Of a stretch of 53,126 nucleotides of DNA, positions 1 through 53,126 are shown piece after piece. The translations under genes were made by a program, and so were the position numbers. The notes under the pieces are model-generated. The model worked only from the letters and a program-made list of their open reading frames with translations, did no database searches and was not told where the DNA came from. The stretch comes from Marivita sp. (lineage in GTDB: Bacteria; Pseudomonadota; Alphaproteobacteria; Rhodobacterales; Rhodobacteraceae): NCBI RefSeq assembly GCF_022763305.1, contig NZ_JALEGT010000014.1, forward strand, positions 1 through 53,126, given 5' to 3'. Every line of letters starts with the position of its first letter. Within the stretch, counting starts at the first letter, position 1.

Positions 1-59
1 GCGATACCGTAACCGACAACTTCCGCGTCGTATCCCTAGAAAAATACAAAATCGTCTGA
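1..59 (+). CDS. C-terminal end of an unknown protein (partial)
   Basis: An open frame enters from the left edge and ends at a TGA at 57-59. The 18 visible codons (from base 3) end in the residues NFRVVSLEKYKIV. The piece is too short to assign to a family. The stop is followed by an AT-rich stretch, which fits the end of a transcription unit. That this is coding is inferred only from the open frame and the unbroken gene-like residues. Confidence 0.4.
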   Translation, partial: DTVTDNFRVVSLEKYKIV

Positions 60-278
60 AACGACATCAGGTCAATTCAGGCGCATGAGTATAAAATTGC
101 GAAATTCATTGAAAAAAGATATATTTAGAAGCTGTAAAGGATATTCGCGCGGGAGACTGCATCAACCCGGTTTATAGGCTGCCTACCCGCACGTACCGCC
201 AAACGCGGCCTCGAGGCCTCGCCGCGTCGACGCGGCGAGCCCCTTTCCCAAACCACCCGCGCCCGCTACTCTCGCGCC
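60..278. other. Intergenic region with AT-rich tract and tandem palindromes
   Basis: No gene seen. Bases about 80-180 are clearly richer in A and T than the rest of the window. The right part holds two adjoining perfect palindromes, GGCCTCGAGGCC at 207-218 and a 22-base one centred on GTCGAC at 218-239. The cutA start follows 39 bases later. Confidence 0.6.
218..239. repeat. 22-bp perfect palindrome centred on GTCGAC
   Basis: Arm CTCGCCGCGTC is followed directly by its reverse complement. A second perfect palindrome, GGCCTCGAGGCC, touches it at 207-218. The arrangement (two tandem palindromes, GTCGAC centre) resembles the pair at 51040-51080. No T-run follows, so it is not a typical intrinsic terminator. 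Confidence 0.7.
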
Positions 279-587
279 ATGCCCCTCGCCGCCTTCACCA
301 CGATCGACAGCGAAGACGCCGCCCGCAGCCTTGCGCGCGCCGCCGTCACGGCCAAACTCGCAGCCTGCGTGCAGATCGAAAAGATCACCTCGGTCTACGA
401 ATGGAACGGCCTGCAGGAGGAACCGGAATACCGCCTGCTCTTCAAGACCAGCGCCGCCGCGTGGCCCGCGCTCAGGGCGCTGATCCTGCGCGATCATCCC
501 TATGACGAACCGGCGCTCTGGGCGGTCGAGATGACGGATGGCTCCGAAAGTTTCCTCACCTGGATCGACACCACCGCCACCGGCTGA
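279..587 (+). CDS. cutA: Divalent-cation tolerance protein CutA
   Basis: The 102-residue product matches the CutA1 family in length and motifs: AACVQI near residues 29-34, the YEWNG segment near 40-44, and HPYDEP near 71-76. CutA proteins are small, very stable cytoplasmic trimers with a ferredoxin-like fold related to PII proteins. They were linked genetically to copper tolerance, but the exact role is unsettled. The ATG at 279 gives the full family length. The next gene, rlmJ, starts 42 bases downstream on the same strand and may be co-transcribed. Confidence 0.93.
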   Translation: MPLAAFTTIDSEDAARSLARAAVTAKLAACVQIEKITSVYEWNGLQEEPEYRLLFKTSAAAWPALRALILRDHPYDEPALWAVEMTDGSESFLTWIDTTATG

Positions 588-629
588 ATCCCCCTACCCG
601 ATCCGCGCCAACTGGCCTATCACGGGCGC

Positions 630-1397
630 ATGCTGTCCTACCAACACCTCTATCACGCGGGCAATGCCGCCGATGTGCACAAGCACGCCGCCCTTGCGCT
701 GGCGCTCGACTACCTGACGCAAAAGCCCAAACCGCTGAGCTATCTTGAAACCCATGCAGGGCGCGGGCGCTATGACCTGAGCGCGCCCGAAGCGGTCAAG
801 ACCGGCGAGGCGGCGCAGGGCATCGCCCGGCTGCGCGACGGGTTTGCCAAGGACCATCCCTATATCCGCGCGCTCAAGGCCCAGCCCGACGGTCTCTACC
901 CCGGATCGCCCGCCATCGCACAGGCGCTGCTGCGGCCCGAGGATTCGCTCCATCTGGCCGAACTGCACCCGCAGGAACATGCCGCGCTGCGGTCGAACCT
1001 GCGTGCGGCCAACACCCATGTCTACCATCAGGACGGTCTGGAACTCGCGCAAAGCCTCTGCCCGCCCACACCGCGCCGGGGGCTGATGCTGGTTGACCCG
1101 AGCTACGAGATCAAGGCCGAGTACGGCCAGATCCCGAAATGGCTGGCGGCGATCGTCCGCAAATGGAATGTCGGCGTGGTGATGATCTGGTACCCGATCC
1201 TCACCTCCGGCGCACACCGCTCCATGCTGCGCGCCCTGCAGGCCGATTACCCCGAGGCGCTGACCCACGAGGTGCGGTTTCCGCCCGCCCGCGACGGGCA
1301 CCGCATGGTCGGATCGGGCCTCTTCGTGGTGAACCCGCCCTTCGGGCTTGAGGCCGGGCTCAAGCCGCTCACCGCCGCGTTCCGCAAGCTGACATGA
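630..1397 (+). CDS. rlmJ: 23S rRNA (adenine(2030)-N6)-methyltransferase RlmJ
   Basis: The 255-residue protein opens with the YQHLYHAGNAADVHKH signature of RlmJ (YhiR). The SAM-binding ETHAGRGRYDL follows near residues 40-50, and the catalytic-type motif LVDPSYE lies near 154-160. RlmJ methylates N6 of A2030 in 23S rRNA before ribosome assembly, using S-adenosylmethionine. Length is slightly shorter than the E. coli enzyme (280). The stop overlaps the start of the next gene by four bases (ATGA), indicating translational coupling. Confidence 0.93.
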   Translation: MLSYQHLYHAGNAADVHKHAALALALDYLTQKPKPLSYLETHAGRGRYDLSAPEAVKTGEAAQGIARLRDGFAKDHPYIRALKAQPDGLYPGSPAIAQALLRPEDSLHLAELHPQEHAALRSNLRAANTHVYHQDGLELAQSLCPPTPRRGLMLVDPSYEIKAEYGQIPKWLAAIVRKWNVGVVMIWYPILTSGAHRSMLRALQADYPEALTHEVRFPPARDGHRMVGSGLFVVNPPFGLEAGLKPLTAAFRKLT

Positions 1398-2062
1398 TGC
1401 GCCTCTGCGCCGCGCTGCTGTGTCTGCCAGGCCTTGCCCTGGCCGATGTGCAGCCCGTGCTCTATGACAACCTCAAGGCCCAGCCGCACCGCATCGAACC
1501 CTTCGACACGTTGCCCAGCGCCCCCGAACCCGGCCACCGCATCGACCAGCACTGGCGCGCGGCGGGGCTGACCATCGGCGAACGGCTTGCCGGGCAGACA
1601 GTCCACGACACTGAGGGCTTCGACGCCTTGCGCGGGGCACCAACCCAACCGCTCCGCGTCCTTCCCGGCGCACCGGGCCAGACCTTTGCCGTCGCGCATC
1701 ACGCAGGTTTCGGATCGAACGCGCTGTTTCCCGTCGGCCCCAAGGGCGCAGACCTGCCAGACGGTCGCGGCGAAGGCAGCGCGGCCCTTGTCTTCGACAC
1801 ACCGCAATCCGCCATCGGCCTGCGCCTGCACGCCGAATATCCCGATCCGCTGGGCCAGCGGCCCGCACCCAGCACCGCGCGTCTCACCTTCCACCACGCA
1901 ACCGGCCAGACCACCGACCTCACCCTGCCGCTGGCCCACGGCGTGATGTCGCTGGCATGGCGCAGCGCCACCGGGATCACGGCGCTGACGATCCAGACCA
2001 CTGATCCCGGCGGCATCGCGCTCGACGACATCCTCTACGATGTGACCCCGCTGGCCGGATAA
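1394..2062 (+). CDS. Secreted protein of unknown function
   Basis: A 222-residue product with a short signal peptide (MMRLCAALLCLPGLALA, likely cleaved before DVQP), so probably periplasmic or exported. The rest is soluble and rich in Thr, Pro and Gly, with a beta-type look (repeated segments such as SAIGLRLHAEYPDP and LTIQTTDPGGIALDDI), and it ends in LDDILYDVTPLAG. I do not recognise a family; the pattern resembles PEP-CTERM-like or adhesin beta-sandwich domains, but no sorting tail is present. It overlaps rlmJ by four bases, so it is translationally coupled to it. Confidence 0.8.
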   Translation: MMRLCAALLCLPGLALADVQPVLYDNLKAQPHRIEPFDTLPSAPEPGHRIDQHWRAAGLTIGERLAGQTVHDTEGFDALRGAPTQPLRVLPGAPGQTFAVAHHAGFGSNALFPVGPKGADLPDGRGEGSAALVFDTPQSAIGLRLHAEYPDPLGQRPAPSTARLTFHHATGQTTDLTLPLAHGVMSLAWRSATGITALTIQTTDPGGIALDDILYDVTPLAG

Positions 2063-2101
2063 CCCATTGGCGAAGCGTCCCGCGCGGCATATATCGACCT
2101 C

Positions 2102-2539
2102 ATGTTTGGTGATTTCCTCAAGCGCCTCACCGCGCCCGACCCCGCCCCGCTGCCCGATGCCGATGCGCGTCTGGCCCTGACCGCCCTGCTGGTCCGCGTC
2201 GCCCGCACCGATGGCGATTACGACGAGAGCGAGAAAACCCGCATCGACCGCATCGCCGCCGCCCGCTACGGCCTGTCGCCCTTCGAGGCGACCAAGCTGC
2301 GCGGCGAGGCCGAGGCGTTGGAGGCCGAAGCGCCCGACACCGTGCGATTTACCTCGGCGATCAAGGCAGCCGTGCCCTATGAGGACCGCATCGCGGTGAT
2401 CGAGGCGCTGTGGCAGGTCGTGCTGGCCGATGGCGTGCGCGAGGCCGAGGAAGATGCGCTGTTGCGCCTTGTGGCCAAGCTTCTGGGCGTCAACGACCGC
2501 GACAGCGCGTTGGCCCGGCAACGGGTGGACACGGCGTGA
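2102..2539 (+). CDS. TerB-family (tellurite-resistance-like) protein
   Basis: The 145-residue protein is all-helical and matches TerB/DjlA N-terminal-like domains: ALTALLVRVARTDGDYDESEK near residues 25-45, and a mirrored second half EALWQVVLADGVREAEEDALLRLVAKLLGV. The acidic D-G-x-x-x-x-x-E repeats are the metal-binding-type positions of TerB. Cytoplasmic, no signal peptide. The cellular role of stand-alone TerB proteins in this family is not established. The stop overlaps the GTG start of the next gene. Confidence 0.85.
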   Translation: MFGDFLKRLTAPDPAPLPDADARLALTALLVRVARTDGDYDESEKTRIDRIAAARYGLSPFEATKLRGEAEALEAEAPDTVRFTSAIKAAVPYEDRIAVIEALWQVVLADGVREAEEDALLRLVAKLLGVNDRDSALARQRVDTA

Positions 2540-3276
2540 CACTTGCCAGCCTGCCGATGTACTGGCGGGCCGAGACAGCCGCCTATTGGCAGTCGTTCTG
2601 GTCCGTCGTGCAGGATTGCGCCGCAGATGACGGGATGTCGCTGCCCGACCTCACCCCGCCCGACGCGCTGCCCAGCGATTGGCACGCGCATTGGCGATCG
2701 CCGGACCTCGTTCTGTCGATGACCTGCGGTCTGCCCTTCCGCACCGCGCTGCGCGATCAGGTTGCCTATGTCGGCACGCTGGATTTCGGCCTTGGCGGAC
2801 CCGTCGGCCATTACCATTCCCAGGTGATCGCCCGTCGCGACCTGACCGGCTCGCCCCGTACGCTGGCGTTCAACAGCGCCGACAGCCAGTCGGGCTGGGC
2901 CGCAGCCCAGGATCTGCCTGATCGCGCCGGGATCACCACGTTCCGCGCCACGGGATCCCATGCCGCCTCGCTTGCTGCCGTGGCGGAGGGCTCGGCCGAC
3001 ATCGCCTGTCTGGATGCCGTGACCTGGCGCATCCTGAAGGCGGTCGATCCCAACGCTGCGCGGGTCGTGGCGCGCAGCACCACCCGGCCCACCCCGGGAC
3101 TGCCGCTGATCACCGCGCGCGGCAGCGATCCCGCCCCGCTGCGTCAGGTCCTGTCGCGGGCGGTGACGCGCTTTACGGCACCCGCATCCGGTCCGATGGG
3201 CGCCGCTCCCGGCTTCTGCGTGCTGGACGAACAGACCTACCTGCAAGAGCCCATTCCCGCGCCACCCCCGGCATGA
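2536..3276 (+). CDS. PhnD-like phosphate/phosphonate-binding domain protein
   Basis: A 246-residue product resembling the PhnD-type solute-binding domain: MTCGLPFRTALRDQV early, VGTLDFGLGGPVGHYHS, the hinge-like AFNSADSQSGW, then GSHAASLAAVAEGSADIACLDAVTW. I chose the GTG at 2536, which overlaps the upstream stop (GTGA); an ATG lies at 2557. There is no signal peptide and no transporter partner next to it, so it may not be a periplasmic receptor. Such lone proteins occur in Rhodobacteraceae, but their ligand is unknown. Confidence 0.8.
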   Translation: MTLASLPMYWRAETAAYWQSFWSVVQDCAADDGMSLPDLTPPDALPSDWHAHWRSPDLVLSMTCGLPFRTALRDQVAYVGTLDFGLGGPVGHYHSQVIARRDLTGSPRTLAFNSADSQSGWAAAQDLPDRAGITTFRATGSHAASLAAVAEGSADIACLDAVTWRILKAVDPNAARVVARSTTRPTPGLPLITARGSDPAPLRQVLSRAVTRFTAPASGPMGAAPGFCVLDEQTYLQEPIPAPPPA

Positions 3277-3389
3277 CGCGGGGTCACAGCGGCCTCCGGG
3301 GCAGAGTTCCGCGATTTTCCGCATTGCATCGCCCCGGTCTTTGGCTGCATCCTGCGTCCCATCCTTGACCCAACCCGCCCGAGCCCTTC

Positions 3390-4163
3390 GTGACCGCCAC
3401 GCCCGTCCTGGAAATACGCAACCTGCACAAGCAGTACGGAAACCTTGAGGTCATCAAGGGGGTCGACATCACGGCCCATCGCGGAGACGTGGTCTCGCTG
3501 ATCGGATCATCAGGATCGGGCAAGTCCACCATCCTGCGCTGCGCCAATCTGCTCGAGGACAGCCAACAGGGCGAGATCCTCTTCAAGGGCGAAGCTGTGC
3601 ACTGGAAAGGCAGCGGTCTGGGTCGGCATCCTGCCGATCCGAAACAGGTGCTGCGCATCCGCACGAACCTCAGCATGGTGTTCCAGCAGTTCAACCTCTG
3701 GTCCCACATGACCATCCTGCAGAACGTGATGGAGGCGCCGCTCACCGTGCTTGGCCGCGACAGGGCCGAGGTGGAACAGGCCGCGCGGGGCTATCTCGAC
3801 AAGGTCGGGATCGGCGACAAATGCGAGGCCTACCCGGCCCAGCTCTCGGGCGGACAGCAGCAGCGCGCGGCCATCGCGCGGGCGCTCTGCATGGAACCCG
3901 AGGCGCTGTTGTTCGACGAACCCACGTCGGCGCTGGACCCGGAGTTGGAACAGGAAGTCGTCAAGGTCATCAAGGATCTCGCTTCGGAAGGCCGGACCAT
4001 GCTGATCGTCACCCATGACATGAAGATGGCCCGCGACGTGAGCAATCACGTGGTGTTCCTGCACCAGGGCCTGATCGAAGAAGAAGGTGCGCCAGACGCT
4101 CTGTTCGGCGCACCCAAGTCAGAACGGCTGCGGGGATTTCTGTCCTCGACCATGGCCGATTAA
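3390..4163 (+). CDS. Polar amino acid-type ABC transporter, ATP-binding subunit
   Basis: A 257-residue ATPase of the GlnQ/HisP class: Walker A GSSGSGKS at about 39-46, Q-loop VFQQFNLW near 100, signature LSGGQQQR near 151-158, Walker B ALLFDEP near 171-177, and switch THDM. It powers uptake through the permeases at 5081-5884 and 5881-6687 with the receptor at 4191-4919. The start is a GTG at 3390. The substrate is uncertain: the ligases downstream suggest an amine, amino acid or polyamine-related compound. Confidence 0.95.
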
Positions 4164-4190
4164 CCACTCAAGAAACCGGGAGAACCAATC

Positions 4191-4919
4191 ATGAAAAAGC
4201 TCATCCTCGGCACCGCCGCACTGGCGCTGACCGCTTCGATGGCCTTCGCCGGAAGCCACTCCGTTGTCCGTCTGGGCACCGAGGGCGCCTACCCTCCGTA
4301 CAACTTTCTCAATGACGCTGGCGAGGTCGACGGCTTCGAGCGCGAACTGGGTGACGAACTCTGCACCCGCGCCGAATTGACCTGCGAATGGGTCACGAAC
4401 GAATGGGACAGCATCATCCCGAACCTCGTGGCGGGCAACTACGACGTGATCATCGCGGGCATGTCGATCACCGCGGAACGGGACGAAGTGATTGATTTCA
4501 CGACAAACTACACCCAGCCCGATCCGTCGGCCTATCTCGCGCTCGACGGGGCGGATGTCGATTTCGACGGGGGTGTGATCGCGGCACAGGCGGGCACGAT
4601 CCAGGCGGCGCATATCGCCTCTTCGGGCGCGACGCTTGTGGAATTCGCCACCCCGGACGAAACCATTGCCGCCGTGCGCAGCGGTGAGGCCGACGCGGTT
4701 CTGGCCGACAAGGCCTATCTTGCTCCCATCGCCGAAGAAAACGCCGACGTGGCGATCGTTGGCGAGGACGTGCTTCTGGGCGGAGGCATCGGCATGGGCA
4801 TCCGCGAAAGCGACACCGAACTGCGCGACAAGTTTTCCGCCGCGATCGAGTCGATGAAGGCGGATGGTTCGCTCAACGCACTGATCGAAAAGTGGCTGCC
4901 GGATTCGGCCACGTTCTGA
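4191..4919 (+). CDS. Periplasmic substrate-binding protein of the amino acid-type ABC transporter
   Basis: A 242-residue SBP_bac_3-family receptor. The signal peptide MKKLILGTAALALTASMAFA is followed by mature GSHSVVRLGTEGAYPP. Family landmarks are GFERELGDEL, EWDSIIPNLVAGNYDVIIAGMSIT and the hinge-proximal RDEVIDFTTNY. The conserved Arg of IAGMSIT-x-x-R and the Asp in EVIDFT fit binding of an alpha-amino acid-like ligand. RBS GGGAGA lies 8 bases upstream of the ATG. A strong hairpin after the stop may lower expression of the permeases relative to this receptor. Confidence 0.95.
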   Translation: MKKLILGTAALALTASMAFAGSHSVVRLGTEGAYPPYNFLNDAGEVDGFERELGDELCTRAELTCEWVTNEWDSIIPNLVAGNYDVIIAGMSITAERDEVIDFTTNYTQPDPSAYLALDGADVDFDGGVIAAQAGTIQAAHIASSGATLVEFATPDETIAAVRSGEADAVLADKAYLAPIAEENADVAIVGEDVLLGGGIGMGIRESDTELRDKFSAAIESMKADGSLNALIEKWLPDSATF

Positions 4920-4931
4920 GGCTGATCCCTG

Positions 4932-4957
4932 AAGGGGGCGCATAACGCCGCCCCCTT
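4932..4957 (+). terminator. GC-rich hairpin after the receptor gene
   Basis: AAGGGGGCG and CGCCCCCTT form a 9-bp perfect stem around an 8-base loop, 12 bases after the receptor stop. There is no clean T-run, so it may act as a partial terminator or as a 3' stabiliser of the receptor mRNA, a common arrangement inside ABC transporter operons. Confidence 0.6.
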
Positions 4958-5080
4958 CCTCCTGTTTCGAAGACACATCGCTCAACCGTCCAGAGTCGCG
5001 CCATTTTCAGTTTCTGCACAGATCCGGACACGCTCGGCACCTTCCGGTGGTTCGCGTGTTACCTGACGACCGGCAAGCAT

Positions 5081-5884
5081 ATGGGCCTGTACTGGTCCTT
5101 CGGCACGGTGCTGCTGCTGCTTGCCATCACGGCACCTGCGGCCCTTGCGTTCGGCTTTGGCGGAGCGTCCGCCGCGCGGTCCCGGATCGCGCCCCTGCGC
5201 TGGCTGGGCAAAGGCTATATCGCCATCGTGCGCGGCGTGCCGGACATCGCTTTCTTTCTCTTTTTCGTGCTGGCGCTCGACATCTTCTTCGAATGGATCC
5301 GGCACGAGATCAAATGCCCGGACTGGACGGACAGCATCTGGCAGGGCAATGACTTCGTGGTCTGCGACATCGCCAAGCTGCCGATGAACAATGCCCCGCA
5401 ATGGGTGCATGAAACCTACGGGTTCTTCCTCGCCGTGCTGACCTTTGCCATCGTCTTTGGCGCCTTCGCCGCCAATGTGCTCTACGGTGCGATGCGCGCG
5501 GTGCCCCACAACCAGCTCGAAACGGCCGAGGCCTATGGCATGTCCCGCCGCCAGGTCTACTGGCGCATCCTCGTGCCGCAGATGTGGGTCTTTGCCCTGC
5601 CGGGCCTGTCGAACCTCTGGTTGGTTCTGATCAAGGCCACGCCGCTGCTGTTTCTGCTGGGGGTCGAGGACATCGTCTACTGGGCGCGCGAACTGGGGGG
5701 CGCCAAGACCCCACGGTTCACCGACTATCCGCATGGCGATTGGCGCATGTGGTACTTCCTCGGCCTGCTGATCTTCTATCTCGCCTTCACGCGGGTCTCG
5801 GAAATCGTGCTCGACAAGCTGATGCTCCGGCTCACCCATGGGCAGGCCACCTTGGGTGGTGAAACCCAGAGGAAAGCGGCATGA
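5081..5884 (+). CDS. Amino acid-type ABC transporter permease (HisQ-like)
   Basis: An integral membrane permease: hydrophobic segments around GTVLLLLAITAPAALAF, GVPDIAFFLFFVLALDIFF and FFLAVLTFAIVFGAFAANVLY, with the ATPase-contacting EAA loop ETAEAYGMSRRQVYWRILVPQ. The ATG at 5081 is the first standard start, giving 267 residues. However, the same frame is open upstream to 4946, and the stretch just before (CTDPDTLGTFRWFACYLTTG) reads like the usual start region of these permeases, so translation may begin at a rare ATT at 5003. A large polar loop (about residues 70-110) separates two membrane segments. The stop overlaps the next start. Confidence 0.9.
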   Translation: MGLYWSFGTVLLLLAITAPAALAFGFGGASAARSRIAPLRWLGKGYIAIVRGVPDIAFFLFFVLALDIFFEWIRHEIKCPDWTDSIWQGNDFVVCDIAKLPMNNAPQWVHETYGFFLAVLTFAIVFGAFAANVLYGAMRAVPHNQLETAEAYGMSRRQVYWRILVPQMWVFALPGLSNLWLVLIKATPLLFLLGVEDIVYWARELGGAKTPRFTDYPHGDWRMWYFLGLLIFYLAFTRVSEIVLDKLMLRLTHGQATLGGETQRKAA

Positions 5885-6687
5885 GCTGCTGGGAGACCAT
5901 TGCCGATTACGGTCTGCGTTCCATCGGGATCGGGGAACGCGTGCTGCCGCGCGAAGGCTTCACGCTGTGCCAGCAATTCACCCTGATCGGATCGGGGATG
6001 ATCTGGAACATCTATTTCGGCGTGCTCGCCTTGGCCGCCGGGTTCTTCCTTGCCACCGCCGTCGCCCTCGGCAAGGCCTCGCGCAATGCCGTGATCCGCA
6101 AGGCAAGCGCGTGGTTCATCTTTCTCTTCCGGGGCTCACCGCTCTTCATCCAGTTCTTCTTTGCCTATTTCCTGTTCCTCGCGCTGAAACCGGTCTCTCC
6201 GATCTTCGATCCGTTCACCTCGGCATGGCTCGGCGCGCTGATCGTGCTCTTCCTGAACACCGCCGCCTATTCCGGCGAGATCTTCTACGGCGCGCTGCAA
6301 TCCGTGCCGCGCGGCGATATCGAGGCCGCAGACGCCTATGGCATGTCCGGCTGGTCGCGGTTCCGACGCATCACCTGGCCCACAATGCTGCGGCTGGCCT
6401 GGCCCGCCTACACGAACGAGGCGATCTTTCTCTTTCACGCCACGACGCTGGTCTATTTCTCGGGCTTTCCGGCCTGGCAACAGCGGGGCGACGCGCTCTA
6501 TTACGCCAATTTCTTTGCGGACAAGACCTTCAACCCGTTCATCCCCTACCCCATTCTCGCCTTCTACTTCATCCTGCTGACGCTCTGCATCATCGGGCTC
6601 TTCGGTTTGATCAATCGCCGACTGAATCGGCATCTTCCGCAAGAGACACGCGCACGGATGAAGCTGAAACTCAACGTCATTCGCTGA
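5881..6687 (+). CDS. Amino acid-type ABC transporter permease (HisM-like)
   Basis: A 268-residue membrane permease with an N-terminal soluble lead, then membrane segments (IWNIYFGVLALAAGFFLATA, WFIFLFRGSPLFIQFFFAYF, LGALIVLFLNTAAYSGEIF, FYFILLTLCIIGLF). The EAA loop is DIEAADAYGMSGWSRFRRITWP. It pairs with the preceding permease to form a heterodimeric channel. The start overlaps the upstream stop (ATGA). The family is the HisM/GlnP type; the ligand cannot be read from sequence. Confidence 0.94.
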   Translation: MSCWETIADYGLRSIGIGERVLPREGFTLCQQFTLIGSGMIWNIYFGVLALAAGFFLATAVALGKASRNAVIRKASAWFIFLFRGSPLFIQFFFAYFLFLALKPVSPIFDPFTSAWLGALIVLFLNTAAYSGEIFYGALQSVPRGDIEAADAYGMSGWSRFRRITWPTMLRLAWPAYTNEAIFLFHATTLVYFSGFPAWQQRGDALYYANFFADKTFNPFIPYPILAFYFILLTLCIIGLFGLINRRLNRHLPQETRARMKLKLNVIR

Positions 6688-6726
6688 ATTTCGCTTGCCA
6701 CGAGAGGGTCACAGCGCCTATCTCTG

Positions 6727-6740
6727 AATTTGATCAAATT
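6727..6740. promoter_or_regulatory. 14-bp perfect palindrome upstream of the first ligase gene
   Basis: AATTTGATCAAATT is a perfect palindrome 18 bases before the ATG at 6759, in the gap between transporter and catabolic genes. It could be an operator for a dimeric regulator that separates control of the two halves of the cluster. No regulator gene is adjacent. Confidence 0.4.
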
Positions 6741-6758
6741 TTTGAAAACGGCACTTCA

Positions 6759-8105
6759 ATGGACTCCCATATTCGCAACTGGCTGCGCAAGAACCCGCAG
6801 GTCCGCACCATCCGCGTGGCAGCCTCCGATCTCAACGGCCAACCGCGCGGCAAGCGCGTGCCCTCGCGCTTTGCGGACAAGGTGCTGGACGGCGGCACCC
6901 GGTTTCCGCTGTCGGTGCTGAACCTCGACATCTGGGGCGAAGACATCGACGACAGCCCGCTCGTCTTCGAGGCGGGCGACGCCGATGGCGTGCTCTGGCC
7001 CACCGGGCGCGGCTTTGTACCGATGCCCTGGCTCGAAGCGCCCAGCGCGATGCTGCCACTCTGGATGTTCCGCGAAACCGGCGAACCCTATGAGGGCGAT
7101 CCGCGCCACGCGCTCAATTCCGTGGTCCAGCGCTACAAGGCGCGCGGGCTGACCCCCGTTGTGGCGATGGAGCTCGAGTTCTTTCTGATCGACGACAGCA
7201 CGCGGAACCTTCAGGTCCCCGCCTCGCCCCGGTCGGGCAAGCGCCGCAAGGCCGGCGAGATCCTGTCGATCCGCCTGATCGACCAGTTCGACCGCTTCTT
7301 CACCGATCTCTACGACGCCTGCGAGGCAATGGACATTCCCGCCGACACCGTGATCTCGGAAGCCGGTCTGGGCCAGTTCGAAATGAACCTGATGCACAGC
7401 GACGATGCGCTGCGGGCCGCCGATGACGCGTGGCTGTTCAAGCTGCTGGTCAAGGGACTTGCGCGGCGGCACGGCTTTGCCGCGTCCTTCATGGCCAAGC
7501 CCTATCCCGATTATGCCGGATCGGGCATGCACACCCATTTTTCGGTGCTGAACGAACAGGGCGACAACATCTTTGACAATGGCGGACCGGAAGGCACGCC
7601 ACTTCTGCATAACGCCATCGCAGGCTGCCTCAACGGCATGAACGACAGCACGCTGATCTTTGCGCCGCACATGAACAGCTATGACAGGCTGGTGCCCGAA
7701 GCCCATGCCCCCACCGGCATCGCCTGGGCCTATGAAAACCGCACCGTGGCCATCCGCGTGCCCTCGGGCAGCCCGTCGGCCCGGCGGATCGAACACCGCG
7801 TCGCCGGGGGTGACGTGAACCCCTACCTGACGCTCGCGGCGATCCTCGGCGCGGCGCTCACCGGCATCGAAGACGGAGCAACCCCGCCGCCGCCGGTCAA
7901 GGGCAACGCATATGCGCTCGACCTGCCGCAAATCCCCGCCGACTGGCCGGGTGCCGTGACGGCTTTCGAGACCAGCACGCTGATGCCGCGGATCTTCCAT
8001 GACGAGCTGATCCGCAACCTCGTGCTGACGAAGAAACAGGAAATCCACTACATGGATGAACTGACGCCCACCGAACGGGTCGAGATCTACCTCGATACGG
8101 TCTAG
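6759..8105 (+). CDS. Glutamine synthetase-like gamma-glutamyl-amine ligase (PuuA/GlnT type)
   Basis: A 448-residue glutamine synthetase family enzyme. Visible landmarks are VVAMELEFFLI (metal-binding Glu), EAGLGQFEMNL, AASFMAKPYPDYAGSGMHTHFS (ATP/metal-binding block), AYENRTVAIRVPSGS and RIEHRVAGGDVNPYL. It lacks the adenylylation-site context of GlnA and is shorter at the N terminus, as in PuuA and similar ligases that join glutamate to an amine using ATP. Start chosen at ATG 6759, which fits the family. A second paralogue follows at 8849. Confidence 0.9.
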   Translation: MDSHIRNWLRKNPQVRTIRVAASDLNGQPRGKRVPSRFADKVLDGGTRFPLSVLNLDIWGEDIDDSPLVFEAGDADGVLWPTGRGFVPMPWLEAPSAMLPLWMFRETGEPYEGDPRHALNSVVQRYKARGLTPVVAMELEFFLIDDSTRNLQVPASPRSGKRRKAGEILSIRLIDQFDRFFTDLYDACEAMDIPADTVISEAGLGQFEMNLMHSDDALRAADDAWLFKLLVKGLARRHGFAASFMAKPYPDYAGSGMHTHFSVLNEQGDNIFDNGGPEGTPLLHNAIAGCLNGMNDSTLIFAPHMNSYDRLVPEAHAPTGIAWAYENRTVAIRVPSGSPSARRIEHRVAGGDVNPYLTLAAILGAALTGIEDGATPPPPVKGNAYALDLPQIPADWPGAVTAFETSTLMPRIFHDELIRNLVLTKKQEIHYMDELTPTERVEIYLDTV

Positions 8106-8168
8106 GCGGCTCCCTTGCTGCGCGTCCACAGAACGCATAGCTTGGATCTACAAACACCTTGGTGCTTC

Positions 8169-8852
8169 ATGAAAATCGGAATCTTGCAGACGGGTCTTGC
8201 GCCGGACGAACTCAAAGGGTCGTTCGGCGAATATCCCGGTTTCTTTGAACGGATGCTGGCCAACAAGGGCTTTACCTTCGAAAGCTGGTCGGTGGTCGAA
8301 AACGTCTTCCCGGACGGGCCCGAGGATGCCGATGGCTGGCTCATCACCGGCTCCAAACACGGCGCCTACGAAGATCACCCCTGGATCCCCCCGCTGGAGC
8401 AGCTCATCCGCGACATTGTCGCAGCCGACCGCCCGTTGATCGGGGTGTGCTTCGGCCACCAGATCATCGCGCAGGCCATGGGCGGCACCGTCGAAAAGTT
8501 CAAAGGCGGCTGGTCCGTGGGCCAGCAGGAGTATGATTTCGGCGGCGAGACCATGACCATCAACGCCTGGCACCAGGATCAGGTGGTCACGGTGCCCGAC
8601 GGGGCCGAGGTGGTGGCCTCCAGCGCGCATTGCGCCAATGCCGCCCTGCTCTATCCCGGCAAGGCGTTCACCGTGCAGCCCCATCCCGAATATGGCGATG
8701 ACTTCATCGCCGGGCTGATCGACACGCGCGGCAAGGGCGTTGTGCCCGACGATCTGATGCAGGCGGCGCGCGCCCGGATGGGCCGACCGCTCGACAATGG
8801 CCGCATGGCCGATCAATTCGCAAAATTCTTCCGCGAAGGAACGCTCTCATGA
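8169..8852 (+). CDS. Class I glutamine amidotransferase-like protein
   Basis: A 227-residue class I GATase domain: SKHGAYEDHPWIPPLEQLI, nucleophile elbow LIGVCFGHQIIAQAMGG with the catalytic Cys near residue 96, and PHPEYGDDF with the catalytic His and Glu near 180. In this context it is a candidate hydrolase that cleaves a gamma-glutamyl amide (a role like PuuD) or frees ammonia for a ligase; PuuD itself belongs to a related but different subfamily. ATG 8169 (MKIGILQTG) is the natural family start. The stop overlaps the next ligase gene by four bases. Confidence 0.9.
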   Translation: MKIGILQTGLAPDELKGSFGEYPGFFERMLANKGFTFESWSVVENVFPDGPEDADGWLITGSKHGAYEDHPWIPPLEQLIRDIVAADRPLIGVCFGHQIIAQAMGGTVEKFKGGWSVGQQEYDFGGETMTINAWHQDQVVTVPDGAEVVASSAHCANAALLYPGKAFTVQPHPEYGDDFIAGLIDTRGKGVVPDDLMQAARARMGRPLDNGRMADQFAKFFREGTLS

Positions 8853-10294
8853 CCGACTGGACAGACAGTCTTCCCGAACCGGCCCGTGCCTTTCTCGAAG
8901 GCCGCCGGCTCGACGAGGTCGAATGTATCATCGCAGACCTGCCCGGGATCGCCCGCGGCAAGGCGGTGCCGGCTTCGAAATTCGCCCGACAGGAATATTT
9001 CCACCTGCCGGATTCCATCTTCTTCCAGACCATCACCGGCGATTGGGGTGAGGCCGCGGACGAGGATGATGGCGGCTTCATCGAACGCGACATGATCCTG
9101 AAGCCGGACATGAGCACCGCCACCGCCGCCCCCTGGACGGGGGACTGGACGCTGCAGGTGATTCACGACGCCTACGACCGCAAGGGCAATCCCGTGCCCT
9201 ACGCTCCGCGCAACGTGCTCAAACGCGTGGTCGAACTCTACCGCAAGCAGGGTTGGGAACCGGTGGTTGCGCCGGAGATGGAGTTCTTCCTGACCGCGCG
9301 CAACCTGGACCCGGCCAAAGCCATCGAGCCGATGATGGGGCGGTCCGGCCGCCCTGCCGCCGCCCGTCAGGCCTATTCCATGACCGCCGTCGACGAATTC
9401 GGCCCCGTGATCGACGACATCTACGATTTCGCCGAAGCCCAGGGCTTCGAGATCGACGGCATCACCCAGGAAGGCGGAGCCGGCCAGCTCGAGATCAACC
9501 TGCGCCACGGCAATCCGGTCAAGCTTGCGGACGAGGTGTTCTACTTCAAGCGCCTGATCCGCGAGGCGGCCCTTCGCCACGACTGTTTTGCCACCTTCAT
9601 GGCCAAGCCGATCGAGAACGAACCCGGCAGCGCCATGCATATCCACCATTCGATCATGGATATCGAAACCGGACGGAACATCTTTTCCGGACCGCAAGGC
9701 GGCGAGACCGATGCCTTCTTCCACTTCATCGGCGGCTTGCAGACCTATACGCCCTCGGCCATCGCGGTGCTGGCGCCCTACGTCAACAGCTACCGCCGTT
9801 ACGTCAAGGACCACGCCGCGCCGATCAACCTCGCCTGGGGCCGCGACAACCGCACCACGGGCATCCGCATTCCCCTGTCCGGTCCGGCCAGCCGCCGGGT
9901 CGAGAACCGGCTCGCCGGGATGGATTGCAACCCCTATCTCGGAATCGCCGCCTCTTTGGCCTGCGGCTATCTGGGGCTGATGAACGAGGTCTGGCCGTCG
10001 AAGCCGCTCAAGAAGGACGCCTACGAGGGCGAGGCGGACATCCCTCAGGTTCTGGGACAGGCGCTGCAGCTTTTCGAAGAGGCCGCACCGCTGCACGCGG
10101 TTCTGGGTGAGGACTTCTGCCGTGTCTATTCCATCGTGAAGCGGACGGAATACGAGGAATTCCTGCAGGTGATCAGCCCGTGGGAGCGCGAGCACCTTCT
10201 GCGCAAGGCCTGCCACTGGGGTTTCGGCCCGGCGGCGCCGGTCCGCCCGGAGGGGGGGACGCTGTCCCCCCAAACCCCCCTGAAGTATTTGTAA
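8849..10294 (+). CDS. Second glutamine synthetase-like gamma-glutamyl-amine ligase
   Basis: A 481-residue paralogue of the product of 6759-8105, with VVAPEMEFFLT, EGGAGQLEINLRHG, ATFMAKPIENEPGSAMHIHHS, WGRDNRTTGIRIPLSG and RVENRLAGMDCNPYL. Sequence differs enough (for example at the amine-side loops) that the two ligases may have different amine preferences or form a mixed ring. The last about 18 residues (PEGGTLSPQTPLKYL) lie over a G-run/C-run hairpin and look like read-through of an intergenic repeat rather than enzyme. It overlaps the amidotransferase gene by four bases. Confidence 0.92.
   Translation: MTDWTDSLPEPARAFLEGRRLDEVECIIADLPGIARGKAVPASKFARQEYFHLPDSIFFQTITGDWGEAADEDDGGFIERDMILKPDMSTATAAPWTGDWTLQVIHDAYDRKGNPVPYAPRNVLKRVVELYRKQGWEPVVAPEMEFFLTARNLDPAKAIEPMMGRSGRPAAARQAYSMTAVDEFGPVIDDIYDFAEAQGFEIDGITQEGGAGQLEINLRHGNPVKLADEVFYFKRLIREAALRHDCFATFMAKPIENEPGSAMHIHHSIMDIETGRNIFSGPQGGETDAFFHFIGGLQTYTPSAIAVLAPYVNSYRRYVKDHAAPINLAWGRDNRTTGIRIPLSGPASRRVENRLAGMDCNPYLGIAASLACGYLGLMNEVWPSKPLKKDAYEGEADIPQVLGQALQLFEEAAPLHAVLGEDFCRVYSIVKRTEYEEFLQVISPWEREHLLRKACHWGFGPAAPVRPEGGTLSPQTPLKYL
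10252..10290 (+). repeat. G-run/C-run palindromic element inside the 3' end of the ligase gene
   Basis: A run of seven G plus AC, a GCT loop and GTCCCCCC form a hairpin, followed by AAACCCCCCTGAAGTATTT. This pattern resembles a dispersed intergenic element that I recall from Rhodobacteraceae genomes (G-run hairpin, then AAACCCC and a GTATTT end). Here it is inside the reading frame and supplies the C-terminal tail. Confidence 0.5.
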
Positions 10295-10318
10295 ACCAGA
10301 GAAGATCAGGACCGCCTT

Positions 10319-11623
10319 TTGAACCTGTTATTCAGCAATGACACCCGAGGGGCCTACCCCCAAAGCTGGTATGCCGCGACGACCGAACCGCTGGCACCCT
10401 TTGCTCCGCTGCAGGGCGAAACCCGCGCCGATGTCTGTATCGTCGGCGGCGGGTACACCGGCCTCTCGGCCGCGTTGCATCTGGCGGAACAGGGTGCGGA
10501 CGTGGTTCTGCTCGAGGCACATCGGGTGGGTTTCGGGGCATCGGGGCGCAATGGTGGCCAATTGGGATCGGGTCAGCGACAGGACCAGATCACGCTGGAA
10601 AAGATGGTCGGAGAGGAAGCGGCGCACCTCCTTTGGGACCTGGGGGAAGACGCCAAGGCCCTTGTGCGCGACCTGATCACAAAGCACAGAATCGATTGCC
10701 ACCTGAAAGACGGCATCGCCTGGGCCGGATCGACACAATCGGATGTGCGCGACCTGCATGCCTATGCCGAACACCTGCAGACCCGCTACGGCTATGATCA
10801 GATCGCGGCACTGGACCGCGACGCTTTCCGCGCGCTCTGCCCGTCGCCCGATTACATCGGCGGCACGCTCGACATGGGCGCGGCCCACCTGCACCCGCTG
10901 CGGCTCGCCCTGGGTCTGGCCGACGCCGCATCCCGGGCCGGTGCGCGCCTGCACGAGCGCAGCCATGTGCATGACATCCGTCATGGATCAAAGATCACGA
11001 TCCGCACCGATGCGGGCCACGTCATCGCGGATCAGCTGATCCTTGCCGGGAACGGCTATCTGGGCGGGCTCGACCGTCAGGTCACGGCACGGGTGATGCC
11101 GATCAACAACTACGTCATCGCCACCGAACCATTGGGGGACGACGCGGCAAAGGTGCTGACGCGGGATGTGGCGGTGGCGGATTCGCGCTTTGTCGTCAAT
11201 TACTTCCGACTGAGCCACGACAAGCGGCTGATCTTCGGCGGCGGCGAAACCTATGGCTATCGCTTCCCGTCGGACATCGCCGCCCTTGTGCGCAAACCGA
11301 TGTCGGTGATCTTTCCGCATCTTCGCGATGTGAAGATCGACCACGCCTGGGGCGGCACGCTGGCCATCACGATCCGGCGCATGCCCTATCTGGCCCATCT
11401 GCGCGGCAATGTCCTGTCGGCCTCGGGCTATTCCGGCCATGGCGTCGGCAATGCGATCCAGGCGGGCAAGCTGCTGGCCGAGGCGACGCGCGGGCCCTCC
11501 GAAGGGTTTGCCGCCTTCAACACCATCCCGCATACGCCCTTCCCCGGCGGAGGGCTGTTCCGGACACCGATTCTCAAGCTCGCCATGTCGTGGTATGCAA
11601 TGCGCGACAGGCTGGGAGTGTGA
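10319..11623 (+). CDS. FAD-dependent amine oxidoreductase (PuuB-like, DAO family)
   Basis: A 434-residue DAO-family flavoenzyme: the N-terminal dinucleotide fold ADVCIVGGGYTGLSAALHLAEQG near residues 37-59, GFGASGRNGGQLGSGQ near 77-92, and the C-terminal FAD loop GYSGHGVGNAIQAGK near 370-385. PuuB-type enzymes oxidise gamma-glutamyl-putrescine to the aldehyde, releasing H2O2 and ammonia. The start is a TTG at 10319 preceded by AGGA. Position after two ligases and an amidotransferase supports a role as the oxidative step on a gamma-glutamylated amine; the exact substrate is inferred. Confidence 0.9.
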   Translation: MNLLFSNDTRGAYPQSWYAATTEPLAPFAPLQGETRADVCIVGGGYTGLSAALHLAEQGADVVLLEAHRVGFGASGRNGGQLGSGQRQDQITLEKMVGEEAAHLLWDLGEDAKALVRDLITKHRIDCHLKDGIAWAGSTQSDVRDLHAYAEHLQTRYGYDQIAALDRDAFRALCPSPDYIGGTLDMGAAHLHPLRLALGLADAASRAGARLHERSHVHDIRHGSKITIRTDAGHVIADQLILAGNGYLGGLDRQVTARVMPINNYVIATEPLGDDAAKVLTRDVAVADSRFVVNYFRLSHDKRLIFGGGETYGYRFPSDIAALVRKPMSVIFPHLRDVKIDHAWGGTLAITIRRMPYLAHLRGNVLSASGYSGHGVGNAIQAGKLLAEATRGPSEGFAAFNTIPHTPFPGGGLFRTPILKLAMSWYAMRDRLGV

Positions 11624-11708
11624 CCCTGCCATGAGCCTGTGTCATACCTCTGTCATATCGGCGTGACAGCGGGTATGCTGCAGGCAGCGACAGATCAGAG
11701 GCGGTGAT

Positions 11709-12899
11709 ATGGCAGACCTTCCGAACATGCATGACGCAGAACCCATCCCCGAGTCCGCGCGGCAGGAGATCGACCGCCTGCTGCAGTCCGGGGACCTTTT
11801 CCGCTACACGGCTCCCGAGGACGCACCCGTCTCATTGCTCGAGGCGGAATTCGCCGAGATGATGGGCGTCAAATACGCGCTGGCCGTCAGCAGCTGTTCG
11901 GCGGCGCTCTTCCTGTCGCTCAAGTCGATGGGTCTGCCGCGCGGTGCCAGGGTGCTGATCCCGGCCTTCACCTTTGCCGCCGTGCCCTCGTCGATCGTGC
12001 ATGCCGATTGCGTTCCGGTCCTGTGCGAGGTCGATCACAGCTATCGCATCAATCTTGCGGATTTCGAGGCGCGCCTCGACGATGTGGATGCGGTCATGAT
12101 CAGCCACATGCGCGGCCACACCTCGGACATGGACCGCATTCTCGAACTGGCTGACGCGCGTGGCCTTCCGGTGATCGAGGATGCCGCCCATTCGCTGGGC
12201 ACGCTGTGGAATGGCCGGAAGATCGGCACGCTGGGCCGCGTCGGCTGTTTCAGCTTCCAGAGCTACAAGATGATCAATGGCGGCGAAGGCGGCATCCTTC
12301 TGACCGACGATGCGGATCTCATCGCCCGCGCCGTGATCCTGTCGGGCGCATACGAGCACAACTGGAAAAAGCACCCTGTCCTGCACGACGCTTTTTCCAA
12401 GTGGCAGAACCAGCTGCCGCTCTACAATCTGCGCATGTCGAACCTGTCCGCCGTGGTGATCCGTCCGCAGCTGGCCGAACTTGACCGCCGCGTCCGGGAT
12501 GGCCGCCGCAACCATGATCACGTCGCCGCCCGCATCGACCAGTCGCCCTGGATCACCGTGCCTCCGTCCCTGCCGCAGGAAGAGCGCGCTCCGGACTCGC
12601 TCCAGTTCAGCCTCTGCGACATGACCGATGGCGACGTGGATGCCTTTGTGGACACCGCCAAGGCGATGGGCGTGTCGATTCAGGTGTTCGGCCGCAGCAA
12701 GGACAATGCGCGCGCGTTCTGGAACTGGGGCTTCCTCGGCCCGGCACCCGACCTGCCCAAGACACGGGCCATGCTGTCGCGGGCCTGCGATTGCCGTCTG
12801 CCCGCGCGTCTGACGGTCGCCGAGTGCGATGCGGTGGCGGATGTGATCCTCTCCGCCATCGACCATGTCATGCGCCCGCCGGTGCAGGCGCTGGCCTGA
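11709..12899 (+). CDS. DegT/DnrJ/EryC1/StrS-family PLP aminotransferase
   Basis: A 396-residue fold-type I aminotransferase: PAFTFAAVPSSI near residues 85-96, VIEDAAHSLG with the cofactor-contacting Asp near 158, and SYKMINGGEGG with the PLP lysine near 187. Relatives aminate keto-sugars or cyclitols, but some act on other ketones. No sugar-nucleotide genes are nearby, so the substrate is open. SD AGAGGCGG lies 8 bases before the ATG. The gene abuts phaR tail to tail with no spacer, so the terminator must lie inside a coding region. Confidence 0.92.
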   Translation: MADLPNMHDAEPIPESARQEIDRLLQSGDLFRYTAPEDAPVSLLEAEFAEMMGVKYALAVSSCSAALFLSLKSMGLPRGARVLIPAFTFAAVPSSIVHADCVPVLCEVDHSYRINLADFEARLDDVDAVMISHMRGHTSDMDRILELADARGLPVIEDAAHSLGTLWNGRKIGTLGRVGCFSFQSYKMINGGEGGILLTDDADLIARAVILSGAYEHNWKKHPVLHDAFSKWQNQLPLYNLRMSNLSAVVIRPQLAELDRRVRDGRRNHDHVAARIDQSPWITVPPSLPQEERAPDSLQFSLCDMTDGDVDAFVDTAKAMGVSIQVFGRSKDNARAFWNWGFLGPAPDLPKTRAMLSRACDCRLPARLTVAECDAVADVILSAIDHVMRPPVQALA

Positions 12900-13475
12900 T
12901 CACTTGTCGAGCTTGGACAGCTTTTTCTGAAGCTCCGCGAGCTGCGTCTTGATCGCGTCAAGATCGTCCGTCTCGGATTTCGGTCCCTTGCGGCCTTCAG
13001 GCGCGTCGTCGTCCTTGGACGGACCCGACCAATTGCCCGACATGCCGCCGGTCATCGCTTTCAGGAATGCCTCCTGTTGCGCCTGGATGGCCTCGAAGCC
13101 CGGCACACCCGACATCGGGTTGGCCTTGCTCATGTTCTCCATCCATTTCGACTGGCTGTCGCGGAACATCTCGAAACTGGCGGCAAGGAATTGCGGCACC
13201 GCGCTGGTGGCCTGTGTCGTGTAGCTGCGCACGAGGTCATTGAGCACGTTGGTCGGCAAGACGCTTTCCCCCCGGCTTTCGTGTTCCGCGATGATCTGCA
13301 ACAGGTATTGCCGCGTCAGGTCATCGCCGGATTTCAGATCCACGATCTTGACCTCGCGACCACCGCGGATGAACCCCGCAATGTCCTCGAGCGTCACGTA
13401 ATCGGATGTTTCGGTGTTGTAGAGACGTCGGCTCGCGTAACGCTTGATCAAAAGCGGATTCTGGTCTTCGGCCAA
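12900..13475 (-). CDS. phaR: Polyhydroxyalkanoate synthesis repressor PhaR
   Basis: A 191-residue PhaR: the N-terminal PHB/PHA accumulation regulator DNA-binding domain (LLIKRYASRRLYNT, DYVTLEDIAGFIRGG) and the following YLLQIIAEHES segment, then a C-terminal coiled part (AQLAELQKKLSKLDK) likely used for multimer or granule contact. PhaR represses phasin and other pha genes and is released when it binds PHA granules. Start chosen at TTG 13475, seven bases after a [11 protein letters not shown]; an upstream ATG at 13529 would add residues unlike the family. A PhaR-type operator lies at 13501-13511. Confidence 0.92.
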   Translation of the reverse strand: MAEDQNPLLIKRYASRRLYNTETSDYVTLEDIAGFIRGGREVKIVDLKSGDDLTRQYLLQIIAEHESRGESVLPTNVLNDLVRSYTTQATSAVPQFLAASFEMFRDSQSKWMENMSKANPMSGVPGFEAIQAQQEAFLKAMTGGMSGNWSGPSKDDDAPEGRKGPKSETDDLDAIKTQLAELQKKLSKLDK

Positions 13476-13500
13476 GGTGTCCCCTCCCCCGTTATCTTCG

Positions 13501-13511
13501 CTGCATCGCAG
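13501..13511. promoter_or_regulatory. PhaR operator upstream of phaR
   Basis: CTGCATCGCAG matches the CTGC-N3-GCAG motif known for PhaR of Paracoccus and Rhodobacter. It lies 26 bases upstream of the phaR start, which supports autoregulation. Confidence 0.7.
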
Positions 13512-13561
13512 CCTAAGCACATGCAGCACAAAAAGAAAGCACTGCCGTCACCCGACGCGGA

Positions 13562-13594
13562 CAAAAAAAGGCCGGATCCACGAGGGACCCGGCC
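13562..13594 (-). terminator. Intrinsic terminator of the phasin gene
   Basis: Read on the minus strand, GGCCGGGTCC, a short CTCGT loop and GGATCCGGCC form a strong stem followed by a run of seven T. It lies about 50 bases past the phasin stop, so phaP is a monocistronic unit separated from phaR. Confidence 0.92.
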
Positions 13595-13642
13595 AGAAGA
13601 TAGCGTTCCGATTTGGGAGGAGAGAACGCTAATCCCTGAAGC

Positions 13643-14092
13643 TTACTTCGCAGCAGCAGTTGCCTTCTTGGCAGCAGCAGTTGCATCAGCCGTTGCTTTC
13701 TTGACTGCGGCAGTCGCGTCTTCCGACAGGTCCTTGCCAGCGGCCATCATCAGCTCCACTGTGTCCATCTGGACTTTCTTCGCGATCTCGGCGAATGCGG
13801 CCATGTTCTCGGCAGCAACTTCAGCCTGAGCCGATGCGAAATCGGTCATCGCTTTTGCGTAGTCAGCCGGCTCGGACTTTGCTTTGGACATTTCGCCCAG
13901 CTTTGCCAGCGTTTCTTTCGTCCATTTTGCGGAAATCTCGGACGACTTCTCAGCCGCTTCCAGAGCCACGTGCGACAGCTTCTCGTTCAGAGTTGCGGTC
14001 GTCTTGAACGCGTCTTCCATTGCTTTGGTGTCGACCGGGAATGCACCCATCATTTCTTTCAGGGTCGCGGTCATGTCGGTTGTCTTAGCCAT
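13643..14092 (-). CDS. phaP: Phasin family protein (PHA granule surface protein)
   Basis: A 149-residue helical phasin. The central segment resembles the phasin_2 domain (AFKTTATLNEKLSHVALEAAEKS, AKWTKETLAKLGEMSKA, DFASAQAEVAAENMAAFAEIAKK). The tail is a low-complexity Ala/Lys run (AAVKKATADATAAAKK), similar to the histone-like tails of PhaF-type phasins, and may bind nucleic acid. Phasins coat PHA granules and set their size and number. Own terminator downstream and PhaR-type operators upstream (14187-14197 and the TGC-rich 14137-14147) fit PhaR-controlled expression. Confidence 0.93.
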   Translation of the reverse strand: MAKTTDMTATLKEMMGAFPVDTKAMEDAFKTTATLNEKLSHVALEAAEKSSEISAKWTKETLAKLGEMSKAKSEPADYAKAMTDFASAQAEVAAENMAAFAEIAKKVQMDTVELMMAAGKDLSEDATAAVKKATADATAAAKKATAAAK

Positions 14093-14136
14093 TGCTCAAA
14101 TCCTTTCCTGCGCTGCGGGCCCACCCCGCTGTCTTG

Positions 14137-14147
14137 TGCAGATGCAG
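14137..14147. promoter_or_regulatory. TGC-rich second PhaR-like site upstream of phaP
   Basis: TGCAGATGCAG, a direct TGCAG repeat, lies in the 136-bp gap before phaP, together with CTGCGCTGCGG close to the start. Paracoccus PhaR contacts two TGC-rich stretches in front of phaP, so this is a candidate second contact. Confidence 0.5.
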
Positions 14148-14186
14148 AATATATACATGCCGCACCGCAGCATTTCAACCCTTTTT

Positions 14187-14197
14187 CTGCACTGCAG
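14187..14197. promoter_or_regulatory. PhaR operator upstream of phaP
   Basis: CTGCACTGCAG is a perfect CTGC-N3-GCAG palindrome 95 bases upstream of the phasin ATG. Confidence 0.7.
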
Positions 14198-14228
14198 CAA
14201 AAAACTTTGACGTAGCGTCAGAGTCCGA

Positions 14229-16022
14229 TCAGGCGCGCGCCTTGATCCGCACATAGGTGCCCGGCGCAGGCGCCAGGGGCGGATGGGATTTGTCGCCCAC
14301 TTCCCGTGCCTTGACCCATTTGCCCGCACGTTTCGCCAGCCATTTCTCCCAGACGGGCCACCACGATCCCTCTGTATAGGAGGCACCGGATTTCCAGTCG
14401 TCCGGCGCAAGAGACAGGTCCTCGTTCGTGTAGTGACCGTACTTGTTCTTGGTCGGCGGGTTCACGATTCCTGCGATATGGCCCGACTCGGACAGGATGA
14501 ACTGCTTGGAGCGCGATCCCATGTTCTGCACGCCCCGATAGCAATCCTTCCACGCGGCGATGTGGTCGGTCTCGCAGGCAATCGAGCAGAGTGGCACGTC
14601 TACATCGCGCAGCGACAGCGTGTGACCCATCAGTTCGAACCCGCCTTCAGCAAACTTGTTCGACTGGCACAGACCCCGAAGGTACTGGATCGCCATCTTG
14701 CCGGGCAGGTTCGCCCCGTCCCCGTTCCAGTAGAGCAGGTCAAAGGCGGGCGGTGTTTCCCCCATCATGTAGCTCTTGATGGCGGGCCCGTAGATCAGGT
14801 CGTTCGACCGAAGAAAGCTGAAGGTCCGCGCCATGATGAAGGACTTGAGCAGACCGGTTTCACCGATCTCGGCCTCGATCCCGTCGATGAAATCGTTCTG
14901 CAGGAAGGGCGTGAACTCCCCCTGATCCGAAAAATCGGTCAGCGTGGTAAAGAAGGTGGCCGACTTGATCGACGTATCGCCCCGCTGTTTCAGCAGCGAC
15001 AGCGTCAGGCTCAGCGTGGTGCCCGCGATGCAGTAGCCGATGGCATTGACCTTATCGACATCGCAGATCGCCTTCACTTCGTGGATCGCACGCAGATAGC
15101 CATCCTCGATATAGGTCTCAAGCCCCACATCCTTGTAGCTTTCATCCGGGTTGATCCAGCTGACCACGAACAGCGTGTAGCCCTGATCCACCACCCAGCG
15201 AATGAACGAATTTTCCGGTTTCAGATCGAGAATGTAGAACTTGTTGATCCAGGGCGGGAACAGGACGATGGGGGTTTCGCGCACTTTCTCCGTGGTCGGC
15301 GCGTACTGGATCACCTCCATCATGTGATTGCGATAGATGACCTCGCCCTCGGCTGTGGCGATGTTGGCACCGATCTCGAACGCACCTTCATCCGCCAGCC
15401 GCACCACCAGCTCGCCGTTATTGGCCTCCAGATCGGCGACGAGGTTCTCCAGCCCCTTCACAAGGCTTTCCCCCTCGGTCTCGAGCGCTTTTTGCAGCGC
15501 ATCCGGGTTGGTGGCAAAGAAGTTGGTCGGTGCAAACATGTCGACGATCTGCTGGGCAAAATAGCGCAAGCGCTTCTTCTCGGTCGCGTCCATGTCCTCG
15601 ACATCATCCACGGCGTTGCGGATCGCCTCGGCATTGATGAGGTATTGCTGCTTGATGAAATTGAAGTAGGGATGCTCGTCCCAAAGCGGGTTCTTGAACC
15701 GGCGGTCTTTGGGTCCGGGATCGGCGGGCGGCTGCAATTTGCCCTTGGCAAGCGCCTGCTGCGCCTCGACATAATGCGTGACCGACTTGCCCCAGTATTC
15801 GATCTGATGCTCGAGGATCTTGGCGGGGTTCTGCATCCATTCCTGCCAATAGGCCTGCAGCGCCTTGCCGTAGAGCATGGCATCGGGACCGTGCAGCGAA
15901 GGGTTGATTTGCTTCTTGTGCGAAAGCGCCGACATCAGCCGCTGGGTCAGCGTTTCGATCTTTTGCAAATTGGCCTCAAGTTCCGCGCTCATTTCCGGTG
16001 CGGCAACGTCGTTGGTTGTCAT
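14229..16022 (-). CDS. phaC: Class I poly(3-hydroxyalkanoate) synthase PhaC
   Basis: About 597 residues, the usual class I length. The N-terminal domain holds NPLWDEHPYFNFIKQQYL. The alpha/beta-hydrolase core has a lipase-like box GYCIAG with the catalytic Cys near residue 331, an Asp in CETDHIAAW and a His in SGHIAGIVNPP, forming the expected Cys-Asp-His set. The enzyme polymerises 3-hydroxyacyl-CoA into PHA on the granule surface. ATG at 16022 is preferred because a G-run SD sits at proper distance; a TTG at 16028 is an alternative. It diverges from phaZ across a 111-bp gap with a PhaR operator. Confidence 0.96.
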   Translation of the reverse strand: MTTNDVAAPEMSAELEANLQKIETLTQRLMSALSHKKQINPSLHGPDAMLYGKALQAYWQEWMQNPAKILEHQIEYWGKSVTHYVEAQQALAKGKLQPPADPGPKDRRFKNPLWDEHPYFNFIKQQYLINAEAIRNAVDDVEDMDATEKKRLRYFAQQIVDMFAPTNFFATNPDALQKALETEGESLVKGLENLVADLEANNGELVVRLADEGAFEIGANIATAEGEVIYRNHMMEVIQYAPTTEKVRETPIVLFPPWINKFYILDLKPENSFIRWVVDQGYTLFVVSWINPDESYKDVGLETYIEDGYLRAIHEVKAICDVDKVNAIGYCIAGTTLSLTLSLLKQRGDTSIKSATFFTTLTDFSDQGEFTPFLQNDFIDGIEAEIGETGLLKSFIMARTFSFLRSNDLIYGPAIKSYMMGETPPAFDLLYWNGDGANLPGKMAIQYLRGLCQSNKFAEGGFELMGHTLSLRDVDVPLCSIACETDHIAAWKDCYRGVQNMGSRSKQFILSESGHIAGIVNPPTKNKYGHYTNEDLSLAPDDWKSGASYTEGSWWPVWEKWLAKRAGKWVKAREVGDKSHPPLAPAPGTYVRIKARA

Positions 16023-16046
16023 GGCCAATATTCCCCCCTATTCATG

Positions 16047-16057
16047 CTGCCATGCAG
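16047..16057. promoter_or_regulatory. PhaR operator in the phaC/phaZ divergent promoter
   Basis: CTGCCATGCAG is a perfect CTGC-N3-GCAG palindrome, 25 bases from the phaC start and 77 bases from the phaZ start, so it could control synthesis and degradation genes together. Confidence 0.7.
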
Positions 16058-16133
16058 AATACAGTCGCCTGCGGTGGGAGGCAAAGCGACGAATTGGCCC
16101 GATTTTTGGGCAAACGCTGAAGGAGACGCCTCT

Positions 16134-17408
16134 ATGCGCTACATGATGACCTATGATCTCATGGAGACACTTCGCAATACAAATCAATGGCTTGGCGCAA
16201 CCGCGCGCACCATGGCCTCCTACCCGGCATGGGCCATGATGCCCAACCCGGCCATGCAATGGATGGCCGCCTGGGGCGAAGTCACCGAGCGCAGTTTCGA
16301 GCGGATGGTCGTCAAACCCGACTGGGGGATTCGAACCTTCACCCATGAAGACGGCAAGGATCACCTTGTCGAGGTTAAGACCATAGTCGAACGTCCTTTC
16401 GGGAATCTGATCCATTTCGACGTGATCGGCCGCAAGGAACAGCCCCGCAAAATCCTGCTGGTGGCACCGATGTCCGGGCACTACGCGACACTCCTCCGCT
16501 CCACGGTGAAATCCCTAATCGTGAACTGCGAAGTTTACGTGACGGATTGGAACAATGCGCGCGACATCCCCGTGAGCGCGGGCAAGTTCGATGTCGAGGA
16601 TTACACCCTCTACCTTATGGAGTTCATGCGCGAACTGGGACCCGACACCAACGTCGTGGCCGTCTGCCAGCCCGTGCCCCTGACGCTCGCCGCAACCGCC
16701 TATCTGGCCGAGCTTGACCCCGATGCACAGCCGCGCACGCTGACCCTGATCGGCGGCCCGGTCGATCCCGATGCGACCCCCACCGACGTGACCGACTTTG
16801 GCCGCCGCGTGACCATGGGTCAGCTCGAGGAAACCATGATCCAGCGCGTCGGTTTCAAATACAAAGGCGTGGGCCGCATGGTCTACCCGGGCCTCCTGCA
16901 GCTTGCTTCCTTCATCTCGATGAACGGCGACCGGCATCTCAGCGCCTTCTCGAACCAGATCCAGAACGTGATGCGCGGCGAAGCCTCGGATCACGATCCG
17001 CACAACCGCTTCTATGACGAATATCTCGCCGTCATGGACATGCCCGCCGAATTCTACCTCTCCACCGTCGACCGTATCTTCAAGAAGCGCGAGATCGCGA
17101 AGAACGAATTTGTCGTCGCCGGTCACAAGGTCGATTTCGGCGCCATCACCAAGGTCGCCGTCAAGACCGTCGAGGGCGAGAAAGACGATATCTCGGCCCC
17201 TGGCCAGTGCCTTGCCGCGCTGAACCTCTGCACCGGCCTGCCGGACAGCATGAAGGCCAGCCATGTCGAACCCGGTGCCGGCCATTACGGCATCTTCGCC
17301 GGCAAGAGCTGGCGCAACAACATCCGGCCCCTCGTGCTCGATTTCATCGACAGCAATGCGGGCCCGAAACCGGGCAAGGCCAAACCGGCCAACACCAACG
17401 CCGCCTGA
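16134..17408 (+). CDS. phaZ: Intracellular polyhydroxyalkanoate depolymerase PhaZ
   Basis: A 424-residue PhaZ of the intracellular type. It starts MRYMMTYDLMETLRNTNQWLG, holds LVAPMSGHYATLLR near residues 109-122, the nucleophile motif VVAVCQP with the candidate catalytic Cys near 178 (the same Cys-type motif as Ralstonia PhaZ1), and C-terminal HVEPGAGHYGIFAGK with the catalytic His. It releases 3-hydroxybutyrate oligomers from stored PHA. SD AAGGAG lies 8 bases before the ATG at 16134. The divergent position to phaC and the shared operator fit coordinated control. Confidence 0.95.
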   Translation: MRYMMTYDLMETLRNTNQWLGATARTMASYPAWAMMPNPAMQWMAAWGEVTERSFERMVVKPDWGIRTFTHEDGKDHLVEVKTIVERPFGNLIHFDVIGRKEQPRKILLVAPMSGHYATLLRSTVKSLIVNCEVYVTDWNNARDIPVSAGKFDVEDYTLYLMEFMRELGPDTNVVAVCQPVPLTLAATAYLAELDPDAQPRTLTLIGGPVDPDATPTDVTDFGRRVTMGQLEETMIQRVGFKYKGVGRMVYPGLLQLASFISMNGDRHLSAFSNQIQNVMRGEASDHDPHNRFYDEYLAVMDMPAEFYLSTVDRIFKKREIAKNEFVVAGHKVDFGAITKVAVKTVEGEKDDISAPGQCLAALNLCTGLPDSMKASHVEPGAGHYGIFAGKSWRNNIRPLVLDFIDSNAGPKPGKAKPANTNAA

Positions 17409-17413
17409 AGCAA

Positions 17414-17439
17414 AAGGGCTGATCTTCGGATCAGCCCTT
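17414..17439. terminator. Bidirectional terminator between phaZ and the oxidoreductase gene
   Basis: AAGGGCTGATC and its reverse complement form an 11-bp stem closed by a TTCG tetraloop. On the minus strand it is followed by a T-run, and it lies between the convergent ends at 17408 and 17459, so it can serve both genes. Confidence 0.85.
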
Positions 17440-17458
17440 GTGGCATCCGGCCCCGGCT

Positions 17459-18427
17459 TTACCCTTCGGCCGCCCAGATCATGTCGATGGCCCGCTGCGT
17501 GCCCTTGCTGAACTCCAGCGGACAGGGATAATCCGCCTCGCCGCGCACCGCAGCCACAAAGGCCTCGATCTGCCGCACATAGTGGTTCACCCCCGGATAG
17601 TGCAGCACCTCGGTCGGCTGACCCGGCCGCACCAGCCGCACCGTGCTGTGCCCATGCACCTGCGGATTGAACCCGGTCACAACCTCGATCACCCCGGCCG
17701 AGCCGTGAAACACCACGCTCTGATGCGGCGTCATCCGCATCGAGGTCAGCGACGTCAGGGTGAACCCGTCGAATTGGAGCACCGCCTCGGTCCGCACCTC
17801 GACCCCATGCTCCCGGCGGATATCGGCGAACAGCACGGCCTCGGGCTCCTGCCCCGTCACGAACCGGGTCGACCCGAGCGTGTAGACCCCGATGTCCGGA
17901 AGACTGCCACCTCCCAGATCAACGCTGTTGCGAATATTGCCCGGATCAGCCGAGTTGTCATAGCTGAAGGTGGCGTTGACCCGCAGCACTGACCCGATCG
18001 CCCCGCCCTGAACCCAGTCGCGCACCTGCTGCCATTGTGGATGATGCACGATCATATAGGCCTCTGCCGCGACAAGCCCTGTGCGGTCGCGCAGCGCGAT
18101 CAGCGCGTCGATTTCGTCCGCCTGCATCGCGATGGGCTTTTCGCACAGCACGTGTTTGCCCACCTCGAGCGCCTTGCGAGTCCACTCCACATGCAGCGTG
18201 TTGGGCAGCGGGATATAGACCGCGTCGATCTCCGGATCGGCCAGCAGAGCGTCATAGCTGTCCACCACCCGCAACCGGTCGTCGATGGCCTGAAACGGCG
18301 CCGCCTTTGCCGGGTCCGACGTCGCCAACATCGCCAGACGCGATCCCTTCGCGGCATGCAGTGCCGGTGCCAACTGGTCCCGCGCAAATTTCGCAGCCCC
18401 AAGCACTCCCCATCGCAGATCTGTCAT
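17459..18427 (-). CDS. Gfo/Idh/MocA-family NAD(P)-dependent oxidoreductase
   Basis: A 322-residue protein with the N-terminal Rossmann fold (LRWGVLGAAKFARDQLAPAL), AVYIPLPNTLH and the family motif EKPIAMQ near residues 95-101, which carries the conserved Lys. The C-terminal domain (DLGGGSLPDIGVYTL) supplies the usual Asp and Tyr-type residues near the active site. These enzymes oxidise or reduce sugars, inositols or biliverdin-like substrates; nothing nearby indicates the substrate. It starts at ATG 18427 after GGGAGGGA. Confidence 0.92.
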   Translation of the reverse strand: MTDLRWGVLGAAKFARDQLAPALHAAKGSRLAMLATSDPAKAAPFQAIDDRLRVVDSYDALLADPEIDAVYIPLPNTLHVEWTRKALEVGKHVLCEKPIAMQADEIDALIALRDRTGLVAAEAYMIVHHPQWQQVRDWVQGGAIGSVLRVNATFSYDNSADPGNIRNSVDLGGGSLPDIGVYTLGSTRFVTGQEPEAVLFADIRREHGVEVRTEAVLQFDGFTLTSLTSMRMTPHQSVVFHGSAGVIEVVTGFNPQVHGHSTVRLVRPGQPTEVLHYPGVNHYVRQIEAFVAAVRGEADYPCPLEFSKGTQRAIDMIWAAEG

Positions 18428-18465
18428 ACCAAGTCCCTCCCCTGTTTGATCCGTGCCTTAACACG

Positions 18466-18493
18466 AAAAAACGCCGGGCACAGGCCCGGCGTT
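18466..18493 (-). terminator. Intrinsic terminator of rpoH
   Basis: On the minus strand, AACGCCGGGC, a four-base loop and GCCCGGCGTT form a 10-bp stem followed by TTTTTC. It lies 26 bases past the rpoH stop. Confidence 0.92.
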
Positions 18494-18518
18494 CATGTCG
18501 CTCCACTCCGTCAGAGGC

Positions 18519-19415
18519 TCAGACTGCGCTCAGCAGCCCCTGCTCACGGGCAAGATCACGCATCCGCTTCTGCAGCTTCTCGAAAGCGCGCACCTCGATC
18601 TGGCGAATGCGCTCGCGGCTCACGTCATACTGGCTCGACAGATCCTCGAGCGTCACCGGCTTGTCCGCCAGACGGCGCTGGGTGAGGATATCCTTCTCAC
18701 GGTCGTTGAGAACATCCATCGCCTGCACCAGCATGGCCCGACGCGCTTCAAGCTCATCACGTTCCTCGTAATCCGTCGCCTGATCCGCGCTTTCATCCTC
18801 GAGCCAGTCCTGCCACTGCATCGACCCTTCGCCCTCGGACCCCACGGTCGCGTTCAGCGAGGCATCGCCCCCTGAAAGACGCCGGTTCATCGAGATCACC
18901 TCGTCCTCGGTCACACCGAGATCAGTTGCGATCTTCTCGACATGCTCGGGGCGCAGATCGCCGTCTTCCAGCGCACCAATCCGCGACTTGGCCTTGCGCA
19001 GGTTGAAGAACAGCTTTTTCTGCGCGCTGGTCGTGCCCAGCTTCACCAGCGACCAGGACCGCAGGATGTATTCCTGGATCGAGGCGCGAATCCACCACAT
19101 CGCATAGGTCGCCAGACGGAAGCCCTTTTCCGGATCGAACCGCTTGACCGCCTGCATCAGGCCGACATTCGCCTCCGAAATCACCTCGGCCTGCGGCAGA
19201 CCATAGCCACGATAGCCCATCGCGATTTTCGCCGCGAGGCGCAGGTGGCTTGTGACCATCTTGTGCGCGGCTTCGGTGTCTTCCTGCTCGACCCAGCGCT
19301 TGGCGAGCATGTACTCTTCTTCAGGTTCCAGAAGCGGAAACTTCCGGATCTCCTGAAGATAGCGACTCAGTCCGGCTTCCGGTGACGGGGCCGGGAGATT
19401 CGCATAATTGGCCAT
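18519..19415 (-). CDS. rpoH: Heat-shock sigma factor RpoH (sigma-32 family)
   Basis: A 298-residue sigma-32. Region 2 has EANVGLMQAVKRFDPEKGFRLATYAMWWIRASIQEYILR near residues 81-119, the diagnostic RpoH box QKKLFFNLR lies near 132-140, and the region 4 helix-turn-helix ends in SRERIRQIEVRAFEKLQKRMR. It directs heat- and oxidative-stress transcription; Rhodobacter species carry two RpoH paralogues, and this one looks like the RpoHI type. The upstream gap holds a sigma-32-like promoter (19452-19480) and a CtrA-like box (19492-19510), so autoregulation and cell-cycle input are possible. Confidence 0.95.
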   Translation of the reverse strand: MANYANLPAPSPEAGLSRYLQEIRKFPLLEPEEEYMLAKRWVEQEDTEAAHKMVTSHLRLAAKIAMGYRGYGLPQAEVISEANVGLMQAVKRFDPEKGFRLATYAMWWIRASIQEYILRSWSLVKLGTTSAQKKLFFNLRKAKSRIGALEDGDLRPEHVEKIATDLGVTEDEVISMNRRLSGGDASLNATVGSEGEGSMQWQDWLEDESADQATDYEERDELEARRAMLVQAMDVLNDREKDILTQRRLADKPVTLEDLSSQYDVSRERIRQIEVRAFEKLQKRMRDLAREQGLLSAV

Positions 19416-19451
19416 ACCCTTGTCCCTCCAATGTTTACGGGCTTAACATCC

Positions 19452-19480
19452 AATTTGGGAAGCAGCCCGACGATTTCAAG
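19452..19480 (-). promoter_or_regulatory. Sigma-32-type promoter of rpoH
   Basis: On the minus strand, CTTGAAA (19480-19474), a 14-base spacer and CCCAAATT (19459-19452) match the heat-shock consensus CTTGAAA-N11-16-CCCATNT. It lies 37 bases upstream of the ATG. Confidence 0.65.
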
Positions 19481-19491
19481 TATCTTCGTTT

Positions 19492-19510
19492 CGTTAAATC
19501 TAATTTAACG
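19492..19510. promoter_or_regulatory. CtrA-type box upstream of rpoH
   Basis: CGTTAAATCTAATTTAACG contains TTAA-N7-TTAA, the full alphaproteobacterial CtrA recognition motif, and is also a 19-bp palindrome. It sits 12 bases upstream of the heat-shock -35 element. Confidence 0.55.
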
Positions 19511-19568
19511 CACATCTGCTCCGGTGTAAGAGGCATGTCAGTGCGCTCACGCACATGCGACGATTGTT

Positions 19569-20594
19569 TCAGCCACGCAAACTTGTGATCAGATCATCCA
19601 TGTCTTGGGGTAACGCGGCCTCGAACCGGATGGTTTCACCGCTCACCGGATGCTCGAACCCCAACACAGCCGCGTGCAGCGCCTGCCGGTCGAACGCGGC
19701 AAGCCGCGCCGTTACCTCATCCGGCAACGCCCCCTTTGCCACCTTGCGACGTCCGCCATATACCGGATCACCGATCAGCCCATGCCCGGCATGCGCCATA
19801 TGCACCCGGATCTGATGCGTCCGACCGGTTTCCAGCCGACACTCCACCAGTGACACCTGCGGCGGCGTTCCGAACACCTCCAGCACACGCGCCCGCGTGA
19901 TCGCGTGTTTGCCGTGGCCAAAGAACACCGCCTGTTTCTGCCGGTCGGTCTTGTGCCGCGCCAGATCGCTTGTAACCTTGATCACCGCCCCCGGTTCGAT
20001 GGACACGCCCCGCACTCCGCGCAACCGCGGATCGGCCGGGTCCGGGTGCCCATGCACCAGCGCCAGATAGAGCCGCTCCACACTATGCGCCGCAAACTGC
20101 TCGGCCAGCCCGTGATGCGCGCGATCCGACTTGGCGATCACCAGAAGCCCGCTTGTGTCCTTGTCGATCCGGTGCACGATCCCCGGCCGCCCCACACCGC
20201 CGACACCCGACAGCTTGCCTCCGAAATGATGCAGCAGCGCATTGACCAGCGTCCCGCCCGGCGTTCCAGGCGCCGGATGCACCACCATCCCCGCCGGTTT
20301 CATCACCACGATCAGGTCGTCGTCTTCGTACCGCACATCCAGCGGCAGCTCTTCCGCGCCGATATGGCTTTCCGCCACCTCGGGCAGCGCGATCTCGATC
20401 ACGTCGCCCTCCGCCACCTGCGCCTTTGGATTGCTCAGCACCTCCCCGGCCCGGCAGACGGCCCCATCGTCGATCAGCTTGGCCAGCCGCGTGCGCGACA
20501 GCGCCGCCTCCTCTGGCACGTCCCGCGCCAAGGCCTTATCAAGGCGCGGCGGCGGTTCGGCCCCGATGGTCACGCGCAGAATGGAGTCAGACAT
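19569..20594 (-). CDS. rluD: 23S rRNA pseudouridine synthase RluD
   Basis: A 341-residue RluA-family enzyme: N-terminal S4 RNA-binding domain (RLDKALARDVPEEAALSRTRLAKLI), then the catalytic core with HRIDKDTSGLLV, whose Asp near residue 144 is the conserved catalytic residue. RluD isomerises U1911, U1915 and U1917 in helix 69 of 23S rRNA. The start ATG at 20594 overlaps head to head with the start of the divergent gene at 20593 (both use the same CATG); a TTG at 20600 is an alternative. Confidence 0.93.
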   Translation of the reverse strand: MSDSILRVTIGAEPPPRLDKALARDVPEEAALSRTRLAKLIDDGAVCRAGEVLSNPKAQVAEGDVIEIALPEVAESHIGAEELPLDVRYEDDDLIVVMKPAGMVVHPAPGTPGGTLVNALLHHFGGKLSGVGGVGRPGIVHRIDKDTSGLLVIAKSDRAHHGLAEQFAAHSVERLYLALVHGHPDPADPRLRGVRGVSIEPGAVIKVTSDLARHKTDRQKQAVFFGHGKHAITRARVLEVFGTPPQVSLVECRLETGRTHQIRVHMAHAGHGLIGDPVYGGRRKVAKGALPDEVTARLAAFDRQALHAAVLGFEHPVSGETIRFEAALPQDMDDLITSLRG

Positions 20595-20898
20595 GGACAA
20601 CGCCCCCGAAGATCAGGCCCCCGAACCGGCCAATTTGCGATTCCTGCGGCGGCTGGTGACAGTCCTGACCGCAACGATGATCGGCGGGGTCATACTCATC
20701 GTGGCGCTGATTGTCATCCGCTACAATCAGTCCAGCACCCCTCTGCCCGATGTCATCACCCTGCCCGGCGGCACCACTGCCACCGCCTTCACCCAGGCGC
20801 GCAACTGGTATGCCGTCGTGACCGAGGACGACCAAATCCTCATTTTCGCCCGCGACAGCGGGCGGCTGCTGCAGACGATTCAGATCGAAGCCAAGTAA
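20593..20898 (+). CDS. Small single-pass membrane protein (DUF6476-like)
   Basis: A 101-residue product. A short acidic, Pro-rich N terminus is followed by one membrane helix (LVTVLTATMIGGVILIVALIVI) near residues 20-41, then a periplasmic-type segment with beta-strand-like pieces (PDVITLPGG, NWYAVVTEDDQILIFARDSGRLLQTIQI). I believe it belongs to DUF6476, a family of unknown role common in Rhodobacteraceae; that name is from memory. Its ATG overlaps the divergent rluD start. Confidence 0.8.
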   Translation: MDNAPEDQAPEPANLRFLRRLVTVLTATMIGGVILIVALIVIRYNQSSTPLPDVITLPGGTTATAFTQARNWYAVVTEDDQILIFARDSGRLLQTIQIEAK

Positions 20899-20901
20899 GG
20901 A

Positions 20902-20978
20902 TGGTACCGACACCCCGGCTCGAACGGGGGACCTCTTGATCCACAATCAAGCGCTCTAACCAACTGAGCTATGTCGGC
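20902..20978 (-). tRNA. tRNA-His (GTG anticodon)
   Basis: The minus strand folds as a full cloverleaf: acceptor GCCGACA with TGTCGGT, D arm AGCTCAGTTGGTTAGAGC, anticodon stem CTTGA/TCAAG with loop TTGTGGA (anticodon GTG), T arm CCCCGTTCGAGCCGGGG, and encoded ACCA end. Position 1 is G opposite U72, and the discriminator is A73; no extra G-1:C73 pair is encoded. This matches the special tRNA-His identity known for many alphaproteobacteria. Confidence 0.97.
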
Positions 20979-21030
20979 ACTGAGGGGGCAATTACCGGGA
21001 CGGTTCGGGCAATGCAAGCCCCATCTGGCA

Positions 21031-21516
21031 TCACAGGTTCACTTCCCAGGATTGTTCGACCAGATCGACGCCAAAGCTGTGCACCGGCTTGGACGATATG
21101 CAGCGCCACCCATGTGAGCGGTAGAGCGCACAGGCCGCGCGGTGGCTTTCATGGGTCCAAAGCTGCATGCGCGCATACCCCGCATCGCGCGCAAACCCCA
21201 TGCAGGTCTGCAACATGAGTTTGCCCAGACCTGCGCCGCGCGCCTCTGACGACAGGATGAACAGCCGCAGCTTGGCCGTTTCCGCGTCGAGCCGCACGCA
21301 GAAGATGCTTCCCAACCGCGCACCGCCCCGCACCGCCACCCAGCCGCGTTCGCAGATCGGGTCCTGCTCGGCTTCGAAATCACGCAGGATCGTGGCGACG
21401 AGCGGGGCGAAGGTGCCGTCAAAGCCTTCGGCCTCGGCATAGTGGCGGCCGTGCAGATCGACCAGCCAGTCGAAATCGCCAGGACCATAGGCGCGCAGGG
21501 TGACATCATCGGACAT
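21031..21516 (-). CDS. GNAT-family N-acetyltransferase
   Basis: A 161-residue GNAT domain. The acetyl-CoA-binding motif A reads LRLFILSSEARGAGLGKLMLQTCMGFARD (R/Q-x-x-G-x-G/A type), and the distal helix is HESHRAACALYRSHGW. The N-terminal part DFDWLVDLHGRHYAEAEGF resembles acetyltransferase domains fused to MarR-type regulators, but no regulator part is present here. The substrate is unknown. ATG 21516 chosen; an earlier in-frame start would add an atypical leader. Confidence 0.9.
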   Translation of the reverse strand: MSDDVTLRAYGPGDFDWLVDLHGRHYAEAEGFDGTFAPLVATILRDFEAEQDPICERGWVAVRGGARLGSIFCVRLDAETAKLRLFILSSEARGAGLGKLMLQTCMGFARDAGYARMQLWTHESHRAACALYRSHGWRCISSKPVHSFGVDLVEQSWEVNL

Positions 21517-21606
21517 GCGCGCACTCTGCATCGGCACGCGCTTGCAAAACAAGCCCCCCGGCGCTATGGCCCGTGTCCTGAGCCGCAACTCCGCCGGAGA
21601 CCAGCC

Positions 21607-21810
21607 ATGGGCATCAACACCGAACGCGACATCGAAGCCAACCTGCAGATCGGCCCGACCGACATCGGCATGGTGCGCCTTTTCGTGCTGGCCGACGGGA
21701 TCGAGATTCCGATGGATTTCTCCCCCGAGGAAGCCGACGAGATCGCCGAAGAAATCCGCCTCGCCGCAACCGCCGCGCGCAAGGTCAAACCCAAGTCCAA
21801 GCGCAAGTAA
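21607..21810 (+). CDS. Small acidic/basic protein of unknown function (DUF6324-like)
   Basis: A 67-residue product: N-terminal NTERDIEANLQIGPTDIGMVRLFV, a short strand region ADGIEIPMDF, an acidic helix SPEEADEIAEEI, and a Lys-rich tail KVKPKSKRK. It looks like a conserved roseobacter small protein (DUF6324 from memory). SD GGAGA lies 7 bases before the ATG. It diverges from the acetyltransferase gene. Function unknown. Confidence 0.75.
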   Translation: MGINTERDIEANLQIGPTDIGMVRLFVLADGIEIPMDFSPEEADEIAEEIRLAATAARKVKPKSKRK

Positions 21811-21977
21811 GCGCGCCGTCCCAGCGTTACCGGGACCAAGCATGACAACTGCGGCTACCCTATGCCAGACGCCTACCGCCGCTCTGGTACGCCCCTACTG
21901 ACCCTGCGACATCCGTCACGGACTGACAGACGCCCATCTATGCGCCGACGCCGCAAACGACGCCAAAGCACCCAGCC

Positions 21978-22457
21978 TCACGCCCAAGCGCTCAGCGCCG
22001 CCTCCGGATCGCGCAACGCATGAAGCCGTCGTGCTGCGTGGGTCGCGAACTTCCGGATCAACACATTCCGCCGCGCGCCCGCAAGCTTGTCCTCCGGGGC
22101 CATACGCACGATTTCAGCGTCATACCCATCCGCAATGATCAGTCCGGTTTCCACCGGCAAAAGCTCGGACGGAAATTCCAGATCGACCGCCCAGAAATAC
22201 CGGTCACACCAGTCCAGATACCCTTCCCATTTGTGATCCGACTGAAAATCCGCCCGCGAGGATTTGCATTCGACGATCCAGATCTCGCCTTTCGGCCCCA
22301 ACGCCATCACATCAACCCGCAGGCCGCGATCCGGCACGAATTCCTCGATCACCGAAAACCCATGGCTGGCAAGGTGGCGGCACACCCCCCGCGCCAGGAT
22401 TTGTCCCGGCTGCAAATCGGCCCCTGCGCCGATGCGCTGATCAGGTAGAACGGTCAT
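21978..22457 (-). CDS. mmcB: MmcB-family DNA repair protein
   Basis: A 159-residue protein with the restriction-endonuclease-like core of MmcB (DUF1052): FVPDRGLRVDVMALGPKGEIWIVECKSSRADFQSDHKWEGYLDWCDRYFWAV, including the D-x-n-E-x-K signature (Asp near 51, Glu-Cys-Lys near 64-66). In Caulobacter MmcB helps survival after DNA crosslinks and is part of the SOS response. A perfect LexA box sits 13 bases before the ATG, so the same control is very likely here. Start ATG 22457 fits the box position. Confidence 0.92.
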   Translation of the reverse strand: MTVLPDQRIGAGADLQPGQILARGVCRHLASHGFSVIEEFVPDRGLRVDVMALGPKGEIWIVECKSSRADFQSDHKWEGYLDWCDRYFWAVDLEFPSELLPVETGLIIADGYDAEIVRMAPEDKLAGARRNVLIRKFATHAARRLHALRDPEAALSAWA

Positions 22458-22470
22458 ACCCAATAGACAT

Positions 22471-22485
22471 GAACAAAGTGTGAAC
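22471..22485 (-). promoter_or_regulatory. LexA (SOS) box upstream of mmcB
   Basis: On the minus strand the sequence is GTTCACACTTTGTTC, a perfect alphaproteobacterial GTTC-N7-GTTC SOS box, 13 bases upstream of the mmcB ATG. Confidence 0.85.
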
Positions 22486-22560
22486 AAAAATCAAGCCATC
22501 TGAAAGATCGAGGCGAAAACCCCCTTGTCAGATGCGGCCAACGCGCCTACCTCAATCGCA

Positions 22561-22720
22561 GGCGGGTTTCTGCGCTACGCGTGACAGGTTGCATTCCGGT
22601 GGCCTTAAGCAATTCCGAGGGAGTTGGCTCTGTCCGGGCCCTGGTCCGGTTACCCGACGCCCACCTGTATATACAGGTCCTCGGGAATGAGAGAACCGCA
22701 CGGTTGCCGTGGTTCCCGCC
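22561..22720 (+). ncRNA. ssrS: Candidate 6S RNA (SsrS)
   Basis: A gene-free 160-base stretch with ends that pair (GGCGGG at 22561-22566 with CCCGCC at 22715-22720). Inner helices form a rod: ATTCCGAGG (22612-22620) pairs with CCTCGGGAAT (22679-22688) around one bulge, and ACCTGTATATACAGGT (22663-22678) is a perfect apical-type hairpin. A possible -35 TTGTCA lies at 22525-22530. Length and rod shape with internal bubbles fit alphaproteobacterial 6S RNA, which binds sigma-70 RNA polymerase. The family call is from pattern memory, not a covariance-model search. Confidence 0.6.
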
Positions 22721-22722
22721 GC

Positions 22723-23055
22723 TTATTTCCTGAAAATCTGACGGGTTTGTCCCCGCGCACGCGGGCGTTCGATGGGGACGGGAACGGTGCGGATCATCAT
22801 CCCGCGATGATCGTCATCATCCTCGTCGTCCTCGTCATAGGTCATCGACATGATCGAAATACCGAACTGCACACCGGCGAACACGATCCCGTTGAACAGC
22901 CAGAGCAGGAACACCGCCAGCACACCCACATCGGTATGCGTCACCAGATGCCAGAGATTGGCGACGTTGAAATAAAGCAGCAGCGCCACGAATACGGCTG
23001 CCAGAACAAAGCCCAGCGCGCTCTGGCGGATGTAGTGTTTGATGAGATCCGGCAT
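22723..23055 (-). CDS. Small two-helix membrane protein of unknown function
   Basis: A 110-residue protein with two membrane helices (FVLAAVFVALLLYFNVANLWHLV and VGVLAVFLLWLFNGIVFAGVQF), a strongly acidic patch DEDDEDDDD after the second helix, and a basic C-terminal tail. ATG 23055 chosen. The 3' end abuts the candidate 6S RNA on the other strand. I do not recognise a named family. Confidence 0.75.
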   Translation of the reverse strand: MPDLIKHYIRQSALGFVLAAVFVALLLYFNVANLWHLVTHTDVGVLAVFLLWLFNGIVFAGVQFGISIMSMTYDEDDEDDDDHRGMMIRTVPVPIERPRARGQTRQIFRK

Positions 23056-23140
23056 GACGCGCCTCGCTTTCCTAGCTATCCACCTAGCCTGCTGCACTGC
23101 GATTTCAAAGTCTCAAACACCGAAGGGTGCCGCGCGCGGC

Positions 23141-23332
23141 TCAGGAGGACCCGTCTGAAGGCGGCCTTTTCGCCTGATCCCGCTCTTTTTCAAGCAGCTC
23201 CCGGATCTCTTCGGGGCTGACAGGTTTTTTCTTGCAGGCCCGCCAATCCGGATCACCCTTGGTGACAAGCATATGAAAATATTTGAAATCTTCTGCGATC
23301 TCCCGAAGGAAGTCGCGCAATGGATGAAACAT
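23141..23332 (-). CDS. Short hypothetical protein
   Basis: A 63-residue basic/acidic helical product (DFLREIAEDFKYFHMLVTKG, then SPEEIRELLEKERDQ). The codon pattern looks like the neighbours. No signal peptide or membrane segment. It lies 86 bases after nusB on the same strand. Function unknown; it could be a small conserved roseobacter protein. Confidence 0.6.
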   Translation of the reverse strand: MFHPLRDFLREIAEDFKYFHMLVTKGDPDWRACKKKPVSPEEIRELLEKERDQAKRPPSDGSS

Positions 23333-23418
23333 GCCTGATCCGTTCCGGTCTCGTCAGAAACTGGAACGGCCGAACTCAGGGGAAGATTACAAAATTTTCC
23401 GCAAACCGCGGATCGGCG

Positions 23419-23907
23419 TCAAAACGCCTCGGGTCGCGCCTCGCGCGCCATGTGATCAAGAACCGCGTTCACGAATTGCGGCTCTTTTCCCTCGGGAAAG
23501 AACGCGCGTGCCACGTCGACATATTCGTTGATGATGACCTTGGGCGGTGTTTCGGTCGCCACAAGCTCGGCACCAGCGGCCCGGAACAGCGCCCGCAGGG
23601 TCGGGTCGATGCGCGCGATGGGCCATTTCGCCACCAGCCCGCGATCGGTCATCTGGTCGATCTTCGCCTGCCAGTTCACCGCTTCTTCGGCGATCCGGCG
23701 GAAGAGGTCCACATCGCCCTCGACAAGCTCTGCACCGTCGTCCTGTGCCAGCCCGAACCGATGATCGAGGAATTCCACCGCCACGGAATCAACCGACTGG
23801 CCGGACTGTTCCATCTGGAACAGCGCCTGCACGGCATAAAGCCGCGAGGCGGACCGTTTCTGGCGTTTCTCATCCACCTTTTTGGGCGTCTTGGCAGCAG
23901 GGCTCAT
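23419..23907 (-). CDS. nusB: Transcription antitermination factor NusB
   Basis: A 162-residue NusB: SASRLYAVQALFQMEQSG near residues 20-37 and the C-terminal signature PKVIINEYVDVARAFFPEGKEPQFVNAVLDHMA. NusB with NusE (S10) binds boxA in rRNA leaders and prevents early termination. It overlaps ribH by four bases, the common ribH-nusB pairing. Confidence 0.95.
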   Translation of the reverse strand: MSPAAKTPKKVDEKRQKRSASRLYAVQALFQMEQSGQSVDSVAVEFLDHRFGLAQDDGAELVEGDVDLFRRIAEEAVNWQAKIDQMTDRGLVAKWPIARIDPTLRALFRAAGAELVATETPPKVIINEYVDVARAFFPEGKEPQFVNAVLDHMAREARPEAF

Positions 23908-24455
23908 GCGATGTTCGGGTCCTTGGTGTCACCAGCGATCTGGTACTCGTCTTTCGTGGGGACAAACCCCACTCCCTTGCGGGCAGAGCCCCACTTACGG
24001 CTGAGCGCGATCAGGTGCAAGGCAGCAGCGGCCGCCCCGCCCCCTTTGTTTTGTCCATCCGCCTGCGCCCGCACTTCAGCCTGCGCCATGTTCTCGACCG
24101 TCAGGATACCATTGCCGATGCACAGCCCCTGCAGCCCAAGCAGCGTGAGCCCGCGCGAGCTGTCATTGCAGACCGTGTCGTAATGCGTGGTCTCGCCCCG
24201 GATGATACACCCAAGCGCCACGTATCCGTCGAAATTCGACATGCGTTCTGCAATGCCGATGGCCGTCGGAACCTCCAACGCGCCGGGCACCTCGACCAGC
24301 TCATGTGTGCCGCCACAGGCCTCTATCTCGGCCCGCGCCCCGGCGATCAGTTGATCCGCGATATCCTTGTAATAGGGCGCAACCACGATCAAAAGCTTAA
24401 CAGGCTTGTCGAATGTGGGACGCGCCAGCGTGTAATGTTCAACAGATGCCGCCAT
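23904..24455 (-). CDS. ribH: 6,7-dimethyl-8-ribityllumazine synthase
   Basis: A 183-residue lumazine synthase: VVAPYYKDIADQLIAGA, ELVEVPGALEVPTAI near residues 53-67, ALGCIIRGETTHYDTVCNDSSRGL with the catalytic His, and GNGILTVEN. It condenses the pyrimidine intermediate with 3,4-dihydroxy-2-butanone 4-phosphate, the product of the upstream RibB, in riboflavin synthesis. It starts exactly at the ribB stop (shared base), so both are co-expressed. Confidence 0.95.
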   Translation of the reverse strand: MAASVEHYTLARPTFDKPVKLLIVVAPYYKDIADQLIAGARAEIEACGGTHELVEVPGALEVPTAIGIAERMSNFDGYVALGCIIRGETTHYDTVCNDSSRGLTLLGLQGLCIGNGILTVENMAQAEVRAQADGQNKGGGAAAAALHLIALSRKWGSARKGVGFVPTKDEYQIAGDTKDPNIA

Positions 24456-25597
24456 CAGCCCAACTCCGAAATTTTGCGTGTTCCCACGATTTCAAGCCCG
24501 TAGGCATCCAGACCGACCACTTTGGGCGTCGGTGAATTCGTCAGCAGCGTCAGCTTCGACAGACCCAGCGACGACAGGATCTGCGCCCCGAGCCCGTATT
24601 GCCGCAGCGTCTTGGGCGATACTTCATCGCCCACATCCAGCTTCATCGACGTGTCGCGCAGCAGCACGACAACGCCCCGCCCTTCACTGGCCACCGCCTG
24701 CATGGCGTGCTGAAACTCGTCCGCCCGCCCGCGTGGTCCTGTGCCCACGACATCCAGCATCGGGTCCAGCGCGTGCATCCGCACCAGCACCGGATCATCG
24801 CCCGACAGATCGCCCTTGGTCAGCACGATATGCTCATCGCCATGCGTTTCATCGGTGTAGATCCGCATCTGCCATTCACCGCCGAATTCCGACGTGATCG
24901 TCTCTTCCTTGCGCACCCGCACAAGGTTGTCGTTACGGCGGCGATAGGCGATCAGATCGCTGATCGTCCCGATCTTCAGGTTATGCCGCTGTGCAAAAGC
25001 CACCAGTTCCGGCAGCCGCGCCATGCTGCCGTCCTCGTTCATGATCTCGCAGATCACGCCCGCCGCGTTCAGCCCCGCCAGACGGCTCACATCCACTGCC
25101 GCTTCGGTATGGCCCGCGCGCACCAGCACGCCCCCGTCCTTGGCGCGCAGCGGGAACACATGGCCCGGCGTCGCGATGTCCTGTGCCCCCTTGGTGCCGT
25201 CGATGGCCACCGACACGGTGCGCGCCCGGTCCGCCGCCGAGATCCCCGTCGTCACCCCTTCACGCGCCTCGATCGACACGGTGAAGGCGGTCTCATGCCG
25301 GGACGAGTTGTTCGTCGACATAAGCTGAAGCCCCAGCTCCTCGATCCGCTTCGAGGTCATCGCAAGGCAGATCAGCCCGCGCCCATGGGTCGCCATGAAG
25401 TTGATCACATCCGGCGTCGCCCATTGAGCGGGAATCACCAGATCGCCCTCATTCTCGCGATCCTCGTGATCGACAAGAATGAACATCCTACCATTGCGCG
25501 CATCCTCGATGATCTCCTCCACCGAGGAGATGGCATCCTTCCAGTTCTCTTCGACCGGACCGGGGGTTTCAAATGTCGTCACGCGGACCTCCGTCAT
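24455..25597 (-). CDS. ribB: 3,4-dihydroxy-2-butanone-4-phosphate synthase with degenerate GTP cyclohydrolase II domain
   Basis: A 380-residue RibBA-shaped protein. The RibB half is intact: ILVDHEDRENEGDLVIPAQ (metal-binding Glu and Asp), STNNSSRHETAFTVSIEA and RAGHTEAAVDVSRLAGL. The RibA half keeps VRMHALDPMLDVVG but lacks all three zinc-binding Cys of the CLTGD...RCDCG motif, so it cannot be a standard GTP cyclohydrolase II. It therefore probably makes only the four-carbon unit. ATG 25597 is followed by MTEVRVTTFE. No FMN riboswitch is visible in the 186-base leader. Confidence 0.92.
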   Translation of the reverse strand: MTEVRVTTFETPGPVEENWKDAISSVEEIIEDARNGRMFILVDHEDRENEGDLVIPAQWATPDVINFMATHGRGLICLAMTSKRIEELGLQLMSTNNSSRHETAFTVSIEAREGVTTGISAADRARTVSVAIDGTKGAQDIATPGHVFPLRAKDGGVLVRAGHTEAAVDVSRLAGLNAAGVICEIMNEDGSMARLPELVAFAQRHNLKIGTISDLIAYRRRNDNLVRVRKEETITSEFGGEWQMRIYTDETHGDEHIVLTKGDLSGDDPVLVRMHALDPMLDVVGTGPRGRADEFQHAMQAVASEGRGVVVLLRDTSMKLDVGDEVSPKTLRQYGLGAQILSSLGLSKLTLLTNSPTPKVVGLDAYGLEIVGTRKISELG

Positions 25598-25783
25598 TGT
25601 CCCTGAGCCATTAGAACACAGCGCTCCGATTGACCAGTGAAACGTCCCGTACGGATGACCCGCACGGTTCGGAAGAGCTAATCGAACGGTTTTCGCCTGG
25701 CTGAGCCCAAATCGACGAAAAAACGCCAAAAACCGGAGTCTTGGCTGTCCCAACCGTACGGACACCGTCCCCAAGCGGACGGA

Positions 25784-26110
25784 TCAGTCGAAAATATCCT
25801 CGATCACGTCAAACGCCTCTTCAAGGAACCGCCGCGCCAGCGTCTTCCGCTTCTTCGGCTTGGTCTTCTTTGCACGCTTTGCATCGCGATCCCATGCCGG
25901 GAAAGGCGCAGGCGCCGTCTTGGGCTGACTGGCGTGCCGGTGCTGCGTTGCAGCCGGACGCTCCGCAGGTTTCGCGTGCAGCATTTTCATCTCGTGCAAC
26001 GGTGCGCCACAGGCCGAGCAGCTCAGCTCGTGCCGGGATTCGCCTTTAAGAACAAGGGCTGCACGCGTTCCGCAGTAACAGCAGGTCGCAATTTTCGTTC
26101 CGTGGGGCAT
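25784..26110 (-). CDS. Small zinc-ribbon protein of unknown function
   Basis: A 108-residue protein with two Cys pairs (CCYCG near residues 10-14 and CSACG near 32-36) that would form one zinc ribbon, then a basic linker (KRAKKTKPKKRKTLARR) and an acidic C-terminal helix RFLEEAFDVIEDIFD. The ending resembles proteins that bind RNA or act with membrane partners, but that is speculative. ATG 26110 chosen after GGAGACGCC. It lies between rlmB and ribB on the same strand. Confidence 0.75.
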   Translation of the reverse strand: MPHGTKIATCCYCGTRAALVLKGESRHELSCSACGAPLHEMKMLHAKPAERPAATQHRHASQPKTAPAPFPAWDRDAKRAKKTKPKKRKTLARRFLEEAFDVIEDIFD

Positions 26111-26159
26111 GGCGTCTCCTTCGTCAGGGATATTGGCACGCCACACCCTGACCGCAAGT

Positions 26160-26939
26160 TCAGACCCGTGCGGCGTAAAGCGCCACAGCCGCGGCGTTCG
26201 ACACGTTGAGAGACCCGAACGCCCGCGCAAAGGGGATCTTCACCAGCGCGTCGCAGGTCTCTTTCGTCTTCGGCCGCAACCCCGGCCCCTCGGCCCCCAG
26301 CACCAGCGCAATGGGCCTGTCCCGCACCGGGGCCAGCGCGTCGGCGATTGTCTGACCGGCCTCGCCATCCAGACCAAGGATCACGTAACCCATTGACCTC
26401 AAACGCTCCATCGCGTCCGCAAGGTTGCGCTCGCGCAGATAGGGCTGCCGTTCCAAAGCCCCCGACGCGGTCTTTGCCAATGCTCCCGTTTCCGGTGCCG
26501 AATGGTGCAATGTGCCCACAACCGCCGCCGCGCCGAACACTTCGGCAGACCGCAGGATCGCCCCCACATTGTGCGGGTCCGTCACCCGGTCGAGCAGGAC
26601 AACACGCGGAGGCCCGTCAGGGCTGTTAAGTGCCACGTCCTCCAGCCGCCCCCAGTTCAGAGGCTTCACTTCCAAAGCCGCACCCTGATGCACGGATTGC
26701 GGATCAAGCGGCGCTTCGAACTTCCGCGGATCGCTGATTTCCGGTTCGAGTCCAGCAACTTCGATGGCATCCGCCAGCTTGTCCATCGCGTTGCGCGTCA
26801 CCACCAGCCGCAACCGGTCCCGCTTGGGATTAAGCAGCGCGTCACGCACCGCATGGAGCCCAAAGAGCCATACCGTTTCCGCCGCAGCCGCCTTCCTAGA
26901 CTGTTCCTTGGCCACCACCCATTTCGGTTTCTTGGCCAT
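26160..26939 (-). CDS. rlmB: 23S rRNA (guanosine(2251)-2'-O)-methyltransferase RlmB (TrmH/SpoU family)
   Basis: A 259-residue SpoU-type enzyme: N-terminal substrate-binding part (TVWLFGLHAVRDALLNPKR), then the knotted catalytic domain with motif 1 LLDRVTDPHNVGAILRSAEVFGA, motif 2 IALVLGAEGPGLRPKT and motif 3 IPFARAFGSLNVSNAAAVALY. It methylates G2251 in the ribosomal P loop; other TrmH-family targets cannot be fully excluded. It diverges from the tRNA-Tyr gene. Confidence 0.92.
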   Translation of the reverse strand: MAKKPKWVVAKEQSRKAAAAETVWLFGLHAVRDALLNPKRDRLRLVVTRNAMDKLADAIEVAGLEPEISDPRKFEAPLDPQSVHQGAALEVKPLNWGRLEDVALNSPDGPPRVVLLDRVTDPHNVGAILRSAEVFGAAAVVGTLHHSAPETGALAKTASGALERQPYLRERNLADAMERLRSMGYVILGLDGEAGQTIADALAPVRDRPIALVLGAEGPGLRPKTKETCDALVKIPFARAFGSLNVSNAAAVALYAARV

Positions 26940-26995
26940 ATCAGCCCCCTTTGTTCCTTCGGAAAAATGCGTTTCCGCTTGATGGGATTTTCCTG

Positions 26996-27022
26996 TTGAC
27001 GCCGCAAGGGGGCAATTGTAAT
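26996..27022 (+). promoter_or_regulatory. Candidate sigma-70 promoter of tRNA-Tyr
   Basis: TTGACG at 26996-27001 and TGTAAT at 27017-27022 are separated by 15 bases, slightly short, and lie 37 bases before the tRNA 5' end. Confidence 0.45.
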
Positions 27023-27059
27023 CACCCGCTCACGCCAAGGGCAGGGTCCTTGGCCAAGT

Positions 27060-27143
27060 GGGCGACAGGCCGCAAGGTGTGGCAGGGGACTGTAACTCCC
27101 TCGCGGAGACGCACGCCTGGTTCGATTCCAGGGTCGCCCACCA
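27060..27143 (+). tRNA. tRNA-Tyr (GTA anticodon)
   Basis: Class II tRNA with encoded CCA. Acceptor stem GGGCGAC/GTCGCCC, anticodon loop CTGTAAC (anticodon GTA), long variable arm with GCG-GAGA-CGC helix, T arm CCTGGTTCGATTCCAGG. The D arm (GCCG...TGGC) is unusual: position 8 reads A instead of the near-universal U, and the expected A14 is a C, so the standard U8-A14 tertiary pair appears to be missing. The single-copy look and good helices still suggest a working gene. Confidence 0.9.
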
Positions 27144-27231
27144 CTTTCCCCGAAAAACCGCGGTAACGTGATGCGTCAAGACCGATGCGCAAGCATTTGA
27201 CTTTCATCGGATTCGCAGACCTAATCCCGGC

Positions 27232-28497
27232 ATGACCCAGATCGACACGCTTCGCACCCAGGCCCGCCTTCTGTTCGATGCAGCCGTACGTGCCGCAGAT
27301 CCCGCGCACGCGGTCCAACGCGGTTTGGCGACAGCCCCTGTGCCGCCGGCGAACCCCGGCGGACGCACGTTTCTGATCGCCATCGGCAAGGCGGCGCCGG
27401 CCATGCTGGGTGAAGCGATGAAGGCTTTTCCTGACGCCCATGTGGCTCTGGTCGTCACCCATCACGAGAATGACGCCACTCTGCCCAAAGCCGATGTGAT
27501 GCGGGCCGGACACCCCGTCCCCGACGAAGCTGGCGCCCGTGCCGCGCAGCGCGTGATGGAGATCCTGTCCAATGCGACCGCAGAGGACCGCGTGATTGCC
27601 CTGATCTCGGGCGGCGGATCGGCGCTTCTGCCCGCACCGCCTCCCGGTGTCAGTTTGACCGAAAAGGCGCGGCTCAACGATCTGCTGTTGTCCGCCGGGC
27701 TCGACATCGTGCACATGAACCTCGTGCGCCAACAGGTGAGCCTGCTCAAAGGCGGCGGCTTCGTCCGACAGGCCGCCCCTGCTCCGGTCTACGCCTATCT
27801 CCTGTCCGACGTGATTGGCGACGATCTGCGCGCCATCGCCTCCGGCCCCACGGTCAGCCCCATCGGCACTCCCGCCGAGGCCATCAGGACGCTGCAAGAC
27901 GCCGGCATTTGGGACGTCACGCCCGCATCGATTCGCACCCATCTCGAGCAGGCGCAGCACGATACGCCCGCGCCCCTCCCGGTGGCCACGAACACTCTGG
28001 TCGGATCGAACCGCCTGTCGCTCGAAGCCATGCGCGACACTGCAGAAGAGATCGGCCTCTCCACCCGGATCGTCAGCGATGCCTTGACCGGCGATGTGGG
28101 CGATGCCGCGCAGGAGGTGCTGGCCGAGCTGATTGCACGTCCCGAGCCCACGGCGCTTCTCTTTGGCGGCGAAACCACTGTGAAACTCACCGGCACCGGG
28201 CGCGGCGGCCGCAATCAGGAACTGGCCCTGCGCGTTGCGACCCAAGCCCCTGATATCACGGCCAACTGGGTGTTCCTGTCAGGCGGCACCGATGGCCGCG
28301 ATGGCCCGACCGACGCGGCGGGAGGACTGGTCGACGCAGGCACCCTGCCCCGGATCACTGCCGCCGGTCAGGACGTCACCGCTCTTCTGGCCAACAATGA
28401 CAGCTACGCCGCCCTTGCCGCTGCAGGTGACCTGCTGATGACCCGCGCCACCGGCACCAATGTGGCGGATGTTCAGGTCCTGCTGATCGCGCCCTGA
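27232..28497 (+). CDS. Glycerate 2-kinase / TtuD-type (DUF4147, MOFRL) protein
   Basis: A 421-residue protein of the GckA/TtuD family: IAIGKAAPAMLGEAM near residues 46-60, ALISGGGSALLPAPPPGVSL near 122-141, the YLLSDVIGDDLRAIASGPT segment, and the C-terminal MOFRL part (GGETTVKLTGTGRGGRNQELAL and SGGTDGRDGPTDAAGG). Members phosphorylate D-glycerate to 2-phosphoglycerate; some were named hydroxypyruvate reductase. The gene overlaps pxpA tail to tail by 25 bases. Confidence 0.92.
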   Translation: MTQIDTLRTQARLLFDAAVRAADPAHAVQRGLATAPVPPANPGGRTFLIAIGKAAPAMLGEAMKAFPDAHVALVVTHHENDATLPKADVMRAGHPVPDEAGARAAQRVMEILSNATAEDRVIALISGGGSALLPAPPPGVSLTEKARLNDLLLSAGLDIVHMNLVRQQVSLLKGGGFVRQAAPAPVYAYLLSDVIGDDLRAIASGPTVSPIGTPAEAIRTLQDAGIWDVTPASIRTHLEQAQHDTPAPLPVATNTLVGSNRLSLEAMRDTAEEIGLSTRIVSDALTGDVGDAAQEVLAELIARPEPTALLFGGETTVKLTGTGRGGRNQELALRVATQAPDITANWVFLSGGTDGRDGPTDAAGGLVDAGTLPRITAAGQDVTALLANNDSYAALAAAGDLLMTRATGTNVADVQVLLIAP

Positions 28498-29255
28498 CGC
28501 CCCTCGAACCGCTGCAGGGCCACACCCGCCTCTGCGAGGGCACCGCGCACGGAGCGTGCGATCTGCAGCGCCGTTGCGCCATCCCCATGCAGACAGATCG
28601 TGTCCACCGCAGCCGGGATGTGCCTGCCGCTTTCGGTGATGATCGCACCCGCCTTGACCATCTCGACCATGCGCCGCCCGGCCACGTCCGCGTCATGGAT
28701 GACCGCCCCCGGCAGGCTGCGGTCCACCAGCGTTGCATCGTCGTTATAGGCGCGATCCGCAAAAATCTCGCCTGCCCAGCGACAGCCCAGCGTCTCGACC
28801 GCCGTTTGCTGCTGTGTCGCGGCCAGCACCATGATGATGATGTCCGGATCCACCGACAGCGCCCCTTCGTAACAGGCCGTCGCCATCGCAGCGTCCTCGG
28901 ACGCCATGTTGGCAAGCGCACCATGCAATTTCAGATGCCGCACTGCGCCACCCACCGAACGCGCCATGGCCTGCGCCGCACCCAATTGATATCGCACGAG
29001 ATTCCGCAACGAATCGTGGCTCAGATGCATGCGGCGCCGCCCGAATCCCTGCAGATCGGGAAAGCCGGGATGCGCGCCGATCCCCACATCATTTGCCACC
29101 GCCAGAGACATGGTCTGCGCCATCACATCCCAGTCGCCCGCATGGAAGCCGCAGGCGATATTGGCCGAGGTGATCACGTCGAGCAGCGCCGCATCCGATC
29201 CCATCGGCCATGGTCCAAAGCTCTCTCCCATATCCGCGTTCAGATCGACATGCAT
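28473..29255 (-). CDS. pxpA: 5-oxoprolinase subunit A (LamB/YcsF family)
   Basis: A 260-residue PxpA: opening VDLNADMGESFGPW, ITSANIACGFHAGD near residues 29-42, GIGAHPGFPDLQGFGRR near 56-72, and ICLHGDG near the C terminus, with the conserved His and Asp residues of the family. With PxpB and PxpC it hydrolyses 5-oxoproline to glutamate using ATP. The stop lies inside the end of the convergent glycerate kinase gene. Confidence 0.95.
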   Translation of the reverse strand: MHVDLNADMGESFGPWPMGSDAALLDVITSANIACGFHAGDWDVMAQTMSLAVANDVGIGAHPGFPDLQGFGRRRMHLSHDSLRNLVRYQLGAAQAMARSVGGAVRHLKLHGALANMASEDAAMATACYEGALSVDPDIIIMVLAATQQQTAVETLGCRWAGEIFADRAYNDDATLVDRSLPGAVIHDADVAGRRMVEMVKAGAIITESGRHIPAAVDTICLHGDGATALQIARSVRGALAEAGVALQRFEGRQGAISRT

Positions 29256-29258
29256 GGC

Positions 29259-30281
29259 TCACTCCTTTTCGTCACGGGCGTCACCTGCCGTGACCCCGCT
29301 GATCAATTGATAGCTCAGCAGATCACGAATCTGCGCAGGATCGCGCACCAGTGGCGTGCAGAGTTTCGGCAAATCACTCAGATGGTCGCGCGCCTTGCGC
29401 TCTACCGCCAGCGCCTCGTCCCGAGTGACAAAGCAGAATCGCAACGCCGCGCCCGCAGGTGTCTGCACCGCGCGGGGCAGATCGGCGGGAATCACCGTGC
29501 AGATCCGTGGATAGCCTCCGGTTGTCTGACTTTCCCACAACAGCAGGAAGGGTGTGCCGTCCCCGGTGATCTGGATATCACCCGGCAGAATCGACTCCGA
29601 CAGGATGTTGAGTCCGCCCTTCGCCGCGAACCCCGTACCATCGGAATTGAGACGCATTCCCATCCGGTTCGCCCGCGCATCGCGGGAAAAGCAGGTCTGC
29701 GTGAACCGCTCGCGCGTGTCAGTGTCGAAGAGGTCTGTCTGGAAGCTTTCGACGACGCGCAAAACGCCACCGTCAAACCGGTTGTCCTGCGGCAGGCAGA
29801 GACCAACCGGGTCACCCCCGTCGATCCCCACGGTCAAACTGTCCCCCGCCTGAACAGCAGCGCCGATGCCAGCCGCCAGATGCGCCGAGCGTGATCCAAG
29901 CCGCTGCGGCAGGTCAAATCCACCACCCACGTGCAGATAGCCATAGCTGCCCGATGTGGCGCCCCCGATCTCGATCCGGGCGCCTGCGGGCACCGCGTGG
30001 GACGCATTCCAGACAAGCGGCGCGCCGTCGACTGCCGCACGCATCGGCGCTCCGGTCAGCGCGATGCGCAGCGGCGCGGTCGCCTCGAACACGCCGCCCG
30101 ATCCGGGAAGTTCCAGCGCGGCGCAGTCGGTCGATTGCCCCAGCACAGCAGCGCCTTCCGCCATGGCAAGCGGGTCCGCCGCCCCGCCTCTGGACACGCC
30201 AAACGCCCGAAATCCCGCGCGCCCCATGTCCTGCACGCTCGCTCCCGGCGCGATGCGCTTTACGACAAGCGCGGCCGTCAC
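29259..30281 (-). CDS. pxpC: 5-oxoprolinase subunit C (biotin-dependent carboxyltransferase-like domain)
   Basis: A 340-residue AHS2-type protein: PGASVQDMGRAGFRAFGVSRGGAADPLAMAEGAAVLGQ near residues 12-49, then ELPGSGGVFEA, and late FLLLWESQTTGGYPRI and SDLPKLCTPLVRDP. It works with PxpB as the kinase-like part of ATP-dependent 5-oxoprolinase. The start overlaps pxpB by four bases; pxpA follows after three bases, so translation is coupled. Confidence 0.94.
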   Translation of the reverse strand: MTAALVVKRIAPGASVQDMGRAGFRAFGVSRGGAADPLAMAEGAAVLGQSTDCAALELPGSGGVFEATAPLRIALTGAPMRAAVDGAPLVWNASHAVPAGARIEIGGATSGSYGYLHVGGGFDLPQRLGSRSAHLAAGIGAAVQAGDSLTVGIDGGDPVGLCLPQDNRFDGGVLRVVESFQTDLFDTDTRERFTQTCFSRDARANRMGMRLNSDGTGFAAKGGLNILSESILPGDIQITGDGTPFLLLWESQTTGGYPRICTVIPADLPRAVQTPAGAALRFCFVTRDEALAVERKARDHLSDLPKLCTPLVRDPAQIRDLLSYQLISGVTAGDARDEKE

Positions 30282-31024
30282 GGGATCGCCTCGATCACGG
30301 CACCGCCATCGGGATCGTCCGCGTGACGCGCCAAAACATCAGCACTGGCCTCGACGAACTGCACCTCGTCACCGGGCCGCAGGAAAAACGGCGTGTCACT
30401 GTCAGGACGAAACAGCTTGAGCGCCGTTTGCCCGACATGCCGCCAGCCGGTCGGGCTCGACACCGAGAACAGGACGAACTGCCGGATCGCCACGACAAGC
30501 GCCCCTTCCGGCACCGCCTTGGTCAGCGCGGTCTGACGCGGGATGTCCCAGTTTTCCGGCAGCAAGCCAAGATAGGGCTGACCCGGCGCGAACCCGATGG
30601 TCTGCACCCGCACCCGTGCTTCGGACATCTGCCGGACCGCATCCGCAACCGAGACTCCCGCCGCCTCTGCCGCCTCTTCCAGCTGCGGCGCATGATCGGC
30701 ACCATAGACCGTAGGCACCCGGATAAAGCGCCGTCCGTCCGGCATCGACGCGGAAAACCAGTCGCGTTCCGCCAGAAGCGTGCTCAACCGTGCCCTGAGT
30801 GTGTCCAGTCCGAGATGCAGAGGATCGAACTGGACGAAGACCGACACAAGCGACGGCGCACAGTCTTCGACACTGTCGATCCCTTCGCGCACAACTGCGG
30901 ATGAAAATGCCAGAGCGGCGCGGTTGGCCGGTTCCGTCAGCGTGTCTCCAAAGCTCACCAGAACGCCGTTCAACCCGGCCGGGCGGATTACGGGGTCAAA
31001 GGGTCGGGACGTCGCAGAAGTCAT
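30278..31024 (-). CDS. pxpB: 5-oxoprolinase subunit B (AHS1/KipI family)
   Basis: A 248-residue PxpB: LVSFGDTLTEPANRAALAFSSAV near residues 22-44, then FVQFDPLH, RFIRVPTVYGADHAPQLEEAAEAAGVS, IGFAPGQPYLGLLPENWDIPR, and FSVSSPTGWRHVGQTALKLF, all family landmarks. It is the first gene of the pxpB-pxpC-pxpA unit. ATG 31024 is chosen; a TTG six bases earlier is possible. The supply of 5-oxoproline could come from protein turnover or glutamine loss. Confidence 0.94.
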   Translation of the reverse strand: MTSATSRPFDPVIRPAGLNGVLVSFGDTLTEPANRAALAFSSAVVREGIDSVEDCAPSLVSVFVQFDPLHLGLDTLRARLSTLLAERDWFSASMPDGRRFIRVPTVYGADHAPQLEEAAEAAGVSVADAVRQMSEARVRVQTIGFAPGQPYLGLLPENWDIPRQTALTKAVPEGALVVAIRQFVLFSVSSPTGWRHVGQTALKLFRPDSDTPFFLRPGDEVQFVEASADVLARHADDPDGGAVIEAIP

Positions 31025-31062
31025 ACCCAAGCCCTACCATGCAGACCGGGCGAGACAAGCCG

Positions 31063-31254
31063 CTAGTGCAGCTTGTCCGAGGACGCCGCCGCCTGCTCTG
31101 CGGCCTCGATCGCGGCTTCGATGTCTTCGGGGTCTTCGGAAGGCACCGCGTACTTGCCGTTCAGCCAGCGAGCCAGGTCCACATCGGCACAGCGTTTGGA
31201 ACAGAACGGACGGACCTCTTGGTTGGTTTCCTTGCCGCAGATGGGGCAGCTCAT
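31063..31254 (-). CDS. yacG: DNA gyrase inhibitor YacG (zinc-binding)
   Basis: A 63-residue YacG: the zinc knuckle CPICGKET...RPFCSKRCADVDLARWLNGKY near residues 3-35 with four Cys ligands, and an acidic C-terminal tail. YacG binds GyrB and inhibits gyrase in E. coli. It overlaps the RNase gene by four bases at the end of the infA-maf-rng-yacG run. Confidence 0.95.
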   Translation of the reverse strand: MSCPICGKETNQEVRPFCSKRCADVDLARWLNGKYAVPSEDPEDIEAAIEAAEQAAASSDKLH

Positions 31255-32276
31255 TTCAGCACCTCGCTTAAGGACAGTCGGTCACGTTTGCGTTGTAACT
31301 CGATATGCCCCAGCGGAGTCCACCCCACGAACACGGTTTCCACGCTGTCCCGCTTCAACGCGCTGCGCAGCGCGCTTTCGATCTGACGGCGGTCTTTCTT
31401 GGCCGTGGGGGCCGGATCAATCACGATCTGCCCGCCCAGCCCCCGCAGCCGCAACTGGCGCGGCAGATCCTTGACCGCCGCCAGATTGGCCTTGAGCCCC
31501 GCCGCAGGGCTGGTGTCGCCCCCGGTGTTCACATCGACCGCCACCAAAGCGCGCGTGGGTTCGATCGCCATCGACGCCTGATCCCCCAGCGGCACATCGC
31601 GGGCCCTCAAACCGTCGAGAACGTCCAGAATGCCGTGCCGCTCAAAACTGCCATCGGCGCTGTCGATCTGCGCCTTGTCCGTCCATTCGCGCCACGCCAG
31701 AAGATGCGGCCCATCACCCTCGACCAGCGTTTCGGCATCGCCCTGCGAATCCGCCATCACCTTGGCCGCCAGATCGGCCATCGCCGCGATGTCATCGGCA
31801 ATCTCGTCCGCATCAGCGCCTTCGCATGAGGACCGCAGGATCAGGCCGAACCCGTCACCCGCATCCATGATCTCATGCGCAACGGCCAGCAAATTTTCGC
31901 GCGCATCCTCGTCCTTGATCCGACGGGATACGTTGATCCCCGGAGCCTCGGGCGTGACGATGGCATAGCGGCTCTTGAAGAGCACCTTGTGCGTGACCGG
32001 GATCGCCTTGCCCGGCTCGGCATAGCCCGTGACCTGCACCAGCAGGGTCTGGCCGGGGGCCAACCCCTTGACCTGCCGCACGAAAGCCGCCCCATCGGGC
32101 GTGCGCAGGAACATCCCGCCCTGCCCCTTCATCGGACGTTCCACGATGGCGCGGTAGATCGTGCCGGGCGCAGGTTGGTCGGTCTCGAAAAACAGGTCCT
32201 CGACCTGTCCATCCACCATCAGCGCCGCCGCCTCGCGATCACCGACATGATCCAGTGCGATCAACCGACCCTTCAT
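31251..32276 (-). CDS. rng: RNase E/G-family ribonuclease (short form)
   Basis: A 341-residue RNase E/G-like protein. The S1-like part is reduced; [18 protein letters not shown] matches the start of the catalytic core, and [14 protein letters not shown] carries the metal-binding Asp. The protein ends with the RNase H-like domain and lacks the zinc-link Cys pair and C-terminal part seen in RNase G (489 residues). It may be a family-specific short enzyme for rRNA or mRNA processing. It overlaps maf and yacG by four bases each. Confidence 0.88.
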
Positions 32277-32851
32277 TCCGACACTCCGTAAACCGGATAG
32301 CCCGCCGCAACCAGCAGGTTGGCGGTTTCGGCCAAAGGCAGGCCCACAACCGCGCTGAAGCTGCCGCTGATCCACGGCACAAAGGCTCCTGCCGGGCCTT
32401 GAATGGCATAGCCCCCCGCCTTGCCGCGCCAGTCGTCACTGGCCAGGTAGGCGTTCACCTCGGCATCGCTCAGACGCTTCATCTTGACCTGCGTGACCAC
32501 ATCGCGTTCCCAGATCTGCGAACCGCGCCGCACAGCCACAGCCGTCACAACCCGATGCCTGCGCCCAGAGAGCGCAAACAGGAATTTCGCCGCTTCGGCC
32601 GCATCCGCGGGCTTGCCAAGGATGCGCCGCCCCAGCGCGACCGTTGTATCTGCGGACAGCACGATCTCATCGTCGCTCGCCGGAATCGCAAAGGCCTTTT
32701 CGCGCGCAAGACGCACGCAATACGGGCGGGGCAATTCGTTGGGGCGGGGATCTTCGTCGATGTCGGGCGGGCGGATGTCATCCGCCTCCACCCCGATCTG
32801 AGCCAAAAGCTCCCGCCGCCGGGGGCTGCCGGAGCCGAGGATCAGCTTCAT
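32273..32851 (-). CDS. maf: Maf family nucleoside triphosphate pyrophosphatase
   Basis: A 192-residue Maf protein: opening [18 protein letters not shown] near residues 3-20, then [21 protein letters not shown] near 68-88, [12 protein letters not shown], and [28 protein letters not shown]. Maf enzymes hydrolyse dTTP/UTP or modified nucleotides and affect septum formation. It lies eight bases after infA. Confidence 0.95.
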
Positions 32852-32858
32852 GAAACGC

Positions 32859-33077
32859 TTACTTGAAGCGGTAGTTGATCCGACCCTTGGTCAGATCGTA
32901 GGGCGTCATTTCGACTTGCACCTTGTCGCCTGCAAGAACGCGAATGCGGTTCTTGCGCATCTTGCCCGCCGTGTGCGCGATGATCTCATGGCCGTTTTCA
33001 AGCTCGACCCGAAATGTCGCGTTAGGCAGGAGTTCCTTGACGACACCGGGGAATTCGAGCGTGTCTTCCTTGGCCAT
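32859..33077 (-). CDS. infA: Translation initiation factor IF-1
   Basis: A 72-residue IF-1 with the complete S1/OB fold: [51 protein letters not shown], and the ending [17 protein letters not shown]. It binds the A site of the 30S subunit during initiation. SD AAGGAG lies five to six bases before the ATG. Confidence 0.98.
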
Positions 33078-33124
33078 GGTTTCTCCTTAACTGATCGCCC
33101 CGTCATAGTGCGAGGCGCGCTACT

Positions 33125-33147
33125 AAATGGGCCTAAACGGCCAATTT
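33125..33147. terminator. Imperfect hairpin between the nitrilase-family gene and infA
   Basis: AAATGGGCC and GGCCAATTT pair around TAAAC with one mismatch. It lies just past the end of the gene at 33160-34044 and before infA on the same strand. It could be a weak terminator or an operator; there is no T-run. Confidence 0.35.
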
Positions 33148-33159
33148 ATCAAGGCCTAT

Positions 33160-34044
33160 TCAACCGAGTTTCCGCGCTGCGGCAATCACGTCACGTCCCG
33201 TCTGGTCCGTCCAGTGCCTTCGGTTGAGCACAACGCCATCTGCCCGAACATGCGCAATCCGGTCCAGATCGACCTCGGCATAGGTCCAGCCGGGCTGGTT
33301 CAACATACCTTCCGCAATCACGCCCGTGGCCGGAAATCCGGTGTCAGGTGGGCCGAAAACGCCCCCCATGCCGGTGTTCATGTCCACCGCTTCTGACCAG
33401 TCACAGGCACCAACAGTTGAGGACATGATCGTAACACACTGATTTTCCAACGCCCGCGCCATCGACCCGATCCGCACCCGCGAATAGCCCGTAAGCGCCT
33501 CGGTGCAGCTTGGCACAAGGATCAGATCCGCCTCGGCCATCGCCCGGCCCAGCAGAGGGAACTCGCTGTCATAGCAGATCAGGATACCGATCCTGCCAAG
33601 GCCCGTGTCGAACATCTGCAACGGCCCACCGGCCACGACGCCCCACTCCTCGCGCTCGAATCGGGTCATGATCTGTTTGTCCTGATGACCCATGTCGCCA
33701 TTCGGCGCAAAGAATCGCGCGCGGTTCACCGGACGGTCGCCCAGATCGGGATCGAACACCGGGGCCGAAGCGGCAAGGATGTGCACCCCGAACTCCTGAG
33801 CAAGTTTGGCATGCAACGCATCCGCCTCCGGCACCCGGTCCGACACCGCCCGAAGCGACGCCTCAAGATCCAGCGCAAGATCGCGCCCGGCAAGCGTCGC
33901 CAGCTCCATCGCGCCGTATTCCGGGAACACCAGAAGGTCCGCCCCCGCCTCCACCGCCTCTTTCACCCATCGCGTCAGCTTTTCCTCGTAAGCCTGCCAC
34001 GAGTCGAGGAAATCCATCGGATAGGCTGCCGCCGCAACTTTCAT
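33160..34044 (-). CDS. Carbon-nitrogen hydrolase (nitrilase superfamily)
   Basis: A 294-residue nitrilase-fold protein with the Glu-Lys-Cys triad in place: LLVFPEYGAMEL (Glu near residue 43), DKQIMTRFEREEW (Lys near 119), and ILICYDSEFPLL (Cys near 155). Members hydrolyse amides or carbamoyl groups. It lies last in an overlapping set with an acetyltransferase gene, a pairing often seen in bacteria, where the two may act on the same metabolite. Substrate unknown. Confidence 0.92.
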   Translation of the reverse strand: MKVAAAAYPMDFLDSWQAYEEKLTRWVKEAVEAGADLLVFPEYGAMELATLAGRDLALDLEASLRAVSDRVPEADALHAKLAQEFGVHILAASAPVFDPDLGDRPVNRARFFAPNGDMGHQDKQIMTRFEREEWGVVAGGPLQMFDTGLGRIGILICYDSEFPLLGRAMAEADLILVPSCTEALTGYSRVRIGSMARALENQCVTIMSSTVGACDWSEAVDMNTGMGGVFGPPDTGFPATGVIAEGMLNQPGWTYAEVDLDRIAHVRADGVVLNRRHWTDQTGRDVIAAARKLG

Positions 34045-34640
34045 GTCTCACCCTCCGTCAACGCCCGTGTCCAGACCTGCAACGGTTTGCGCGTCGCCTC
34101 TGTCTCGCCCACGTCCTTCCACGAAAACCAAGCCACAGCCCCCTCTAGCGGCGCATAGCCCCGCTTGCGCCAGAACCTGTCTAAAGGCCGATACCCCTCG
34201 GGTCGCAACGGATGGTCGGCGGGCCGTACAACCCCGCAAAAGGCAGACATCGTGGCCCCCAATTCACGCCCATGCGCCTCGCGCAAATCAAAGAATCGAT
34301 GTCCCACACCGCGTCCGCGATACTCCGGCAAGAGAACCGACTCGGCACAGTAGAAGATGTCCTTCAGCGCAAGCCCGCTTCCTTCAAACGCCGCCGCAAA
34401 ATCATCCGCGTGATCCGCCATCGGCGTGCCGGTCGCCGCCCCAACAAGCCGCGTCCCGTCAAACGCGCCCACAAGGATCGCCGCATCCGAGGACCGATAA
34501 GTCTCCAGATACCCGCGCTCATAGTCCAGATCGCCGTCATACAGATACGGCCAGTCCCGGAACACCCGGATGCGCAGCCCCGCCACATCGTCCAGAGCCG
34601 CGTCCAGCGCCTCTCCGGTCAGTGCCTCGATCCGCATCAC
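34041..34640 (-). CDS. GNAT-family N-acetyltransferase
   Basis: A 199-residue GNAT protein: acetyl-CoA-binding segment VLLPEYRGRGVGHRFFDLREAHGRELG near residues 103-129, followed by FCGVVRPADHPLRPEGYRPLDRFWRKRGY. It overlaps the nitrilase gene by four bases, and its own start overlaps the preceding gene, so the two are coupled. Substrate unknown. Confidence 0.9.
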   Translation of the reverse strand: MMRIEALTGEALDAALDDVAGLRIRVFRDWPYLYDGDLDYERGYLETYRSSDAAILVGAFDGTRLVGAATGTPMADHADDFAAAFEGSGLALKDIFYCAESVLLPEYRGRGVGHRFFDLREAHGRELGATMSAFCGVVRPADHPLRPEGYRPLDRFWRKRGYAPLEGAVAWFSWKDVGETEATRKPLQVWTRALTEGET

Positions 34641-35032
34641 GAGACCTGTTTGATCCAGTCACTCAGGTTGTAATAGGTCACGACGCGGCTGATCTTGCCC
34701 TCGTGCAGCGAAAAGAATGACCCCGCAGGCAGACGATAGCCCTGTCCCTTGGCTTCGGGCAGCCCGGCATCGGTGGTCAGATAGGTGCCGTTCACCATGA
34801 ATTCCGCCGCGCCCCGCGCGCCATCCTCGGCCACGAAGATCACCATTTCTGTCAGCGTTTCGTCATAGCAGCGCGCCATGTGCTGGCAGAACTCCGCGAA
34901 GGCGTCGCGCCCGATCCGCACGTTCCCTTCATTGACGTGATGCGCGACATCGTCCGTCAGGCAATCCAGCATGCCTGCAATGTCCTTGCGGTTGAACGCA
35001 TCAAAATATCGCTCGATCGTGGCACGGCTCAT
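34637..35032 (-). CDS. SnoaL/NTF2-like domain protein
   Basis: A 131-residue NTF2-like protein: ATIERYFDAFNRKDIAGMLDCLTDDVAHHVNEG near residues 4-36, GRDAFAEFCQHM, and late YRLPAGSFFSLHEGKISRVVTYYNLSDWI. Such folds serve as small enzymes (isomerases, dehydratases) or ligand carriers. ATG 35032 is chosen, overlapping the upstream stop. Role unknown. Confidence 0.88.
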   Translation of the reverse strand: MSRATIERYFDAFNRKDIAGMLDCLTDDVAHHVNEGNVRIGRDAFAEFCQHMARCYDETLTEMVIFVAEDGARGAAEFMVNGTYLTTDAGLPEAKGQGYRLPAGSFFSLHEGKISRVVTYYNLSDWIKQVS

Positions 35033-35478
35033 AGCGCCCCTCCCCATTTTCGTTTCAGCTGTTCGACCAATTGGTCCCGCGTCTGCCGATAGGCATTCAA
35101 CTTCTGCTCGCGTGTCTCGCCCAGACCGGTCGGGTCCATGATCGGCCAGTATTCCACCGTCAGGTGATAGAAGCGCGTCAGGTCCAGCGCCCGTCGCTGC
35201 GATGCCGGAGACAGCGCGACGATCAGGTCGAACCCCGACAACGCCTCACCATTCTCTTCCAGCTCGTCGAACGACCGCGACCGGTGGCGGCTCATTTCGA
35301 CCCCGATTTCCTGGCAGACCGAGATTGCAAAGCCATCAATCTCGAGATCGTTGACCACGCCGACGGACTGCACATAGGTCTCGAAACCGTAGATCTTCTT
35401 CATGATGCCTTCGGCCATCGGGGACCGCACGGCGTTGTGGTCGCAGCAAAACAGGATCGACTGCGGCAGAGCTTTCAA
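35029..35478 (-). CDS. Low molecular weight protein-tyrosine-phosphatase-like protein
   Basis: A 149-residue LMW-PTP fold with P-loop FCCDHNAVRSPMAEG near residues 10-24 (C-x5-R-S) and a C-terminal PIMDPTG motif with the general-acid Asp near 114. The family also includes arsenate reductases; the lack of further conserved Cys argues for phosphatase or a related activity. It starts three bases after the UPF0262 gene. Confidence 0.9.
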   Translation of the reverse strand: MKALPQSILFCCDHNAVRSPMAEGIMKKIYGFETYVQSVGVVNDLEIDGFAISVCQEIGVEMSRHRSRSFDELEENGEALSGFDLIVALSPASQRRALDLTRFYHLTVEYWPIMDPTGLGETREQKLNAYRQTRDQLVEQLKRKWGGAL

Positions 35479-35481
35479 AAT

Positions 35482-35961
35482 TCAGCCCCCGAAATGCAGG
35501 ACGCAGACCAGCGTGAACAGGCGCCGCGCGGTATCGTCATCCACCGTCACCTTGCCCTCGAGCCGTTCCTGCAGGATGCGCGCACCTTCGTTGTGAATAC
35601 CGCGCCGCGCCATGTCGATGGTCTCGATCTGGCTGGGCGGCAAGGTCTTGACCGCATCAAAATAGGATTTGCAGATCTGGAAATAGTCCTTGACCACCTG
35701 CCGGAACGGGGTCAGCGACAGATGAAATTCAGCCGCCTTTTCGTGGCTCTCCGTGGTCACATCAAAGACCAGTCGCTTGTCCCGGATCGACAGCCCCACA
35801 TTGTACGGCCCCGGAGGCACCGGACGTCCATCGCGGTCGGGCAATTGAAAGGTGTTGTGCTCCATCAGGTCGAACATCGCCACGCGGCGCTCCTGTTCGA
35901 TCTCGGGGGTGGGCGGGGGCAGATTGCCGTCGTCCAGTTCGATATGGGCAATGCGTGTCAT
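35482..35961 (-). CDS. UPF0262 family protein
   Basis: A 159-residue protein with the UPF0262 pattern: RIAHIELDDGNLPPPTPEIEQERRVAMFDLMEHNTF, GPYNVGLSIRDKRLVFDV, and LSLTPFRQVVKDYFQICKSYFDAVK. The family is restricted to alphaproteobacteria and has no assigned function. It is first in the run that continues with the phosphatase-like, NTF2-like, GNAT and nitrilase genes. ATG 35961 chosen. Confidence 0.93.
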   Translation of the reverse strand: MTRIAHIELDDGNLPPPTPEIEQERRVAMFDLMEHNTFQLPDRDGRPVPPGPYNVGLSIRDKRLVFDVTTESHEKAAEFHLSLTPFRQVVKDYFQICKSYFDAVKTLPPSQIETIDMARRGIHNEGARILQERLEGKVTVDDDTARRLFTLVCVLHFGG

Positions 35962-36029
35962 GGGCGGTCTTCCTTGATCTGCGCCCTCCCTAACGCGCGT
36001 TTCGGGGCCGCGCAATTGCGCCCTTTGGC

Positions 36030-37250
36030 TCAATCGCGCGTTTCGTCCTGTGTCGGCATCAGACCATAGCGGGCCGCGACGCGCCAGACATGGCGTGGCA
36101 CCATGTTCTTGATCCGCGCCGGATGTGCCCGCCTGAGATGCAGAATGGTCTCGATCGCCTTCATTTCGACCCGCGCACGCGCGAATTCCAGCCCGCGCGG
36201 CCCGGTGCGCGGCTGCAGCCACGCCACGATGGGCCGCACCCAGTCGGGCATCCGCCGCAGAGGCAGCCCGCCTGCCGCGCGCTCGGTGTTCACCATGAAC
36301 CCCTTGACCGCCGCCTCGCGCTTGCCCGTGTCGGTCAGGTCGCGCCGCACCACACGGTCGCCCAGCCGGTCGAGCACCGCCGCGCCCCGCGCATTGCGCA
36401 CGATGAGCCACTGATCGCCGTCACCGCCCATATAGCCCACGGTGATGTCCGCCAGCCGGTTGGTGTAATCGACGCAGGTCTTGCAGGTCATCGGAAAGAA
36501 ATCCGCCGGCAAGTCCGACAGCGGCAGCTTGAGAAACGGCACGAACCGCGGCTTGCGCCCGTCATCGAACCGCAACTCCACCCGGTAATCCGCGCGGAAC
36601 TCCAGATAGGACACGGTCTCGGGCCTGTCGTCGAGCCGGGCGAGAAAGGCGTGGAAATTCTCGGTCGTGGTGTTGTCCGAACAGGGCGTGCCGATCACCG
36701 TGATCTCGTCGAACCCCAGCTCTGCCTCCAGCGCTCGCAGCGCATAGACCTGACAGGGCACGCCAACCACCGCAATCCGCCGATGCCCCGCCTCTCGCGC
36801 TGGCTCCAGCAAGGCCAGCAGAGGCCCGTACCCCATCCGCATCCCCCGGCACTGCGCCATCTGCTCGGCCTCGGTCACGATCACCGGCAGCGGCTTCCAG
36901 CGGTCGAGCGGATCAGGCGCGGTGGCCAGCACCGCATCCACCGCACCCGCGCGCAACAACTCCGCCGCAAGCCCGGTGGTCAGCCCGGTCCATTGCGCCC
37001 CCTCGGCGGCAGGCTCCAGCCGCGCCCGGTACATGGCCTGCGCCACACCGAAGAACGCCTCATCGCCCTCCCCGGCCACACGTCCGTGCACGGACCGTTC
37101 AAGTGTCTCGTAATCAGGTTGAATGAACTGGCAGGCCTTGCCGCATCCACGGCCATCACCCATGCGCGACACGCCACAATCGGTACACAGCCCCGCGCGC
37201 GGAGCGCCGCCGATCTCAGGCACCGTCAGGCCAATGCGACCACCATCCAT
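36030..37250 (-). CDS. bciB: FrhB-family iron-sulfur flavoprotein, candidate 8-vinyl reductase BciB
   Basis: A 406-residue protein of the coenzyme F420 hydrogenase beta-subunit family. An N-terminal Cys cluster (LCTDCGVSRMGDGRGCGKACQF, residues 21-42) and later Cys (GVPCQVYALRALE, GTPCSDNTTTENF, MTCKTCVDY) would hold 4Fe-4S centres. BciB enzymes reduce the 8-vinyl group of divinyl (proto)chlorophyllide with ferredoxin. A TGTC-N10-GACA PpsR/CrtJ operator lies 23 bases upstream, which supports a role in bacteriochlorophyll synthesis. The BciB name is inferred from family plus operator; another FrhB-type reductase is possible. SD AAGGAG precedes ATG 37250. Confidence 0.75.
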   Translation of the reverse strand: MDGGRIGLTVPEIGGAPRAGLCTDCGVSRMGDGRGCGKACQFIQPDYETLERSVHGRVAGEGDEAFFGVAQAMYRARLEPAAEGAQWTGLTTGLAAELLRAGAVDAVLATAPDPLDRWKPLPVIVTEAEQMAQCRGMRMGYGPLLALLEPAREAGHRRIAVVGVPCQVYALRALEAELGFDEITVIGTPCSDNTTTENFHAFLARLDDRPETVSYLEFRADYRVELRFDDGRKPRFVPFLKLPLSDLPADFFPMTCKTCVDYTNRLADITVGYMGGDGDQWLIVRNARGAAVLDRLGDRVVRRDLTDTGKREAAVKGFMVNTERAAGGLPLRRMPDWVRPIVAWLQPRTGPRGLEFARARVEMKAIETILHLRRAHPARIKNMVPRHVWRVAARYGLMPTQDETRD

Positions 37251-37273
37251 GTCCGACTCTCCTTACCGCAACA

Positions 37274-37291
37274 TGTCAACTTTAGTTGACA
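37274..37291. promoter_or_regulatory. PpsR/CrtJ operator upstream of the FrhB-family gene
   Basis: TGTCAACTTTAGTTGACA is a perfect match to TGT-N12-ACA and to the longer TGTC-N10-GACA form, with 7-bp arms around TTTA. PpsR represses photosynthesis genes in purple bacteria under oxygen. Confidence 0.82.
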
Positions 37292-37493
37292 CCTACGCGA
37301 AAAGCGAGTCCATGCTTCTTCTTTTTCCAAATATGCAAACGCAGCGCCGCAACAGGCGCGGCGTCCGAAAAGGACGTCACACCAACACAGGCCCGAGGAC
37401 GTCGCCGAAGGCGAAAGGACGAGAAACCCTGCGCGCACGTCCAGTGCGCCCAATGCGACCCAAAACCGAAAACCACCTTTGGGATCGAGCGCC

Positions 37494-38576
37494 CTAACGC
37501 ACCTTCAGCGTCGCAAGCCCGATCAGCGCGAGAATAAGCGAAATGATCCAGAACCGGATCACGATCTGCGGCTCGGCCCAGCCCTTTTTCTCGTAATGGT
37601 GATGGATCGGGGCCATCAGGAACACGCGCTTGCCCGTCCGCTTGAAGTACAAAACCTGGATGATCACCGACAGCGCCTCGACCACGAAGAGGCCACCCAC
37701 GATGGCCAGCACGATCTCGTGCTTTGTCGCCACCGCGATGGCCCCCAAAGCGCCGCCCAAGGCCAAAGACCCGGTATCCCCCATGAACACCGCCGCCGGC
37801 GGCGCGTTGTACCACAGGAACCCAAGGCCCCCGCCGAAAAGCCCCGCAGTAAAGATCAGGATCTCCCCGGTGCCCGGCACATAATGCACATCCAGATAAT
37901 CGGTGAAGTCGACCCGACCCACCGCATAGGAGATCACCCCCAGCGTGCCCGCCGCGATCATCACCGGCATGATCGCCAGCCCGTCAAGCCCGTCCGTCAG
38001 GTTCACCGCGTTAGCCGCACCCACGATCACGATGACCGCAAAGGGCACGAAGAGATAGCCGAGGTTCAGCAGCGTGTCCTTGAACACCGGGAAGGCCAGC
38101 TGGTTGGTCAGTTCCTCGGGGTGATATTGCGCCGCCCAGTAGCCCGCGATGGCCGCAATGAGAAAACCCAGCAACAACCGCACCTTACCGGACACACCTG
38201 CGGTGTTCTGCTTCTTCACCTTGGCATAGTCGTCGGCAAACCCGATCAGCGCGAAACTCATCGTGACGAAGAGCACCATCCAGACAAACGGGTTGTCCAG
38301 CCGCGCCCAAAGCAGCGTCGAGGTCAGCAGCGCGCCCACGATCAGCAAACCGCCCATCGTCGGAGTGCCCGCCTTGGTGAAGTGCCCCTCAGGCCCATCC
38401 GTGCGGATCGGTTGCCCCTTGCCCTGCCGCTTGCGCAGCACGTTGATAAGCGGTCTTCCGAACAGGAACCCGAAGATCAGAGCGGTCAGAAACGCGCCGC
38501 CCGCGCGGAACGTGATGTAGCGAAAGAGGTTGAAAAAATCCCCCCCGTCCGACAGTGCGGTCAACCAATACAACAT
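37494..38576 (-). CDS. mraY: Phospho-N-acetylmuramoyl-pentapeptide transferase MraY
   Basis: A 360-residue, ten-helix membrane enzyme: [26 protein letters not shown] near residues 72-81, [11 protein letters not shown] with the catalytic Asp pair, [27 protein letters not shown], and the His cluster [12 protein letters not shown]. It moves phospho-MurNAc-pentapeptide to undecaprenyl phosphate, giving lipid I. It lies seven bases after murF. The next gene downstream is not murD, so the dcw cluster is interrupted here. Confidence 0.97.
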
Positions 38577-38583
38577 GAGATCA

Positions 38584-40026
38584 TTATCCTTCCGCCTCGT
38601 CGCGGGCGTTGCCTTGGCCCATATTCCGTATCGCGTCAACCACGCGCGCCAGCCGCATCGACAGCGATCCCTTCACCATCACAACATCCCCGGCGTCAAG
38701 CTGGCGGGGAAGCCGCGCCGCCATGTCGTCGGAGGCTTCGAACCACAAGCCCCTCTGCGTGTCGGGCAGCGCCTCGTGCAGGTGCCGCATCAATGGTCCG
38801 ACGCAATGCACCTTGTCCAGCGCCCTGGTCGCCGGCAGATCCGCCAGCGCCGCGTGCAGGTCCGGCCCGGTCGGCCCCAGCTCTTTCATGTCACCCAGCA
38901 CGGCGATCCGGCGTCCCTTGCTGACCCGCCCCACATCATGCTGCACTGGCGCTGCAGCCAGCACTGCCAAAGCCGCCGCCACCGAGGCCGGGTTGGCGTT
39001 ATAGGCATCATCGAACAGCGCCAGCGTCGCCTTCGGGTCGGTGGAATCCAGATGGATCGTCACATGCGCCCCGCGCCCCGCGCCGGGATGCCACCGCCCC
39101 ATCGCCGCCAGCGACAGCGCCCGGTCCAGCCCCAGCACCTCGGCCACCGCGAGAACCGCAGCGCCGTTGATGGCGAAATGCCGCCCCGGCGCGTCGATCT
39201 TGTAGAGCATCTCACCGCCGGAAAATGCTGCCTGCGCCACGCTGCAGGCATCCTGCGCCCGGACCGAGGTCACACGCATGTCGCAGCCGTCGGTTTCCCC
39301 GAAAGACACGCTGAGGTCGCCCATCTCTTCGGCCCGGGCTTGCAGAATACCGCTGGTCGGCAGATCACCGTTCCAGATCGCCACGCCACCCGGCTCCAAC
39401 CCGTCGAAGATCGACGCTTTCTCATGCGCGATGCCTTCGATGCTCTCGAACGCCTCCAGATGGGCCGGGGCCACGATTGTGACGATGGCCACATGCGGCC
39501 GCGCCATCCGGCTCAGGGGCGCGATCTCGCCCGGATGGTTCATGCCGATCTCGATCACCGCGAACTCCGCATCGCGCGGCATCCGCGCCAGCGTCAGAGG
39601 CACACCCCAATGGTTGTTGTAACTCGCCTCGGCCGCATGCACCCGGCCATGCGCGCCCAGAACCGTGCGCAACATCTCCTTGGTCGAGGTCTTGCCGACA
39701 GACCCGGTCACGCCCACCACCTTGGCCTTTGTCCGCGCCCGCGACGCCCGGCCCAAAGCCTCAAGTCCGGTCTGTACATCGTCCACGATCAGAAGCGGCG
39801 CATCTTCGGCCACACCCTCGGGCACGCGGGACACCAAAGCCGCCGCAGCGCCCTTTTCCAGCGCCTGCGCGACAAAGTCGTGCCCGTCCCGCGCCGCCGT
39901 CAACGCGACAAACAGATCTCCCGGCTGGATCGTGCGGGTGTCGATGGACACGCCCGTCGCCGCCCACTCTCCGGTCACGCGACCGCCTGTCGCCTCTGCC
40001 GCCTCTGCGCTTGTCCAAAGGGTCAT
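38584..40026 (-). CDS. murF: UDP-N-acetylmuramoyl-tripeptide--D-alanyl-D-alanine ligase MurF
   Basis: A 480-residue Mur ligase: ATP loop [17 protein letters not shown] near residues 106-122, [34 protein letters not shown] and [11 protein letters not shown]. It adds D-Ala-D-Ala to the UDP-MurNAc-tripeptide. It overlaps murE by four bases. Confidence 0.97.
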
Positions 40027-41507
40027 GCCAGTTTCCCGTCCAAAGCCGCCACAGCGACGCTTGCCTGTTCCACATCGTCAAACGGATAGACCGTGTCACC
40101 CACGATCTGCCCGGTCTCGTGCCCCTTGCCACAAATGAGCAGCGCATCGCCCGGCCCCACAGCATCGACACCGCGCAGGATCGCCTCGGCCCGGTCGCCC
40201 ACTTCGGTCGCCTCGGGCGCGCCCTCCAGCACCGCCGCGCGGATCGAGGCCGGGTCTTCGCTGCGCGGGTTGTCATCCGTCACGATCACCTGATCCGCGA
40301 ACTCCGCCGCCGCCGCCCCCATCAAAGGCCGCTTGCCGGGGTCGCGGTCGCCGCCTGCACCGATGATCGCCACCAGACGCCCCATCACATGCGGACGGAT
40401 CGCCTGACAGGCGGTCGCCACCGCATCGGGCGTGTGCGCGTAATCCACGTACACCGCCGCACCATTGCTGCGCGTCGCGGCAAGCTGCATCCGCCCCCGC
40501 ACCGTTTCCAGTTCGGGCAGGACCGAGAACACCCGATCCGGCGTCACACCGCTGGCAATGACCAGACCGGCGGCAACCATCACGTTTTCTGCCTGAAATC
40601 CACCGACAAGGTTCAGCCGGGTCTGAAAGGTCTCGCCACCAAACTTGATCCGCACATCCTGCCCGGTGGCATCAAAGCGCTGACCCAGCAGCACCATGTC
40701 GGCACCCGTGTCGCGCCCTACGGTCATGGTTTCCTGCCCACGGGCACGTGCAATCGCCAGCATATCCACACCGCGCGCATCGTCGATGTTGATGACAGCG
40801 ATCCCGTCCTCGGGCAGTACGCGGGCAAATAGCCCGGCCTTGGCGTCAAAATACGCCTCGAAGCTTTCGTGATAATCGAGATGATCCTGCGTGAAGTTGG
40901 TGAACCCCGCTGCACGCAGGTTCACGCCATCGAGCCGCCGCTGCGCCAACCCGTGCGAGGACGCCTCCATCGCCGCATGGTCGATCCCGGCATCCGCCGC
41001 ACCGGCAAGAGCGCGGTGCAACGTGATTGGCTCGGGCGTGGTGTGCATCAGAGGGGCCTGCCAGTCGCCTTCGACCCCGGTTGTCCCAAGGTTGACCGCA
41101 GGTATGCCCAGCAACTGCCAGATCCGCCGCACAAAGCTGGCGACGCTGGTCTTGCCGTTGGTGCCGGTCACGGCCACCATCGTATCGGGTTGCTTTTCAA
41201 ACCAGAGCGCCGCGCAGAAGGCCAAGGTCTGACGCGGATCAGCCGCGATCACCACCGCCGCCGTCGGTCCCGCAAGCTCGTCTTTGGCGATCTCGGCGCC
41301 TTCCAAATCCGTCAGGATGGCCGCCGCCCCCATGCGCAGCGCGTATTGGATAAACTCCGCCCCGTGCATCTTGGTGCCGGGCAGCGCCGCGAACAGGTAG
41401 CCCTCTTTGACATCCCGGCTGTCCACGGCAAGCCCGGTGACAATGGCATCCGCGCCGCCGCGCGCCGTCAGACCCAGCGCGCTCAGGCTCTTGCCCTCTG
41501 CTGCCAT
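40023..41507 (-). CDS. murE: UDP-N-acetylmuramoyl-L-alanyl-D-glutamate--2,6-diaminopimelate ligase MurE
   Basis: A 494-residue Mur ligase: ATP loop VAVTGTNGKTSVASFVR near residues 114-130, AAMEASSHGLAQ, TNFTQDHLDYHESFEAYF, and the substrate-selecting DNPRSED near 412-418, whose DNPR form marks meso-diaminopimelate rather than lysine as the added residue. This fits Gram-negative peptidoglycan. Confidence 0.97.
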   Translation of the reverse strand: MAAEGKSLSALGLTARGGADAIVTGLAVDSRDVKEGYLFAALPGTKMHGAEFIQYALRMGAAAILTDLEGAEIAKDELAGPTAAVVIAADPRQTLAFCAALWFEKQPDTMVAVTGTNGKTSVASFVRRIWQLLGIPAVNLGTTGVEGDWQAPLMHTTPEPITLHRALAGAADAGIDHAAMEASSHGLAQRRLDGVNLRAAGFTNFTQDHLDYHESFEAYFDAKAGLFARVLPEDGIAVINIDDARGVDMLAIARARGQETMTVGRDTGADMVLLGQRFDATGQDVRIKFGGETFQTRLNLVGGFQAENVMVAAGLVIASGVTPDRVFSVLPELETVRGRMQLAATRSNGAAVYVDYAHTPDAVATACQAIRPHVMGRLVAIIGAGGDRDPGKRPLMGAAAAEFADQVIVTDDNPRSEDPASIRAAVLEGAPEATEVGDRAEAILRGVDAVGPGDALLICGKGHETGQIVGDTVYPFDDVEQASVAVAALDGKLA

Positions 41508-41551
41508 GACGACCCCCTCGTATTCTGTGCCCCAGACCGGGGCGGACGCCC

Positions 41552-43339
41552 TCAGTTCGAGGTGTTGATGATGCCCGTCAAATGCCGTGTTTCGACCTCC
41601 GGACGCAAGCCCAGAAGAGGTGCGACGCGGCGGATCATTTCGGCGGCCACGGGCACGGCCGTCCAGCCTGCGGTGCGGCGCGGTTTCGTCCCGCTGGTTT
41701 CCACCGGCTCGTCCAGAGTCACGATCAGCACGTATTTCGGATCATTGGTCGGAAACACCGACGCGAAGGCGTTGATCACCTTGTCGTCGTAATACCCGCC
41801 GCCCCGCGCCTTGGGTTTGTCCGCCGTTCCGGTCTTGCCGCCCACCGAATAACCCGGCACCTCGCCAAAACTGGCGGTGCCCTCGGTCACGACTTTCCGA
41901 AGCATATCCAGCGACTGCCGCGCGGTCCGCTCGGACATCAGGCGCGGCCCGAGCTTGGGCCCGTCCTGCCGGAGCAGCGTCGGCTCGACCTTGTACCCTC
42001 CATTGGCAATCGCCGCATAGCCTGCCGCCAGATGCAACGGGCTCGAAGACAGACCGTGACCATAGGAGATCGTCACGCTCGACAGGTCGGTCCAGCGCTG
42101 CGGCACCAGCGGCTTGCCGCCGGCGGCCTCCACGATTTCGAGCGATGTCGGCTCGAAAAAGCCGAGCGACTTCAGGAACTCCTGCTGCCGCTGCGACCCG
42201 ATGGCCAGCGCAAGCCGTCCCGTCCCCCGGTTCGAGCTTTTCACGATGATGTCCGAGACCGACAAAGGCCCGTAGTTCTTGTTGTTGAACTCCCCGATCT
42301 TGAACCCGCCCACCTTCATCGGGCCGGATGTGTCGATCACGGTCTCGGGGCTGACCAGCCCCAGTTCCAATGCCTGTGCCGAGGCGAAGATCTTGAAGGT
42401 CGATCCCAGCTCGTAGACCCCCTGCACCGCGCGGTTGAACAGCGGGCTGTCCGCCGCCTCGCCCTGGGTAAGAGGACGCGGGCGATCATTGGGGTCGAAA
42501 TCCGGCAAGGAGGCAATCGCGATCACTTCGCCCGTGTAGATGTCCATCAGGATGCTGGCCGCACCCTTGGCGTTCATGAGGTTCATGCCCCCCTGAAGCA
42601 CACGTTCCGTAGCCGCCTGAATCGTCAGGTCCAGGGAAAGCTCGAGCGGCGCGCCCTCGCGTGCGGGATCACGCAGCTCGTCGTCGAAGAATTTCTCGAT
42701 GCCCGCCGTTCCGATAACTTCAGCAGAATGAACACCTTCGCGGCCAAAGCTCGCCCCACCAAGAATGTGCGACGCCAGTGCACCGTTGGGATAAAGGCGC
42801 ATCTCGCGCGGCCCGAAAAGCAGTCCCGGCTCACCGATGTCGTGCACCTGCTGCTTTTGCTCGGGGCTCAATTTTCTGCGCACCCACATGAACTTGCGGG
42901 ACCCGGTGAAATCTTTACGCAAACGTTCTTCGTCAAGCTCCGGAAATATCTTGACCAATTCCGCTGCAGTCCGCAGCGGATCGACCATCTGCTGCGGATG
43001 CGCATAGAGTGAGAATGTCTCCATGTTGGTCGCCAGAATGCGCCCGTGCCTGTCGACGATATCGGCCCGGCTGGCAATGATCGACGCGCCGGTCGCCTGC
43101 GCACGCGGCTCCTCCGGCTCGGACGCCGCGAGCGTCCCCATGCGCGCTCCGATCACGCCGAAGGCACAGAAGAACATCACCGCCATCACCAGAAGCCGAC
43201 CCTCGGCACGCGACCGCGCCTTGTCGCGCATCTGCTCGTGCCGGATGCGCAGATTTTCGCGCTCGATGGCATCGGGGTTTTCGTCCTTGCGGCGGGCGTC
43301 GAGGATGCGCGCCAAAGGCCGAAGCGGCGTGCGGATCAT
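41552..43339 (-). CDS. ftsI: Septal peptidoglycan transpeptidase FtsI (PBP3)
   Basis: A 595-residue class B penicillin-binding protein. One N-terminal membrane helix (LLVMAVMFFCAFGVIGARM, residues 49-67) is followed by the dimerisation domain and the transpeptidase domain with SxxK (STFK, residues 313-316), SSN (368-370) and KTGT near 510. It crosslinks septal peptidoglycan during division, working with FtsW. The N-terminal cytoplasmic part (about 48 residues, highly charged) is long, as in alphaproteobacteria. The start overlaps ftsL by four bases. Confidence 0.97.
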   Translation of the reverse strand: MIRTPLRPLARILDARRKDENPDAIERENLRIRHEQMRDKARSRAEGRLLVMAVMFFCAFGVIGARMGTLAASEPEEPRAQATGASIIASRADIVDRHGRILATNMETFSLYAHPQQMVDPLRTAAELVKIFPELDEERLRKDFTGSRKFMWVRRKLSPEQKQQVHDIGEPGLLFGPREMRLYPNGALASHILGGASFGREGVHSAEVIGTAGIEKFFDDELRDPAREGAPLELSLDLTIQAATERVLQGGMNLMNAKGAASILMDIYTGEVIAIASLPDFDPNDRPRPLTQGEAADSPLFNRAVQGVYELGSTFKIFASAQALELGLVSPETVIDTSGPMKVGGFKIGEFNNKNYGPLSVSDIIVKSSNRGTGRLALAIGSQRQQEFLKSLGFFEPTSLEIVEAAGGKPLVPQRWTDLSSVTISYGHGLSSSPLHLAAGYAAIANGGYKVEPTLLRQDGPKLGPRLMSERTARQSLDMLRKVVTEGTASFGEVPGYSVGGKTGTADKPKARGGGYYDDKVINAFASVFPTNDPKYVLIVTLDEPVETSGTKPRRTAGWTAVPVAAEMIRRVAPLLGLRPEVETRHLTGIINTSN

Positions 43340-43692
43340 GGTTCTTGCTCCTGTGCGCCTGCACTTGAAATCTCGACCGGATCGGTGATCGGCAATTCCG
43401 GTGGTTGCGGGTAGGCGATCTGATCCACCCGGCCGAACTGGTCCGGCTCGAAGGGCATCAGACCCAGACGTTCAAAATTCACCTCGGCCAGATCGCGCAG
43501 ACGGTCGGGCCGGTTGAGGTAGGCCCATTCCGCCCGCAGCACCGCCAGACGCGCGCGGGCGTCGGCAATCTCCGACCGCACCGTCTGCGCCTCGCCCAGC
43601 GCCGCCTGCGTCTTGTAATTCTCGTGATAGGCCCAGAACGCGGCCCCGATCACGGTCAGAAAGGTCAGCACATAAAGCAGAGACCGCATCAC
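43336..43692 (-). CDS. ftsL: Cell division protein FtsL
   Basis: A 118-residue bitopic protein: membrane helix [18 protein letters not shown] near residues 4-21, then a coiled-coil segment ([39 protein letters not shown]) and a proline-rich tail. FtsL forms a complex with FtsB and FtsQ and activates FtsWI. Identity rests on position between rsmH and ftsI plus topology, since FtsL sequences vary widely. Confidence 0.92.
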
Positions 43693-44681
43693 CGATCCTC
43701 CTTCAACATTGGCAGGGCGATCTGCCCGGCGTCGATCTCGCCCGCTGGCGCATCCGTGCGCCGCGCGACCCGCAGCTTGGCCGAACGCGCGCGCGGGTTG
43801 ACCGCCAGTTCGTCATCATCCGGACCCACCGCCTTGCGGGTCACGATCTCGAATGCGGGGGTTTCGGCTTCGATCTCGGGCGCATAGCGGTTGGCCCGCC
43901 CGGCCTGTCCGCCCCGCGCCTGCAGGAACCGCTTGACCATCCGGTCTTCAACCGAATGAAAGCTCACCACAGCCAGCAGCCCACCGGGTTTGAGCACCCG
44001 CTCCGCCGCCATCAATCCCCGCATCAACGCACCGTATTCGTCGTTCACCGCGATGCGCAGCGCCTGAAAACTGCGCGTGGCCGGATGCGATTGCCCCGGC
44101 TTCGGACGCGGCAGGCAGGTTTCGATGATCCCCGCCAGTTCGAGCGTGCGGGTGATCGGGTTGATCCGCCGCGCGCCGACGATCGCCTTGGCAATCCGGC
44201 GCGAGGCGCGCTCTTCCCCGTATGTGTAAAGAATGTCGGCAATATCGAACTCGTCCGCCGTATTGACGATATCCGCCGCAGACGGACCCTCTTGGCCCAT
44301 CCGCATGTCGAGCGGCCCATCCTTCATGAAGGAAAAGCCCCGCTCCGCAAGGTCGAGCTGCATCGACGACACACCAAGGTCAAGCACCACGCCATCCACA
44401 TCCGAGGCAATCTGGTCCATCTCGGCGTAATTGGCGCGGTGCAGTTCGATGCGCCCCTCGAAATCGCCAATCCAGGCCGATGCCATCTCGTGCGCCAGAG
44501 GGTCACGGTCGATGCCGATGACCTTGTCCGCCCCGGCAGCAATCAGTCCGCGCGCATAGCCCCCGGCCCCAAAGGTGCCATCAACCCAAACCCCCGCCAC
44601 CGGCGCCACCGCCCGCAGGAGCGGAGCAAGCAGGACGGGAATGTGAGGATCAGTCGAAGGTGTGGCAGCGGCAGCAGACAT
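43689..44681 (-). CDS. rsmH: 16S rRNA (cytosine(1402)-N4)-methyltransferase RsmH (MraW)
   Basis: A 330-residue Rsm[16 protein letters not shown], the SAM motif [16 protein letters not shown] near residues 31-46, [20 protein letters not shown] and [17 protein letters not shown]. It methylates N4 of C1402 in the 16S decoding centre. It overlaps ftsL by four bases and follows mraZ by six. Confidence 0.97.
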
Positions 44682-44687
44682 GTCCGA

Positions 44688-45197
44688 TCAGCCCCCCGGT
44701 TGCTGATCCAGGAAGATGAGCGGATCGACATCGTCGGGCAACTCGCCAAGCCACTCCTCCGTCGCGGCAAGCTCTTCGCTTTCATAGGTCGACGGCTCCC
44801 AGATCTGGAAGGTGTCGCCCGCACCGGTAAAGAGCGCCTCGGAGGTCAGGCCGATCTTGTCGCGCAGCTTGGCCGGAAGGACCAGGCGACCCGTTTCATC
44901 GACGCTTGTGGCATGTGATTGCGTGTTGAACAGACGCTGCAGCATCTTGCGCTCGACCGACCCACGCGGGAGCGCCTCGATCTTCTCGTCCACTTCCTCG
45001 ATGGCCTGGACGGTGTAGCATTCAAGGTATTTGCGGCGGGAATCGCCATAGACGATGACCAGCTCGGGGTTCAGACCTTCGGTGAAGTTCGGATCGCCAG
45101 CTTCGAGAACACGGCGAAACGAGGCCGGGATCGACACCCTGCCCTTGCCATCAACCTTGTGATGACTTTCACCTCTGAACCTCAGCTTACGGCTCAC
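44688..45197 (-). CDS. mraZ: Transcriptional regulator MraZ
   Basis: A 169-residue MraZ with two AbrB-type DNA-binding halves, each with the D-x-x-G-R signature (VDGKGRVSIPASF near residues 15-27 and VDETGRLVLPAKLRDKIG near 100-117). MraZ represses its own dcw operon by binding repeated TGGGN boxes. The GTG at 45197 (VSRKLRFRG) is the natural start, after GAGAGGA. The gene has a long leader with an UpsM-like terminator hairpin at 45239-45276. Confidence 0.96.
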   Translation of the reverse strand: MSRKLRFRGESHHKVDGKGRVSIPASFRRVLEAGDPNFTEGLNPELVIVYGDSRRKYLECYTVQAIEEVDEKIEALPRGSVERKMLQRLFNTQSHATSVDETGRLVLPAKLRDKIGLTSEALFTGAGDTFQIWEPSTYESEELAATEEWLGELPDDVDPLIFLDQQPGG

Positions 45198-45229
45198 TGC
45201 CTCACTGGTCCTCTCGTTGCCTGGGCCCG

Positions 45230-45450
45230 GATACGGAAACGGCGGGTTGATCTGCTGCCACTGATCAACCCGCCGTCCGTGTCCCGTTTCCGGGAAGTCC
45301 GACTGCGCGCGCCACCTGGGGGGATGTCTGCTCGCCCGCGCGCCGGATCTCTGTGTTCGATGAAAGCGGGTGCCTGTATGAAACCTGCTTTTTTTATTGT
45401 TTGGATACCGCGTCGAGGTCTGTGCGCCTCGTTTGCTGTTCCTGCTCTCA
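45230..45450 (-). ncRNA. upsM: UpsM-like sRNA from the mraZ 5' leader (5' end approximate)
   Basis: The mraZ leader has no gene but ends, 42 bases before the GTG, in a 14-bp perfect stem-loop followed by TTT. In Rhodobacter sphaeroides the abundant sRNA UpsM arises exactly in this place by premature termination of the dcw transcript. A possible -35 (TTGCGA, 45491-45486) would put the start near 45450, giving about 210-220 bases, close to UpsM length. The 5' end and promoter are inferred. Confidence 0.65.
45239..45276 (-). terminator. Strong terminator hairpin in the mraZ leader
   Basis: ACGGCGGGTTGATC and its exact reverse complement form a 14-bp stem around a 10-base loop. On the minus strand it is followed by TTTCCGT. 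With only three T, termination is probably partial, allowing read-through into mraZ. Confidence 0.8.
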
Positions 45451-45525
45451 TCTCGTGCATTAGGGATGCCATGGGAAAGCATGGGTCGCAACAGTTTTTT
45501 ATGGGAATTCGACACCACATCCTGT

Positions 45526-45540
45526 TCCCACCCCACCCCA
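45526..45540 (-). promoter_or_regulatory. TGGGG-TGGGG-TGGGA repeat upstream of the mraZ leader
   Basis: Three TGGGN units in direct tandem on the mraZ-coding strand, about 35-50 bases upstream of the candidate -35. MraZ recognises TGGGN repeats, so this is a candidate operator. Confidence 0.45.
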
Positions 45541-45859
45541 AGAGGCACATCTGGTGTCAAATCAGCCAAAAATTCGCAAAACTTGGCGGAGCCAATTTCA
45601 AAACCCACAAGATATAGATCAAACTCTAGCGCAACATGATTGCCCATAATTTCCCGTGGGTGAAACAAACAAACCAAGAACATCCAGATTGGGCACATCT
45701 CATCAGCTGCAAATTAACCGAAATTCGGCCGGATTCCCGACGAATCACTTGCCGGATTCGGAGCTGACCGCGCCAATTCCCGAACCTGTCCCATCAATTC
45801 CCATGACCCGTCCCACGCAATCCCATGCGCGCCCGCAGATCCGCGACGCTTGCAATGTG
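45541..45859. other. Gene-free divergent regulatory region between mraZ and the cobalamin operon
   Basis: No credible reading frame in either direction. The left part is unusually AT-rich for this genome. At 45773-45827 a 21-22 base unit with CAATTCCC and GTCCCA is repeated about two and a half times, giving TCCCA at 45789, 45799, 45811 and 45821. Promoters for both the dcw leader and the riboswitch RNA must lie within or next to this region. Confidence 0.6.
45773..45827. repeat. Tandem 21-22 bp repeat with phased TGGGA boxes
   Basis: Two near copies (CCAATTCCC...GTCCCA at 45773-45793 and TCAATTCCC...GTCCCA at 45794-45815) and a partial third. On the mraZ strand this reads TGGGA-N5-TGGGA-N7-TGGGA-N5-TGGGA, the spacing known for MraZ boxes in E. 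coli. Confidence 0.6.
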
Positions 45860-46045
45860 ACCGGGCGGGTTGTACGCCCGATGCGTCACGGTCCGGGCAA
45901 CCCCCGGTGAAAAGGGAACGTGGTGAAAACCCACGACTGCCCCCGCAACTGTAAGCGGCGAGCGTGTTCGGCACATGCCACTGGGAAACCGGGAAGGCCC
46001 GACACACGCAACGACCCGCAAGTCAGGAGACCTGCCGCGACGGAT
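45860..46045 (+). promoter_or_regulatory. Cobalamin riboswitch (adenosylcobalamin aptamer)
   Basis: All core blocks of the B12 aptamer are present in order: GGGAACGTGGTGAAAACCCA at 45914-45933, CGACTGCCCCCGCAACTGTA at 45934-45953 followed by AGCGG, GCCACTGGGAAACCGGGAAG at 45977-45996, and the B12 box AGTCAGGAGACCTGCC at 46021-46036. Downstream hairpins (CCCGCGC...GCGCGGG near 46055, and GGTGAC-AGT-CACC) form the likely expression platform before btuC. High cobalamin should switch off the seven genes that follow. The 5' boundary is approximate. Confidence 0.96.
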
Positions 46046-46160
46046 CACCCTACACCCGCGCGGGGCGCGCGGGATGTGACGGACCTCCGGTGTGGTGACA
46101 GTCACCGTCTTTGGGCGCGTCCCGAAGGCTTGATATGTTCGATGCGCGGGAGACAGAGCG

Positions 46161-47141
46161 ATGAAGCTCTTTGGTGCGCTGATGGGTCTGACGGGTGTGA
46201 TGTTCCTGGCATCGCTCTTCGTCGGCTATGCGGCGATCCCGATCCCCGAAGGACTGGCGGCCCTCTTCGGACAGGGCAACCCGCTCTTTGTCACCGTGAT
46301 GCAGGAGATCCGCCTTCCGCGCACGCTGCTGGCGGCGATGATCGGTCTATCGCTGGGTTTGGCGGGTGCCGCCATGCAAGGCTTCCTGCGCAATCCGCTG
46401 GCCGAACCGGGCCTGATCGGGGTGTCGGGCTCGGCCGCGCTCGGAGCCGTGGTCGCACTGCAAACCGGGCTCGCAGCCGCCTTCATGCTGGCCTTGCCGA
46501 TCACCGCTCTCGTCGCAGCCGCCTTGGGCGTGGGTCTGATCCTGCTGCTCGCCGGTCCACGCGGGTCGTCGCTCACCCTGATCCTCGCGGGCATCGCGGT
46601 TTCGGCCTTTGCCGCAGCGCTCACCTCGCTGGCGCTGAACCTGTCACCCAACCCCTATGCCGCGTCCGAGATCATGTTCTGGATGATGGGGTCGGTCGCC
46701 AACCGCGCGATGGATCATGTCTGGCTCGCCCTGCCGATCATGGCGCTCGGATGGCTGATCCTTGCAGGCCTGGGGCGCGGACTTGATGCGCTGACTCTGG
46801 GGGAGGACGCCGCAGAAGCGCTTGGCATTTCGATCACGCGGCTCCGGCTTCAACTCCTCGTAGGAACAGCCGCCGCCGTTGGGGCCGCGACGGCCGTCGC
46901 AGGTGCGGTCGGCTTTGTCGGTCTTGTCGTGCCGCACATCCTGCGCCGCTTTGCGCAGGGACGCCCCTCCACCCTGCTCTGGGCCTCCGCCCTTGGCGGC
47001 GCCGCCATGGTGATGGCGGCAGACCTTGCAACCCGCCTGATCCTGCCTGACAGGGATCTGAAGCTGGGAGTCGTCATGGCCCTGATCGGCGCACCGCTGT
47101 TTCTGCACCTGATCTACAAGACCCGGAGGGAAGTCGCATGA
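46161..47141 (+). CDS. btuC: Cobalamin-type ABC transporter permease (BtuC/FecCD family)
   Basis: A 326-residue permease with about ten membrane helices. Family motifs are RLPRTLLAAMIGLSLGLAGAAMQGFLRNPLAEPGLIGVSGSAALGA near residues 50-95, the MFWMMGSVANR segment, and GFVGLVVPHILRRF near 250-263. It forms the vitamin B12 import channel with the ATPase and binding protein downstream. It is the first gene after the riboswitch, with SD GGGAGA 8 bases upstream. The stop overlaps btuD. Confidence 0.93.
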   Translation: MKLFGALMGLTGVMFLASLFVGYAAIPIPEGLAALFGQGNPLFVTVMQEIRLPRTLLAAMIGLSLGLAGAAMQGFLRNPLAEPGLIGVSGSAALGAVVALQTGLAAAFMLALPITALVAAALGVGLILLLAGPRGSSLTLILAGIAVSAFAAALTSLALNLSPNPYAASEIMFWMMGSVANRAMDHVWLALPIMALGWLILAGLGRGLDALTLGEDAAEALGISITRLRLQLLVGTAAAVGAATAVAGAVGFVGLVVPHILRRFAQGRPSTLLWASALGGAAMVMAADLATRLILPDRDLKLGVVMALIGAPLFLHLIYKTRREVA

Positions 47142-47896
47142 CCCTCCTGACCGTACAGAACCTGACGGTGAAACGCGGGGAATGCCCTGTGGTCGACCAC
47201 GCCTCCTTCACAATCTCCGCAGGCGAATGCGTCGGATTGATCGGTCCCAACGGGGCCGGCAAGACCTCTCTGCTGCGGGGTGTGCTTGGCCTCCTGCCGC
47301 ACGAGGGGCACAGCTCGCTTGCCGCCATGGCCCCGAGACAGCGGGCCGCGCAGGCCGCGTGGCTGCCGCAGAAGCGCGAAATCGCCTGGCCCATGACCGT
47401 CGAACGCGTCGTGGCCCTTGGCCGTCTGCCCTACCTCGCCCGTGGCGCACGCCTGACGCCAGCCGATCAGAGCGCCGTTGATGCCGCGCTGACCCGCATG
47501 GGTCTCGCGGGGTACCGCGACCGGCTCGCCACAGCGCTGTCCGGCGGCGAACAAGCGCGCGTCTTGATCGCCCGAACACTGGCACAGGACACACCGCTGC
47601 TGCTGGCCGACGAACCCATCGCCGGGCTTGACCCCGCCGCACAGATCGCAACGCTGCAGGTGTTCGAGTCCCTCGCCCAGGAAGGCCGGGCCGTGCTCAC
47701 ATCCTTGCATGACCTTTCGCTCGCCGCCCGCTACTGCACCCGTCTTGTCATGATGAGTGCAGGTCGGATCGTCGCCGATGGCCCACCAGAGGACATCCTC
47801 ACCGCCCAGCGCCTCGAAGAGGTGTTTCACCTGCGCGCCGAGATCATCCCGACCGCGCATGGCCCGCTGGTCCAACCCCACGGGGTGACGCTGTGA
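47138..47896 (+). CDS. btuD: Cobalamin-type ABC transporter ATP-binding protein
   Basis: A 252-residue ATPase of the FepC/BtuD class: Walker A GPNGAGKTS near residues 37-45, Q-loop AAWLPQKREIAWP, signature LSGGEQARVLIARTL near 135-149, Walker B LLLADEPIAGLDP near 153-165, and switch SLHDLSLAARYC. It overlaps both neighbours by four bases. Cobalamin specificity is inferred from the riboswitch. Confidence 0.93.
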   Translation: MTLLTVQNLTVKRGECPVVDHASFTISAGECVGLIGPNGAGKTSLLRGVLGLLPHEGHSSLAAMAPRQRAAQAAWLPQKREIAWPMTVERVVALGRLPYLARGARLTPADQSAVDAALTRMGLAGYRDRLATALSGGEQARVLIARTLAQDTPLLLADEPIAGLDPAAQIATLQVFESLAQEGRAVLTSLHDLSLAARYCTRLVMMSAGRIVADGPPEDILTAQRLEEVFHLRAEIIPTAHGPLVQPHGVTL

Positions 47897-48681
47897 CAGC
47901 CCCCACCCGCATCGTCTGCCTGACCGAGGAAACGGTCGAAACGCTCTACCTGCTGGGTCAGGAGGACCGCATCGTCGGCGTCACCGGCTATGCCCTGCGC
48001 CCCAAACGTGTGCGACAGGAAAAGCCCCGCGTCGGCGCGTTCACCTCTGCCGACATTCCCAAGATCCTCGAGTTGCGTCCCGATCTCGTCCTCACCTTTT
48101 CCGACCTGCAGGCCGACATCGCCGCCGACATGATCCGCGCGGGCGTCGAGGTTATGGCCTTCAACCAGCGCGACGTGGCGGGCATCCTGCGCATGATCCG
48201 CACGCTGGGTCGCCTCACAGATTGCACCGCCAAAGCCGAGGCACTGGCCCAAAGCTACGAGGCCCGCGTCGCCACCCTGCGCGCCAAGGCCCCGACACAT
48301 CGCCCCCGCGTCTATTTCGAGGAATGGGACGATCCGATGATCACCGGCATCGGCTGGGTCTCCGACCTGATCGACATCGCGGGTGGCACCGATTGTTTTG
48401 CCCATCTGCGCCACGAACAGTCGGCAAAGAACCGCATTGTGACGCCTCAGGACGTGATCACCGCCGCGCCCGACATCATTGTCGCCTCATGGTGTGGCAA
48501 GAAGGTGAGACCGGAAAAGATCGCCGCGCGTCCCGGCTGGGATATGATCCCGGCTGTCGCGCAGAACCGCATCATCGAAATCAAATCGCCGCTGATCCTG
48601 CAACCCGGACCAGCCGCGCTGAGCGACGGGCTTGACGCCCTGATCGCCGCCCTCTGCCCTAAGGACGTGCCCGCATGCTGA
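47893..48681 (+). CDS. btuF: Cobalamin-binding BtuF-like protein without signal peptide
   Basis: A 262-residue type III solute-binding fold: RIVCLTEETVETLYLLGQEDRIVGVTGYA, IPKILELRPDLVLTFSDLQADIAADMIRAGVEVMAFN, and APDIIVASWCGKKVRPEKI. It resembles BtuF-type receptors in all domains but starts (GTG 47893) directly with the first strand; the frame upstream of the GTG has no hydrophobic stretch. Either it is exported in an unusual way, or it acts in the cytoplasm or at the membrane. It overlaps btuD and exbB. Confidence 0.88.
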   Translation: MTAPTRIVCLTEETVETLYLLGQEDRIVGVTGYALRPKRVRQEKPRVGAFTSADIPKILELRPDLVLTFSDLQADIAADMIRAGVEVMAFNQRDVAGILRMIRTLGRLTDCTAKAEALAQSYEARVATLRAKAPTHRPRVYFEEWDDPMITGIGWVSDLIDIAGGTDCFAHLRHEQSAKNRIVTPQDVITAAPDIIVASWCGKKVRPEKIAARPGWDMIPAVAQNRIIEIKSPLILQPGPAALSDGLDALIAALCPKDVPAC

Positions 48682-49295
48682 CCCAGATCACCGACTTCCT
48701 GAACATCGGCGGCCCGGCGCTTTGGGTGATCGCGGGGCTGAGCGTAGTCACCCTCGGTCTGATCCTATGGAAACTCTGGCGTCTGTCGCTGATGGGCGCA
48801 TGGCGGAAGGGTGCGACCGAGGCGGCCGTGGGCCAGTGGCAGATTGGCCAATATGACAACGCCCTTGCCAGTTTGCACACTCGCACCGGCCTGCGTGCCC
48901 GTGTCGTGAAAGCGGCGATGCAGGCCAGCCAGACCCTCCCCCCCGAGGACGCCCGCGAAGAGACCACCCGCATCGCCCGTGGCGCGCTGATGGACGCGGG
49001 CAGCGGGTTGCGCGCGCTCGACCTGATTGCCACCATCGCGCCCCTTGTGGGCCTGCTCGGCACCGTCCTTGGCATGATCGAGGCCTTTCAGGCCCTGCAG
49101 GACAGCGGCGCCCGCGCCGATCCCTCGGCCCTTGCAGGCGGCATCTGGGAGGCGCTTCTGACCACCGCTGCCGGTATGGCTGTCGCGATCCCCGCGTCGA
49201 TGGCGCTGAGCTGGTTCGACAGCATCAATGATCGCCTCGCCCATGATTTCGACGACCTCGCCACCCGCATCCTGACCAAAGGCAAACAGGGCTGA
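48675..49295 (+). CDS. exbB: MotA/TolQ/ExbB proton channel family protein
   Basis: A 206-residue ExbB: membrane helix LWVIAGLSVVTLGLILWKLWRL near residues 16-37, a cytoplasmic loop with LDLIATIAPLVGLLGTVLGMIEAFQ near 115-139, and IWEALLTTAAGMAVAIPASMAL near 155-176 with the channel Thr residues. With ExbD it uses the proton gradient to drive TonB. Its position after the B12 transporter genes suggests a dedicated motor. Confidence 0.95.
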   Translation: MLTQITDFLNIGGPALWVIAGLSVVTLGLILWKLWRLSLMGAWRKGATEAAVGQWQIGQYDNALASLHTRTGLRARVVKAAMQASQTLPPEDAREETTRIARGALMDAGSGLRALDLIATIAPLVGLLGTVLGMIEAFQALQDSGARADPSALAGGIWEALLTTAAGMAVAIPASMALSWFDSINDRLAHDFDDLATRILTKGKQG

Positions 49296-49296
49296 C

Positions 49297-49671
49297 ATGC
49301 TGAACCTCGCGCATCAGACACGCCGCCGCCGTATCGGGCTCACCCCGATGATCGACGTCGTATTCCTGCTGCTGGTGTTCTTCATGCTCGCCGCGCGCTT
49401 TGGCGTCACCGACGCGATCCCGGTCACTCTGTCAGGCGGTTCCGCGCAACCTTATGAGGGCCCGCCGCGCCTGATCACCGTCCTGCCGGGCGCGCTGCGT
49501 GTGAACGGCATCGACACCGCCGATCCGGTTGCCAGCCTGACCCCGCTCATGGGCACCGAGACCGACATCATCCTTCTGCGCGCCCGCGACGGGGCCTCGG
49601 TCCAGCATTTGCTGGACGTGATGGGCACCCTTCGCGCGGCGGGCTGGACCAACCTTGTGGTGCTGGAATGA
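49297..49671 (+). CDS. exbD: ExbD/TolR biopolymer transport protein (first copy)
   Basis: A 124-residue ExbD: short cytoplasmic lead RRRRIGLTPMIDVVFLLLVFFMLAARF near residues 8-34, where the Asp of PMIDV is the proton-carrying residue, then a periplasmic domain (RLITVLPGALRVNGIDT, LLRARDGASVQHLLDVMGTLRAAGW). It overlaps the second copy by four bases. Confidence 0.94.
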   Translation: MLNLAHQTRRRRIGLTPMIDVVFLLLVFFMLAARFGVTDAIPVTLSGGSAQPYEGPPRLITVLPGALRVNGIDTADPVASLTPLMGTETDIILLRARDGASVQHLLDVMGTLRAAGWTNLVVLE

Positions 49672-50057
49672 GACGCCGGACGCGCATCGCGCCGGTATCC
49701 CGGCGCTCTTCGCGGGAACCGGTGGTCCCGATGATCAACGTGGTGTTCCTGCTGCTGATTTTCTTCCTGATGACCGCGCAGATCACCCCGCCTGCGCCGT
49801 TCGATGTCACTCTTCCGAATGCCAGTGGCGAGGACGACACCGGCCAGCGCGCGCTCTATATCAGTGCTGATGGCGAGATCGCATTCGAGACCGCCCGAGG
49901 CGACGCTGCCTTGGCCGAAGCGGTGCAGGCGTCCGACTCAGGACCCCTCCGGCTGAACGCCGACGCGACGCTTTCTGCTGCAACGCTTGCGCAGGTGCTG
50001 GGGCGGTTGACGGCTCTTGGGGCCACACGCGTCGATATCGTGACGGAGGGCGGGTGA
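49668..50057 (+). CDS. exbD: ExbD/TolR biopolymer transport protein (second copy)
   Basis: A 129-residue ExbD paralogue: VVPMINVVFLLLIFFLMTAQI near residues 18-38. The position of the conserved membrane Asp is Asn here (PMINV instead of PMIDV), so this copy probably cannot carry protons and may act only as a structural partner of the first copy. The periplasmic part ends GRLTALGATRVDIVTEGG. The stop overlaps tonB. Confidence 0.94.
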   Translation: MRRRTRIAPVSRRSSREPVVPMINVVFLLLIFFLMTAQITPPAPFDVTLPNASGEDDTGQRALYISADGEIAFETARGDAALAEAVQASDSGPLRLNADATLSAATLAQVLGRLTALGATRVDIVTEGG

Positions 50058-51040
50058 TGCGGGTCTTCGAGATCGTCGGGTTCATTGCTCTTTCGGGTGC
50101 CCTCCATGCGGCCACGCTGGCGATTGCGCCCATGCCGGGTGGCGGCAGCAGCGGTGGCGAAGGGGGCACGGCGGATGTCACGCTGCAGGCCGCGAGTCCG
50201 ACCCTTGCCGCGATGGTCCAAGACTGGGAGCGCCCACCCGAGGTCAGCGCCGCCCCGGACCTGGCCCCGCCCACGATTGGATCGGAACCGGAGCGTCCCA
50301 GCGCCGACGCGCGATCTGAGCTGCGCCCGCCGCAGATGGCTCTGGCCGCGCCAAGCGCCGCACCTGACCGGCCTGAGGCCGACACACGGCTGCCTGCGCC
50401 GCCCGTCCCCTTGGCCGCACCCGCCCCGGATGATCTGCCCGTGCCGGAGATGCGCAACACCGATCTGCCGGAAGTGCCGCGTGCACATGCTGCGCCCAAG
50501 CGCGCCCTGCCACAGTTGGCAGCACCAACGGACGACGCCCAAAGCGCACCACGCCTGGACACGACGCCGGCCGAAAGCCGCACGGCACCGACGACCTCGC
50601 TGCGTCCCGCACCCCGGCCGAAGCGCGTTGCAGCGCAGCCCGCCCGGACACCGGACACGGTCTCGCGCCCGGCCCAGACAGCCAAAGGCGGCGGCGCAGC
50701 ACCCAGCACGGCCCCGGCTGCTCCACGCGCGGCTCCCGCTGCCACTGGTCCGTCAAAGGCTCAGCTTGCGCGTCTGGAACAGCAATGGGGCGCACAGATC
50801 TCATCGGCGCTGCGCCGCGCGCACAGGCCACCGCGCGGGGTGGCCGGATCCGTGACGCTTGTGATCTCGATCGCGCCATCGGGACGGGTGGCCGGCGTTG
50901 CGCTGGCGGCCTCATCGGGCAACAGCCGTCTGGATCAGGCCGCCCTTGCCGCGGTCAAGCGCGCGCGGTTTCCCCGCGCGCCCGAAGGGCTGACACAGTC
51001 CAGCTACCGCTTCAGCCAACGTCTGACCGTGGCGCGGTGA
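50057..51040 (+). CDS. tonB: TonB-family energy transducer
   Basis: A 327-residue TonB-like protein: N-terminal membrane anchor FEIVGFIALSGALHAATLAI, then about 210 residues rich in Pro and Ala that would span the periplasm, and a C-terminal TonB domain (VTLVISIAPSGRVAGVALAASSGNSRLDQAALAAVKRARFPRAP). It would pass energy to an outer-membrane receptor, most likely for cobalamin; no such receptor gene lies in this operon. Start at ATG 50057; a GTG at 50054 is possible. Confidence 0.93.
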   Translation: MRVFEIVGFIALSGALHAATLAIAPMPGGGSSGGEGGTADVTLQAASPTLAAMVQDWERPPEVSAAPDLAPPTIGSEPERPSADARSELRPPQMALAAPSAAPDRPEADTRLPAPPVPLAAPAPDDLPVPEMRNTDLPEVPRAHAAPKRALPQLAAPTDDAQSAPRLDTTPAESRTAPTTSLRPAPRPKRVAAQPARTPDTVSRPAQTAKGGGAAPSTAPAAPRAAPAATGPSKAQLARLEQQWGAQISSALRRAHRPPRGVAGSVTLVISIAPSGRVAGVALAASSGNSRLDQAALAAVKRARFPRAPEGLTQSSYRFSQRLTVAR

Positions 51041-51080
51041 CGCTCCGTCGACGGAGCGTTGCGATGCGTCGACGCATCGC
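51040..51080. repeat. Two tandem 20-bp perfect palindromes centred on GTCGAC
   Basis: ACGCTCCGTCGACGGAGCGT at 51040-51059 and GCGATGCGTCGACGCATCGC at 51061-51080 are each perfect and are one base apart. They fill the gap between the convergent tonB and mrp ends. They could end transcription from both sides, though no T-run is present, or form a protein-binding repeat. Confidence 0.75.
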
Positions 51081-51089
51081 CCGCCCGCC

Positions 51090-52157
51090 TCAGGCCATAC
51101 CGCCCTTGATCAGACCCTCGGCAAGTCTGGCATAGGCTTCGGCCATCGGCCCATCCCCCGCCGCCACCGGCACCCCGCCATCACCCGCCAGACGCGTGTC
51201 CAGATCCAGCGGCAGTTGCGCCAGCAACGGCACACCACGGGAAGACGCCTCGGCCACGGTGCCGCCCGATCCGAAGATATGGCTCTGCCCGCCGCAATGG
51301 GGGCAGGTGAACACGGCCATGTTCTCGATCAGCCCAAGCACCGGTGTCTTCAAAGTCTCGAACATGTCCAAGGCCTTGCGCGCGTCCAGCAGCGCCACGT
51401 CCTGCGGCGTGGACACCACGATAGCCCCGGACACCTGCGCCTTCTGGCAGAGCGTCATCGCCACATCGCCCGTCCCCGGCGGCAGATCGACGATCAGCAC
51501 ATCCAGATCCCCCCAGGCGACCTGACTCAGCATCTGTTGCAGCGCGCCCATGAGCATCGGCCCGCGCCAGACCACGGCCTTGTCCTCGGGCAGCATCAGA
51601 CCGATGGACATGACCGTCACACCATGCGCCTTGAGCGGAACGATTGTCTGACCATCCGGGCTGTGCGGCTTTTCTGACACGCCCATCATGCGAGGCTGGC
51701 TTGGGCCATAGATATCGGCGTCGAGCAAACCGACGCGGCGTCCTGCCCGCGCCAGCGCCACGGCGAGGTTCGAGGACACAGTGGACTTGCCCACCCCACC
51801 CTTGCCGGACCCGATCGCCAGAATGCGCCCCACACCCGCGGGTTTGAGCGATCCGGCCTGCGGTTTCATGTGCCCGCCGATCTTCAGCCCCTTGGGTGGT
51901 GCGGCGGCCGGACCATGCGCCGTCAGCGCGACGGACACCTGCGCAACTCCCGGCAATTCGGCCACAACGGCTTCGGCCGCCTTGCGCACAGGCTCCATCA
52001 GACGCGCGATTTCGGGCGACGGGGCTTCGATGACGAACCGGACCGTGGAGCCGTCGATCCGGATCGCGCGCACGAGATCGGCCGATATCAGGTCCTTGCC
52101 ATCCGGAATCGCCACGCGGGAGAGTGCTGCGCGAACCTGTTCTGATGTTACGGACAT
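51090..52157 (-). CDS. mrp: Mrp/NBP35-family iron-sulfur cluster carrier ATPase
   Basis: A 355-residue protein. An N-terminal MIP18-like domain (about residues 1-85) is followed by the P-loop ATPase with GSGKGGVGKSTVSSN near 116-130, DADIYGPSQPRMMG, LIVDLPPGTGDVAMTL and the cluster-binding CPHCGG near 280. ApbC/Mrp proteins transfer Fe-S clusters to target proteins. ATG 52157 fits the family start. It diverges from the DUF1127 gene. Confidence 0.95.
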   Translation of the reverse strand: MSVTSEQVRAALSRVAIPDGKDLISADLVRAIRIDGSTVRFVIEAPSPEIARLMEPVRKAAEAVVAELPGVAQVSVALTAHGPAAAPPKGLKIGGHMKPQAGSLKPAGVGRILAIGSGKGGVGKSTVSSNLAVALARAGRRVGLLDADIYGPSQPRMMGVSEKPHSPDGQTIVPLKAHGVTVMSIGLMLPEDKAVVWRGPMLMGALQQMLSQVAWGDLDVLIVDLPPGTGDVAMTLCQKAQVSGAIVVSTPQDVALLDARKALDMFETLKTPVLGLIENMAVFTCPHCGGQSHIFGSGGTVAEASSRGVPLLAQLPLDLDTRLAGDGGVPVAAGDGPMAEAYARLAEGLIKGGMA

Positions 52158-52270
52158 TCCAAACCTCTCGTAATTCTGTAACCTTGGTGGCCCCGCCCGG
52201 GAGGCGGATCCGGCGGCTGCGCTGAAAATAGCCCTGTTAGCGCAAAATGCACAAATTTGAACCATCTACC

Positions 52271-52289
52271 CTATGCAATTGCTGCATAG
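52271..52289. promoter_or_regulatory. 19-bp inverted repeat in the mrp/DUF1127 divergent promoter region
   Basis: CTATGCAATTGCTGCATAG has 7-bp perfect arms around ATTGC. It lies 114 bases from the mrp start and 95 bases from the DUF1127 start, so it may be an operator for either. I cannot name the regulator. Confidence 0.45.
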
Positions 52290-52383
52290 CAGCATTGTAG
52301 CAAATCCGGATTGTGCAGGCGCAGCATTCGCCTATTTTTGTCTCAAGCGAACGGAAACACGCAAATTCGAACAGAGCAGACAG

Positions 52384-52602
52384 ATGGCTTACGAAACAAA
52401 CACACTCGGCGCAGTCGGCAACGGCATCATGGATCGGGTCAACACCCTGATCGCCGATTACCGCGCCAAAGCGGCACGCCGCAAGATCTACCGCGACACC
52501 CTGCGCGAACTCAGCGCGCTGTCGCACCGCGAGTTGTGCGATCTGGGATTGAACCATTCCGAGATCAAGCGCGTTGCGTATCAGGCAGCTTACGAAAGCT
52601 GA
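52384..52602 (+). CDS. ccaF1: DUF1127 small RNA-binding-type protein (CcaF1-like)
   Basis: A 72-residue basic protein. The C-terminal DUF1127 motif is YRDTLRELSALSHRELCDLGLNHSEIKRVAYQAAYES near residues 36-72, with the L-x-x-L-s-x-r-x-L-x-D-l-G core. In Rhodobacter sphaeroides the homologue CcaF1 is co-transcribed with the CcsR sRNAs, binds RNA and affects their maturation. The same arrangement is seen here: four CcsR-like units start 53 bases after the stop. Confidence 0.92.
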   Translation: MAYETNTLGAVGNGIMDRVNTLIADYRAKAARRKIYRDTLRELSALSHRELCDLGLNHSEIKRVAYQAAYES

Positions 52603-52654
52603 TCGACATTCGGTGAGCAAGCGCCCCAACGGGCCCCTCACCACACCGGCTCGG

Positions 52655-52726
52655 GCGTCCTCTCCTCCTCCCTGGACGTTCCGGACTTGACGGTGGCACC
52701 CCTCCTCCTCCCTGGGTGTCACCGTC
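52655..52726 (+). ncRNA. ccsR1: CcsR/cuckoo RNA unit 1
   Basis: Two hairpins: GCGTCC/GGACGT (52655-52679) and GACGGTGGCACC with GGGTGTCACCGTC (52689-52726). Both loops hold CCTCCTCCC (52664-52672 and 52704-52712). The first stem is weaker and less conserved than in the later units. Confidence 0.85.
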
Positions 52727-52756
52727 GCAGAATTCGGGCTTCGGCCCACACGAGAT

Positions 52757-52829
52757 CGGCATCCTCTCCTCCTCCCTGGATGCCGTGATCCTGACGGTGG
52801 CACCTCTCCTCCTCCCTGGTGCCACCGTC
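52757..52829 (+). ncRNA. ccsR2: CcsR/cuckoo RNA unit 2
   Basis: Hairpin 1 CGGCATCC/GGATGCCG (52757-52785) and hairpin 2 with a perfect 12-bp stem GACGGTGGCACC/GGTGCCACCGTC (52793-52829). CCTCCTCCC lies in both loops (52768-52776, 52808-52816). Confidence 0.9.
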
Positions 52830-52860
52830 ACAAGGTTTCGGGCTCCGGCCCACACGAGCT

Positions 52861-52933
52861 CGGCATCCTCTCCTCCTCCCTGGATGTCGTGATCCCGACG
52901 GTGGCACCTCTCCTCCTCCCTGGTGCCACCGTC
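52861..52933 (+). ncRNA. ccsR3: CcsR/cuckoo RNA unit 3
   Basis: Near copy of unit 2: hairpin 1 CGGCATCC/GGATGTCG (52861-52889) with one G-U change and hairpin 2 (52897-52933) with the same 12-bp stem. CCTCCTCCC lies in both loops (52872-52880, 52912-52920). Confidence 0.9.
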
Positions 52934-52963
52934 ACAAGTTTCGGGCTTCGGCCCATTCGAGAT

Positions 52964-53045
52964 CGGTGTCCTCTCCTCCTCCCTGGACGCCGTGAACTGG
53001 AAACGGTGGTGCCTCTCCTCCCTTGGCACCACCGTTTTTTCTTTT
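52964..53045 (+). ncRNA. ccsR4: CcsR/cuckoo RNA unit 4 with terminator
   Basis: Hairpin 1 CGGTGTCC/GGACGCCG (52964-52992) with CCTCCTCCC at 52975-52983. Hairpin 2 (53002-53036) has stem AACGGTGGTGCC/GGCACCACCGTT, a shortened loop with only CCTCCC, and a following T-run, so it doubles as the terminator of the whole transcript. Confidence 0.9.
53002..53045 (+). terminator. Intrinsic terminator of the DUF1127-CcsR transcript
   Basis: A 12-bp perfect stem followed by TTTTCTTTT. It ends the operon that starts at the DUF1127 gene. Confidence 0.92.
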
Positions 53046-53126
53046 CGGGCGACCGCGGTTCGACAAGCGGTGGACGGGGTTTCGAAAGAGCGGGGACAAG
53101 GGAAGTAGGACGAGGCGCAACAACGC
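53046..53126. other. Right edge, no feature seen
   Basis: 81 bases after the CcsR terminator; no coding frame or RNA fold that I can support. Confidence 0.5.

Follow-up and report, generated by a model that had tools for sequence, protein, structure and literature searches.

The window analysed here, a 53,126-nt stretch of Marivita sp. DNA that makes up one entire contig (C40) of a 4.43-Mb, 121-contig genome assembly, carries a cuckoo/CcsR small RNA array of the CIN1 type. This assignment is well supported, so that the Marivita array adds a member to a known kind of locus. Comparison with relatives singled out dctQ of a TRAP transporter, the best conserved candidate, as a likely target of the array's loops. 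On the sequence evidence described below, we consider it probable that one transcript is cut into sRNAs whose loops block GGGAGG ribosome sites, with dctQ as the best candidate; a LysR-type regulator is proposed to act at the promoter.

A four-unit cuckoo array behind a DUF1127 gene

The features of the locus are listed in Table 1. An earlier note on this DNA, made from its letters, had described four two-hairpin units behind a DUF1127 gene and seven loops with exact CCTCCTCCC, and both descriptions held. The four-unit array spans 52650-53037 on the plus strand and ends about 80 nt short of the contig end, and CCTCCTCCC was found on the plus strand at 52664, 52704, 52768, 52808, 52872, 52912 and 52975, with no further site on either strand of the window. 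The eighth hairpin is the terminator; its loop (53014-53024) is a shortened TCTCCTCCCTT, and a T run follows the hairpin. The leader hairpin and the three spacer hairpins had been missed in that note. In the whole 4.43-Mb genome, CTCCTCCTCCCTGG occurs at seven sites, all inside the array, and the reversed control at none. The predicted fold of the array had an energy of -188.2 kcal/mol versus -133.4 +- 5.5 kcal/mol for 200 dinucleotide shuffles, none of which was equally low (0/200; z about -9.9). Local fold prediction gave each of the seven 9-nt loops as fully unpaired at P 0.83-0.88.

Table 1. Features of the cuckoo/CcsR locus in the Marivita sp. window
Feature	Positions	Strand	Remarks
LTTR-like box TGCATAGCAGCATTG (reverse complement CAATGCTGCTATGCA)	52283..52297	+	13/15 bases of the Brucella VtlR motif as given in PMC12595884
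Promoter block TTGTGC-N16-TATTTT, GCAGCAT in between	52311..52338	+	kept 5' of DUF1127 in relatives
DUF1127 protein, 72 aa, CcaF1-like	52384..52602	+	PF06568, E 2e-9
Leader hairpin, in the interval from the DUF1127 stop codon to unit 1	52612..52642	+	predicted fold only
Cuckoo/CcsR unit 1, two hairpins, loops 52664 and 52704	52650..52727	+	R1 75.8 bits
Spacer hairpin 1, GGGC-TTCG-GCCC	52736..52747	+	covarying helix 3
Cuckoo/CcsR unit 2, loops 52768 and 52808	52754..52830	+	R1 82.2 bits; unit itself among the 30 rows of R1
Spacer hairpin 2, GGGC-TCCG-GCCC	52840..52851	+	covarying helix 3
Cuckoo/CcsR unit 3, loops 52872 and 52912	52858..52934	+	R1 79.2 bits
Spacer hairpin 3, GGGC-TTCG-GCCC	52943..52954	+	covarying helix 3
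Cuckoo/CcsR unit 4, loop 52975 and terminator hairpin 53003-53035	52961..53037	+	R1 63.4 bits; last-unit alignment

The upstream gene on the opposite strand encodes a Mrp/NUBPL-type protein (PF10609). The DUF1127 protein shares 99% identity with its counterpart in Marivita cryptomonadis; its best 41 named relatives come from genera such as Marivita, Pelagimonas, Tropicibacter, Leisingera and Phaeobacter. A scan of the array against Rfam gave no family at threshold; our own covariance model R1 matches the array but contains unit 2. Elsewhere in the window, the Rfam models detected a 6S RNA at 22564-22719 (RF00013, 49.5 bits, barely over threshold) and a cobalamin riboswitch at 45872-46053 (RF00174, 131.7 bits).

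The identity that the earlier note had assigned to the array was supported by each feature that sequence can test, namely the loop motif, paired stems, tandem two-hairpin units and an upstream DUF1127 gene. The CcsR loops of Rhodobacter sphaeroides carry CCUCCUCCC. The CIN1 locus of that species, with CcsR1-4 and CcaF1, is described as having a DUF1127 gene, then four homologous sRNAs and a terminator (PMC10253847), which is the layout found here. The two loci, likened by description and not base by base, differ in the promoter, described in the same source as RpoHI/RpoHII and not LysR, whereas Marivita has a VtlR/LsrB-like box; and a conserved TRAP site, present in Marivita, is not among the features given for CcsR1-4 in the descriptions compared. 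The anti-SD loop motif, variable stems and DUF1127 association are likewise described for the cuckoo RNA family of Reinkensmeier and Giegerich 2015 (PMC10253847, PMC10746234). NfeR1/alpha-r14/SmelA075 of Sinorhizobium meliloti resembles the array in its CCUCCUCCC hairpins, in mRNA silencing at the ribosome site through these motifs and in activation by LsrB (PMC10746234, PMC3927594), and differs in that it is described as a standalone sRNA with three hairpins and not as a processed array behind DUF1127. The anti-SD reading of such loops is itself not new, since it has been in print for related sRNAs since 2011 (PMC3927594), and pairing with SD-like sites was proposed earlier for related sRNAs (PMC3927594, PMC10746234).

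dctQ of a TRAP transporter as a candidate target

To our knowledge, few targets of cuckoo anti-SD loops are known. The perfect loop complement, GGGAGGAGG, is found 22 times in the own genome, and the cuckoo loops themselves account for nine of these. Three of the 13 non-cuckoo sites precede a start codon and a long frame, those of two dctQ-type TRAP genes (PF04290) and of an AMP-binding enzyme; with just 3/13 in ribosome-site position, the idea that every GGGAGGAGG site is a target was ruled out. Across the genus genomes, GGGAGGAGGN{3,9}ATG was found at 92 places, 23 within cuckoo loci and 69 elsewhere. We examined 63 of the latter 69 (four were not fetched, and two own sites lay outside the clustering), and 54 of the 63 start a frame of at least 40 aa. 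A single orthologous dctQ forms the largest group; it has GGGAGGAGG at its ribosome site in 15 of the 17 genus genomes (not seen in G005 and G010), with a constant 9-mer and a spacer to ATG of varying length. In the own genome, this ribosome site with the perfect loop complement lies at G000:C52:4771-4786 (L194, L292). The other groups are a second dctQ (6), a DctP receptor (5), a TctC receptor (3), a 49-aa protein (3) and the AMP-binding enzyme (2), so that TRAP components, as judged by group representative, make up 27 of the 54 sites.

We then compared the ribosome site of dctQ with the presence of cuckoo RNAs in the family. The dctQ query matched 194 of the 295 family genomes at E <=1e-3, and upstream DNA was taken from 90 of the best. 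GGGAGG lay at most 75 nt upstream of dctQ in 64 of the 70 genomes with the two-motif pattern (two motifs 18-48 nt apart) versus 12 of the 20 without it. Note that the strict pattern alone missed cuckoo RNAs in 10 of these 20 dctQ genomes, as well as in the genus genome G003, and that the covariance model R1 recovered them. After the model was applied, GGGAGG stood at dctQ in 72 of the 79 genomes with, versus 4 of the 10 without, a cuckoo RNA (Fisher p 5e-4, kinship ignored); here, G173 was excluded because its upstream bases are masked, G058 (GAGGAGG) was not counted as GGGAGG, and G090 was counted, although its GGGAGG is a long way 5' of the match. Narrowing the upstream search interval from 75 to 45 nt gave counts of 70/79 versus 4/10 (p 0.001). 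It may be that small array-less genomes use SD sites less, and the genomes compared are related. The full 9-mer was found at dctQ in eight family genomes, all of them pattern-positive, and AGGAGG replaces GGGAGG at dctQ in only two genomes.

In the own genome, 263 GGGAGG and 266 AGGAGG sites precede an ATG (backward controls, 28 and 25), and this equal frequency indicates that the ribosome does not require the leading G. GGGAGG was present in 27 of the 30 best family dctQ orthologs versus 5/30 and 1/30 for two control genes (Fisher 1e-8 and 2e-12), which were the only two used, were taken from the window and both have GGGAGG in the own genome. dctM was dropped as a control gene because it has nearly no SD and is therefore uninformative. 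In predicted pairing with the loop, GGGAGGA reached -14.3 kcal/mol versus -11.8 kcal/mol for AGGAGGA, and the assumed 16S tail sequence gave -10.3 kcal/mol for both, so that it is the first G, with its gain of 2.5 kcal/mol, that discriminates between loop and ribosome. With the 9-mer site in full, the A and G variants paired equally with the loop (-20.3 kcal/mol both), slippage of the loop having abolished this gain. A further candidate, the DUF1127 mRNA as a target of its own array, was rejected, since GGAGG was absent ahead of the start in all 38 upstream regions listed, one of which (L494) starts at an internal GTT. The targets reported for CcsR of R. sphaeroides in PMC8307010 are flhR and C1 metabolism, not TRAP genes, which speaks against the dctQ reading.

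Even with a true cuckoo array, the GGGAGG of dctQ could be kept for another anti-SD sRNA of the AbcR type, or simply as a strong G-rich ribosome site. GGGAGG is retained in four of the ten genomes without a detected cuckoo RNA, and seven of the 79 genomes with one lack it. Moreover, AbcR1 and AbcR2 of rhizobia are described as bearing a CUCCUCCC loop and acting on transporter mRNAs, with LsrB/VtlR control of AbcR1 (PMC8844928, PMC7486931); they differ from the array in belonging to another sRNA family (alpha-r15) and in having two different motifs. However, GGGAGG tracks cuckoo presence at dctQ and is not kept in the two control genes, and we regard this explanation as rather unlikely. We also find it improbable that the loops act mainly as sponges or decoys that sequester either a G-rich sRNA or the G-rich 5' part of initiation complexes. 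Up to eight loops per transcript would suit such a role, and alphaproteobacterial sRNA sponges exist, as described for CrfA on SisA-D (PMC12559287), but NfeR1 is reported to silence mRNAs (PMC10746234), and the site at dctQ is specific and conserved.

Conservation and covariation of the hairpins

The two-motif pattern is present in 16 of the 17 genus genomes, and the seventeenth (G003) has two units as detected by the covariance model (E 2.8e-9 and 3.3e-6). With one genome per genus, the pattern was found in 216 of 295 genomes of the family. A DUF1127 gene lies directly upstream in all 16 genus loci found by pattern; of the 30 family loci fetched, 26 have such a gene no more than 700 nt upstream, and the model matches stand behind a DUF1127 gene in 41/41 named relatives. 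The family loci L165 and L178 have motif pairs or several single hairpins with no DUF1127 nearby and are possibly other cuckoo locus types. The family genome G181 (L167) has a very long cuckoo array, in which 25 pairs were counted and the 26 motifs follow a regular repeat of three hairpins.

According to the earlier note, the array would be refuted if close relatives had lost the pairing of the hairpins; they have instead kept it, with compensatory changes. In three helices of 30 non-terminal genus units, 99.0% of cells were paired and 13 of the 24 pairs had changed on both sides, versus a mean of 4.6 in shuffles (none of 500 reached this number) and 0-2 such pairs in slid versions. The count of further pair types in these 30 genus units was no higher than in the shuffles (182/500 as high). 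The third helix is the small spacer hairpin GGGC-NNNN-GCCC, with both-side changes in two of its four pairs. We also aligned 30 sequences from across the family, 27 being contributed by other genera; here, both partners vary in 17 of the 19 pairs, and pairing is intact in 81.3% of cells. For hairpin 1 the value is just 68.5%, which is partly an alignment effect.

The loop is invariant while the stems covary. This argues against the hairpins being mainly cis elements of the 3' UTR, which would protect, process or terminate the DUF1127 mRNA or serve as a platform for the DUF1127 protein or Hfq, as does a standalone plasmid copy without DUF1127 (see below). The hairpins do sit in a 3' UTR, and CcaF1 and Hfq are reported to bind CcsR in R. 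sphaeroides (PMC10253847, PMC8307010, PMC5036791); nevertheless, we consider a mainly cis role very improbable. Although copying can spread repeats, a chance or DNA-level repeat with no RNA function was ruled out for practical purposes by the shuffle fold test and by the covariation in genus and family, in which compensatory changes far exceed those in shuffled and slid controls, and the promoter and terminator are conserved as well.

Unit types and array growth

Units 2 and 3, called nearly identical in the earlier note, do share 93.3% identity (96.2% across the two hairpins). Their nearest relatives in another species have 94.2 and 95.1% identity to them, however, indicating that the duplication was not recent or that the copies were homogenised. 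The same note had taken units 1 and 4 as drifted, a view that gave way to two positional types. The nearest neighbour of a first unit is another species' first unit for 13 of 16 (own included), and each of the 16 aligned arrays closes with a unit that bears the terminator hairpin. Of the 16 genus arrays, seven have two units, four have three and five have four. The smallest arrays combine a first-type unit with a terminator-type unit, and in larger arrays internal units are added to these. Mean identity among internal units is 90.1% within and 89.1% between species, and that among first units is 77.7%. The range of two to four units and the likeness of internal units are consistent with gain and loss of internal units. 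Growth of the array by internal duplication, as suggested in the note, therefore agrees with the genus range, and a recent duplication of units 2 and 3 does not agree with the identities unless the copies were homogenised.

Promoter and candidate regulator

The block TTGTGCA-N3-GCAGCAT-..-TAT and the palindromic box TGCATAGCAGCATTG are conserved 5' of DUF1127 in the genus and near relatives. TGCATAGCAGCATTG is the sole window site with 13 or more matches to the Brucella VtlR motif, five other window sites reaching 12, and many genus members have a box score of 12. The VtlR/LsrB consensus is given as GCAT-N3-TG-N3-T (PMC7486931, PMC8844928); the array promoter, GCAT-AGC-AG-CAT-T, has one mismatch to it, and in several plasmid copies the match is exact. 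The promoter pattern TTGTGCRNNNGCAGCATN{4,6}TAT has exactly two sites in the genome, one before DUF1127 and the other before a second cuckoo copy (control, 0), and both promoters hold a VtlR/LsrB-like box. As LsrB is reported to activate NfeR1, a cuckoo-type sRNA, in S. meliloti (PMC10746234), a LysR link across families is plausible, though the RpoHI/RpoHII promoter described for R. sphaeroides speaks against it. From these motifs, we propose that a LysR regulator of the VtlR/LsrB kind may act at the array promoter.

Cuckoo RNAs on plasmids and cuckoo-like hairpins in phages

The second cuckoo RNA, which is unannotated and has two hairpins, lies on contig C6 (4731 bases) at G000:C6:2369-2443 (L201; 59.4 bits, E 2.5e-8). 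It stands alone, without DUF1127, 5' of an AAA_34/strawberry-notch-like gene (PF13872), and we infer that C6 is a plasmid in this Marivita sp. strain. A weak third model match was seen at G000:C51:1551-1622 (L193; E 0.0097), with CCTCCTCCC between CGCTGC and GCAGCG. A blastn search with the C6 cuckoo RNA gave 25 matches, on Rhodobacterales plasmids, among 72,556 plasmid records; 15 of the 25 are typed as mobilizable and 10 not, and the copy was unannotated in all 20 matches listed. In the 12 plasmid records fetched, both motifs and the hairpins are kept; six copies precede a strawberry notch gene, and the others are elsewhere. TTGTGC was found in 11 of 13 C6-type copies. A long-sequence search of plasmids with the array gave no match.

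In IMG/VR, the two-motif pattern was found in at least 120 stretches. Among the 80 loci listed, 25 (e.g. L077:3888 and L100:1797) have both motifs flanked by stems that score >=5; the rest lack such stems and may be chance matches. Two isolated Rhizobium phages match one IMG/VR locus, RHph_TM3_3_3 with two motifs and RHph_N28_2 with one, the hairpins being at L530:2501-2545 and L531:2522. These observations suggest, tentatively, that cuckoo RNAs may also travel on mobile elements, adding anti-SD sRNA dose to the host stress circuit via a host-like promoter block and a VtlR/LsrB-like box, with a conserved output that includes the TRAP transporter. A search of the openly accessible literature gave no report of a TRAP target or of mobile cuckoo RNAs, either of which the primary CcaF1, CcsR and cuckoo papers could contain.

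Proposed mechanism and significance

In the reading that we prefer, a single transcript would run from the conserved promoter (about 52340) through the DUF1127 gene and the array to the last hairpin, and a LysR regulator of the VtlR/LsrB kind would be active at this promoter. By analogy with R. sphaeroides, cleavage of the transcript would release the DUF1127 mRNA as well as four sRNAs of two hairpins each, presumably with the involvement of RNase E, PNPase and the DUF1127 protein. Each sRNA is predicted to expose two accessible CCUCCUCCC loops, which would pair with GGGAGG-type ribosome sites and thereby block translation, and several units could provide both dose and redundancy. With dctQ as the best conserved candidate, the array would lower TRAP nutrient import under stress. 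SorY of R. sphaeroides, an unrelated sRNA, is described as a stress sRNA that limits malate import via a transporter mRNA (PMC5036791; takP is a TRAP gene, PMC1839085) and is a precedent for reduced TRAP import during oxidative stress.

What the comparison adds to a known kind of locus is a concrete conserved candidate target, dctQ of the TRAP transporter, together with a proposed transcriptional regulator and mobile relatives. Should the mobile copies prove active, a host sRNA circuit would be extended by plasmids and phages that use the host's own promoter logic, which, if true, would be relevant to marine Rhodobacterales and their plasmids.
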